This document shows positions 1 through 49,688 of a stretch of 49,688 nucleotides of DNA, piece by piece (position 1 is the first letter of the stretch; every line of letters starts with the position of its first letter). The notes beneath the pieces are model-generated. The model worked only from the letters and a program-made list of their open reading frames with translations. It ran no database searches and was not told the origin of the DNA. This DNA comes from an uncultured Pseudomonadota bacterium (lineage in GTDB: Bacteria > Pseudomonadota > Alphaproteobacteria > UBA9219): the NCBI GenBank assembly GCA_903875345.1, contig CAIQVS010000136.1:1-49688 (forward strand), in the 5' to 3' direction. A program made the translations under genes and the position numbers.

Positions 1-37
1 TCCCCCTTCAGGGGGAGAGGGGTTGGGGTGAGGGGGC
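1..37 (-). repeat. REP-like hairpin+tail repeat, left copy (truncated by window edge)
   Basis: The reverse complement of 1-37 (gccccctcaccccaacccctctccccctgaaggggga) matches 395-431 at 36 of 37 positions. Confidence 0.9.
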
Positions 38-351
38 CAACGTATGACATCGCCCCCCAATTCAGCCAAAATCATTTCCGCAACGCCTTCCGTATTCCTC
101 AGAATATCCGTATTCCAGAAATGAATAATACGCCAGCCTCGACTTTCCAAATAGGCCGTTCGTTTGTCGTCATGCACGTTATCGGCATGTTGTCCACCAT
201 CAGCTTCAACAATCAGACGATGCTCAATACAAGCAAAATCGGCGATATAGGCATCAATCGGATGCTGCCTTCGAAATTTGTAGTTTTGCAGCTGGCGACT
301 CCGTAACACAGCCCACAATCTTCGCTCAGCGTCCGTTGGTTGTCGCCGCAT
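1..351 (-). CDS. DUF559 domain protein (Vsr-like / PD-(D/E)XK-type endonuclease fold), partial, runs off the left edge
   Basis: Manual translation of the minus strand from ATG at 351: MRRQPTDAERRLWAVLRSRQLQNYKFRRQHPIDAYIADFACIEHRLIVEADGGQHADNVHDDKRTAYLESRGWRIIHFWNTDILRNTEGVAEMILAELGGDVIRWPPHPNPSPPEGG, open for 117 codons to position 1. The A-E-x-x-L-W-x-x-LR start, the D-F-x-C ... E-A-D-G-x-Q-H motif and the R..L...G..I..FWN...L.N motif are typical of DUF559. Not in the ORF track. Confidence 0.88.
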   Translation of the reverse strand, partial: MRRQPTDAERRLWAVLRSRQLQNYKFRRQHPIDAYIADFACIEHRLIVEADGGQHADNVHDDKRTAYLESRGWRIIHFWNTDILRNTEGVAEMILAELGGDVIRWPPHPNPSPPEGG

Positions 352-394
352 GGAGCGGGCTTTCTTTATATTGACCGGCGGTCTTTTTGGCACT

Positions 395-438
395 GCCCCC
401 TCACCCCAACCCCTCTCCCCCTGAAGGGGGGAGAGGGG
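395..438 (+). repeat. REP-like hairpin+tail repeat, right copy
   Basis: Tail gccccctcaccccaa (395-409), then perfect 12-bp stem cccctctccccc (410-421) / gggggagagggg (427-438); inverted relative to the copy at 1-37. Confidence 0.9.
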
Positions 439-467
439 CCTCGCGGCAAATCTCCGTTAAAACCCTG

Positions 468-1814
468 CTATGCCTGTTTTCCTGTCAACAAGGCATGTGC
501 CCGTTCCTCGCCGATCATCGGCAAAAGGATTTTCATTTCCGGACCATGATCGACGCCGGTCAGCGCGAGGCGCAGGGGGCGGAACAAATCCTTGCCCTTG
601 CGTCCGGTTTTTTCCTTCACCGCATTCGTCCAGCACGTCCATGTGGTTTCATCCCAAGGCTTGGCGGGCAGCAACGCGGCGGCGGCGGCGACAAAATCCG
701 GCTCGGTCACGACCGGTGTCACGGGACCATGCGCGACATGCCACCACGTGCCGATGTCGCTCAGTTTTTCCAGATTGGCGCGCATCGCGACCCAGAAAGC
801 ATCATCGATCATCGACAGATTCATCGCCTGCAAGCGATCTTTCACGGCGGCAAAGGGCGTGTGATGCAGGATTTTGGCGCTCAGATGCTGCAGTTCGGTC
901 AAATCGAATTTCGGCGTCGCGCGCGAGATTTTGCCCAGATCGAATTCCCCGGCCAATTCTTCCAAAGTCAAATGCGGCGTGATCGCATCCGAAGTGCCGA
1001 GTTTGGCGAGCAACGCGTTAATCGCCATCGGCTCGATCTGCATCTCGTCGCGCATGCTGGCGATGCTGAGTGTGCCGAGCCGCTTGCTCATCTCGATGCC
1101 GGTGGCGCTGACGATAAGCGGGAAATGCGCGAAGATAGGCGGCGCGACCGAGGTAATGCCCCGCCAGATTTGAATCTGCACGGCGGTATTGGTGACGTGA
1201 TCCTCGCCGCGAATGATGTGCGTGATGCCGAAATCGATGTCATCGACGACCGAGCAATAGGTGTAGAGCGGCACGCCGTCCTCGCGCACCAGAACCGGAT
1301 CGGACAGCGAGGCGGCGGGAAAGCTCTTGTGCTTCTGGATCACATCGTCCCAGACGACGTCGGTATGTTCCAATTTGAAACGCCAGTGCGGTTTCCTGCC
1401 CGACGCGATCAGCGCGGCGCGATCGGCGTCCGTGAGCTTCAACGCGGCGCGGTCATAGACGGGAGGCAGACCGCGTCCCAACTGCGTCTTGCGTTTTAGA
1501 TCAAGCTCGGCCTGCGTTTCAAAACAAGGATAAACCCGTCCCGCCGATTTCAACTGCTCCAGCACTTCGGCATAGCGATTGAGGCGATCCGATTGCCGTG
1601 CGAAAGCATCCCATGTCAGGCCGAGCCATTTCAGATCACGGTCAATGGCGCTGGCGAAGGCGGGCGTCGAGCGTTCCTGATCGGTGTCGTCGAGGCGCAG
1701 CATGAAACTGCCGCCGTATTTCCGCGCAAACAGGTAATTAAACAAGGCGGCGCGGATATTGCCGATATGCAGCAAACCCGTGGGCGATGGAGCGATGCGA
1801 ACTTTGATTGTCAT
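468..1814 (-). CDS. gltX: glutamyl-tRNA synthetase
   Basis: 448 aa; class I signature [37 protein letters not shown], and KMSKR-like IEMSKRLGT. Confidence 0.95.
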
Positions 1815-1878
1815 GCAATTGTTTTAGCAGGGTTTTCCGGACAGTGAAGGGTAAAATCCTGTTATATGTATCGAAATC

Positions 1879-2739
1879 TTACTCCGCCGCCAGTTGATTG
1901 TCTCTGTCCTCCATTAGAGCGGAGGACAGGCTTTCGAACAATCGAGTTAAATCGCGCCGCACCCGCGCGAAGCCCTCGTGTTTTTCCAGCCGCGTCTCGT
2001 CCATATAAAGGCGTCGGTTGATTTCCAGTTGCAGCGCGTTCCGGTTGTGCTGAGGCTGGCCGTAACGCCGCGCGATCTCGACGCCGCTGTAGGGATCGTT
2101 GAGCGCGACGCTGTAGCCCATATCCTGCAAAGAATCTCCGACCACGTGGGTCAAATGCGCCACGCAACTTTCGCCGTTGCGGTCGCCGAGTACGAAATCG
2201 GCGCGCCTCCCGCCCATGTGGTTTTTCCCGTCCGGCATCGAATGCATATCGATCAGAAAGGATGCCCCGAACAGGCGGCAACGTTCGTCAATCGCGGCTT
2301 GCAGCGCGGCGTGATAGGGACGGTAACAAACTTCAATCCGCCGCATAATCTGCGCCGGATCTAGCGGCGCGGCATAGACCGGAACGCCGCTAAGCCCCAA
2401 GCGCCGCACGAGGCCAAGCCCCTGCCGCGTATGGGGACTGGGCGCAAGCGGCGACGGCCAAGGCTCAGCGAGAAGGTCGGGATCGATGTCGTTTTCGGCG
2501 CGATTGACGTCGATATAGCTGCGCGGAAAACGCGCGAGAATAACCGTCGCGCCCGCCTTCGTCGCGCCGTCGATCAGCTCATCGACGAGGAAATCCTCCG
2601 TCTGACGCAACGACAATAGCGGGCAACCATAGTCGAAATCCGGCGGATAATCGCGCCCGCTGTGGGGGCTGTCGATGACCAAAGGCGTCATCGGCGCGGA
2701 AGGATGGAGAATGGAAACAGGATGAACGGACATCCGCAA
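1879..2739 (-). CDS. N-formylglutamate amidohydrolase family protein
   Basis: 286 aa; VIDSPHSGRDYPPDF, IDVNRAENDIDP, SFLIDMHSMP; family pattern recognised by eye. Confidence 0.85.
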   Translation of the reverse strand: MRMSVHPVSILHPSAPMTPLVIDSPHSGRDYPPDFDYGCPLLSLRQTEDFLVDELIDGATKAGATVILARFPRSYIDVNRAENDIDPDLLAEPWPSPLAPSPHTRQGLGLVRRLGLSGVPVYAAPLDPAQIMRRIEVCYRPYHAALQAAIDERCRLFGASFLIDMHSMPDGKNHMGGRRADFVLGDRNGESCVAHLTHVVGDSLQDMGYSVALNDPYSGVEIARRYGQPQHNRNALQLEINRRLYMDETRLEKHEGFARVRRDLTRLFESLSSALMEDRDNQLAAE

Positions 2740-3408
2740 TCAGCCCCGCTCCATCTTGCGGCGAAGAAAAGTCCCAATCTCGGACGGGCTGAATTCCTGC
2801 AGCAGACTGAGGCTTTTGCCGAAACGCATGACATCGGCGATGCGGCGATCAAGAAATCGCCATGTCGCTGCATTGCCAGGCGTTTCATCGTCGAGCCAAA
2901 ACAGCGTCACAGTCTTGAGTACGATGCCCAGCAGGATGCGTTTCGTGTAGCGGTTATAATCCGTGGCCGTATCCCCCGCCGCGATCCACATGAGGTCTAC
3001 GGTTCTGGCCATGCGCTTGATGCCGGATACCGCATGCTGCGGTAGCGCATACCAAACCGACAGTCGACGCAAGGCTTCGCGGTAGGGGGCAAGATAATCA
3101 AGCCGCGCGCGCACCGCGAAGCCAATTTTGTCGCGGACGCGGAAACGGGCAAATCCTGATTCACGCTGAATACGTTCTTGCATGGCAACGTCCGCTGTTT
3201 CAGCAAAATACGCGATCAAATCTTGCATGCCGTTCGGGAATAATGCCTCGGCCTCGGCGCGGGTTACTCCAGACTGTTTCAGACCACCGGCAAAAGCGGT
3301 TTTCGTCCAGCCGTCAAAGGGCACCTGTGACAAAACCGCCCGCAAAATTGCAAGGCTTTGCGCGTTTTTGTGATTGTTGGCGAGCAGAGAGCGTGAAGGC
3401 TTTTTCAT
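2740..3408 (-). CDS. COQ9-like ubiquinone biosynthesis accessory protein
   Basis: 222 aa; ILRAVLSQVPFDGWTKTAFAGGLKQSGVTRAEAEALFPNG; abuts the upstream end of the amidohydrolase gene. Confidence 0.8.
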   Translation of the reverse strand: MKKPSRSLLANNHKNAQSLAILRAVLSQVPFDGWTKTAFAGGLKQSGVTRAEAEALFPNGMQDLIAYFAETADVAMQERIQRESGFARFRVRDKIGFAVRARLDYLAPYREALRRLSVWYALPQHAVSGIKRMARTVDLMWIAAGDTATDYNRYTKRILLGIVLKTVTLFWLDDETPGNAATWRFLDRRIADVMRFGKSLSLLQEFSPSEIGTFLRRKMERG

Positions 3409-3544
3409 GGAAATCCTTTTACTTCATAGGGTTAGGGAATCAAGGCCTTTGTTTTTGAGCAAAGAATCCCTTTTCACGTCCCGCCAGATTGTGATATAGC
3501 CCTCGCTCTTGCTTTTTGCAAAACCCCTTAAGGAGGAAGATTTC

Positions 3545-3748
3545 GTGCAGGTTCTCGTCCGTGATAACAATGTAGACCAAGCGCTTCGCGCTCTGAAAAA
3601 GAAATTGCAACGCGAAGGCGTATTCCGCGAAATGAAGATACGCCGCAACTATGAAAAGCCGTCGGTCAAGAAAGCGCGCGAACGCGCCGAGTCGATCCGC
3701 CGTCAACGCAAAGTCGAGCGCAAGCGCAAAGAGCGCGAAGGCTTCTAA
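3545..3748 (+). CDS. rpsU: 30S ribosomal protein S21
   Basis: Likely GTG start at 3545 after AGGAGG (3530-3535); [49 protein letters not shown]. Confidence 0.95.
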
Positions 3749-3757
3749 GTTCTGAAA

Positions 3758-3808
3758 GGAATGTTGGCCTTCGGCATTCGGGATTCGTCATTGAATTGCC
3801 AACATTCC
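3758..3808 (+). terminator. Probable rho-independent terminator downstream of rpsU
   Basis: Inverted repeat ggaatgttggc (3758-3768) / gccaacattcc (3798-3808) followed by cttttatct; unusually long 29-nt loop. Confidence 0.65.
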
Positions 3809-3853
3809 CTTTTATCTCTCCGGACATCCGTCCTGCTGCGATGTGAAACCTGA

Positions 3854-4786
3854 ATGCCCGATCTTTCGATCATCCTTCCTTTTCATAACGAAGCAAACAG
3901 CGTGCGGCAGTTGCTGCATCGCCTCTATCCGGTTTTGGGAAGCCTGTCGCTGAGTTACGAGATCATCTGCGTGGACGATGGCAGCGTCGACGCAACCTTC
4001 GCCGCCTTGCGGCATGAGCGCGATCTTGATCAGCGCATCAAGCTGGTGCGCATGGCGCGCAATTTCGGCAAGGAAGCAGCGTTGACGTGTGGCCTACAAC
4101 TGGCGACGGGACGCGCCGCGATTACGATGGACAGCGATCTGCAGCACCCGCCGGAAGTTATTCCGCAGTTGATCGAGAAATGGCGCAATGGAGTCGAGCT
4201 GGTTTACGCCGTGCGCCGCAACCGCAATGCCGATGGCCAGATGCGCCGTTGGCTGTCGCAGGCTTTTTATGCCGTGTTCCGCACGATTGCCGAAATCAAA
4301 TTGCCCGCAGGCGCCGGGGATTTTTGCTTGCTGGATCGCAAAGTGATCGATGCCGTCAACGCCCTGCCCGAGCGCAACCGATTCATGAAGGGACTCGTCG
4401 CCTGGGTTGGTTTCCATCAAGACGTCGTTCCCTTTGATGTCGCGCCACGGCAGGATGGGGCGTCGCACTGGAATTTCTTCAGGCTTATACGTTTTGCGTT
4501 CGACGGGCTTTCCGGGTTCAGCACTTTGCCGCTTCGCATCTGGACATGGGGGGGCGTTCTGGTGTCATGCGCGGCGCTAGCTTACGGTGGGTATCTGACC
4601 TTGCGCACCTTGATTTTCGGTACTGACGTTCCGGGCTACGCCTCAATGATGGTCGGCATCCTGTTCCTCGGCGGCATTCAATTGCTCAGCCTCGGCGTCA
4701 TAGGAGAATATCTCGCTCGCGTCGTAACGGAAGTAAAAGCTCGGCCTATTTTCTTTGTGGCTGAACGCGTCGGTTTTGACTCCTGA
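3854..4786 (+). CDS. Family 2 glycosyltransferase (DPM1/bactoprenol-glycosyltransferase-like) with C-terminal TM helices
   Basis: 310 aa; LSIILPFHNEANSV, EIICVDDGSVDAT, ITMDSDLQHPPE; two hydrophobic C-terminal segments. Confidence 0.9.
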   Translation: MPDLSIILPFHNEANSVRQLLHRLYPVLGSLSLSYEIICVDDGSVDATFAALRHERDLDQRIKLVRMARNFGKEAALTCGLQLATGRAAITMDSDLQHPPEVIPQLIEKWRNGVELVYAVRRNRNADGQMRRWLSQAFYAVFRTIAEIKLPAGAGDFCLLDRKVIDAVNALPERNRFMKGLVAWVGFHQDVVPFDVAPRQDGASHWNFFRLIRFAFDGLSGFSTLPLRIWTWGGVLVSCAALAYGGYLTLRTLIFGTDVPGYASMMVGILFLGGIQLLSLGVIGEYLARVVTEVKARPIFFVAERVGFDS

Positions 4787-4915
4787 GAGCAAAAACCGAC
4801 AAAACGCATACGATCGTATTGTAAAAACAGCTTTAAACGAGGGGAAATTCATCTTCCCCTAACACTCTTTATGCAATCTTGGGTTGTATTTATTCTCTCA
4901 ACCCCGTGACCGACG

Positions 4916-6319
4916 ATGGCTTCTGCTACTACGGTACTTCTTGTCGAAGACACAGCGCCGCTGGCGTTGATGTATGAAGAGTATTTGCGCGCTCCGGCAC
5001 GGCGGATCATCACGGCGCCGACAGGTCGTGAAGCAATAGCGGCGCTGGACGCACGTTGTCCCGATGCCGTCGTTCTGGATTTGCTGCTGCCGGATATGAA
5101 TGGCTTGGAGATTCTCGATCACGCTCGCAAACTGTATCCGCATTTGCCGGTGATCGTCGCCACGGTTACCAATTCCGTCGATGTCGCGGTCGAGGCGATG
5201 CGGCTCGGAGCCTATGATTACATCGTCAAACCTTTCTCCGCCACGCGCTTGATCACGACGTTGCATCGCGCGCTGGAGCACAAAGAACTGAAAACCGAAG
5301 TCAAGGAATGGCGTCAGATGGTGGGACGGGATCGTTGCTACGATTTCGTCGGCCAATCACCCGCAATGCAAGCGATCTACCGCATCATCGACTCCGTCGC
5401 GCCGAGTAAGGCAAGCGTTTTTCTATGCGGCGAGAACGGAACCGGAAAGGAAATGGCCGCTGCCGCCCTCCATCAAGCGAGTCCACGCCGCAACAAACCT
5501 TTCGTTCCCATCAACTGCGCCGCCATACCGCCGGAGCTGATGGAAAGCGCGATTTTTGGTCATAAGAAAGGCGCATTCACCGGCGCGATCAGCGACCATC
5601 CGGGAGCGGCGAAAGCAGCGCACGAAGGAACGTTGTTTCTTGATGAAATTTGCGACCTGCCGATAGAATTGCAGACCAAGTTGCTGCGATTTGTTCAAAC
5701 CGGCGAAATCATGCCGGTCGGGGGCAGTCGCGCCGAGCTGGTCGACATTCGCTTCATCGTCGCCACCAACCGTGCTCCAGCCGAGGAAATGGCACAACGC
5801 CGTTTCCGCGAAGATCTTTATTATCGGTTGCACGTGGTGCCTATTGAAATGCCGCCATTGCGCGAACGTGGCGACGACGTCCTGATTTTGGCGAGCCATT
5901 TCCTTGCCCGCTTTAACGCTGAGGAAAGCAAAAGTTTCTCCAGCCTGTCGCCCGAAGTGATGAGCGTCTTTCGCCGTTACGAATGGCCGGGCAATGTCCG
6001 TCAGCTGGAAAACACCTTGCGAAGCATTGTTGTACTGAACGATGACACTACAGTGACGATGAACATGCTGCCGAAGGAGCTGAAACAGTTCGCCGAAACG
6101 AACCCTACATCGGCAGCAAATCAGAATACGTCTATTGCTGATCTTGTCGTGATTGCCGCCGGTCAAAACGCCGTCAAGCCCCTGTGGCAAACCGAGAAAG
6201 AAGCGATCATCAATGCGCTTGACCAGACCGGGCAAGACATTCCCCTCGCCGCAACGTTGCTGGAGGTCAGCCCGTCAACGCTTTATCGCAAACTGCAATT
6301 ATGGAAAAGCGTGGGATAG
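4916..6319 (+). CDS. Sigma-54-dependent response regulator (REC-AAA+-Fis HTH)
   Basis: 467 aa; VVLDLLLPDMNG phosphoacceptor, Walker A GENGTGKE, GAFTGA loop, LFLDEICDLP, C-terminal AATLLEVSPSTLYRKL HTH. Confidence 0.93.
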   Translation: MASATTVLLVEDTAPLALMYEEYLRAPARRIITAPTGREAIAALDARCPDAVVLDLLLPDMNGLEILDHARKLYPHLPVIVATVTNSVDVAVEAMRLGAYDYIVKPFSATRLITTLHRALEHKELKTEVKEWRQMVGRDRCYDFVGQSPAMQAIYRIIDSVAPSKASVFLCGENGTGKEMAAAALHQASPRRNKPFVPINCAAIPPELMESAIFGHKKGAFTGAISDHPGAAKAAHEGTLFLDEICDLPIELQTKLLRFVQTGEIMPVGGSRAELVDIRFIVATNRAPAEEMAQRRFREDLYYRLHVVPIEMPPLRERGDDVLILASHFLARFNAEESKSFSSLSPEVMSVFRRYEWPGNVRQLENTLRSIVVLNDDTTVTMNMLPKELKQFAETNPTSAANQNTSIADLVVIAAGQNAVKPLWQTEKEAIINALDQTGQDIPLAATLLEVSPSTLYRKLQLWKSVG

Positions 6320-6407
6320 ATGTCCTACGTTTTTTAATAGATTTTTTAGGCTCTTTAGTATAGAATTGTGGCGTAATTACGAAGAGTGAAAATTGTAGGA
6401 AAATTCA

Positions 6408-7166
6408 ATGTCCGAAACTAATAGAACTATTGAGGTTCTTAGCCAACAGGAGTTAGGGCGCCTTTCGGATTCACCGCCGATTTTGGCCCCCATAGAGGGC
6501 GATTTAGGGCGTGTCAAACTGGCTTCAAGTACTTTGGCGATTCCCTCAGAATCAGGAAAAGAGACGGCCACTATTACTAAACTTTCTACCTACAGCGATT
6601 TGTGCGTTGTAGGATATTATTATGGGCCAAGTCCATGTTTCAAAATTAATCAGGAATCGCTGCGGACTTTTCTTGAGGGGGATCGCAGCGTATCCGAAAG
6701 AGGCGGCCAAGATAACGTTTCAGTTTTATTGTCGACAAGACTTCCATCTTATAATATTGCACAGTTAAGCAATAATAGAGATGTTATAGTGAGCGTGTAC
6801 GCGATGGCAGATCTTTCACCAGAAGATGCTGTGGCTATCGTGGGGCACGAGCGGGGGCATGCTTATTATTTCCACGAGAAACAAAGGCCGGGACTGATAG
6901 ACATGCTTAAAACACCAGACATGGTTAGGAAACAAGAGGTGGTTGCCGCTATCCGGGGTCAAGAGTTCGCAGCGGATTGCTGGGCAGGTCGAAGAAAAGG
7001 TCTGGGGGCGCTCAGAGTGATACATGCCTTGGTCAACGCGTCGGCACTGGCGGCAAAAGAAATGGGACAAATCGTTTATGATGGAGACTGGACTCACCCA
7101 GGTCTTCTTGACAGAGCAAACCACATTAGGTCGTGCGTACAAGAAGTAAGCTCGAGTGCCCCATAG
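6408..7166 (+). CDS. Putative zinc metallopeptidase-like protein (M48-type motif set), orphan
   Basis: 252 aa; AIVGHERGHAYYF (HExxH), GQEFAADCWAGRRKG (E..AD), WTHPGLLDRANHI (HP..R). Confidence 0.6.
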   Translation: MSETNRTIEVLSQQELGRLSDSPPILAPIEGDLGRVKLASSTLAIPSESGKETATITKLSTYSDLCVVGYYYGPSPCFKINQESLRTFLEGDRSVSERGGQDNVSVLLSTRLPSYNIAQLSNNRDVIVSVYAMADLSPEDAVAIVGHERGHAYYFHEKQRPGLIDMLKTPDMVRKQEVVAAIRGQEFAADCWAGRRKGLGALRVIHALVNASALAAKEMGQIVYDGDWTHPGLLDRANHIRSCVQEVSSSAP

Positions 7167-7362
7167 TGCGGGGACTGCTGCTATTGCCGCCACAATCGTA
7201 TCAACAGGCGACATCAGGCGTGATCGAACCGGCTTGATTTGTTCTCATGTATTTTCACATGGGTTCCATATTTTCGGCAATGTTCAGTAAAACCATTATC
7301 GAATCCATTCTGCTCTTTGCTCCCGAAGAAGAATTGCTGATCACATTTCTATCAGCGGTTCG

Positions 7363-8886
7363 TCAGTTTTTCAAAAACACCTTATAAGCCGGATTGTTCG
7401 TCTCGTCCTTCGCAACAAATCCCGTCGTAGCGATCAGCTTCTCTAGCGTAGCGCGTTGCGTCTTCGGCACCTGCACGCCCATCAGGACTTGCCCATAGGC
7501 CGCGCCGTGATTGCGGTAATGAAACAGGCTGATGTTCCAGCCGGGGTTAAGGCTCGTCAGGAACTTCAGCAACGCGCCCGGCCGTTCCGGAAACGCGAAA
7601 CTGTACAGAACTTCATCGATCAGCTTCGGCGGTCGCCCGCCGACCATATAGCGGATATGCTCTTTGGCGAGATCGTTCTCGGTCATATCGGTCGCGGCGA
7701 AGCCGTGATCTTTCAGTTTCTTGATGAACGGCTTGCCTTCGTCCTCGTAATTTTGCACCTGAATGCCGACAAAAATATGTGCGCCGTCTTCGCTAAAATA
7801 ACGATAATTGAATTCGGTGATGCTGCGCTTGCCGAGCAACGAGCAGAATTTCAGCAAAGCCCCAGGCGTTTCCGGCAACGTCACGGCCAGCAGCATTTCG
7901 CGCTTCTCGCCAACAGTCGTGCGCTCGGCGACATAGCGCAACCGCTCGAAATTCATGTTCGCGCCGGAGACGATGCCGACCAGATCGCCTTTCGTCGCCG
8001 CACTGCCACGCCGGTCGAGATATTTCCGGATTCCAGCCACGCCGAGCGCTCCCGCCGGTTCGGCGACCGAACGCGTATCGGCGAAAATATCTTTGATCGC
8101 CGCGCAAATTTCATCGGTCGAAACGCGGATCACGTCATCGACATACTGGCGCGCGATGCGAAACGGTTCCTCGCCCACCTGCTGCACGGCGACGCCATCG
8201 GCGAACAATCCGACTTGCGGCAACTTGACGCGCTTTCCGGCTTTCAGCGCCTGATACAGGCAGTCCGAATCCTCTGGCTCAACGCCGATGATCTTGATCT
8301 CGGGCCGCACGAATTTGACATAAGCGGCGATGCCCGCGATCAACCCGCCGCCGCCGACGCAAACAAAAATCGCCTCGATCGGTCCCGAATGCTGGCGGAG
8401 GATCTCCATACCGATCGTGCCCTGTCCGGCGATCACATCCGGATCGTCGAAGGCGTGGATGAATGTCAGCTTCTCGCGCTGCGCTAATTGCCGCGCATGC
8501 TCATAGGCTTCGTCGTAAGCGTCGCCATGCAGCACAACCTCGCCGCCGAAGCCCTGCACCGCCTTGATCTTGATGTCCGGCGTCGTCACCGGCATGACGA
8601 TCACGGCGCGGATTTTCTGCTTTTTAGCGCCCAACGCCACGCCCTGCGCGTGATTGCCCGCCGAAGCGGTAATGACACCCCGCGCCCGCGCCTCTGGATC
8701 AAGCGCCATGATCTTGGTGTACGCGCCGCGCAACTTGAACGAGAAAACCGGCTGCAAATCCTCGCGCTTCAGCCAAATTTTGCGCCCCGTCTGCGCCGAC
8801 AGCAGCCGCGCATGATCGAGCGGGCTTTGGATCGCGACATCGTAAACCGGCGCGCCAAGGATCTTTTTGATGGTCGTTTCAAGCAT
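7363..8886 (-). CDS. ilvA: Threonine ammonia-lyase, biosynthetic, with two C-terminal ACT-like domains
   Basis: 507 aa; KREDLQPVFSFKLRGAY PLP site, SAGNHAQGVA, VCVGGGGLIAG, ERPGALLKF ACT motifs. Confidence 0.93.
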   Translation of the reverse strand: MLETTIKKILGAPVYDVAIQSPLDHARLLSAQTGRKIWLKREDLQPVFSFKLRGAYTKIMALDPEARARGVITASAGNHAQGVALGAKKQKIRAVIVMPVTTPDIKIKAVQGFGGEVVLHGDAYDEAYEHARQLAQREKLTFIHAFDDPDVIAGQGTIGMEILRQHSGPIEAIFVCVGGGGLIAGIAAYVKFVRPEIKIIGVEPEDSDCLYQALKAGKRVKLPQVGLFADGVAVQQVGEEPFRIARQYVDDVIRVSTDEICAAIKDIFADTRSVAEPAGALGVAGIRKYLDRRGSAATKGDLVGIVSGANMNFERLRYVAERTTVGEKREMLLAVTLPETPGALLKFCSLLGKRSITEFNYRYFSEDGAHIFVGIQVQNYEDEGKPFIKKLKDHGFAATDMTENDLAKEHIRYMVGGRPPKLIDEVLYSFAFPERPGALLKFLTSLNPGWNISLFHYRNHGAAYGQVLMGVQVPKTQRATLEKLIATTGFVAKDETNNPAYKVFLKN

Positions 8887-8973
8887 AATATCAGGGTCCT
8901 GATCTAAACGTATGGACGGCGATCATAAGATATGCCTTAACAGGCGTCCAGATATTGCTCATAGACATTAACC

Positions 8974-9747
8974 ATGACAACTGCGCCCATCATCATTTTT
9001 GTTCAACCGCAACTGGTCGAAAATATCGGCATGACGGCGCGCGCGATGATGAATTGCGGGCTGTCCGAACTGCGCATCGTCGATCCGCGCGATCCGTGGC
9101 CGCTGCATGAACCGTTGCGCGAACGCATGAACGCGGCATCCTCAGGCGCGGATGAGATTTTGAACAATGCAGGAATGTTCGCAACGGTCGAGGAGGCGAT
9201 TGCCGACCTGAATTACGTCTACGCCACGACCTCGCGGACACACGATATGGTGAACCGTATTTTTACCGCGCGCGCCGCCGCGCCGGACATGATCGAACGC
9301 GCGACCGACGGACAGAAGGTCGGCGTGATGTTCGGACGCGAACGCACCGGACTCATCAGCGATCACGTCGCGCTCGCCAACGCCCGCATCACCATTCCGC
9401 TTAATCCCGAATTCGCTTCGCTCAATCTCGCGCAAGCCGTTTTGCTCATCGGCTATGAATGGTATCAGGCCAAAGACACGACTGCGCCGCTGCGCCTTGC
9501 GACAGGCAAGAGCCGACCGGCAACGCATAAAGAATATTTCAACTTCTGGAATCGGCTGGAATCTGAACTGGAGAAGAACGGTTTCTTTGTCGCCGAGGAT
9601 ATGCGTCCGGTGATGACGCGTAGTTTGCAGAACATGCTGCAACGCGCCGAGATGACCGAGCAGGAAATCCGCACATGGCACGGCGTCGTTTCGGCGCTGC
9701 TCGGCGTGCCGCGCCGCAACCAAATGAAAAAGACCGAGGGCGCATGA
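8974..9747 (+). CDS. trmJ: tRNA (cytidine/uridine-2'-O-)-methyltransferase TrmJ-like (SPOUT)
   Basis: 257 aa; IIFVQPQLVENIGMTARAMMNCGL, GVMFGRERTGL, IPLNPEFASLNLAQAVLL. Confidence 0.88.
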   Translation: MTTAPIIIFVQPQLVENIGMTARAMMNCGLSELRIVDPRDPWPLHEPLRERMNAASSGADEILNNAGMFATVEEAIADLNYVYATTSRTHDMVNRIFTARAAAPDMIERATDGQKVGVMFGRERTGLISDHVALANARITIPLNPEFASLNLAQAVLLIGYEWYQAKDTTAPLRLATGKSRPATHKEYFNFWNRLESELEKNGFFVAEDMRPVMTRSLQNMLQRAEMTEQEIRTWHGVVSALLGVPRRNQMKKTEGA

Positions 9748-10184
9748 CTAAATCCGTTGTCCAGAGAATGGAAATCACGGCGCAAAGCGCGGGCGATGTA
9801 ATCCGCGTTTTCCTCCGCGATTGCCGCGTCGATTTGTCCATCGGCATCTATCAGGCGGAGATGCAAAAGACGCAGCCGGTAATCGTCTCAGTCGAATTGG
9901 AGGCGGCGCTTCCGCACCGGTATCAGGATCGCGTCGAATCGAGGCTCGACCGCGTGATTGACTACGAGCAAATCTACAATTTCATTCAACAAGAACTGCC
10001 GCGCATGGGGCATGTCTATTTGCTTGAAACGCTCGCCGAGCAGGTTATCGAATACTGTTTCCGCGACATTCGTGTGCGCAAGGCGCGGGTGCGGCTTGAG
10101 AAAATCGAAGTGTTTTCATCCGCCGCCGGTGCGGGCATCGAGATCACGCGCAACCGTCCAGCCGAAGGCGCATCGCCGTCATGA
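9744..10184 (+). CDS. folB: Dihydroneopterin aldolase family protein
   Basis: Start at ATG 9744 (ATGA overlap with trmJ stop); VFLRDCRVDLSIGIYQAEMQKTQPVIVSVEL, VIDYEQIYNFI, HVYLLETLAEQVIEYCF. Confidence 0.85.
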   Translation: MTKSVVQRMEITAQSAGDVIRVFLRDCRVDLSIGIYQAEMQKTQPVIVSVELEAALPHRYQDRVESRLDRVIDYEQIYNFIQQELPRMGHVYLLETLAEQVIEYCFRDIRVRKARVRLEKIEVFSSAAGAGIEITRNRPAEGASPS

Positions 10185-10906
10185 CGCATTGGGCGCTGAT
10201 AACCGGCGCGGCGCGGCGCATTGGGCGGGTCACGGCCTTGGCTCTGGCGGAGGCCGGATGGAATATCGTCATCCATTACAAGACCTCGCGCGCCGAGGCC
10301 GAACAGCTTGCCGAAGATATCAAAGCCAAAGGGCGCAACGCGTATTTGGTCGCAGCGGATTTGGCCGATGCTGAATCGGCGAGTCATTTGATCCCACGCC
10401 TTGTAGCCGAGCTTGGTTCCCTTGCGGCGCTTATCAATAACGCCAGCCTGTTCGAACCGGACGCGCGCGATCCGGACGGCGCGCGGCATCAGACGATGAA
10501 CGTCGCCGCCCCACGTTTGTTGAGCAAGGCTTTGTATTCCGCAGCGGCGGGCACCCACGGCACCCTGCCCGTCATCGTTAATCTTCTCGACGCCGATCCA
10601 TCCAAGCCCCATTTCGCGTCCTATAACCGCAGCAAAATTGCCTTGGCTGAAATGACGCGCGATTTAGCGCTGCGTTTTGCGCCCAAGGTTCGCGTCAACG
10701 GCGTCGCGCTCGGCGCTATCTTGCCAAGTCCGCGCGAATCGCCGGAGCATTTCTCCGCATTGGTCAAATCCTCGCCGCTCGCCTTACCCATCACGCCGGA
10801 GGCGGTCGCGTCAACGATCCGCTTCTTGCTCGAAAACAACGCGATCACGGGTGTGATTATTCCGGTCGACGGCGGCGCTCATTTTAAACGAGACCACTCG
10901 ACATGA
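10181..10906 (+). CDS. SDR family oxidoreductase, pteridine reductase/FolM-like
   Basis: 241 aa; TGAARRIG, LINNASLFEPD, SYNRSKIAL (YxxxK), VDGGAHFK; ATGA overlap with folB. Confidence 0.82.
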   Translation: MTHWALITGAARRIGRVTALALAEAGWNIVIHYKTSRAEAEQLAEDIKAKGRNAYLVAADLADAESASHLIPRLVAELGSLAALINNASLFEPDARDPDGARHQTMNVAAPRLLSKALYSAAAGTHGTLPVIVNLLDADPSKPHFASYNRSKIALAEMTRDLALRFAPKVRVNGVALGAILPSPRESPEHFSALVKSSPLALPITPEAVASTIRFLLENNAITGVIIPVDGGAHFKRDHST

Positions 10907-11121
10907 TCTCGGTTCACAAACGCTCGATCCGCATCGCCGGTCACAACACCAGCCTGTCGCTGGAGCCGGAGTTTTGGGACGAGCTAAAACGCCTCGCCGC
11001 CGAACGTAATCTGTCGCTGAATGAGTTGGTCGGCTCTATCGACAAAACGCGCAAAGGTAATCTGTCGAGCACATTGAGGGTTTTTGTCCTGAACGAATTG
11101 CGCAGTCGTTTATCGCGGTGA
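10903..11121 (+). CDS. Ribbon-helix-helix domain protein
   Basis: 72 aa; RSIRIAGHNTSLSLEPEFWDELKRLAAERNLSLNELV; ATGA overlap with the SDR gene. Confidence 0.8.
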   Translation: MISVHKRSIRIAGHNTSLSLEPEFWDELKRLAAERNLSLNELVGSIDKTRKGNLSSTLRVFVLNELRSRLSR

Positions 11122-11149
11122 AAATCTCTGGCAACCTGAAGCAAGAAAC

Positions 11150-11971
11150 TCAACTTCGGGCAGCATGAACATAAAGGCCGTGTTCTATTCCCATAGGCTT
11201 AAACTTGTCGGTCACGCCCAACACCGTCTCTGCTCCCCCTAGAAGCAGCACACCATCAGGCAACATAATCTTGCCGATGGCCTCCAGAACCTTCGCTTTT
11301 GTTGGCAAATCGAAATAGATGAGAACGTTGCGGCAGAAAACGATGTCGAAACTTCCATTAACACCAAGATCCTGCAGCAAATTTCCTTCACGAAACTGAA
11401 CCATGCTGCGGATATTTTCTTTGATTTGCCATCGGTCCGCTCCCTGCTGCTGAAAATATTTCATCAACAGGGCAATCGGCAATCCGCGCTGCACTTCAAA
11501 CTGCGTGTACACCCCGACTTTCGCCCGATCAACCATTTCGCGCGATAAATCCGTGCCGATTATCTCGACCCGCCAACCATGAAGCTTGGAAGCCTCCTCG
11601 GCGCAAATCATGGCCAGAGAATAGGCTTCTTGCCCACTGGAAGCGGCCGCCGACCAAATACGAATTTGCTTCGCTGCGGCGCGGGATTTCAAAAGTTCAG
11701 GTAAAAGAATTTTCTGAAAGGCCGTGAATGGTTTTTGATCACGAAAAAAGAAGGACTCATTAGTTGTCATCGCTTCGGTAATGTCGTTAAGAACTGTCTC
11801 ATCCCGCTTGTTACGAATGGACGCCGCCATGTCTTCCAGCGATTTCATATTATATTTACGAACAACCGGCATGAGTCGCGACTCAAGCAGATAGGCTTTC
11901 TCCGGAGTCAAAACGAGCCCGGAGCGTTGTTTTACAAGTGTTGCAAAAAGACCAAAATCTTCCGCTTTCAT
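11150..11971 (-). CDS. cheR: Chemotaxis protein methyltransferase CheR
   Basis: 273 aa; TTNESFFFRD, RIWSAAASSGQEAYSLAM, FDIVFCRNVLIYFD. Confidence 0.95.
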   Translation of the reverse strand: MKAEDFGLFATLVKQRSGLVLTPEKAYLLESRLMPVVRKYNMKSLEDMAASIRNKRDETVLNDITEAMTTNESFFFRDQKPFTAFQKILLPELLKSRAAAKQIRIWSAAASSGQEAYSLAMICAEEASKLHGWRVEIIGTDLSREMVDRAKVGVYTQFEVQRGLPIALLMKYFQQQGADRWQIKENIRSMVQFREGNLLQDLGVNGSFDIVFCRNVLIYFDLPTKAKVLEAIGKIMLPDGVLLLGGAETVLGVTDKFKPMGIEHGLYVHAARS

Positions 11972-13116
11972 AGGCCGGTTCCAGTCGCTGCTTTTTTGAC
12001 CGCAGCACCGATTGCGTTAAGCGGCAGAACCGCCGAACAGAGTCCGGCATTAGCAACGGCGCCCGGCATACCCCATACAACGCTCGTTGCTTCGTCCTGA
12101 GCGATCAGCCCCCCACCGGCCTCCACGATGCCTTGCGTCCCTTTAAGACCGTCCTGTCCCATGCCTGTAAGTATTACGGCCAGAATCTTGTTTCTGTATA
12201 TCTCCCCTAATGATCGCATCATCACATCAACGGCAGGGCGACAAAAATTCTCCGGTGGATCTTTTGTCAACTTGACAACACTGCCCTCTGGCTTGCGAAC
12301 AAAGGTCATATGAAAATCCCCCGGAGCGATATAGTAATGCCCCGGTTTCAGAACATCGTTGTCCTGAGCTTCTTTGCAAGACACTTCACATTGGCGCGCA
12401 ATATGTTCAGCGAGAATCGTCGTGAAGGACGGCGGCATGTGCTGCGTGATCACGACAGGTTGCGACAGGCTTGACCCCATCGTTTTGATAACTTCGAATA
12501 AGGCTTGAGGACCGCCGGTCGAAGACCCTATCGCAATAATCTCTGGCTTGAAGCAAGGCATCGAACGCAGAACGAGCTTCTTTTTTTCAACGGGAGCCTT
12601 CGGCCTGACAATGGGACGCGCGACCGCGCCCCCCATACGTACACCGCGACGACGCGCAAGATCGCCGAGGACGCGCACTTTCTCAACCAAATCACGACCA
12701 AACTCTTGGGCGCCTCCAAGATCATTATCTTTCAACGTTTGCGGTTTGGGAATATAATCGGTCGCTCCAAGCGACAAGGCTTTAAGACTGATCTCGGCAT
12801 TTTTGCTTGTCAGCGTTGACGCCATGATAATCTGCACGCCGGCGTCGATCGCTTTTAGCTGGGGAATGGCCGTTAGGCCGTCCATCACAGGCATTTCAAT
12901 ATCGAGAACGATGACGTCCACCGGTGTACGCCGCAAAGCGTCGATGGCGGCCTGACCATCCGCTGCCGTGGAGACAATCCTGAATCCACTTTGCGCCTCC
13001 AGCGCACGCCTGATCCAGCCACGGATGACAATCGAGTCATCGGCAATCATGACGCGACATGGCAAACCTGCCTCATTCTGCGTATCGACGCCCGACAAAG
13101 GGGTGGTAGCGCTCAT
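11968..13116 (-). CDS. cheB: Protein-glutamate methylesterase CheB
   Basis: 382 aa; REC (VIVLDIEMPVMDG) plus IAIGSSTGGPQAL, VITQHMPPSFT, AVILTGMGQDGLKG. Confidence 0.95.
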   Translation of the reverse strand: MSATTPLSGVDTQNEAGLPCRVMIADDSIVIRGWIRRALEAQSGFRIVSTAADGQAAIDALRRTPVDVIVLDIEMPVMDGLTAIPQLKAIDAGVQIIMASTLTSKNAEISLKALSLGATDYIPKPQTLKDNDLGGAQEFGRDLVEKVRVLGDLARRRGVRMGGAVARPIVRPKAPVEKKKLVLRSMPCFKPEIIAIGSSTGGPQALFEVIKTMGSSLSQPVVITQHMPPSFTTILAEHIARQCEVSCKEAQDNDVLKPGHYYIAPGDFHMTFVRKPEGSVVKLTKDPPENFCRPAVDVMMRSLGEIYRNKILAVILTGMGQDGLKGTQGIVEAGGGLIAQDEATSVVWGMPGAVANAGLCSAVLPLNAIGAAVKKAATGTGL

Positions 13117-13137
13117 ATCAATAGCCCAAAGGTTGCA

Positions 13138-13509
13138 TCAAGGATCAATCACGCCAAGCTGCTCTAGTTTTCCACGAACAATATCCGCATCAAAAGGCTT
13201 CATGATGTATTCATTCGCGCCGGCGCCTATGGCAACTTGGATATGCGACATGTCGTTCTCGGTCGTACAAAAAATAACAACCGGATTTTGTCCGTCCGGC
13301 AATTGCCGTAACGCTTGCAGGAACTCCAAGCCATTCATGACCGGCATGTTCCAATCAAGAAGAATAAACAATGGCAATTTATTTTTGCATGCCTCAAGGG
13401 CAATCTGGCCATTCTCGGCCTCCTCGCAGGAAAAGCTCAAGGCTTCCAGAATCTGACGAGCAACCTTACGAATAACCCGGCTATCATCGACAATCAGACA
13501 GGTTTTCAT
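13138..13509 (-). CDS. cheY: Response regulator CheY (copy 1)
   Basis: 123 aa; single REC domain, LIVDDSRVIRKVARQIL, ILLDWNMPVMNG, T..K positions conserved. Confidence 0.92.
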   Translation of the reverse strand: MKTCLIVDDSRVIRKVARQILEALSFSCEEAENGQIALEACKNKLPLFILLDWNMPVMNGLEFLQALRQLPDGQNPVVIFCTTENDMSHIQVAIGAGANEYIMKPFDADIVRGKLEQLGVIDP

Positions 13510-13535
13510 GTGAAAAAGATCCGGACAGGCTTGTT

Positions 13536-14033
13536 TTAGGCAAGATTACGACGATCCTGGCGAAGAAGCCTTGGAACATCGAGAACCACCAAAAGAGTAT
13601 CCTTTAAGCGGAAAATGCCATCTGAAACGTCCTGCCAGTGCGCATCAAGCGTTGAAGGGTTGCCCTCGTAATCCGCTTGCGGCAGTTTCATAACCTCCCC
13701 AACCCGATCGACAATCAAGCTGTAAAGCTCATCATTATGCTCGACAACCACGCTCATACCCGGCTCACCTGCAGGACGCGGAGGCAATCCGAGCCGGATA
13801 CGCATATCAATCGCCGTCACAATCCTTCCACGCAGATTAAGCGAACCCGCTACCTCCGATGGAGCAAGCGGCACGCTGGTGATGCGTTGCGGCCCGAGAA
13901 CATCTTGCACCTGAAGAACGGAGATGCCGAACAATTGTCCTGCGGTCACCATTGTTACATACATATGGTCAACGGACATAGCGTCCTTGGTCATATCTTT
14001 CGATGCCACTACAGTTGACAAACCTACGCTCAT
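13536..14033 (-). CDS. cheW: Chemotaxis coupling protein CheW
   Basis: 165 aa; GISVLQVQDVL, VAGSLNLRGRIVTAIDMRIRLGLP. Confidence 0.93.
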   Translation of the reverse strand: MSVGLSTVVASKDMTKDAMSVDHMYVTMVTAGQLFGISVLQVQDVLGPQRITSVPLAPSEVAGSLNLRGRIVTAIDMRIRLGLPPRPAGEPGMSVVVEHNDELYSLIVDRVGEVMKLPQADYEGNPSTLDAHWQDVSDGIFRLKDTLLVVLDVPRLLRQDRRNLA

Positions 14034-16642
14034 GCCTGTCCTCCGTTTGATCTTGAGCTCTCAAGATTTTGATGCAGCGTTGCCAACAAAGCTTCGCGAT
14101 TGAATTTCGGGATATAATCATCGAACCCTGCTGTGCGCCCACGCTCAACATCCCGTGTTGTGGAATGCGACGACATCGCCACAATCGGCAGATGACTCCA
14201 CCTACCCCCCTTACGCACGGCGGTGACAAATTCGAAGCCGTTCATGCCGGGCATTTCAATATCGCTGACGATAGCGTCAAAATCCATACCCGCTTCCTGA
14301 AGCTTGAGCGCTTCGCTCGGACTTTCTACCGCCGTGACCTCATATCCCGCCACGGTTAGCAATGGCGTCAACAAGTTACGAAAGAAAGGACTGTCATCAA
14401 CCAGCAAGATGCGCCGCGCCTTCTGTTCACCAAAAGCACCGTCCGTTTCGACGTCAAACCAGTCCTGAAAAGCCTGAGCAAGGAAGTACGTCGCATCAAG
14501 TACATCCGTTGCCCGACCGGCAATAATCGATGTCCCCAAATAACCGGGCCGCCGCGAGGATAAATCCACATGAAGCTTTTCTTCAACAATATCGATGATT
14601 TCATCGACCATCAGCCCCATGTGTTTGTCCCGATCGGCAAAGACGAGGATTGGCTGCAACCCTTCCCTAGACTTGTCGGATTCAGCCCGCACATGAACCA
14701 AGGGCATCAACTTACCACGATACTGCATGACAGTTGAATCCCCTGAATACTCTATATTCTTCCAATCCACCTTCTCCAAACGGGCTATAAGCGCCAAGGG
14801 CACGGCTTTCGGCCCCTCATCTCCGGTACGGAAAAGCAGAAGAGACTGCCGATCATCACTGCGACTGAGGTTCGTTTGCGTCGCATGATGCGCCATCTCA
14901 TTGGCGGCATGAATTTCATCGGCATGCTGAACCAAGCCATTCACATCGAGGATCATCACCACGCTGCCGTCGCCCAAAATCGTGTTGCCGGAAAACACCC
15001 TGATATCCCGAAGAATTGGCGAAACAGGCTTGACGACAATTTCCTCGGTATCAAACACCTGATCGACAATAATGCCAAACGTCGTGCTGCCTGTCTGAAT
15101 AACGACAATAAAATGGCAACCATCCGTTCGGATATCGTCATCGCCAAGCTTGAGCGCCTTACGCATCGACACCAAAGGCAAAAGGCGGTTGCGCAAACGC
15201 AGAACGGGCGTTCCATTGATACGCTCGACGCGGTGCTCGCTCTCCGCCGATGCCTGCACAAGTTCAACAACGTTAATCTGGGGGATAGCAAAACGCTCAT
15301 TCTTGCATCCCACGATGAGCGCCGACACAATCGCCAACGTAAGCGGTATTTTGATAAAGAAACGGGAACCTTTTCCGCTGATTGAACGAAAATCAATCGT
15401 GCCGCCGATTTTTTCAATGTTCGTCTTCACGACATCCATACCAACGCCGCGGCCTGAAACCGAAGTCACCTCCGACGCCGTCGAAAATCCGGGCTTAAAA
15501 ATATATTGCATAATCTGCTGATCGGACATTGCGGCCAATTCAGCCTCGGTCGCCAACAGCTTTTCCAAAGCCTTGTTCCGAATCTTGTCGAGCGCCAGAC
15601 CACGCCCATCATCCGATATTTCGATGATAATGTGCCCGCCTTCGTGATAAGCGTTAAGGAGGACAACACCTATTTCAGGCTTTCCCGCCCTGATGCGTTC
15701 AGCGGGCAACTCGATGCCGTGATCGGCGGAATTTCGCACCATATGCGTGAGCGGATCCTTGATCAACTCTAGGACTTGCCGATCCAGCTCGGTTTCAGCG
15801 CCGATCATTTGCAAATCAATCTTTTTGCCCATTTCGTGCGACAAATCGCGGATGATACGCGGCAACTTCGCCCAAGCGCTGCCGATCGGTTGCATGCGCG
15901 TCTTCATCACGCCGTCCTGCAACTCTGATGTAACCTGATTGAGGCGCTGCAACGGCGTCGTGAAAGCGCTTTCTTTCTGGCTACGAAGAATTTGCAGCAA
16001 CTGATTGCGAGTCAGCACCAGCTCGCTGACCATCGTCATCAACGTTTCCAGAACATCGACGCTCACGCGTATCGACTGGTCGACAACCGAAGCGCCTCCC
16101 TTGGCGGCGTGATCATCAGCGGCAGGTTTTGCTTCCGTTACTGCCTTTGCGGCGACCGGAGCAGGCGCTACCGATGTATTGGGAACTGCGATCCGCTCTT
16201 CTGCTTCCGGAGCGCTTGGCATTGTAGCAGCTACATCTCCCGATGCCGCTGCCGGACCATCCACTTTGCCCGCAGCCATAGCATTAAGCGCGTCAATGAG
16301 GGCTTGATCGTTCCCTTCAGCTTCGGTCTCATGCTTTTCAAGATGAGCCAGCAATCCTTTAATCGTATCAATTGATCTCAGAATGAGGCTGACAGCATGG
16401 GGAGTAACCGGCAGTTCCCCGTCGCGGAATTTTCCCAACACGTTTTCCCCTGCATGCGCGACATGCTCAAGGCGCGGCAATCCCAGAAAGCCGCAGGTTC
16501 CCTTAATGGTATGAACCAGACGAAAAATATTGCCGAGAAGTCCGGGATCATTCGGGTTCTGTTCTAGCCTGACGAGCTCGATGTCGAGGGTTGCTATGTT
16601 TTCTGATGTTTCGGTCAGAAACTCGCGGAGAAGATCATCCAT
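14030..16642 (-). CDS. cheA: Hybrid chemotaxis histidine kinase CheA (Hpt, HATPase, two CheW-like domains, C-terminal REC)
   Basis: 870 aa; LVHTIKGTCGFLG Hpt His, DHGIELPAERIRAGKP, SGRGVGMDVVKTNIEKIGG, then two CheW-like segments and RRILLVDDSPFFRNLL...DAIVSDIEMPGMNG. Confidence 0.94.
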   Translation of the reverse strand: MDDLLREFLTETSENIATLDIELVRLEQNPNDPGLLGNIFRLVHTIKGTCGFLGLPRLEHVAHAGENVLGKFRDGELPVTPHAVSLILRSIDTIKGLLAHLEKHETEAEGNDQALIDALNAMAAGKVDGPAAASGDVAATMPSAPEAEERIAVPNTSVAPAPVAAKAVTEAKPAADDHAAKGGASVVDQSIRVSVDVLETLMTMVSELVLTRNQLLQILRSQKESAFTTPLQRLNQVTSELQDGVMKTRMQPIGSAWAKLPRIIRDLSHEMGKKIDLQMIGAETELDRQVLELIKDPLTHMVRNSADHGIELPAERIRAGKPEIGVVLLNAYHEGGHIIIEISDDGRGLALDKIRNKALEKLLATEAELAAMSDQQIMQYIFKPGFSTASEVTSVSGRGVGMDVVKTNIEKIGGTIDFRSISGKGSRFFIKIPLTLAIVSALIVGCKNERFAIPQINVVELVQASAESEHRVERINGTPVLRLRNRLLPLVSMRKALKLGDDDIRTDGCHFIVVIQTGSTTFGIIVDQVFDTEEIVVKPVSPILRDIRVFSGNTILGDGSVVMILDVNGLVQHADEIHAANEMAHHATQTNLSRSDDRQSLLLFRTGDEGPKAVPLALIARLEKVDWKNIEYSGDSTVMQYRGKLMPLVHVRAESDKSREGLQPILVFADRDKHMGLMVDEIIDIVEEKLHVDLSSRRPGYLGTSIIAGRATDVLDATYFLAQAFQDWFDVETDGAFGEQKARRILLVDDSPFFRNLLTPLLTVAGYEVTAVESPSEALKLQEAGMDFDAIVSDIEMPGMNGFEFVTAVRKGGRWSHLPIVAMSSHSTTRDVERGRTAGFDDYIPKFNREALLATLHQNLESSRSNGGQA

Positions 16643-16727
16643 GGAACTACCTCTGATGTCATTGCTTGGATTCGGCTGGTAGGGTTCGAACGCTCGCTAT
16701 AATGTACGCTCAATTCTTAATAATATC

Positions 16728-17450
16728 TTAGGCTCCAACGACCGCTTCTGCTCCCGACAGGTTTAAATCCACTCGATCGGCAACGGATTGATCATAAGTT
16801 AGATTGAGTTGGAAGTTTTCGGCCAAACGCCCGGTAATATAGGATTGTATCGTACGGGGCGTTAATTCATCGATCGGAACAGTCCCATCCAAGGCAGCCA
16901 GAAAAGAGGGGGACAATCGAGCGTTACGGCCAATAATTTCAAACCGACAGCAAGGTTGACCCTTATCAAGGGTGGAACGCAGAGAAACAACGCCGCCGTA
17001 AGCAAGAAGTTCTTCAGCCAGAACGACAAGGTTTAACATGACCTTCAGCAACCCCTTTCGCTCGGCTAAAGACGATTCGGGCTGATCCTCCGGCCAATGA
17101 AACAGAACCTTGCCTCCCGTCAAATATTGTTCGGCCACTTGCTTGACATCTTTAACCGCGAGATTCTCCTCGCTACCGGCGCGGCCATAGGCAATGCGAA
17201 ACAGGCGCAGCCGACGCGACGCATTGGTCGCGCTATCGCCAATCAGCTTCATGGCCTCATCAACGACAGATCCCCCAATATCCTCAATGAGTTCAACCCC
17301 ATTATTGATGGCGCTTACCGGACTAACCAGATCATGGCAGATTTTGGAGGCGAGAAGCTCCAGCACGCGCAAATCGATTTGCATGAACGCCCTCAATGCG
17401 TATGTCGCTTCACAAAAACGAGGATTTCCCATTGATTCATGTTTATGCAA
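16728..17450 (-). CDS. chpT: Histidine phosphotransferase ChpT
   Basis: 240 aa; LRVLELLASKICHDLVSPVSAINNGVELIED (phospho-acceptor His) and degenerate ATPase-like C-terminus; true start may be the internal MQIDLRVLE. Confidence 0.88.
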   Translation of the reverse strand: MHKHESMGNPRFCEATYALRAFMQIDLRVLELLASKICHDLVSPVSAINNGVELIEDIGGSVVDEAMKLIGDSATNASRRLRLFRIAYGRAGSEENLAVKDVKQVAEQYLTGGKVLFHWPEDQPESSLAERKGLLKVMLNLVVLAEELLAYGGVVSLRSTLDKGQPCCRFEIIGRNARLSPSFLAALDGTVPIDELTPRTIQSYITGRLAENFQLNLTYDQSVADRVDLNLSGAEAVVGA

Positions 17451-17494
17451 TAATTATTAAAGGACGATTAACGGTTTAACGGCTTGGCTCAGAT

Positions 17495-18256
17495 ATGAAA
17501 ATCGCATTCACCGCAGCCCATAATCGAGGCGCGCAACAGGCGTTGGCCGACCTCAAGAACCGCTACGGGCAACATGACCTCGACGCCGCAGACATTGTTG
17601 TCGCGCTCGGCGGCGACGGTCATATTCTAAAAACCCTCTATGAGATCATGAGTTTCGATAAAGCCATCTTCGCAATGCGTCGTACGGAATCCGTTGGCTT
17701 CCTGTGCAACGATTTTCGTAGTGAAGATTTGCCGGAAAGGCTCGGCAGGGCTCAGGCTGTAAAACTTCACCCCCTCCGCCTCGAAGCGCAATCAACGGAC
17801 GGATCCAAACACGAAGCTTTGGCCATTAACGAAGTGACAATAATTCGCGAAACACCCCAATCGGCGCGCTTGAACATCAGTATTGACGGAATCGAACGCC
17901 TGTCCCACTACAATGGCGATGGCATTCTCGTTTCAACTCCGGCCGGCAGCACCGCTTACAACCATTCCTGCGGCGGCCCGATTATACCGCTTGATGCCAA
18001 CACATTTGTTATCACCGCCATTTGCGGCTTCAGACCGCGCGGCTGGCGTTACGCCCTTCTATCGCATGATGCCGTGGTCGAGATCGAAGCGCTTGAAACA
18101 ACGAAACGTCCCGTGCGTATCGAAGCCGGGCTAGCAGTCATTCACAATGCCGCCTTTGTGAAAATTCACCGTGACGACAGCAAAAGCCTGACCCTGATGT
18201 TCGATCCCGATCAGCATCTGGGCGAACGCATTATTCGCGAGCAATTTATGTCCTGA
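17495..18256 (+). CDS. nadK: NAD kinase
   Basis: 253 aa; VALGGDGHILKTL, GDGILVSTPAGSTAYNHSCGGPI. Confidence 0.94.
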   Translation: MKIAFTAAHNRGAQQALADLKNRYGQHDLDAADIVVALGGDGHILKTLYEIMSFDKAIFAMRRTESVGFLCNDFRSEDLPERLGRAQAVKLHPLRLEAQSTDGSKHEALAINEVTIIRETPQSARLNISIDGIERLSHYNGDGILVSTPAGSTAYNHSCGGPIIPLDANTFVITAICGFRPRGWRYALLSHDAVVEIEALETTKRPVRIEAGLAVIHNAAFVKIHRDDSKSLTLMFDPDQHLGERIIREQFMS

Positions 18257-18262
18257 TGGCAA

Positions 18263-19531
18263 TCAGGATGCTTTTTTGAAAATCAGGCAGGCGTTTGTTC
18301 CGCCGAAGCCGAAGGAATTCGATAGAACGATGTCGATGTTACGTTGTTTTGCCTTGTGCGGCACGAGGTCGATCCCCTGAAGCCCATCGGACGGATCGTC
18401 GAGATTGAGCGTTGGCGGTGCGACCCCGTCGCGCATCGCTAGAATCGAATAGATCGCCTCAACCGCGCCAGCCGCGCCGAGCAAGTGCCCGATCGCCGAC
18501 TTGGTTGATGAAATGGAAACCTTGTTCACGGCATCGCCAAGTAGTCTTTTGATGCCCTTAATTTCGATCTCGTCCCCCATAGGGGTCGATGTGCCGTGAG
18601 CGTTGATATAATCGATCTGGCCGGGATGGATTTGAGCCCGTGTCAGCGCCATTTTCATGGCACGAAACCCGCCGTCGCCATCTTCGGCCGGAGCCGTCAT
18701 GTGATACGCATCGCCCGATAAGCCATAACCAATTAATTCCGCGTATATTTTCGCGCCGCGATTCTTGGCATGCTCATATTCCTCCAGCATCACGACGCCC
18801 GCGCCCTCGCCCATGACAAAGCCATCGCGTCCTTTGTCATAAGGGCGTGAAGCCTTGGTCGGAGTATCGTTGAACCCTGTCGATAAGGCGCGTAAAGCGC
18901 AGAAACCGGCAATTCCGATCCGACATACGGCAGCTTCCGCTCCGCCCGCGAGCATCATGTCGGCGTCACCGAGCATGATCAGCCGCGCAGCATCGCCAAT
19001 CGCATGCGCGCCTGTGGCGCAAGCCGTCACGACGGCATGGTTGGGACCACGGTATCCATGTTGAATGGAAATCTGCCCCGAAGCGAGATTGATCAGGCTT
19101 CGCGGAATGAAGAATGGGGAAACGCGCCGTGGCCCTTTTTCATGCAAGACGATCGACGTCTCATAAATTTCATTGAGGCCGCCAATACCAGAACCGACCA
19201 TAATGCCTATGCGTTCCCGAGCAGCATCATCGGCTGGAATATATGCGCTATCCTTCACCGCCTCATCCGCTGCCGCAACGGCATAATGGATGAAGGTGTC
19301 CATCTTCTTTTGCTCTTTGGGTTCAATAAAACGGTCCAGATTCAGCTGATCCGGAGCATCCCCGCGAGCAATCTGCCCCGCCACCTGACAAGGAAGATCG
19401 GAGGATTCAAATCGGGTAATTCTGGAAAGACCGCTTTCGCCAGCAACAAGGCGTCGCCAGTTGACCTCAACGCCAACGCCGAGGGGCGAAACCATACCCA
19501 TCCCTGTCACAACGACACGGCGCATAATCAA
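18263..19531 (-). CDS. fabF: Beta-ketoacyl-ACP synthase II
   Basis: 422 aa; RRVVVTGMGMVSPLG, VTACATGAHAIGDA active Cys, INAHGTSTPMGD, KSAIGHLLGAAGAVE. Confidence 0.96.
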   Translation of the reverse strand: MIMRRVVVTGMGMVSPLGVGVEVNWRRLVAGESGLSRITRFESSDLPCQVAGQIARGDAPDQLNLDRFIEPKEQKKMDTFIHYAVAAADEAVKDSAYIPADDAARERIGIMVGSGIGGLNEIYETSIVLHEKGPRRVSPFFIPRSLINLASGQISIQHGYRGPNHAVVTACATGAHAIGDAARLIMLGDADMMLAGGAEAAVCRIGIAGFCALRALSTGFNDTPTKASRPYDKGRDGFVMGEGAGVVMLEEYEHAKNRGAKIYAELIGYGLSGDAYHMTAPAEDGDGGFRAMKMALTRAQIHPGQIDYINAHGTSTPMGDEIEIKGIKRLLGDAVNKVSISSTKSAIGHLLGAAGAVEAIYSILAMRDGVAPPTLNLDDPSDGLQGIDLVPHKAKQRNIDIVLSNSFGFGGTNACLIFKKAS

Positions 19532-19555
19532 TGTCCGCTGTTCACTGAAGCGGCC

Positions 19556-19798
19556 TTAGGCCGCTGCTTTTTTCTGATTGATGTAATCGACCGCATCCTT
19601 GACCGTCACGATCTTTTCGGCAGCATCATCGGGAATCTCGACGCCGAATTCCTCTTCAAAGGCCATCACGAGTTCGACCGTGTCGAGGCTGTCGGCACCC
19701 AAATCGTCGATGAAGCTGGCATTTTCGGTGACCTTGGCGGCATCGACGCCCAGATGATCAACAACGATTTTTTTCACGCGTTCAGCTATATCGCTCAT
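19556..19798 (-). CDS. acpP: Acyl carrier protein
   Basis: [63 protein letters not shown]; start set at ATG 19798, so the ORF-track N-terminus is over-extended. Confidence 0.96.
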
Positions 19799-20048
19799 AA
19801 TTTCTCGAACCCTCTGTTGGTTATCACAATGGCGGAACGAATCTGAATCGGCACCGCACATGAACGCACTTCTCTATTCTGTGACACCGCTTCTGTCCAG
19901 AAGATAAAATGCAGATTGAATCATTTTTTTCCTAACACAATGAAATATCTTGTTTTCTGGCAAAAATTCAGCCATCCATAAAAGGGCTTGAGAATAAACG
20001 CAGATAACGCCTTTTCTTATTGGAATCAAGGCGTTAGTTCGTATCGGC

Positions 20049-21836
20049 TTGACAAACATGAATGTTATAGACCAACAGGTCAACCAAATCGCTTCCACCG
20101 GGCTTCACCCTTTAAGGCAAATAGGCGCTTACCTTGCGCCCTATAAAATGGAGATTGGCGCGGCCGCTTTTGCCATTTTAGTGGCAGGAACAACGGTACT
20201 CAGCATCGTCGGCGGTCTGCGTTATGTTATCGATCAAGGGTTCCTTGCCAACGATCCCCAAATGCTTGATTGGACGCTACTGCATCTGCTGGTGGCGATC
20301 ATTATTTTATCCGCAGCAACTTTTGCCCGTTATTCTCTGGTGGCTTGGCTTGGCGAGCGCGTCGTCGCTGATTTGCGGCGTGCCGTCTATGGGCATATCC
20401 TGAAGCTCAGCCCTGCTTTCTTTGAGGTTACGCGGAGCGGCGACATCCTGTCTCGCCTGTCCTCGGACACCAGCATCCTGCAAAGCCTGATCGGTTCGTC
20501 GATTTCAGTCGCATTAAGAAATTGCGTCCTGCTTATCGGCGGCCTGATCATGATGCTGCTCACAAGCGCCAAATTGACAGGGTTTGTTTTAATCGGAATC
20601 GTGGCAATCGTAGCTCCCATCGTTTTCATCGGACGCAAAGTGCGCCGTCTCTCCAAAACCAATCAGGAACGCATCGCCGATCTGAATGCCGGGGCCGAAG
20701 AAACGATCTATGGCATCCGTACGGTTCAGGCTTTCGGCCACGAAGCTCTCAGCCGTCAATATTTTAACGAACAGACCGAGCTCGCCGTCGAAGCGGCCAC
20801 ACGGCATATTCGCGCACGCGGATCACTGACCGCTATGGTTATCTTGCTGGTCTTTTCCGGCATTGGCGTGATGCTCTGGATCGGCGGGCATGACGTTCTG
20901 AATCATGCCATCACCGCCGGACAATTATCCGCCTTCGTCGGCTATGCCGCCATTGCCGCTGGAGCTGTCGGCGCAGTCAGCGAAACCATGGGCGATCTGA
21001 ACCGCGCCGCCGGAGCGACCGAGCGTATTTTCGATCTGCTGGCCGAACAGCCGATCATCACCGCCCCGCCGCAACCGACGGCTCTTCCCTTACCAAAGGG
21101 CAGGCTTTCATTTGACCATGTAACCTTTTGTTACCCCGCGCGCCCCAATACGCCGTCGCTTAACAATGTTTCTTTCACAATTAATTCCGGTGAACGCGTC
21201 GCGATCGTCGGACCAAGCGGCGCAGGCAAGACCACGCTCTATCAACTGATTCTGCGTTTTTATGATCCGCAGCAAGGAACGGTCTCTCTCGACGGAGTCA
21301 ATGTAAAGCTGGCGGATCCCCATGACGTTCGATCGCGCATCGGCCTCGTTCCTCAAGATCCGGTGATTTTCTCCACCGATGCGTGGCAGAATATCGCCTA
21401 TGGTCGTCCCGACGCATCGCAGGATGATATTCGCGCGGCGGCGCGCGCGGCGCATGCCGACGAGTTTCTGTCCGGTCTGCCTCATGGGTACGATACGCAC
21501 CTCGGCGAAAAAGGCGTGCGCCTGTCGGGCGGACAACGGCAGCGCCTCGCCATCGCCCGCGCGATTTTACGCAATCCGTCGATTCTGTTGCTCGACGAAG
21601 CAACCTCGGCGCTTGATGCCGAAAGCGAGCGTTATGTGCAAGACGCGCTGGATCAGTTGATGCGTGGGCGCACGACGCTCATCATCGCCCACCGCCTCGC
21701 CACCGTCACCAAAGCCGACCGGATTTTGGTATTGGATCAGGGACGGCTCGTCGCCTCAGGCACGCATCAAAGCCTGATCGGCGAAGGCGGATTGTATGCC
21801 CGCCTCGCGGCGCTGCAATTCGATCAGGCGGCGTGA
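20049..21836 (+). CDS. ABC exporter, fused permease and ATP-binding protein (MsbA-like)
   Basis: 595 aa; TM domain plus Walker A VGPSGAGKTT, LSGGQRQRLAIARA, LLLDEATSALD. Confidence 0.92.
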   Translation: MTNMNVIDQQVNQIASTGLHPLRQIGAYLAPYKMEIGAAAFAILVAGTTVLSIVGGLRYVIDQGFLANDPQMLDWTLLHLLVAIIILSAATFARYSLVAWLGERVVADLRRAVYGHILKLSPAFFEVTRSGDILSRLSSDTSILQSLIGSSISVALRNCVLLIGGLIMMLLTSAKLTGFVLIGIVAIVAPIVFIGRKVRRLSKTNQERIADLNAGAEETIYGIRTVQAFGHEALSRQYFNEQTELAVEAATRHIRARGSLTAMVILLVFSGIGVMLWIGGHDVLNHAITAGQLSAFVGYAAIAAGAVGAVSETMGDLNRAAGATERIFDLLAEQPIITAPPQPTALPLPKGRLSFDHVTFCYPARPNTPSLNNVSFTINSGERVAIVGPSGAGKTTLYQLILRFYDPQQGTVSLDGVNVKLADPHDVRSRIGLVPQDPVIFSTDAWQNIAYGRPDASQDDIRAAARAAHADEFLSGLPHGYDTHLGEKGVRLSGGQRQRLAIARAILRNPSILLLDEATSALDAESERYVQDALDQLMRGRTTLIIAHRLATVTKADRILVLDQGRLVASGTHQSLIGEGGLYARLAALQFDQAA

Positions 21837-21837
21837 A

Positions 21838-23298
21838 TTAATCGAAAATCTTGCCCGGATTCATGATGCCGTCCGGATCGAGCGCGCGTTTGATCCGGCG
21901 CATGAGCTCCAGTTCAATCGGAGATTTGATCGAAGCCAAGACCGCTTTGCGTTCAAGGCCGATGCCGTGTTCGGCGCTGATACTACCTTGCCGACGATCC
22001 ACTTCGCCAAAAACAATCACCTGAATGCGCGCCTTCAGCACGGCGAAATCTTCCGCGCTCCGCACCCCGGTCGCATACATGTTGTAGTGCAGATTGCCGT
22101 CGCCAATATGACCGAACGGCATCGGCACGATGTCCGGCGCTTCGGCCTTGATCAGCGTTTCCGTTGACACAAGAAAATCCGCGATTTCCTCCAACGGTAG
22201 GGCAATGTCGAAATGGATACGATTGCCCTGCTTGCGCAACGCCTCCGGAATATGCTCGCGCACATGCCAGAACTGCCGCGCCTGCGCCGCGCTTTCGGCA
22301 ATGACGGCGTCCAGAATTTGCCCCTTCTCAATTCCTGCGGTTGCGACGTTTTCAAACATGGCCGAGAGCGGCACGGCAGATGACGACGCACCGAGTTCAA
22401 TCAGCAGATAATAAGGCGCGCCGTCCTGCCCCGGAAAACGCACGCCCGGAATGTGTTTCATCACGAGGCGTAACGCCGCGAGCGACATGATCTCAAACGA
22501 GGTCAGAACTTCCGCACCCTCGCGACGGAACGCGCCGAACAGATCGAGCGCAGCTTTGGCGCTCGGCACGGCGACAACGGTGGTGAAACTCTGCCGCAAG
22601 GCCGGAAACAACCGCAACGTCGCGACAGTCACAATGCCGAGCGTACCTTCGGAACCGATGAGCATCTGGCTGAGATTGTAGCCCGTATTGTCCTTCACCA
22701 GTTTTTTGAGACTTGAAACAACCGAACCGTTTGGCAGAACGGCTTCGATGCCCAGAACCAGATTGCGCATCGTGCCGTAACGCAGAACCGCCGTCCCGCC
22801 AGCATTCGTGCCGATAGCGCCGCCGATCTGCATACTGCCTTCGGAAGCCATGCTGAGCGGAAACAGAAATCCGGCATCAGCGGCAGCGTCCTGTACATTC
22901 TTCAGGATCGCGCCCGCCTCAACCGTCATAATCGAACCGATGGGATCAAGCGCGCGGATTTTGTTCATACGCGACAAGTTGACGACTATTTCCTGCCCCT
23001 GCGTCATTGGGATGCCCCCATCGACAAGGCCGGTATTGCCGCCCTGCGGCACAATCGGTTGGCGATAACGGCGGCAAATTTTCACAATCTCCGCGACATG
23101 TTGCGTCGTCGAAGGCAAGGCGATCAGCGGCGATGTAACGATATGCCGGTTGCGCATTGATGTGAGATACGGCTCCATCGCCGACGCATCGTCGATATAG
23201 CCGCCCACGCCGAGAAGATTCCGGATTGCGTTCAGGGCCTCTGTTGACATCAAAGCAAATCCCCCGCGTCGTTCATGCAGCCTAAAACAAGCCCTCAA
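21838..23298 (-). CDS. FAD-binding oxidoreductase (D-lactate/2-hydroxyacid dehydrogenase, GlcD-like)
   Basis: 486 aa; [65 protein letters not shown]. Confidence 0.92.
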
Positions 23299-24955
23299 TC
23301 AAGCCATGCTGATCGACATGGATACGATGCGCGGCGGGTTCGCGCGGCAGGCCGGGCATCGTCACAATCTCGCCGCACAAGGCAACGACAAATCCCGCAC
23401 CCGCCGACAGCCGGACATCGCGTACCGGCAACATGAATCCCTCCGGTGCGCCGCGCACATCGGGATCAGATGAGAAGCTATACTGCGTCTTGGCCATGCA
23501 AACCGGAAAAGCGCCGAAACCTTCTACCTCATACTGCTCCAGTTTCCGCGCCGCCACGGGCGCAAGATCAATATCTTTGGCGCGGTAGATTTCCCGCGCG
23601 ACCGTGCGCATCTTCTCCGCGAGCGGCATCGCGTTGTCATAAAGCGGCTTGAAATCCGCCCGTCCGCCGTTTGCCAAAGCGATGACATCCCGCGCCAAAT
23701 CCTCGGCGCCCTTGCCGCCCTCTGCCCAATGACGGCAGACATGGGCAGTCACGCCCAGTTCCGCGCAAGCCCTGCTGATGACTTCAATCTCAGCATCGCT
23801 GTCGCTCGTGAAATGGTTGATCGCGACGACGACCGGCACGCCGAACTTCTTCACATTCTCGACATGGCGCAACAAATTGCCGAGTCCCGCCGTGACCGCC
23901 GCGACGTTTTCCCGACCTAGATCACCCTTGGCGACGCCGCCATGCATCTTGAGCGCGCGAACGGTCGCGACGACAACAGCCGCTGCAGGACGGAGGCCGG
24001 ACTGACGGCACTTGATGTCAAAGAATTTCTCTGCCCCAAGGTCGGCTCCGAACCCAGCTTCGGTGACGATAAAATCGCCAAGCTTTAACGCCGTTTCCGT
24101 AGCGATCAGCGAGTTGCAGCCGTGCGCGATATTGGCGAACGGCCCGCCATGCACCAGCACGGGCGTGTGCTCGATCGTCTGCACGAGATTGGGCTGAAAC
24201 GCGTCGCGAAGCAGCGCCGTCATGGCAGACGCGGCTTGAAGTTCCTTGGCGGTGATGGCGGCTTTTTTGGAATTCCGCCCGACGATAATGCGCCCAAGCC
24301 GTTCCTCAAGATCAGCGAGCGAACGAGCCAAACAGAAAATCGCCATCACTTCGGAGGCGACGGTGATGTCGAATCCGTCCTCGCGCGTTTGGCCATTGTT
24401 GCCGAGACCGACAACGATTTGCCGCAAGGCGCGGTCGTTCATATCCATAACGCGACGGAACGCGATCTTGGCGGGATCGATGCCAAGCGCATTGCCCCAG
24501 TAAATATGATTGTCGATCATCGCCGCCAGCAGATTGTTGGCGGACGTCATGGCGTGAAAATCGCCTGTGAAATGCAGGTTGATCTCGTCCATCGGCATCA
24601 TCTGCGCGTAGCCGCCGCCTGTCGCCCCTCCCTTCATACCGAAGCAGGGGCCAAGCGACGGCTCGCGCAGGCATATGACGGTTTTCTTGCCGAGGCGCGT
24701 CAGCGCGTCGCCGAGGCCAATGGTTGTCGTGGTCTTGCCCTCGCCCGCCGGAGTTGGGCTGATTGCCGTGACGAGGATCAGCTTGCTGTCACGTTTCTCC
24801 GACAGGGTTTTAATATAGTCGAGACCGAGTTTGGCTTTGTGCGGACCGTAACGATACAGCGCATCGGCAGGAATGCCGAGCTTCGCGCCGATGGCTTCAA
24901 TCGGCAGGAGCTTCGTTTGTCGCGCAATGGCGATGTCGGAGAGAGGTTGGGGCAT
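23282..24955 (-). CDS. fhs: Formate--tetrahydrofolate ligase
   Basis: 557 aa; [51 protein letters not shown]. Confidence 0.96.
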
Positions 24956-25281
24956 GAGGAAAAGATCCGAAACATATAATGGCTACAACGAATATGGATG
25001 CTAAAGACACTTCCTTCAATTGACAATGAAGCGAAGCAACCCCTTCAATATGCCGAAGGCACCGTAGAAAAACGTATCGCTTTATTGCCCCGGTTGCGTC
25101 AATTGGCTTCGATCTATGCTTTTGATAACATTATGTATCTCTACCAAAGAATCTTGTGCCGCGTATCCAGCACGACTGAAACAAAGCAAAGCTCATGGGT
25201 TATGGTGACTTTTGGCAAGCAGCCCAACAGAACTTTCACCTGCTTCCACAGATGCCCCAAGCCAAAAACATGGCTATTATC

Positions 25282-25950
25282 TCAGCCTCCGGATAAAAGC
25301 CGATCAATGTCTTCCTGACTCGACGCTTTGGAGGACAATTGCGGGCCATTCAACAGGCCTTTTTCCGGATCGGCAGCATGGACGTGTTTCGGCGTGTGCG
25401 CGTCACCGCTGTCGCCGCGATGAATTTCATCGCCCATCGCCTTGGTCAAGGCCTCGATCTTCATATCGATATGTTTCAAGGTCTCGACCACTTTCGTGAT
25501 GCGTTGGCCTGTAATATCCTGAAAGTTGCAGGCTTCGAATATTTTTGTGGTGCAGGCGATAAGTTTGCCCTTAAGCTCTGGCGGACAGGTTTCGGCTATA
25601 GCAGAAACTTCGTCGCACACATCCATGATCTTGTTGGTCGCCTCTTCGGTAGCCCCGACCACAGCATCCAGTTCATCTGTCGCCGTCGGAATATGTTGTA
25701 GGCTGATGTCTTTCGGCTTAATCGCCGCGATATCGCTCTTGGCCTGACGGATATAAATCGCCAACGCTTCAAGCTCAGAATAGAATTTGAGATCAGCAGC
25801 GGAGACATCGCTTCCAAGCGATTCGATGACCTGCCGCACGATTTGCGCCACTTCGATCGAAGATAGCGGTTTCTGCACCGCTTCATGCGCGGCCTTGATT
25901 TCCTGATGCAGGCGATCCTGCAATTCGTGTAAACGGGGCGTCATGGTCAT
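25282..25950 (-). CDS. cheZ: CheZ-like chemotaxis phosphatase
   Basis: 222 aa helical protein; EACNFQDITGQRITKVVETL signature and C-terminal SQEDIDRLLSGG. Confidence 0.85.
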   Translation of the reverse strand: MTMTPRLHELQDRLHQEIKAAHEAVQKPLSSIEVAQIVRQVIESLGSDVSAADLKFYSELEALAIYIRQAKSDIAAIKPKDISLQHIPTATDELDAVVGATEEATNKIMDVCDEVSAIAETCPPELKGKLIACTTKIFEACNFQDITGQRITKVVETLKHIDMKIEALTKAMGDEIHRGDSGDAHTPKHVHAADPEKGLLNGPQLSSKASSQEDIDRLLSGG

Positions 25951-25968
25951 GGTAATCTCTCCCTTTGC

Positions 25969-26355
25969 TTAGAAAGTGCCGAGAACAGAAACGATTTTCT
26001 GCTTCAAAGTTTCGGCGTTAAATGGCTTGACGATATAGTTGTTAACCCCGGCTTCCTTGGCGGCAACAACGTTCTCGGTCTTGCTTTCTGCGGTCACCAT
26101 AATGAAGGGGGTCGCTTTCAGCTTCTCATCCAAACGCACTTCTTTCAAAAGCTGCAACCCGGTCATGGGCTGCATGTTCCAGTCCGAAATGACAAGACCC
26201 ACCGGCACTTCATGCAAAACCTTGAGAGCGCCGCTGCCGTCCGTTGCCTGAAGCACGTTTTTGAACCCCAACTGTTTCAGCAGGTTTTCAATAATACGCA
26301 GCATGGTTTTGTAATCGTCCACAATCAGGATGTTCATGTTCATATCGACAGCCAT
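25969..26355 (-). CDS. cheY: Response regulator CheY (copy 2)
   Basis: 128 aa; NILIVDDYKTMLRIIENLLKQLGF, VISDWNMQPMTGL, FIMVTAES, YIVKPFNAETL. Confidence 0.93.
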   Translation of the reverse strand: MAVDMNMNILIVDDYKTMLRIIENLLKQLGFKNVLQATDGSGALKVLHEVPVGLVISDWNMQPMTGLQLLKEVRLDEKLKATPFIMVTAESKTENVVAAKEAGVNNYIVKPFNAETLKQKIVSVLGTF

Positions 26356-26520
26356 AGGCGTACTCCTTAAAATGGGCGGAAAAGGTGGCGGAAAGAAACC
26401 TTGGACTCAAACGATCACTCACCAGAGTAACGACACATACTGAAAAAAGCGTTACCAAGAAGCTTAAGAATTATTAAAGCGATTTCCATCAAAGATATTG
26501 GAAGCTCGTCTGTCGCGGCA

Positions 26521-27225
26521 TCACTTGACCTGTGGCAGTTGATCCTGCTTGGTCAAAGCCATCGTAATGTCCTTGGCTTTTTCCGGGGTCATTTTGGCCA
26601 TAATGGGGGCTGTGCTTTTGGGTTTCATGCGCTGAATGACATTCAGCAAAACCGGCATGTCGAGAGTTTCAAGAATTTTGGCAGCGTCTTCCGGTTTCAT
26701 GGTTTCATAAACCTTGACCAAATTGTCCAGCTGCGTCGCCTGCGACTCGCTGACCTGATTGATCATGGACTGAAGCTGCGAGCGCAGAGTCTGCAGCTCC
26801 TTGATCTTTTGATCGACGCGTTGCTCGGCAATCTTGATCAGTTCTTCGCGTGTATCGAGCGCTTTAGCGCGTTTTTCCAGTTCGTCATGGCGCGCCGAAA
26901 GCTGTTTTAAAACCTCCATCTCGGCCGGCGACGTATCTTCGTCGGTAGGCGGGACAAGCGGTCCCGAACCATCGGAGCCAGACGCGCCATTCGGATTGTT
27001 TGAGCTATCTGAGGCTTTATCAGCCTGTTTTGCGTTATCCTTAGGGGCCGGAGCGGCAGGTGATGCCGAGGTAGGCGCGGATGACTCGGCGTGCGCTACG
27101 GGCGCGATCAAAGCACCAGAAGAGACCAATTCCCAAATATCATCGACCCGCATGCTCAAAATCACCACCCCGATGAGCATCATAAGCGGCAGGAGGTAAC
27201 GTGGGTTGGACAAGCGGCGAAGCAT
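26521..27225 (-). CDS. MotE-like flagellar protein (single TM, coiled coil, MgtE-N-like C-terminus)
   Basis: 234 aa; N-terminal TM, coiled coil, VYETMKPEDAAKILETLDMPVLLNVIQRMKPKSTAPIMAKMTPEKAKDIT. Confidence 0.78.
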   Translation of the reverse strand: MLRRLSNPRYLLPLMMLIGVVILSMRVDDIWELVSSGALIAPVAHAESSAPTSASPAAPAPKDNAKQADKASDSSNNPNGASGSDGSGPLVPPTDEDTSPAEMEVLKQLSARHDELEKRAKALDTREELIKIAEQRVDQKIKELQTLRSQLQSMINQVSESQATQLDNLVKVYETMKPEDAAKILETLDMPVLLNVIQRMKPKSTAPIMAKMTPEKAKDITMALTKQDQLPQVK

Positions 27226-27232
27226 CTCGGAT

Positions 27233-27721
27233 TCAGCTCAATTTCTGCAGTGCCTGCAAAAGTTCCTTCTCGGCACGGGACGAAGGAACAGGCAGCTCAC
27301 GATTATCGGGTTGCCTGACGGTTGACATCTGTGGCGCTTCGGCGGCAGGGGATTTTGTTGCCGTAGGCTTGGCTTCAGGCTTAACATCGGGACGTATGGC
27401 TGCTGCCGCCGACTGACTGAGGCGCTCGGCGACCTGATCGGCGCTATCCACAAGGAAACCCAACTCATCACGCACCAGCAGCGCTTTTTCCACCAACTTT
27501 TCCAAATCATCGCCGCTTTCGCGCGCAGCCTGCTTAAGGTTTTTAATCCCAATTTCGGCGCGCACAACCGTTGCGCTAAACTCACGCACGAAACGCTCCA
27601 TTTCGACCCGTCCTTGCTGCAATCCGGTCAAATGCCTGATCAAACGCGACGCCTGCACAAATCCGGCGCCGACCATGGCGATCAGCAAAACATCGAGAGC
27701 AAGGCGGATCCATTCACCCAT
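27233..27721 (-). CDS. DUF6468-type flagellar-cluster membrane protein
   Basis: 162 aa; N-terminal TM then FVREFSATVVRAEIGIKNLKQAARESGDDLEKLVEKALLVRDELGFLVDSAD; sits between fliM and the motE-like gene. Confidence 0.65.
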   Translation of the reverse strand: MGEWIRLALDVLLIAMVGAGFVQASRLIRHLTGLQQGRVEMERFVREFSATVVRAEIGIKNLKQAARESGDDLEKLVEKALLVRDELGFLVDSADQVAERLSQSAAAAIRPDVKPEAKPTATKSPAAEAPQMSTVRQPDNRELPVPSSRAEKELLQALQKLS

Positions 27722-27726
27722 CGGTC

Positions 27727-28803
27727 TTACATATCCTTTTTATCGCGCAATGTGACCTCTTCGACCTTAACGGCGATATGGCCATTCAGGGAGCCCATGC
27801 GTCCTTGGAACAAGGTCACCTCTCCGGCCCGCAGCGCGATGAGATCATCGGCCTTGACATTCAGCATCAGACGCGAACCGGGCTGCCAGTTCATAACCTC
27901 GATTAGCGGGAGGGAGACTTCGTCAAGAACAGCCTGCATTTTCATGTCGGTCATCAAAAGCTCGTTCCCCAAATGGGTTTCCCAAATCGAGTCGCGACCG
28001 AATTTTTCGCCCATAAACATTTGCAGCAGCAATTCGCGGATCGGTTCAAGCGTAGCATAGGGAATTAGAATTTCGATGCGTCCGCCACGATCTTCCATGT
28101 CGATACGCAACTTGGCCAGCACGGCGGCATTCGCCGGACGCGCGATGGTGGCAAAACGCGGATTGGTCTCCAGCCGGTCGAAGCGAAACGTTACCGGCGA
28201 CAGGGGATCGAAGGCTGCCGACATATCGGCCAGCACAACACGTACAAGGCGTTCGACCAGATTGCGCTCAATCGTAGTATAGGGACGACCTTCGATGCGC
28301 ATCGCGGCGGTACCGCGCCGCCCACCCAGCAGCACATCGACGATGGAATAAATCATCGCGCTGTCGATCGTCATCAGCCCGGAATTGTCCCATTCCTCGG
28401 CCTTGAAAACCGTCAGCATCGCGGGCAATGGTATCGAATTCAGATAATCGCCGAAACGCACCGAGGTGATCTGATCGAGGCTGACCTCAACGTTGTCCGA
28501 AGTGAAGTTGCGCAGCGAAGTCGACATCATGCGCACCAGACGGTCGAACACGACCTCCAGCATCGGGAGGCGTTCGTAATTGACAAGCGCGCTGTTGATC
28601 AGCGCCATAATGCCGGAGTTTTCCTGCCCGCCGGCGCCACCTCCGGCGTCAAAGCCTAGCAAGCTGTCAATCTCATTTTGCGACAGGACGCGCGCTGCCG
28701 CTTCGCTCTCGCCGCCACCTTCCGTCGCGGCGCCCCATTCGGCGGCGAGCTTTTCTTCCTCGCTCAGTTCTCCCGACGATTGCTGGGGGGCTGTATCATC
28801 CAT
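27727..28803 (-). CDS. fliM: Flagellar motor switch protein FliM
   Basis: 358 aa; LSQNEIDSLLGFD CheY-binding motif, LPMLEVVFDRLVRMMSTSLRNFTSDNVEV, C-terminal SpoA domain. Confidence 0.95.
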   Translation of the reverse strand: MDDTAPQQSSGELSEEEKLAAEWGAATEGGGESEAAARVLSQNEIDSLLGFDAGGGAGGQENSGIMALINSALVNYERLPMLEVVFDRLVRMMSTSLRNFTSDNVEVSLDQITSVRFGDYLNSIPLPAMLTVFKAEEWDNSGLMTIDSAMIYSIVDVLLGGRRGTAAMRIEGRPYTTIERNLVERLVRVVLADMSAAFDPLSPVTFRFDRLETNPRFATIARPANAAVLAKLRIDMEDRGGRIEILIPYATLEPIRELLLQMFMGEKFGRDSIWETHLGNELLMTDMKMQAVLDEVSLPLIEVMNWQPGSRLMLNVKADDLIALRAGEVTLFQGRMGSLNGHIAVKVEEVTLRDKKDM

Positions 28804-28821
28804 GACGTTGCCTTGGCTTTC

Positions 28822-29400
28822 TCATTGCACCAGCATTTCCTGAAACAAAACATCGCGCACACGAACGGGCTGCGCCGCTTCGGTGACGCGCATCAGCAAT
28901 TCCTCGCGCAAACGATACATGCCGGCTGAACCGCGCAAATCCTCGATCCTCAGTTCACGCAAGTAGACCTGAAAATTGTCAATGATGCGCGGCTTAATGG
29001 CATCCATAAGCGGCAGATCTTTTTCATCGGCCAGCTCTAGGCTGATCTTGACCTTGAGAAAATTAGGATGTTTCCCTTCGCCGCTGAGATTGACCAGCAG
29101 ATCGCCAAGAGAATAATAAACAGCTTGTTTTTTGTCCCCGCCGCCATTTTCAGATGATGACGTTTGCGTTTTCGATTTGTCCTCATCTCCAGCTTTATGC
29201 AGCAGCATAAACGCACCCGTAGCGCCCCCCAAAACAAGGACGGCCAGCACGACTGCAATAATAATCACCATTTTCTTGTTCGATTTGGGCGCGGCTGTCT
29301 CTTGTCCCTCGGTCGCAGCCTCCCCTTCGGCGGATGCGCCACCGGTTTTTTCTTTATCTTTTGCTTCGTCTTTTTTTTCGCCCGCCACGGACAACTCCAT
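28822..29400 (-). CDS. fliL: Flagellar basal body-associated protein FliL
   Basis: 192 aa; one TM, YYSLGDLLVNLSGEGKHPNFLKVKISLEL, LRELRIEDLRGSAGMYRLREELLMRV. Confidence 0.9.
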   Translation of the reverse strand: MELSVAGEKKDEAKDKEKTGGASAEGEAATEGQETAAPKSNKKMVIIIAVVLAVLVLGGATGAFMLLHKAGDEDKSKTQTSSSENGGGDKKQAVYYSLGDLLVNLSGEGKHPNFLKVKISLELADEKDLPLMDAIKPRIIDNFQVYLRELRIEDLRGSAGMYRLREELLMRVTEAAQPVRVRDVLFQEMLVQ

Positions 29401-29551
29401 CAGGATGCATTGTCAAACTCGCGCCCAATCGCTCGGAGACGCAAGACCTTTTACGCCTTGTCTGCCCTACTTAATGAATGATCGTTAAAAAGTGATTAGA
29501 ACCTGAAGAGGATCGAACCCGATTCCCTATTAACAGATTGGAAAATAAAAG

Positions 29552-31339
29552 TCATTTGTCCTTCTTCCGCTTTTCTTTAGCGAGTTCATCGCTTGTGCCA
29601 ACGCCACGGTGCAGCAAGCCCCTGATCGTGGCCTCGTCGCTTTGCCCAAGAACGGCTTCGGCAAAGGCGACGGCCTGCGGCATCGCCAAGTCACGGATTT
29701 CTTGCTTCACGGCAGGAATCCGCAACGCCGCCATAGATAACTCACGAAGACCGAGACCAAGCAAAAGCGCGGTCGCGAAGCGGTCCCCGGCAATTTCTCC
29801 GCACAGACTAACGGGAATATTGGCGCGCCACGCTGCCGCCGCCGTAAACTGGATCAAGCGTAAAACGGCTGGATGGAAAGGATCATAAAGCTCGGCAACC
29901 CGCTCGTCGCCGCGATCAATCGCCAGCGTATATTGCGTCAAGTCATTGCTACCAATGGCAAAAAAGTCGCACACGCGAGCAAGTGCATCTGCCGCCAATG
30001 CCGCCGCCGGAATTTCAATCATGGCGCCGACAGGGGGTAATCCGGAAAATTTAATGCCGCGACGATGCAGACGGCGCTCAACCTGAACCAGATGTTCGCG
30101 CACCTGCTTCATTTGCGCCACTGACGAGACCATCGGGATTAAAATGCGTACAGGCCCGTGCGTACTGGCACGCAGTATGGCCGATAATTGCGTTTCCAGT
30201 AATTTGGGTTCTTTCAAGCCAAGACGAATAGCACGAAGCCCCAAAGCCGGATTCGCGCTTTCGCCAATCACCTGACCGAGCGCAGTCGCCAGTTTCTCGC
30301 CCCCGACATCCAGCGTACGAACAGTCAACGGACGGCCATCCAGTCTGTGGACCAGCTTGCGCAAAAGGTCGTACTGTTCCTCTTCCGACGGCAAATCGGG
30401 ACGATTCATAAACATGAACTCAGTGCGCAAAAGGCCGATGCCGGTCGCGCCCGCCTCAATCGCGGCGTCAAGATCACGCGCCAGCTCAATATTGGCGCAA
30501 AGCGTGATAGGCGTGCCGTCAGCGGTGATAGCAGGCGTTTCGCGCAAAGCCCAGAGCTTCTTGTCTTCGCGTTGTTTCTTCGTCAACTCCTGCCGGTAAT
30601 AATGCAGGGTCTCCGCCGAAGGACGCAAGATCACGTCGCCTTTGCGTCCATCTATTATGATCATGTCGCCGACTTGCGCCTGCTGCATGATGTCCGGCAA
30701 CCCCGAAACCGATGGCAAGCCCAGCGCGCGCGCCATGATCGCCGCATGCCCTTCCGCGCCGCCGAGAACAGTGATGAACCCTGCGACATTTTTGGGGTCC
30801 ATCAGCGCCATATCGGCGGGCGTGATTTCCTCCGCAACGATGATGCTGCCGTCAGATACAGCGTCAAAGGGATTGTAATGTTGTTGCAGCAGATGCCGGA
30901 TCAGGCGCGTTCCCACCTCGCTGACATCGTCGGCGCGTGCGGCAAGATAGGGATCACCCATCGCCGCGAAGCTGGCCTTGATCGTTGCGATCTGGCGCTG
31001 AATGGCCGCCTCGGCATTCAACCGGTTGACGCGAATCAGCTCCTCAACGCCGTGTACCAAGCGCGAGCTGGAAAGCATGCCCTGATGAGCTTCCAGCAGT
31101 AAGGCGACATCTTCCGCCCCGGCGGGAAGAGTCGCGGCTTTCTGCTTTAATTGCCCAAGCTGTTTCTGCGTTTTGGCAATTGCTGTGTGTAGCCGCTTTA
31201 ATTCCCTGTCGATCTGGCTGGCCGGAATATCATACTCCGGCACGGGCACACCATGCTGGCCGATAATATAGGCTGGACCGATGGCAATTCCCGGTGAAAC
31301 GGCGATACCGTGGCTGCTGTATTCCGCTTCACTCTTCAT
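29552..31339 (-). CDS. ptsP: Phosphoenolpyruvate--protein phosphotransferase (EI)
   Basis: Start set at MKSEAEYSSHGIAVSPGIAIGPAYI; GGAEGHAAIMARALGLPSVSG active-site His, GIGLLRTEFMFMNR, FFAIGSNDLTQYTLAIDR. No N-terminal GAF domain visible. Confidence 0.92.
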   Translation of the reverse strand: MKSEAEYSSHGIAVSPGIAIGPAYIIGQHGVPVPEYDIPASQIDRELKRLHTAIAKTQKQLGQLKQKAATLPAGAEDVALLLEAHQGMLSSSRLVHGVEELIRVNRLNAEAAIQRQIATIKASFAAMGDPYLAARADDVSEVGTRLIRHLLQQHYNPFDAVSDGSIIVAEEITPADMALMDPKNVAGFITVLGGAEGHAAIMARALGLPSVSGLPDIMQQAQVGDMIIIDGRKGDVILRPSAETLHYYRQELTKKQREDKKLWALRETPAITADGTPITLCANIELARDLDAAIEAGATGIGLLRTEFMFMNRPDLPSEEEQYDLLRKLVHRLDGRPLTVRTLDVGGEKLATALGQVIGESANPALGLRAIRLGLKEPKLLETQLSAILRASTHGPVRILIPMVSSVAQMKQVREHLVQVERRLHRRGIKFSGLPPVGAMIEIPAAALAADALARVCDFFAIGSNDLTQYTLAIDRGDERVAELYDPFHPAVLRLIQFTAAAAWRANIPVSLCGEIAGDRFATALLLGLGLRELSMAALRIPAVKQEIRDLAMPQAVAFAEAVLGQSDEATIRGLLHRGVGTSDELAKEKRKKDK

Positions 31340-31628
31340 CGAATTTCCTCTTGACGAAATCAGCCAACGCGTCGATCGCGGACGCGGCTTCAGGACCCGA
31401 GGCACAAATCATGATCTGAGACCCTTGCGTCGCCGCCAGCATCATCAACCCCATGATCGACAATGCTGAGACGCGCATATCATCCTTCATCACGAAAAGA
31501 ACGGCGTCGAATCCTTCGGCCAGTTTAGCGAACCGCGCAGCGGCGCGGGCGTGCAGTCCGCGCTGATTGGCGATGACGGCAATGCTGCAAAATTCTCCGC
31601 CTTTGATTTCCGCTGCATCATTCATCAT
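31329..31628 (-). CDS. Phosphocarrier protein HPr
   Basis: Starts at MM(N)DAAEIKGG; VIANQRGLHARAAARFAKLAEGFDA (His site), VSALSIMGLMMLAA (Ser site). Confidence 0.93.
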   Translation of the reverse strand: MMNDAAEIKGGEFCSIAVIANQRGLHARAAARFAKLAEGFDAVLFVMKDDMRVSALSIMGLMMLAATQGSQIMICASGPEAASAIDALADFVKRKFDEE

Positions 31629-31648
31629 CGCCAATCCGTGAACATGTC

Positions 31649-32059
31649 TCACTCCACCGACGTCGGCGCCAAGGTTTCGGAAACAAGCTGAATATAGCGG
31701 CGCCCCGCCGCCTCGGCTTCGCGCACGGCGTCCAAGAGCGGCATCGTCGCGCGCACGGAAGCCAGCTTGACCAGCATCGGCAGATTGACTCCCGCCAACA
31801 CCACAGCATGCGAACGCGGCATGGCGGCAATCGCCAGATTGCTCGGCGTTCCCCCATACATATCGGTCAGAAGAACGACGCCTGCGCCGTCGCCGACATC
31901 CTTGATCGCCGTAAAGATCGCCGTACGGCAAGCCTCCATATCGTCGTCAGCGCCGATGCTGATCGCGGTCGCATGCGTCTGATGCCCAACAATCCCATTC
32001 AGGGCGTTTAGAAGTTCGACGCCGATATTGCCATGCGTCACAAGAACCATGCCGATCAT
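31649..32059 (-). CDS. PTS EIIA component, mannose family
   Basis: Start at MIGMVLVTHGNIGVELL; VVLLTDMYGGTPSNLAIA. Confidence 0.92.
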   Translation of the reverse strand: MIGMVLVTHGNIGVELLNALNGIVGHQTHATAISIGADDDMEACRTAIFTAIKDVGDGAGVVLLTDMYGGTPSNLAIAAMPRSHAVVLAGVNLPMLVKLASVRATMPLLDAVREAEAAGRRYIQLVSETLAPTSVE

Positions 32060-32096
32060 TACGCCCTCCGCAAAATATCCAAAACCCCTGTCTGAC

Positions 32097-33002
32097 TTAA
32101 GCCTTGTTGTCGACGCGATCAAGGTCGCGATGCACGACACCGACAACATAGCCACGCACCGCCAGCTGCGTCACCAACTGCTCGGCGACGAACACCGAAC
32201 GATGCCTACCGCCCGTGCAGCCGACGGCAATGGTCAAATAGCTTTTGCCTTCTTGTTGATAGCGCGGCAAGAGCGGCGCAAGAAGCTCCGTCATATGCCG
32301 CATGAACGCTTCATAATCGGGATCATGGCCAATGAAATCGGCAATCGCCTGATCCAGTCCGCTGAGGTGACGGAGCTTTATTTCCCAGTGTGGATTGGCC
32401 AGAAACCGCGCATCAAAGACCAGATCGGCCTCGCGCGGGATGCCGTGGCGATAGGAGAAGGACGTTATAAAAATCGTCAGCCCCGAAGACGAATCGATGC
32501 GGTAATGCCCGACGACAAGCCGCCGCAAGTCATGGATAGACAGCAAGGATGTGTCGATGACGTGATCGGCATGATCGCGCAGTCGCCACAGCAATTCGCG
32601 CTCACGGCGAATGCCGTCGGTGACGGGACGATCAGAGGCAAGAGGATGACGACGCCGTGTTTCGGTAAATCGGCTTTGCAAGGCGTCATCCGCGCATTCA
32701 AGGAAAACCAGCTTCAAAGCAAGATTGGGGTCTTGCCTGAGCTGTTCGGCGACGCGGATCAAATCATCGACCGAAAAATTGACGTTGCGCGTGTCGATTG
32801 CCACGGCGAGCGGTTGTCCGCTGATGGCGCTGTCGGCAACCAGCGCGGGAATAAGACCGAGTCGCAGATTATCCACGGCCTCATAGCCCAAATCCTCAAA
32901 GGCTTTCAGCGCGGTTGAAAGCCCGGCACCCGACATGCCCGTCAACAAAACCACTTTGCGACGAGTCGATGCGGGATCGAAGTGAGAATCCATTGTGATC
33001 AT
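32097..33002 (-). CDS. rapZ: RNase adapter protein RapZ
   Basis: 301 aa; LLTGMSGAGLSTALKAFEDLGYEAVDNL (Walker A variant), GCTGGRHRSVFVAEQL. Confidence 0.95.
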   Translation of the reverse strand: MITMDSHFDPASTRRKVVLLTGMSGAGLSTALKAFEDLGYEAVDNLRLGLIPALVADSAISGQPLAVAIDTRNVNFSVDDLIRVAEQLRQDPNLALKLVFLECADDALQSRFTETRRRHPLASDRPVTDGIRRERELLWRLRDHADHVIDTSLLSIHDLRRLVVGHYRIDSSSGLTIFITSFSYRHGIPREADLVFDARFLANPHWEIKLRHLSGLDQAIADFIGHDPDYEAFMRHMTELLAPLLPRYQQEGKSYLTIAVGCTGGRHRSVFVAEQLVTQLAVRGYVVGVVHRDLDRVDNKA

Positions 33003-33192
33003 GGAGTTTATGCTTATCGCATTTCAACGGTTGGTGCGAGCGTATGTTACGAATGGGCTCCCTTAACCTTATACTTCTTCATGCCCATCCGCTGCTTTTT
33101 GCCATAACCAACCGTAGCTCATACAGACCCCGACAGGATTACTCGCGTCACCCTTCGGTACGGCAGCACGCGAGCGCAAACAGGTTCTGGAG

Positions 33193-34002
33193 TTAATTGG
33201 CAGCACATTTCAATTTTGCAAACTCCTCGTTCGCCCGAGCGCGGACGGTCGCCGAGGCATTGGCATATTTGGTCTTCAATTCACCCAACGCCGTGCAAGC
33301 ATCGACGTTCTTGTTGGTCGCCGCAAGAGACATGGCCAACTTCAGCAAGCTGTCGGGAGCTTTGCTGCCTTGCGGATTTTGCTGGAACGCATCGGCAAAA
33401 GCGAGCGCGGAATCGGCAAACTGGCCACGCACATAGAGCGTTTCGGCCAGCCAGTATTTCGCATTGTCGACGAGCTTGTCTTTCGGATTTTTCTCGATAA
33501 AGAGGCGAAAGGCTTTTTCCGCTTCGCTGTAATTGGCTTGCCGCAGCAGGCCAAAGGCGTTGTCATATTGATCTTGCGCGGAAGCGCTTTCATCGGCAGG
33601 GGACTCGACGGCAACCGGCTGTTGCGGCAGAGGCGTGCTTTGCGGATTGTTGATCGCCGTGGTGCGTCCATCAGGCGTTGTTTTCATTGCGCCGAGCGTT
33701 CCATTCGCCGCTGAAGCTGCCGCCGCAGCATCGGCTGTGGCCTGCAAGGCGGTCGTTTGGGTCTCCAGTTTGGTCAGGCGCGCATCATAATCGGCCTGCA
33801 GATGCTGAATTGTTTGGTCGAGACGACGGATGGCATACCCCAGTTGCTCGACCTGGCCGTTCACGCCTCGTATCTGTTCCTCCATGCTCGACAGGCGTGT
33901 CTCATAATTCGGACCCGTTTCGGGTTGTTGCGCCATAGCGGTGGCGAACGAAGCCGAGGCCAGCATTCCGGCCACAAGAATTGATCTGGATAAGAATCGC
34001 AT
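33193..34002 (-). CDS. ybgF: Tol-pal system protein YbgF/CpoB
   Basis: Start set at MRFLSRSILVAGMLASASFATAMAQ signal peptide; coiled coil then TPR DQYDNAFGLLRQANYSEAEKAFRLFIEKNPKDKLVDNAKYWLAETLYVRGQF. Confidence 0.92.
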   Translation of the reverse strand: MRFLSRSILVAGMLASASFATAMAQQPETGPNYETRLSSMEEQIRGVNGQVEQLGYAIRRLDQTIQHLQADYDARLTKLETQTTALQATADAAAAASAANGTLGAMKTTPDGRTTAINNPQSTPLPQQPVAVESPADESASAQDQYDNAFGLLRQANYSEAEKAFRLFIEKNPKDKLVDNAKYWLAETLYVRGQFADSALAFADAFQQNPQGSKAPDSLLKLAMSLAATNKNVDACTALGELKTKYANASATVRARANEEFAKLKCAAN

Positions 34003-34094
34003 GACATCACCTGAGCCGAACCAAGGAACGATGCGGCAATTATCCCCAAAAACAAAGCAAAAGGAAGAGCCAGTTCGGAAATATCCCAAAGAAA

Positions 34095-34122
34095 AAAGCC
34101 GCAACCTTGCGGTTGCGGCTTT
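34095..34122 (-). terminator. Rho-independent terminator in the pal-ybgF interval
   Basis: Perfect 12-bp stem aaagccgcaacc / ggttgcggcttt, 4-nt loop; on the minus strand followed by a T-rich run (ttttttc). Confidence 0.85.
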
Positions 34123-34144
34123 AATCAACTTCAGTCAGCCCAAA

Positions 34145-34621
34145 TTATTGGACAACAACCGTCACACCACGGCGATTCTGTGCCCAAGCAGCTTCGTTGC
34201 TGCCGAGAACAGCCGGGCGTTCCTTGCCGTAGCTGATGGTCTTGACGCGGGCGGCGCTGATGCCGTCGGCAACAAGGTAGTTCTTGACCGCTGTCGCGCG
34301 ACGTTCGCCAAGCGCCAAATTGTACTCACGCGTGCCGCGTTCGTCGCAATGGCCTTCAATCGTCACATTGACTGCACCGTACTTCTTCAACCAAGCCGCT
34401 TGACGGTCAAGCGTTGCGCGGGCTTCCGGCTTCAGATCCGACTTGTTGAAGTCGAAGAATACGCGGTCGCCAACGTTGGTGATCAGATCCGGCCCGGTAC
34501 CCGGGGTCACAGGACCCGTCTTGCCGCCGTTTGCCATGCTGTCGCCAGCGCCGCTGCCTGTCGAATCGCAAGCTGAAACGAGAACCAAAGCCGCCATCAG
34601 GCACATAACTTTCTTGAACAT
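34145..34621 (-). CDS. pal: Peptidoglycan-associated lipoprotein Pal
   Basis: 158 aa; lipobox LVSAC, VFFDFNKSDLKPEARATLDRQAAWLKKY, IEGHCDERGTREYNLALGERRA. Confidence 0.95.
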   Translation of the reverse strand: MFKKVMCLMAALVLVSACDSTGSGAGDSMANGGKTGPVTPGTGPDLITNVGDRVFFDFNKSDLKPEARATLDRQAAWLKKYGAVNVTIEGHCDERGTREYNLALGERRATAVKNYLVADGISAARVKTISYGKERPAVLGSNEAAWAQNRRGVTVVVQ

Positions 34622-35005
34622 GTTTTCCCCCTTCTTAAAACCTCTGGCGGATGTGGACGGAACGCCGTACCCCGGCCAAGATCAATGTTGTCAGATCAGC
34701 GCCACCCGCGACGCTCCCTATGAAAAACCCGTTTCCATAGAAAAAACGCCCGAATCACACCTTTGAAATGCCTTCCGCCATGCCGGAATTGTTTGCCGAA
34801 GTTTTAAGGAAAGCTTAAGACTGGCATGACAGAAACCAAATCTGACGCGAAAATAGTCTCACTCGGCCAGTTTATCAAGGTCGAATTCATGAAAATTATT
34901 CAATTTCTGCAAGGGGCTGAGAATTGAAAGCCCCATAGTTGCACTCTTGCAACGGACAGAAAAAACCTCAAAACAGGCCAAAATGCTGCATTGCAACAGC
35001 ATCGA

Positions 35006-36385
35006 TCAGGGCAAAAGCGGAGACCACGCCGGGTCCGAGGCATCCGTCGGAGTTGGAACTTCCCGCTCGTTATAGCCCGTCAAGTCGACGCTGTAGAGGC
35101 GCGTGGTTCGATCGCGCCCGCCTTCGCCGGAGGGCAAATCCTTGAAGAACATCAGAACACGTCCATTGGGCGCCCAAGTCGGCCCCTCGACATGGTGCGC
35201 CTCGGCCAGCTCACGTTCGCCTGATCCGTCCGGGCGCATAACACCGACATAGAAATCGCCATAGGTCGACGGCTTTGTAAATGCAATCAAATCACCGCGC
35301 GGCGACCAAACGGGTGTACCATAACTGCCTTGGCCGAAGCTGATGCGCTGCACGTCACTGCCGTTGGAGCGCATGACGTAAATCTGCTGCGAGCCGCCGC
35401 GATCCGATTCGAAGGTGATGTACTGGCCGTCCGGCGAGAAGCAGGGCGCAGTGTTAATCGAGGTACTCTCGGTCAGTTTCTGGACTCGGTGCGTGCGCAA
35501 ATCCATCGTATAGATTCCGGATTCGCCGTTCTCCGACATGCTGAAGACGACGCGATTGCCATCGGGCGAGAATCTAGGAGCAAAAGTCATGTTGGGAAAA
35601 TCGCCCAAGACTTCCTGCCGTCCGGTATCGATGTTGAACAGATAAACGCGCGGCCTGTTGTTATAATAGGCCATGTAGGTGATCTGCTGCATCGTTGGCG
35701 AAAAGCGTGGCGTCAACACCATCGCTCGACCATCCGACAAAACGCGGTTGTTTTCGCCGTCCTGATCCATGATCGCGAGGCGTTTCATGCGGTTGATCGG
35801 TGAGCCGGTTTCCGCCACATAGACGATGCGCGTGTCGAAATAGCCGTCTTCGCCGGTGATTCGTTTGTAGATCGCGTCAGCAACGATATGCGCGACGCGA
35901 CGCCAATTGCTGGGGATCGTGAAGTAGGCAAGACCGGTCATCTGCTGTTCGGAAAAGACATCCCAGAGGCGAAACTCGACCTTCAGGCGGCCATCGCTTT
36001 GCGCTTCGACCTTGCCGACGACGAGCGCCTGCGCATTCAGGATTCGCCAATCGGCAAAGCGCGGCGCGACCTGAAGCGAGTCCGCATCCTGAACGAAGGA
36101 TTTGGGATCGACGGCAGCGAACAACCCGGAACGCACGAGGTCGTTGTTGACGACTTGCGCGATGTCGCGGCCATATTGCGCCTCGTTGCCCGACGCCCCG
36201 TAGAAGGATGGAATCGCAATTGGAATCGGTTCGGGATTGGGATGCGTGATGTCAACATGCACGTCGGCATTGGCGGGAGACAAAAGACAGAAGATTGAAA
36301 TCAAAAGACAAAAGACGAAGAGAATTTTCCGACACTTGCTGTGTGCCGTCCGTTGCCTATCGTCCGTCTTCTGTAGTCCGTTCAT
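35006..36385 (-). CDS. tolB: Tol-Pal system beta-propeller protein TolB
   Basis: 459 aa; [48 protein letters not shown] repeats, [32 protein letters not shown]. Confidence 0.95.
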
Positions 36386-37248
36386 AGCGCGTCCCTTGGG
36401 TCAAAGGTGAAATCAATACGTTTCCACTGATCATATTTATCGGGCGGAAGCATCAGGGGGCTGCATTGCGGGTTGAGCACAGCGCGTTTGGCGGCGTCAG
36501 CTGCAGCCCGGAAGAAAGAATCGCTCGCATAGCGTCCCTTGTCAACGATCTCGGCATTGCTCACGGTGCGATCGGGATTGACGTCAATAGTAATTTCGAC
36601 AACGAGGTTTTTAGCGTCGCGCGCGCCGATCGGCGGATTCCAGCATTGTTCGATTTGGCGGCGCAGCGCGTCTTCCTCGCTGATCGTCAGGCGGTCGGAG
36701 AGCGAAGCGACCTGATTCGCCGTCGATGACGATTTGGTTTCGGATTTGGTTTCGCTCGGCGTCGTTGCCTGCGGCGTAACCGTGTGCTGCTTTTTGGCCA
36801 GATTAGTCAGCAACGAACTGAACGCGCTCGCTTGCTGTGTGTTGTCCGGCGGCTTAGGTTTTGGTTTGGCCGCGACCTTCAGCGCTTCGGCTTCCGGTTT
36901 AGGCAAAGGCTGAACCTGCACCTGTTCTTGTTTTGGCTCAGGCTTCGGCGTCGGTTGGGACTCCGGCTGTTGCATTTTCTGTTCAGGCTTGGGTTCCGGT
37001 TTGGGCGGCGGCGGTTCGGGTTGTTTTTGCTCCTGTGGCTGCTCGACGCGCGTGTTGGTGATGTCGGCGATCGCGACGATCGAAAGAGGCACCGGCGGAT
37101 GCGGTTGTGGCGGCAGCGGCGGCATCAGATGTGGCAAGCCGAAATACATGAACAACAGTGCGATGAGATGCAGAAGGCCGGAAACGATCAGGCTGTTTTT
37201 CAAGCCTTCGTCGCTCATCGTTGCTTTCGGTATCGCGGCCACGGTCAT
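36382..37248 (-). CDS. tolA: TolA-like protein
   Basis: 288 aa; N-terminal TM, Pro/Lys/Glu/Gln-rich linker, TonB/TolA-like C-terminus; location between tolR and tolB. Confidence 0.88.
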
Positions 37249-37250
37249 GA

Positions 37251-37690
37251 TTAGGGATGAGGCGCATCGGGTTTGGGCAGATCGGCAACCAGCGCAACCT
37301 TGTTAAATCCGGCGGCGCTGATCATGCCCATGACTTCCATGATGTTGCCATAGGAAACCGCCTTGTCGCCGCGCACAAAAATCCGCGCGTCCGCATTGGT
37401 TCCGGTAATGGCCTTCAGTTTTGCCGTCAGATCAGCGAGTTCCATCTGTTTTTCCTGCAGATAGATTTTGCCGTTGGAGTCGATGCTGACAACCAGAGGC
37501 TCCTTGTTCTGCGTGAGGCTGCGCGCCTGCGTCTTGGGCAGGTCTATCGGCACGGCGACGGTCATCAGCGGCGCGGTCACCATAAACACCACCAGCAACA
37601 CCAGCATCACATCGACAAAAGGCGTGACATTGATGTCGGAAACCGGACGATAATAGCGGCGACGCCCGTAGCCGCCGCCGGACATAGGCC

Positions 37691-37706
<16 letters not shown>
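37251..37706 (-). CDS. tolR: TolR
   Basis: 151 aa ExbD/TolR; SDINVTPFVDVMLVLLVVFMVTAPLMT. Confidence 0.94.
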
Positions 37707-38482
<776 letters not shown>

Positions 38483-38587
38483 GGAACGTTGAACTCCTCG
38501 CGTACGTGTTTTGCGTCTTTGACGCTTGTATCGTGTCGACCCTTTTTAAAGGCAGAGGGCAGTCGATCACAACCACTAATTTTATTT

Positions 38588-39025
38588 TTAATGCTGCCCT
38601 TGATCCGGCAATGAAGCGGCAAAAATCTGGCGTAATTGAGGCGGGATGCGCACCGGCCTTCCTTCGGGCTCAACCGCGACGATGACGACCTTCAGCGCGG
38701 CTAACTCCTTGTTCTCTCTCGCAATCGTCTGCTCCATCGTCAGCGAGGCGTTGCCGAGAGCCGAGACACTCGTCCGAACTTCGAGCAAATCATCGAGCCG
38801 CGACGGCGCGCGATAATCGATCTCGATATGCTTCACGATCAGGATGATATTGAAATCACGCAGGATTCTCTGATGATCAAAACCCTCAACGCGCAATGAT
38901 TCGGTGCGCCCGCGCTCGGCGAATTTCAGGTAACTGGCGTGATAAACGATCCCGCCCGCGTCGGTGTCTTCGTAATAGACGCGGATGGAAATCGTGTGAC
39001 TTTTCATCGGGCTAGACATCGGCAT
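38588..39025 (-). CDS. ybgC: Tol-pal-associated acyl-CoA thioesterase YbgC
   Basis: 145 aa; [30 protein letters not shown]. Confidence 0.93.
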
Positions 39026-40085
39026 CGTCGCCTGCGTCCAATGGCGCTATAGCGCCGATAAAATTGATCTGCTTGCCGACAGGGGCTGGCAAATCCAAAT
39101 AACGATACCCGCCATCCGTCAGCATGCGTCCGCGTGGAGTGCGCTGCAAGAGGCCTTGCTGGATTAGGTAAGGCTCGATGACTTCCTCCAGCACGTCGCG
39201 TTGCTCGGAGAGCGCCGCGCCAAGCGTCTCGACACCGACCGGACCGCCGCCATAATTCTCGGCGATAATCGAAAGATAACGCCGATCCATCGCATCGAAA
39301 CCCATGCGGTCAACCTCAAGCCGCGACAGAGCTTCATCGGCGGCCTTCGCATCGATCGCGGCATGACCGGCGACGGAGGCAAAGTCGCGCACGCGGCGTA
39401 ACAACCGACCGGCGACGCGCGGCGTTCCACGCGCGCGACGGGCAATTTCCGCCGCGCCATCGTCGGTAAGCGGCATGGCAAGCTTGGCAGCGGCGCGGGA
39501 AATGATCTGTTGCAGTTCTTCCGGCGTATAGAATTGCAGACGTAGCGGAATGCCGAAACGCTCGCGCAAGGGACGCGTAATCAGACCGCTGCGCGTCGTC
39601 GCGCCGATTAACGTAAAGGGAGGCAGGTCGATGCGCACCGAGCGCGCCGCAGGCCCCTCGCCGATAATGAGATCGAGCTGGAAATCCTCCATCGCCGGAT
39701 AAAGAATTTCCTCGACCGCCGGAGACAGGCGATGAATCTCGTCAATGAACAAAACGTCATGCGCTTGCAGATTGGTCAGCAGCGCGGCGAGATCGCCCGC
39801 GCGCGCAATGACCGGACCGGATGTCGCGCGAAAGCCGACGCCAAGCTCGCGCGCGACGATTTGAGCCAGCGTGGTTTTGCCGAGCCCCGGCGGTCCGAAC
39901 AGCAGCACATGATCGAGCGGTTGCTGGCGCTGCTTCGCCGCCTGAATAAACACGGTCAGGTTGGAACGCAGCGCCTCCTGTCCGATAAAATCCGACAAAT
40001 GCTGCGGCCGCAACGCGACATCGGGTGCTTCCTGCGGCAGGGCTTCACGCTCGACGAGGCGTTGGGGAGTAAGGGATGGGTTCAT
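39012..40085 (-). CDS. ruvB: Holliday junction helicase RuvB
   Basis: 357 aa; [63 protein letters not shown]. Confidence 0.97.
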
Positions 40086-40120
40086 TGTGTGCCCCCTTTA
40101 TCGAAAAGCGCGGTGGGATT

Positions 40121-40156
40121 CCCCTCCCCTCGCGGGAGGGGATAGGGGTGGGGGAG
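40121..40156 (+). repeat. REP-like hairpin+tail repeat (ruvB-ruvA spacer, copy 1)
   Basis: Stem cccctccc/gggagggg (40121-40128/40134-40141) followed by tail ataggggtgggggag. Confidence 0.85.
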
Positions 40157-40206
40157 CGAGGTTTGGAGCTTGATATACGAATTGGCAATGTACTCACTTA
40201 GTTTGT

Positions 40207-40242
40207 CTCCCCCCTCCCTAACCCTCCCCGCGAGGGGGAGGG
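40207..40242 (-). repeat. REP-like hairpin+tail repeat (ruvB-ruvA spacer, copy 2, inverted)
   Basis: Tail ctcccccctccctaa (40207-40221) then ccctcccc...ggggaggg stem; near reverse complement of copy 1. Confidence 0.85.
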
Positions 40243-40290
40243 AACTCCACCGTTCTATTTGGCAAGCGGAATTCCCGAAATACAATAAGC

Positions 40291-40923
40291 TCATGCCGCA
40301 CTCTCCTTGCGGCTCAGTTCGGCGAGGCTCAGGCGAATGATGTCGTTCAACTTAGCTTCAGGATTGCGGCGAGTGACGGCGGTGACAGCGGAGAAAGCCT
40401 CAGCGCGGCGATAGCCAAGATTGACCAGCGCCGACAGCGCATCGCGGGCGATGCCTCCGGACGCGGAAATATCGGCGGCGGCGCCCATGTCCGAACCCGA
40501 TGAAACATGCCCTGCGACGAAAGCCGGAACCTTGTCCTTCAATTCGGTGATGAGCCGCAAGGCCAGTTTCGGCCCAACGCCATCGGCTTGCGCCATCGCG
40601 GCTTTGTCCTGCGAGGCGATGATCGTGACGAGCTGCTCCGGCGACATCGAGCCGAGAATCGACAGCGCCACTTTCGCTCCCACCCCCTGCACGGTGGTGA
40701 GCAGATTGAACCAGTCTTGTTCTTCAGCCGTGGCGAAACCAAACAGATTGATCGCATCCTCGCGCACCTGCGTTTCGATCAGCAGCGACACCGCCGCGCC
40801 CGCCGGACCGATTTGCCGCAACGTCCGCGCCGAGCAGGCGACACGATAACCGACGCCGTTCACGTCGACAATCGCCTGCGATCCCATAAACCGTTCGAGC
40901 GTGCCGCTGAGTTTGGCGATCAT
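40291..40923 (-). CDS. ruvA: Holliday junction protein RuvA
   Basis: Start set at MIAKLSGTLERFMGSQAIVDVNGVGYRV; LLTTVQGVGAKVALSILG, ADGVGPKLALRLITELKDK. Confidence 0.95.
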   Translation of the reverse strand: MIAKLSGTLERFMGSQAIVDVNGVGYRVACSARTLRQIGPAGAAVSLLIETQVREDAINLFGFATAEEQDWFNLLTTVQGVGAKVALSILGSMSPEQLVTIIASQDKAAMAQADGVGPKLALRLITELKDKVPAFVAGHVSSGSDMGAAADISASGGIARDALSALVNLGYRRAEAFSAVTAVTRRNPEAKLNDIIRLSLAELSRKESAA

Positions 40924-40930
40924 AGAAGTG

Positions 40931-41437
40931 TTATCCCGCAGCCTTTGATGATTGCAACAGTCCCCTATGATGCGCGTGCGTAACAGCGACGGCAAGAGCG
41001 TCGGCGGCATCAGCGGCGAGCTTGCCGGAGCCGGGCAAAAGTATCCCCATCATCGCCTGAATCTGGTTCTTGTCGGCATGGCCGTAGCCGGTGACGGACT
41101 GCTTGACGCGATTAGCGGGGTATTCGCTGACCGTCAGCCCGGTTTGTGCCAAGGCTAGCATCGCCGCGCCCCGCGCCTGCCCCAACTTCAACGCCGAGAG
41201 AGGATTTTTGTTGACGAAAGTCTCCTCGATCGCCGCTTCGTCGGGGCGGTGCTGCTCGACGATCGCCGTTAGCCCCCGCGCCAATTCATAAAGCCTCGCG
41301 GCCATCGGCAAATCAGGCTCAGGATTGATACGCCCTGCCGCCACATAGGACAGACGGTTGCCCTCCTGCCGGATGAGTCCCCATCCGGTATGCCGCAGGC
41401 CAGGGTCGAGGCCGATAATGGTCAAGGGACGAATCAT
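40931..41437 (-). CDS. ruvC: Crossover junction endodeoxyribonuclease RuvC
   Basis: 168 aa; IIGLDPGLRHTGWG, AAIEETFVNKNPLSALKLGQARG, DAADALAVAVTHAH. Confidence 0.96.
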   Translation of the reverse strand: MIRPLTIIGLDPGLRHTGWGLIRQEGNRLSYVAAGRINPEPDLPMAARLYELARGLTAIVEQHRPDEAAIEETFVNKNPLSALKLGQARGAAMLALAQTGLTVSEYPANRVKQSVTGYGHADKNQIQAMMGILLPGSGKLAADAADALAVAVTHAHHRGLLQSSKAAG

Positions 41438-41514
41438 CTTTGGACACTATTACATTCACAAATTCTTAAAACAATGCCGCTACTTTCCACCCAACCGGTT
41501 CTGGAAAGCTTTCC

Positions 41515-41964
41515 ATGATTTTTGAATGGTACCATTGGGCAATCTTGGGCGTTGTCCTCGTCGTCTCCGAGCTTGCCATACCGACTCTCGTGCTGGTTTG
41601 GTTCGGGCTGGGAGCGCTTGCGGTGGCGCTGCTGCTGGCCGTCGCACCCAATATGCCGATGATTCCGCAATTACTGGTCTGGTGCGCGGTGTCGGTCGCG
41701 TTGGTCGCGCTGTGGTTCCGGGTTCTGAAACCCTATCGCACCAAAACGCTTTCGGGTCGTTCTTCCGCCGGGGTTGTCGGCGAGGTCGGCATTCTGGTCA
41801 ATGATGTCGATGCGTTCCAAAAAGGCAAAGTACGGTTCCAAATCCCCGTCGTCGGTTCGGATGTGTGGGATTGCATCGCCGATCAACCGATCAAGGCCGG
41901 AAGCCGCGTGAAAGTCGTCAGCATCGAAGGCACCCTCGTCAAAATTAAATCTGCGGAGAATTAA
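41515..41964 (+). CDS. NfeD family protein
   Basis: 149 aa; N-terminal TM helices, C-terminal OB-like KVRFQIPVVGSDVWDCIADQPIKAGSRVKVVSIEGTLVKI. Confidence 0.9.
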   Translation: MIFEWYHWAILGVVLVVSELAIPTLVLVWFGLGALAVALLLAVAPNMPMIPQLLVWCAVSVALVALWFRVLKPYRTKTLSGRSSAGVVGEVGILVNDVDAFQKGKVRFQIPVVGSDVWDCIADQPIKAGSRVKVVSIEGTLVKIKSAEN

Positions 41965-41967
41965 ATC

Positions 41968-42834
41968 ATGAATGGCAGTCTTGTTTTTGTTCTCGTTCTC
42001 GCCTTTTTCGTCATCGTTACCATTTTGCGCAGCATTCGCATCGTGCCGCAGGGCGAGGAATGGATCATCGAACGCCTCGGCAAATACGACAGCACGTTTC
42101 CACCCGGCCTCAACATCATGATTCCCTATATCGACCGCGTCGCACGGCGCGTCACGACCAAGGATGTCATGCTCGACGTGCCGCAGCAGGAGGTCATCAC
42201 CAAGGACAATGCGGTGCTGGTCGTCAACGCCATCGCCTTCATCAAAATCACCAATCCGGTCAAGGCCGTGTACGGCATCGTCGATTTCGGCGATGCGATC
42301 CGCAACCTGATTATGACGACGTTGCGCTCGATCATCGGTGAGATGGAGCTGGATCAGGCGCTATCGTCACGCGACAAGATCAAGGCGCGCTTACGCGAAA
42401 GCATCGCCGAGGAAGTGCTCGACTGGGGACTAACCGCGAAATCGGTCGAGATTCAGGACATCAAACCGTCGCCGTCGATGCAAAAGGCGATGGAGCTTCA
42501 GGCCGCCGCCGAGCGCGAACGCAAAGCCGCCGTGACCAAGGCCGAAGGCGAAAAACAGGCGGCGATCTTGCAAGCCGAGGCGCGGCTGGAATCCGCCAAG
42601 CGCGACGCCGAGGCTCAGGTGACTCTGGCCGAGGGTTCGGCGCAGGCGATTCAAAAAGTCATGGCCGCTGCGACGGGTGCCGAGACTCCATTGCTCTACC
42701 TGCTCGGCGAGAAATACATCAAGGCAATAACGCAAATGGCGGATTCGCCGAACGCCAAAGTCGTCGTCCTTCCCGCAGACATACAGGAAACCGTGCGCGG
42801 GGTCATGGGGCGGTTCGGGAAAAACGCGGCGTAA
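41968..42834 (+). CDS. SPFH/band-7 (stomatin/QmcA-like) protein
   Basis: 288 aa; IRIVPQGEEWIIERLGKYDSTFPPGLNIMIPYIDRVARRV; paired with nfeD. Confidence 0.94.
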   Translation: MNGSLVFVLVLAFFVIVTILRSIRIVPQGEEWIIERLGKYDSTFPPGLNIMIPYIDRVARRVTTKDVMLDVPQQEVITKDNAVLVVNAIAFIKITNPVKAVYGIVDFGDAIRNLIMTTLRSIIGEMELDQALSSRDKIKARLRESIAEEVLDWGLTAKSVEIQDIKPSPSMQKAMELQAAAERERKAAVTKAEGEKQAAILQAEARLESAKRDAEAQVTLAEGSAQAIQKVMAAATGAETPLLYLLGEKYIKAITQMADSPNAKVVVLPADIQETVRGVMGRFGKNAA

Positions 42835-42838
42835 CGAT

Positions 42839-43426
42839 TCAGGCCGCGCCCCGAGGAAGGGCTTTCTGCAAAAACTCGATTTCCTCCGGCGTCGGCTGGC
42901 GACCAAGGATGGGGTTGCGCTGTGGGAAGCGGCCAAAGCGTTGGACGGTGTCGAAATGTTCCTCGGCAAGCGAGAGCCACGCGTTTTCCTTGGCGCGTTC
43001 ACGGATGTAATAAAGCGCGAGCCGTTGGTCGCCGAGATTTTCCGAATTCAAGAAAGGCAAGTAGAAGAATAATTTGAATCGGCGGTCGATGCGATCATCG
43101 AAATGCCGAATGATGCCTTCGCGCGCAAGTTCAATGGCTTTTTCATTAGTTTCAAACGCTTTGGCTGTACCACGGAACATACGATGCGGGAAAATATCCA
43201 GCAGAAGCAAGAGCGCCATCAGGCCTTCGGGCGTTTGTTTCCATACTTCTAGTTTGTCATTGACCGCCTGTTCGTAACGAAACGAGAATCGCTCGCGCAT
43301 CATCGCGTCAATGGTTCGGTCTTCCGAAAACCACCGATCGGGGCCTATTTCATAGACCCAATAATTAATAATATCGTCGGGTTCTGTAGCCATGACCTCG
43401 TATTCTAGCTTACAAAAGTTACGCAA
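42839..43426 (-). CDS. DUF924 family protein
   Basis: 195 aa; LLLLDIFPHRMFRGTAKAFETNEKAIELAREGI, RFKLFFYLPFLNSENLGDQ. Confidence 0.88.
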   Translation of the reverse strand: MRNFCKLEYEVMATEPDDIINYWVYEIGPDRWFSEDRTIDAMMRERFSFRYEQAVNDKLEVWKQTPEGLMALLLLLDIFPHRMFRGTAKAFETNEKAIELAREGIIRHFDDRIDRRFKLFFYLPFLNSENLGDQRLALYYIRERAKENAWLSLAEEHFDTVQRFGRFPQRNPILGRQPTPEEIEFLQKALPRGAA

Positions 43427-43553
43427 AGTTTAGTTTTGATAAAGTTCTACATTTCCGTCATCGTTTAATGACACACAAATCTGCCGTATCTATGCGCATT
43501 ATCATATCGATAAAGCTTTATAAAAATTTAAGACAAAGCATAGGCGTTTAACG

Positions 43554-43640
43554 ATGATGAATTTTCTTCTTGTTTTTGGCTGGACAATTATTCTGATACC
43601 TCTCATTTTGATCGCCATAATGCAGGAAATAGAGCCATGA
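43554..43640 (+). CDS. Putative 28-aa single-TM small protein
   Basis: atgatgaattttcttcttgttt... encodes MMNFLLVFGWTIILIPLILIAIMQEIEP; stop overlaps the rpiB start (ATGA). Below the ORF-track length cut-off. Confidence 0.4.
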   Translation: MMNFLLVFGWTIILIPLILIAIMQEIEP

Positions 43641-44083
43641 ACCAGAGTATCCTGATTGCCTCCGACCATCGTGGGTTGAATCTGAAAGCGCAGCTCACTG
43701 CGTGGATGACGGCGCATGGGTATCAGCCCCGTGACATCGGCACACATAGCGCCGAGCGTTGCGACGCGTCCGATTTTGCCAGTCAACTCGCCGGGGACAT
43801 CCGCGACGGAAAAGCCAACCGGGGTGTGCTGATTTGCGGAACGGGGCAAGCTATGGCGATGACCGCCAACCGTTACCGCGACGTGCGCGCCGCGCTCTGC
43901 GCCGACGTGACGACGGCACGACTGACGCGCCAGCATAACGATGCGAACGTTCTGGTGCTCGGCGCGGACATCATCGGCGCGGGCGTGGCCGAGGATTGCC
44001 TCGAGGCTTTCCTGACCACCGAATTTCTTGGCGACCGCTACGCCGAACGCCTTGAGAAACTCAAGGCGCTCGGCGGGCTGTAA
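43637..44083 (+). CDS. rpiB: Ribose-5-phosphate isomerase B
   Basis: 148 aa; ILIASDHRGLNLKAQL, ANRGVLICGTGQAMAMTANR. Confidence 0.92.
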   Translation: MNQSILIASDHRGLNLKAQLTAWMTAHGYQPRDIGTHSAERCDASDFASQLAGDIRDGKANRGVLICGTGQAMAMTANRYRDVRAALCADVTTARLTRQHNDANVLVLGADIIGAGVAEDCLEAFLTTEFLGDRYAERLEKLKALGGL

Positions 44084-44091
44084 CGGCCAAC

Positions 44092-45399
44092 TCAAGCCGC
44101 CGCACTTTTTTCTTCCTTATCCCGAAGGACGCCCGGCACCGGGAAGCGATTGCAAATGGCGCGGGTTTCGTCACGCAGCTTGGCAAGCGTTGCAGCGTCG
44201 TCCGAAGCCTTCAACGCGCGAATCATCAATCCCGCGAGCTGCTTCATCTCCGTTTCACCCATACCGCGCGCAGTGGCTGCGGGCGTTCCCAAACGAATGC
44301 CGCTCGGCTTCATCGGCGGCAGGGGATCGTCGGGAATGACCTGCTTATTGAGCGTAATTCCAGCGGCATCCAAAGCGACTTCGGCGACGTTGCCCGTCAA
44401 GTTAAACGACACGACGGTGTTGACGACCATCATGTGGTTGTCGGTGCCGCCTGTAACCAATTGCGCCCCACCCTCCGTCAACGATGTCGCAAGCGTCTTG
44501 GCATTGGCGATCACGTTCTTGGCGTAGGTTTTAAACGCAGGTTCGCTGGCCAGTTTCAACGTTATGGCCGTCGCCGCGACCTGATGCATGTGCGGCCCGC
44601 CCTGCAAGCCGGGGAACACCGACTTGTCGATTGCCGCGCCGAATTGCTTCTTGGCGACGATCAGGCCGCCGCGAGGTCCGCGCAGCGATTTGTGCGTCGT
44701 GGTCGACATCACATCAAAGCCGACATCCATCGGATTGGCGAGCGCCCCGCCCGCGATCAAACCACCGATATGGCTGACATCGGCGAAAGTCAGGGCTCCG
44801 ACCTCGTCAGCGATTTTCTTAAAACCGGCATAGTCAAGTTCACGCGGGTAAGACGAGAAGCCGCAGATAATCATCTTCGGTTTATGCTGCAAGGCCAGTG
44901 CGCGGACTTTGTCGAGATCGATCTTGCCGGAGGGAAGCTCGGTCTTATAGCGGATGAAGTTGAACACCTTGCTCATGTGCGACACAGGCGCGCCGTGCGT
45001 CAGATGGCCGCCATGCGACAGATCCATCGCGAGAATCGTATCGCCCGGTTGCAGCAAGCCGAAATAGACCGCCTGATTCATGGCGGAGCCGCCCAGCGGC
45101 TGCACGTTGGCGTATTCCGCTCGAAACAAAGCCTTGGCGCGGTCGCGTCCCAGCGTTTCGATGATGTCGGTGTTTTCCTGACCGCCGTAATAGCGGCGTC
45201 CGGGATAGCCTTCGGAATATTTGTTGTTAAACACCGAACCAAGCAGCGCGTACACTTCGGGGAAGCAGTAATTCTCGGACGGGATCAGTTCGATGCCGTC
45301 GCTCTGGCGCGTTTCCTCGTGCATCAGGGCGGTGAAAATCTCAGAATCAGATTTCTTGAGCTGGTCGAGCGCGGTGGCGGAATATGTAAAATTGGTCAT
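44092..45399 (-). CDS. glyA: Serine hydroxymethyltransferase
   Basis: 435 aa; IELIPSENYCFPEVYALLGSVFNNKYSEGYPGRRYYGG, MSTTTHKSLRGPRGGLI PLP lysine. Confidence 0.96.
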   Translation of the reverse strand: MTNFTYSATALDQLKKSDSEIFTALMHEETRQSDGIELIPSENYCFPEVYALLGSVFNNKYSEGYPGRRYYGGQENTDIIETLGRDRAKALFRAEYANVQPLGGSAMNQAVYFGLLQPGDTILAMDLSHGGHLTHGAPVSHMSKVFNFIRYKTELPSGKIDLDKVRALALQHKPKMIICGFSSYPRELDYAGFKKIADEVGALTFADVSHIGGLIAGGALANPMDVGFDVMSTTTHKSLRGPRGGLIVAKKQFGAAIDKSVFPGLQGGPHMHQVAATAITLKLASEPAFKTYAKNVIANAKTLATSLTEGGAQLVTGGTDNHMMVVNTVVSFNLTGNVAEVALDAAGITLNKQVIPDDPLPPMKPSGIRLGTPAATARGMGETEMKQLAGLMIRALKASDDAATLAKLRDETRAICNRFPVPGVLRDKEEKSAAA

Positions 45400-45579
45400 G
45401 AGAAGGCTCCGGGTTTAGATGTTCATCAAAAATGCCCAGGCGAGCGGCGTATTATTCCTGCGCTTCCCTGTGGTCGTCTCCACATTCACGCCAGTCACGC
45501 AGGATTTGTAACGCTGCCAATTTGCCGGATTCCCCGGCGGGGGGCAAGGGGTGGAGTTTGAAGCGTTTTCTCAACGAAA

Positions 45580-45606
45580 AACCCGCCATCACACGGATGG
45601 CGGGTT
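45580..45606 (-). terminator. Rho-independent terminator downstream of the heptad-repeat protein gene
   Basis: Perfect stem aacccgccat/atggcgggtt, 7-nt loop; minus-strand continuation is T-rich (gtttttcgtt). Confidence 0.85.
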
Positions 45607-45636
45607 AATCGTGACGGCTTTGATTTCTAACAGATG

Positions 45637-46305
45637 TTAATGTACCGCTCCCACTGCCCCATGTGGACGATTTTTCTGATTTTCATGGCGTTCCTGCTTA
45701 TCCTTGCGGATGTCCCTGTGGTCTTGACGATCCTGACGGCGGTCATGATGAATCTGCCTTGCATCATGCCCCATCTGCTGCCTGTTCTGATGGATCTGCG
45801 AACGATCCTGATGGATTTGTCCCCTGTCCTTGCCAATCTGGGAACGATCCTGATGGATTTGCTGCCGATCCTGATTGATCTGTTGCTGTTCCTGCTGCGC
45901 TCCGACGGTATTACCGCTGGCTTTGTCTTGCCGTTCAATTCGGCGGTCCTGTCGGATTTGCGAACGGTCGCTCTGAATCTGCGCGCGGTCGCTTTGTATT
46001 TGCGAACGATCACTTCGGATCTGTTCACGATCCTGCACGTTCTGCGCATGGTCGCTTTGTATTTGCGAACGGTCCTGCTGAATCTGCTGATGGCTTTCTT
46101 GCAAATTCTGGCGATCCTGATGAATGTCCTGCGCCAGAGGTCCCCCTCGCCCGCCTTGGTCGCCATAGCTGGGCGGTGTCGTCGGCGCGGTCGGGACAGT
46201 CGTCGGAGTCGTCGGATCGGGCGGCGTAGTCACCTGCGCGAAAGCCGGGTCGGCAATCAACAGGCTGATAATGGACGCCGACAAAAGTTTTTTATTGAAC
46301 ATCAT
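45637..46305 (-). CDS. Secreted/periplasmic heptad-repeat protein (QIxxDRx repeats), hypothetical
   Basis: Start at MMFNKKLLSASIISLLIADPAFA signal peptide after AAGGAG; Pro/Thr linker; many QIQSDRS/QIHQDRS heptads; own terminator. Confidence 0.78.
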   Translation of the reverse strand: MMFNKKLLSASIISLLIADPAFAQVTTPPDPTTPTTVPTAPTTPPSYGDQGGRGGPLAQDIHQDRQNLQESHQQIQQDRSQIQSDHAQNVQDREQIRSDRSQIQSDRAQIQSDRSQIRQDRRIERQDKASGNTVGAQQEQQQINQDRQQIHQDRSQIGKDRGQIHQDRSQIHQNRQQMGHDARQIHHDRRQDRQDHRDIRKDKQERHENQKNRPHGAVGAVH

Positions 46306-46429
46306 CGATCTCCTTGGTTGGGTGTTGTTCATGCTCGCGATCTGCTGCCGGAAACAAATCTACTCCGGGAAAAAGGCGTTCTTTTGTTGATTGATGCTTA
46401 ATTTACATTAAGCATAAGCAACGTAGTTT

Positions 46430-46987
46430 TTATTGCGGTCGGCCTCCGCCATTGCCTGAATGCATGCCTCCGCCTGCGGGCATATTCTGCAGAGCCTGAT
46501 AACAAGAATCCGAAATTTCCTTGAAGTGGTCTTTCAGACATTGGATGATTCGCCCGCCGCCCGGTTGAACATCATGGCAGAAATTCTGAGCGTCGTTGCG
46601 GCAAGCCTCGCGCGGTCCTCCGCCCTGCTGCGGCGGTCGTTGCATCACGCCTTGCTGATCGCTTCGCGGTGGATAATCATTCCCTGACGGAGCGGCGCCT
46701 TGATCATTTTCGGATGGAGGCTGATCTTCTGTTGCCGCAGCGCTCTTCAGCGCGGTGTAACAGCCATCCGAAATTTCCTTGTAATGTTCCTCAAGGCATG
46801 CCTGCGCCCGCGACGGATCGGATTGATCATTGGAACAGAAAGACTGAACGTCTTGCGCGCATGCCTCGCGCGGCCCACCACCTTGGCTGGCGGCGCAAAG
46901 CGCAGGCGACAACGCCCCAATAACGGAGATAAAAGCCAGAATTCGCGCATCGACGGTCATTGTCAGCGTTTTTTTGAAAAAAGGCAT
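46430..46987 (-). CDS. Secreted cysteine-rich repeat protein (GLG1-like repeats), hypothetical
   Basis: Start near MPFFKKTLTMTVDARILAFISVIGALSPALCA; two repeats GGGPREAC..D.Q.FC......R...CL..H.KEISD.CY.AL. Confidence 0.72.
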   Translation of the reverse strand: MPFFKKTLTMTVDARILAFISVIGALSPALCAASQGGGPREACAQDVQSFCSNDQSDPSRAQACLEEHYKEISDGCYTALKSAAATEDQPPSENDQGAAPSGNDYPPRSDQQGVMQRPPQQGGGPREACRNDAQNFCHDVQPGGGRIIQCLKDHFKEISDSCYQALQNMPAGGGMHSGNGGGRPQ

Positions 46988-47287
46988 CGGCAGGGTTTCC
47001 GTGATGCGAGAGATTGCCATAATCTTGCTCAAGCCACAAACGAATGGCCGACAATGGAGACCGCTTTTTATCACGCAAAAAGTTGATTTTTGGTAAACGG
47101 TGAGGAGTAGATTATTTCAACATGGCATCGTTTGCGCCAAAGTTTTCCGATAGCGCGCATCGCCAAAGCGCTACGCTTGAGGATACATTATGCTGCAATA
47201 CCGGATAATCGCGATTGGCTCGAAGTCGTATGCACGACAGGCGGCAGCATGGACACAGAGTAAAAGTTCACGAATAGGAGATCGTCC

Positions 47288-47860
47288 GTGAGGCACATCA
47301 CAGCTTTGACAGGCTTTCTTGTTTTGTTCATTCTGTTGGCTGACGGATCTTTTTCTTATGCTCAGGCAAGTCAGAGGGATCAGGCCATGTCCATGAAAAT
47401 AGAATCAACCGCGTTTGCCAATGGGGGAGAAATTCCCATCCAATATACAGGCGAAGGGGCAGACATATCGCCGCAACTTTCGTGGGAGGGCGTTCCAGCG
47501 GAGGCAAGAAGCCTTGTTTTGATTGTCGATGATCCGGACGCTCCCGATCCCGCAGCGCCAAAGATGGTTTGGGTGCATTGGGTGCTTTATAATATTCCCC
47601 CGTCCGTGACAGGATTTCCTGAGGGCGTGGAGGTGTTGCCTACAGGAACCGGCGAGGGGTTGAACGACTGGAAACGCACGGGCTATGGCGGGCCGATGCC
47701 CCCTGTCGGACGGCATCGTTATTTCCACAAGCTTTATGCCCTTGATACAACGCTTGATCTCGCGGGCACGCCAACCAAGACCGATGTCGAAACCGCCATG
47801 CGCGGGCATATACTGGCCGAAACGGTTTTGATGGGAACCTATCAAGCGAAGGGAAAGTAA
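47288..47860 (+). CDS. YbhB/YbcL (PEBP/Raf kinase inhibitor-like) protein, secreted
   Basis: 190 aa; signal peptide, PQLSWEGVPAEARSLVLIVDDPDAPDP, WVHWVLYNIPPSV, GRHRYFHKLYALD. Confidence 0.92.
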   Translation: MRHITALTGFLVLFILLADGSFSYAQASQRDQAMSMKIESTAFANGGEIPIQYTGEGADISPQLSWEGVPAEARSLVLIVDDPDAPDPAAPKMVWVHWVLYNIPPSVTGFPEGVEVLPTGTGEGLNDWKRTGYGGPMPPVGRHRYFHKLYALDTTLDLAGTPTKTDVETAMRGHILAETVLMGTYQAKGK

Positions 47861-47890
47861 GCCCTCGCAAGATTCAACAGAAAACTTGCG

Positions 47891-49546
47891 GTGACGCGTT
47901 ATTCAGATGGGGAACAAATGGCAATAGGACGAGATCGGCTCAAGCGCTTTGTGGCGCTTTTTGTCTGCATATGTTGTTACGTCGTTGCTGCAATTCTGTG
48001 CCTCTTTGCGTCATCCGGAATTTTTCCGATCAACACCAATGACGGATCGAATTTTCTCTTGCAGGCGCTTTACGCAGCTCAGGGACTAACGCCATACAGG
48101 GACTATGGCATTGTGTACCCACCCGGCATTGCGCTCTTTTTCGGAAACCTGCTGCATATCACCGACGGCGGCGTGTTTATCAGAATCGTCTGGCTGATCG
48201 CTTGCTTCTTGCTTGGTGTCAATGCGTTTCTGATGACGCGTTTCAAAGTTGGCGTCACCACGCGCCTCATCGGCAGCGGTCTTATAACGCTTGTTGCCAC
48301 GCAGCCTATTGTAGTTCTGTTTCGCAATCATGGATCGGAGCCTTTTACCGCTCTCTTGCTACTTACTCTGGTTCTGCTTTCGATCCAGTATATTTTTTCG
48401 GAAACACGTTCGACTATCCGGCTGGTTTCTCTTTCTCTGTGTAGCCTCTGCATAACGATGGTGCGTTGGGATCGGGCATTCGCCGTCGCATGCCTCGACT
48501 TCGCCGCTACAGGACTCGTTTTTATTGCAGCTTGGCGAGGATTTTTCCAGCCGCAAGATAAATCCAAAGCCCTTCAACTGGCGCGACGAATGGGCGAATC
48601 CTCAGCGGCAATTTTTGCTGGCGCAACTATAGCCTTAGCTTTGATAGCGATCTACGCGATCAGCTCCAACTGTTGGTCGGAAACCTTGTGGTACATATTT
48701 CGCCTGCCCCTGCAGGTCATGCCCTACCGAACCCTGCCTTTACCTTCATTCGATATTCTGGAAGCCGATGGCCTTTGGCAAACAGGCATTATGGCAATCA
48801 TCGTCATGGCTGGCGCAAGTCTCTATATGGTTGCAAATGCCAAGGCTCATTCATCTTCGTCTTTTGCCAAGCTCGGCGAGTGCTTACTGCTCCTAGCCGC
48901 TCCAGTGGCAATGCTGCCTTATGCTTTCGGCCGATCGGATGCCGCGCATTTCATACCTTTGGCCAGCATGATAGCCGGAACGCTTATTATTGCCTGCATC
49001 ATTTGGAATAATCTCAAAGTTCGGCTCGCTTTACTGACAATGTTAGTGGTGCTGTTTGTCCCGCTCTCGGACCAACTCGTATATCTATATTCCTTAATTT
49101 ACAATATGGAACAGAACGAACTGTCTCCATTCCAGAACGGCCGCTTTCAGAAAAATCTTGAATCATCAACGGGCGATTGTGCAAAGCTGATTCCCAATGG
49201 CACTCATTCAATTTTTGTCGGGCACACATCATACGCTCATTTCATTGTCAGCCCGATGATACTTTATCTGGCGCGGCTTGACCTCCAGCCTGCGACACCC
49301 TACATTGCAGAAGATCCCGGCATTCAGAACACATGCGAATATGGCAGCAACATTGCTGACGATCTGCGCCGCGCACCGCGCCCGATGATTGCGTTTCTGT
49401 CTATGAGTCAGCAATGGCGGGAACCAAACGCTACCGAGACAATGACCAGTTGCAATCAGATTGAAAAGTTTCTTAGCGAAACGCCTTCTTCGACACTTGG
49501 TTATTGCATGGTGGGCTCGGACACTATGCGGGTCGTGGTTTATTAA
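47891..49546 (+). CDS. Polytopic membrane protein, possibly GT-C/GT39-like glycosyltransferase
   Basis: 551 aa; about ten hydrophobic segments; N-terminal loop DGSNFLLQALYAAQGLTPYRDYGIVYPPGIALFFG resembles the first loop of GT-C proteins. Confidence 0.6.
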   Translation: MTRYSDGEQMAIGRDRLKRFVALFVCICCYVVAAILCLFASSGIFPINTNDGSNFLLQALYAAQGLTPYRDYGIVYPPGIALFFGNLLHITDGGVFIRIVWLIACFLLGVNAFLMTRFKVGVTTRLIGSGLITLVATQPIVVLFRNHGSEPFTALLLLTLVLLSIQYIFSETRSTIRLVSLSLCSLCITMVRWDRAFAVACLDFAATGLVFIAAWRGFFQPQDKSKALQLARRMGESSAAIFAGATIALALIAIYAISSNCWSETLWYIFRLPLQVMPYRTLPLPSFDILEADGLWQTGIMAIIVMAGASLYMVANAKAHSSSSFAKLGECLLLLAAPVAMLPYAFGRSDAAHFIPLASMIAGTLIIACIIWNNLKVRLALLTMLVVLFVPLSDQLVYLYSLIYNMEQNELSPFQNGRFQKNLESSTGDCAKLIPNGTHSIFVGHTSYAHFIVSPMILYLARLDLQPATPYIAEDPGIQNTCEYGSNIADDLRRAPRPMIAFLSMSQQWREPNATETMTSCNQIEKFLSETPSSTLGYCMVGSDTMRVVVY

Positions 49547-49560
49547 GCCTAAGAGCCTGT

Positions 49561-49688
49561 TCATGATCTTTTTATGAGCAGAGCGAGGAAAGCGAGAGCG
49601 ACCATGTTCAGGCTGGTGTTGAGTTTACGCTCGCAGTTTTTCCAAAGTCTGCGGCATTTGTCGAGCCACGCGAAGGAACGCTCGACCA
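49561..49688 (-). mobile_element. IS5-family-like transposase C-terminus (partial, runs off the right edge)
   Basis: Minus-strand translation VERSFAWLDKCRRLWKNCERKLNTSLNMVALAFLALLIKRS*, typical of IS5/IS427-group OrfB C-termini; putative IS end near 49552 (gagcctgttcatgatct). Confidence 0.85.

Follow-up and report, generated by a model that had tools for sequence, protein, structure and literature searches.

Since the 1990s, short palindromic repeats of the BoxC type, later named PIT and TM-ECO, have been on record in E. coli (PMC4666352). Holder et al. (2015) reported 23 BoxC-type copies in strain K-12, with five inverted A/B pairs, and 3610 copies across 262 proteobacterial genomes; no mobility gene was found near the repeats, and no agent of their spread was known (PMC4666352). 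The published consensus, CCCTCNCCC-N3-6-GGGNGAGGG-N3-GGGNGAGGG, has 9-nt arms and is matched by the E. coli copies; it is also similar to the repeats described below, which likewise form inverted pairs of two loop types (PMC4666352). Judged by their sequence pattern, in which a C-rich and a G-rich arm are accompanied by a further G-rich block that could supply a third strand, our repeats are members of this BoxC/PIT/TM family. They differ from the published set in that many sequence variants lie outside the consensus (the copy at our locus has longer arms and a second loop of 2 nt) and in that a gene encoding a DUF559 protein is located between the repeats across phyla, whereas the earlier work found no mobility gene nearby (PMC4666352).

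In their organisation the repeats are also similar to the REP/REPIN elements associated with RAYT: each is a short palindrome with a one-sided tail, they exist as single and as inverted-pair copies, and one nuclease gene is found between inverted repeats. However, the enzyme is a PD-(D/E)XK protein of the DUF559 type (PF04480) and not a Y1 (HUH) nuclease, and the repeats show no link to Y1. Further, the GTAG/CGTC tag at the foot of the palindrome is absent, and the tail, TTGGGGTGAGGGGG, mirrors the hairpin arm in the manner of a triplex. EDxHD/Vsr-like homing endonucleases such as I-Bth0305I have a homologous profile and fold, and units in frame within two kinds of coding gene add to this likeness; the unit described here, in contrast, is usually intergenic and has multi-copy repeat ends, and no intron or intein was seen. 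An insertion sequence with a DDE transposase and MITEs differs in that the unit contains DUF559 alone and no DDE transposase gene. Finally, E. coli YcjD and the protein of PDB entry 3hrl (NGO0050) are DUF559 relatives without assigned function, and ycjD adjoins a BoxC-type repeat.

The stretch of DNA analysed here (the window, 49,688 nt) is an entire contig of an uncultured alphaproteobacterium, contig C136. Its first 438 nt contain the unit under study, and a related gene-less copy is located further downstream:

1-37, plus strand: left terminal repeat, consisting of the purine arm of a hairpin and a G-rich tail toward the gene; exact 36-nt inverted match
1-393, minus strand: DUF559 nuclease gene (ORF; PF04480), domain at 58-366, with the D and ExDG active-site residues present
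395-438, minus strand: right terminal repeat, a perfect 12-bp hairpin (410-438) and a triplex-type tail toward the gene
40104-40257, no strand assigned: MITE-like copy of the sister variant that lacks the gene, made up of two hairpin-plus-tail repeats in inverted orientation with inward tails; outer motif AAGCGCGGTGG...CCACCGTTCT
40120-40142, plus strand: left-repeat hairpin of this copy, 9-bp stem, mirror tail score 1.0
40222-40242, minus strand: right-repeat hairpin of this copy, 8-bp stem, mirror tail score 1.0

The first-pass annotation had described a 37-nt inverted pair, identical at 36 of 37 positions, and this was confirmed: positions 2-37 and 395-430 match exactly over 36 nt and position 1 is mismatched. 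The perfect stem of the right copy was also found as described, at 410-438 (CCCCTCTCCCCC / GGGGGAGAGGGG, 12 bp without mismatch), followed by the tail facing the gene. The palindrome had been placed on the outer side of each copy, which holds for the right one; the outer arm of the left copy is lost, because the window is the entire contig and the contig end cuts the repeat. Since no hairpin-plus-mirror-tail unit arose when the window was shuffled five times by mononucleotides, a chance origin of the repeat units is excluded.

DUF559 is the only gene within the 438-nt unit, and its assignment is clear, with two profile matches to PF04480 (E=3.9e-37 and 1.1e-38). The minus-strand DUF559 ORF noted before stands, probably with a different start codon. 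As the ATG at 351 originally chosen lies inside the Pfam match, which starts at 366, the GTG at 393 is the likelier start, and initiation at ATG 351 would cut the domain. From GTG 393 the ORF comprises 131 aa, runs through the left repeat and is open at the contig end. In a PADLOC search the window protein had a single weak match (E=0.0014), and two sister proteins had none. An Rfam search of window positions 1-600 gave four sub-threshold matches to unrelated families, which were treated as chance.

In 60 aligned DUF559 proteins the residues E14, R33, Q34, D43, E54, D56 and G57 are invariant. The predicted structure (pLDDT 90.9) has its best PDB matches in 3hrl and in the homing endonuclease I-Bth0305I, and matches Vsr more weakly; the likeness to I-Bth0305I (PDB 3r3p) has an E value of 1.8e-4 for the profile and 1.4e-5 for the fold. 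YcjD was assigned earlier to the PD-(D/E)XK superfamily (PMC1189080). Profile, active-site residues and predicted fold together identify DUF559 as a PD-(D/E)XK nuclease similar to Vsr and the EDxHD homing endonucleases, and not as a RAYT.

The G-rich tail of the repeats indeed faces the gene, as annotated, and its reading was revised to the third strand of a potential triplex in a BoxC/PIT/TM repeat. The tail matches its own purine arm with a mean of 0.860, compared to 0.779+-0.005 (sd) when tails are swapped among loci (n=209), and the sequence on the outer side of the hairpin matches the arm at 0.62. In the window, the right copy and the copy at 40104-40257 both reach a mirror-tail score of 1.0. 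Since the tail mirrors its own hairpin arm, each repeat represents an intrastrand-triplex motif, in which the tail is the potential third strand.

A search of the whole source genome (3.12 Mb, 454 contigs) with a 22-mer of the window repeat, allowing up to three mismatches, revealed no site beyond the two flanking the gene; the notion of a dispersed family therefore did not hold for this exact repeat, which has not spread in its own genome. A sister variant gave 75 matches there, several of them as pairs, and 0 in a reversed-sequence control. This variant belongs to two further DUF559 genes of the same genome (contigs C70 and C191), which are likewise flanked by inverted repeats, and it occurs once in the window, within the gene-less pair at 40104-40257. 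The gene-less copies and the DUF559 units of this genome have an outer motif near CCACCGCTCTT in common.

The expectation that DUF559 genes lie beside such repeats more often than other genes was borne out at the locus level. For each DUF559 gene, and for control genes located nearby on the same stretches, we compared the two 200-bp flanks and scored their best inverted match, using a cut-off score of at least 18. In genomes of the window's class this score was reached at 36 of 61 DUF559 genes and at 0 of 745 controls, in other surveyed genomes at 53 of 79 DUF559 loci and at 0 of 376 controls. The 79 loci are from named GTDB genomes of several phyla, including Chloroflexota, Desulfobacterota and Nitrospirota, and the two sets apparently overlap in part (for example, L139 and L150 look like contigs of genomes G096 and G081). 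DUF559 genes without flanking repeats, which had been named as evidence against a link, exist to a marginal extent: at 17 of 141 no repeat was detected within 300 bp. Co-diversification of repeat and protein was considered and set aside, the tracking of repeat by protein sequence distance being weak (Mantel r=0.14, p=0.01). Downstream of the units some neighbours recur, namely ruvA-like starts at L006, L034 and L200 and carB at L074, L077 and L176 (named by eye).

At the genome level we analyzed 190 genomes of the window's class. DUF559 was present in 25 of 28 genomes with at least four repeats and in 39 of the remaining 162 (odds ratio 26, uncorrected for phylogeny), while Y1_Tnp (PF01797) was present in 7/28 and 38/162, respectively (odds ratio 1.1, p 0.81). 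After adjustment for genome size, with kinship ignored, p was 7e-9 for DUF559 and 0.21 for Y1. In 104 genomes of at least 3.9 Mb, which we call Enterobacteriaceae from the centre genome of the set, that of L166 ([Erwinia] mediterraneensis), 22 of the 26 with DUF559 had at least ten repeats, compared to 4 of the 78 without (odds ratio 102, likewise uncorrected for phylogeny).

These data bear on the possibility that the repeats are conventional REP/REPIN elements whose movement depends on RAYT or on some other Y1 transposase. The REP-like size, the inverted pairing and the one Y1_Tnp gene of the source genome would fit; however, the 190 genomes show no Y1 link before or after adjustment, and it is DUF559, not Y1, that sits between the repeats. 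We consider this explanation highly improbable, and RAYT/Y1 was rejected as the mover. In contrast, the position of the gene between inverted repeats across many phyla and the nearly constant presence of DUF559 in repeat-rich genomes suggest that DUF559 probably spreads the BoxC-type repeats.

Alternatively, DUF559 could be a passenger of repeats that spread by replication slippage, by template switching at hairpins or through another enzyme. In line with this, repeats persist in a few genomes without detected DUF559, among them G042 with 34 copies, G216 with 83 and G275 with 49; repeat abundance without the gene, a second point raised beforehand against a link, is thus marginal. Tandem-like repeat spacings in G195 suggest slippage-type amplification, and catalysis by DUF559 is putative. 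On the other hand, the active site is invariant, two independent samples both show a very strong association, with none for Y1 in the one tested, and DUF559 was the only gene found between tail-inward pairs at 141 loci, chosen for DUF559. We therefore regard a passenger role as unlikely, and return to DUF559 as the probable agent. The spacings in question are found in G195, the genome of L166, on its contig C1 near 0.2-1.2 kb, 1006.8-1007.9 kb and 3745-3746 kb, with tandem-like steps of approximately 53-54 bp, and elsewhere of approximately 103 and 187 bp.

The survey of pairs covered 1.81 Mb around these 141 DUF559 genes and counted gaps below 600 bp only. Tail-inward pairs fell into two classes: 49 had gaps not exceeding 93 bp and lacked DUF559, and 64 had gaps of 314-586 bp and contained it; among gaps below 600 bp in these DUF559-chosen loci, no long tail-inward pair lacked the gene. 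Dispersed single and inverted-pair copies are present in the source genome and in others. In genome G014, the two ends of the DUF559 units differ from each other, and the gene-less copies show this same combination of ends; one of these copies encloses a truncated DUF559. In G037, high-copy paired copies of 108 bp have outward tails and a sequence unlike the ends of its own DUF559 units; many such copies are also present in G191, while the tails of DUF559 units point inward.

Sites lacking the unit in relatives, which the first-pass annotation had proposed to look for, were found in part. One gene-less copy of G037 is absent from the orthologous locus in G190, G165, G193 and G194. The ruvA locus (named from sequence) lacks the DUF559 unit in G147, which is related to G014. 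One degenerate hairpin is left there, and loss is thus as possible as gain. No clear target-site duplication was seen at the two junctions read, fepB-entC and ruvA. Based on these presence/absence differences, whose direction is not established, repeats and units appear to be mobile. At a further locus in G147, L257, flanking matches are located at query positions 290-696 and 836-1495.

In E. coli, ycjD (b1289) is a DUF559 gene with a BoxC-type repeat between it and fabI. In this K-12 region (L205, 3041-3407) a second DUF559-like C-terminus (METVLENIRQGLNR) is found between ycjD and the repeat, and NZ_CP041627.1 has an annotated IS1 element in its ycjD region (1404669-1406233). In many E. coli strains ycjD is replaced by the eef operon (PMC12817139). 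The three ycjD-less strains that were read carry the TetR/RND (eef) operon at this position; there is therefore no clean empty site, and ycjD was rejected as such. The fepB-entC region is variable in another way: a 186-bp stretch with a BoxC-type pair is present or absent among E. coli genomes. At least 80% of the K-12 query was found in 2752 genomes, and the stretch is missing in four shorter genomes that were read. Located between two iron-uptake genes (L242, 2011-2386), this pair could affect their expression. The tktB-ypfG site was rejected as a simple insertion, as some strains have a BoxC-type repeat and others a different palindromic repeat there.

It is also conceivable that the repeats serve as sites of regulation or as substrates for a DUF559 enzyme that works for the host, in triplex or mismatch repair or in a restriction-like manner, and that they flank its gene for control rather than for mobility. 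Hairpins can terminate transcription, and the Vsr fold is that of a mismatch endonuclease. Further, VsrA, a DUF559 protein of Caulobacter, causes an SOS response upon loss of cytosine methylation (PMC12907096). However, the dispersed gene-less pairs have the same ends as the DUF559 units, the 186-bp pair at fepB-entC is present in some strains and absent in others, and whole units exist in frame inside priA-like and peptidase-like genes. Moreover, the E. coli repeats had no promoter or terminator activity in work cited by Holder et al. (PMC4666352). A host service of this kind seems to us quite improbable.

In view of the flank association, the genome-level link to DUF559 and not to Y1, the gene-less pairs and the presence/absence differences, a non-RAYT analogue of REP-RAYT, as suggested by the first-pass annotation, is the best reading. 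It had also held that DUF559 may process or spread the repeats; the associations at locus and genome level and the signs of mobility speak for this, and the protein may nick, bind or move the repeats. We consider it probable that the 438-nt unit is a minimal mobile element of a widespread family, in which a DUF559 nuclease gene lies between inverted BoxC/PIT-type repeats and the spread occurs via DUF559. Only tentatively, and with somewhat more doubt than conviction, we propose that DUF559 represents a novel kind of transposition nuclease: a PD-(D/E)XK enzyme acting alone would recognise triplex ends and drive BoxC-type spread across phyla, including E. coli K-12.

Such a process could begin with the repeats in single-stranded form, as may arise on a replicating strand, where they could fold into an intrastrand triplex. 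The DUF559 protein would recognise the folded end and cut or nick there, after which host replication and repair could place a copy of the unit, or of a shortened form that lacks the gene, at a different site. Single repeats and pairs without the gene would be non-autonomous offspring, as REPINs are to RAYT. We infer the agent, its action on the folded end and all chemical steps. To our knowledge, no strand-transfer activity has been described for a nuclease of approximately 110-130 aa, and host factors must therefore be assumed.

In the open-access literature, judged mostly by title or abstract and including few subscription journals and no preprints, we found no published link between DUF559 and such repeats. 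The link provides a concrete candidate agent for BoxC-type spread, testable in E. coli K-12 with ycjD, and suggests a likely role for a large protein family whose function was not known. If true, it carries the REP-RAYT concept over to triplex-forming DNA and to an enzyme with an unrelated fold.

Several units are located inside coding genes. In L173 (titled Gastranaerophilales) and L142 (uncultured), a whole unit is in frame within a PriA-like gene, just before the Walker A motif; the frames extend around 4295-6926 and 4286-6920, respectively, and the gene was named from reading the sequence. In L141 and L164 a whole unit is in frame within a peptidase-like gene, named in the same way. These recurrent sites hint at a homing-type element, which is suggestive only. 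In the in-frame units, the repeats encode linkers such as PSPQPSPARGEG.
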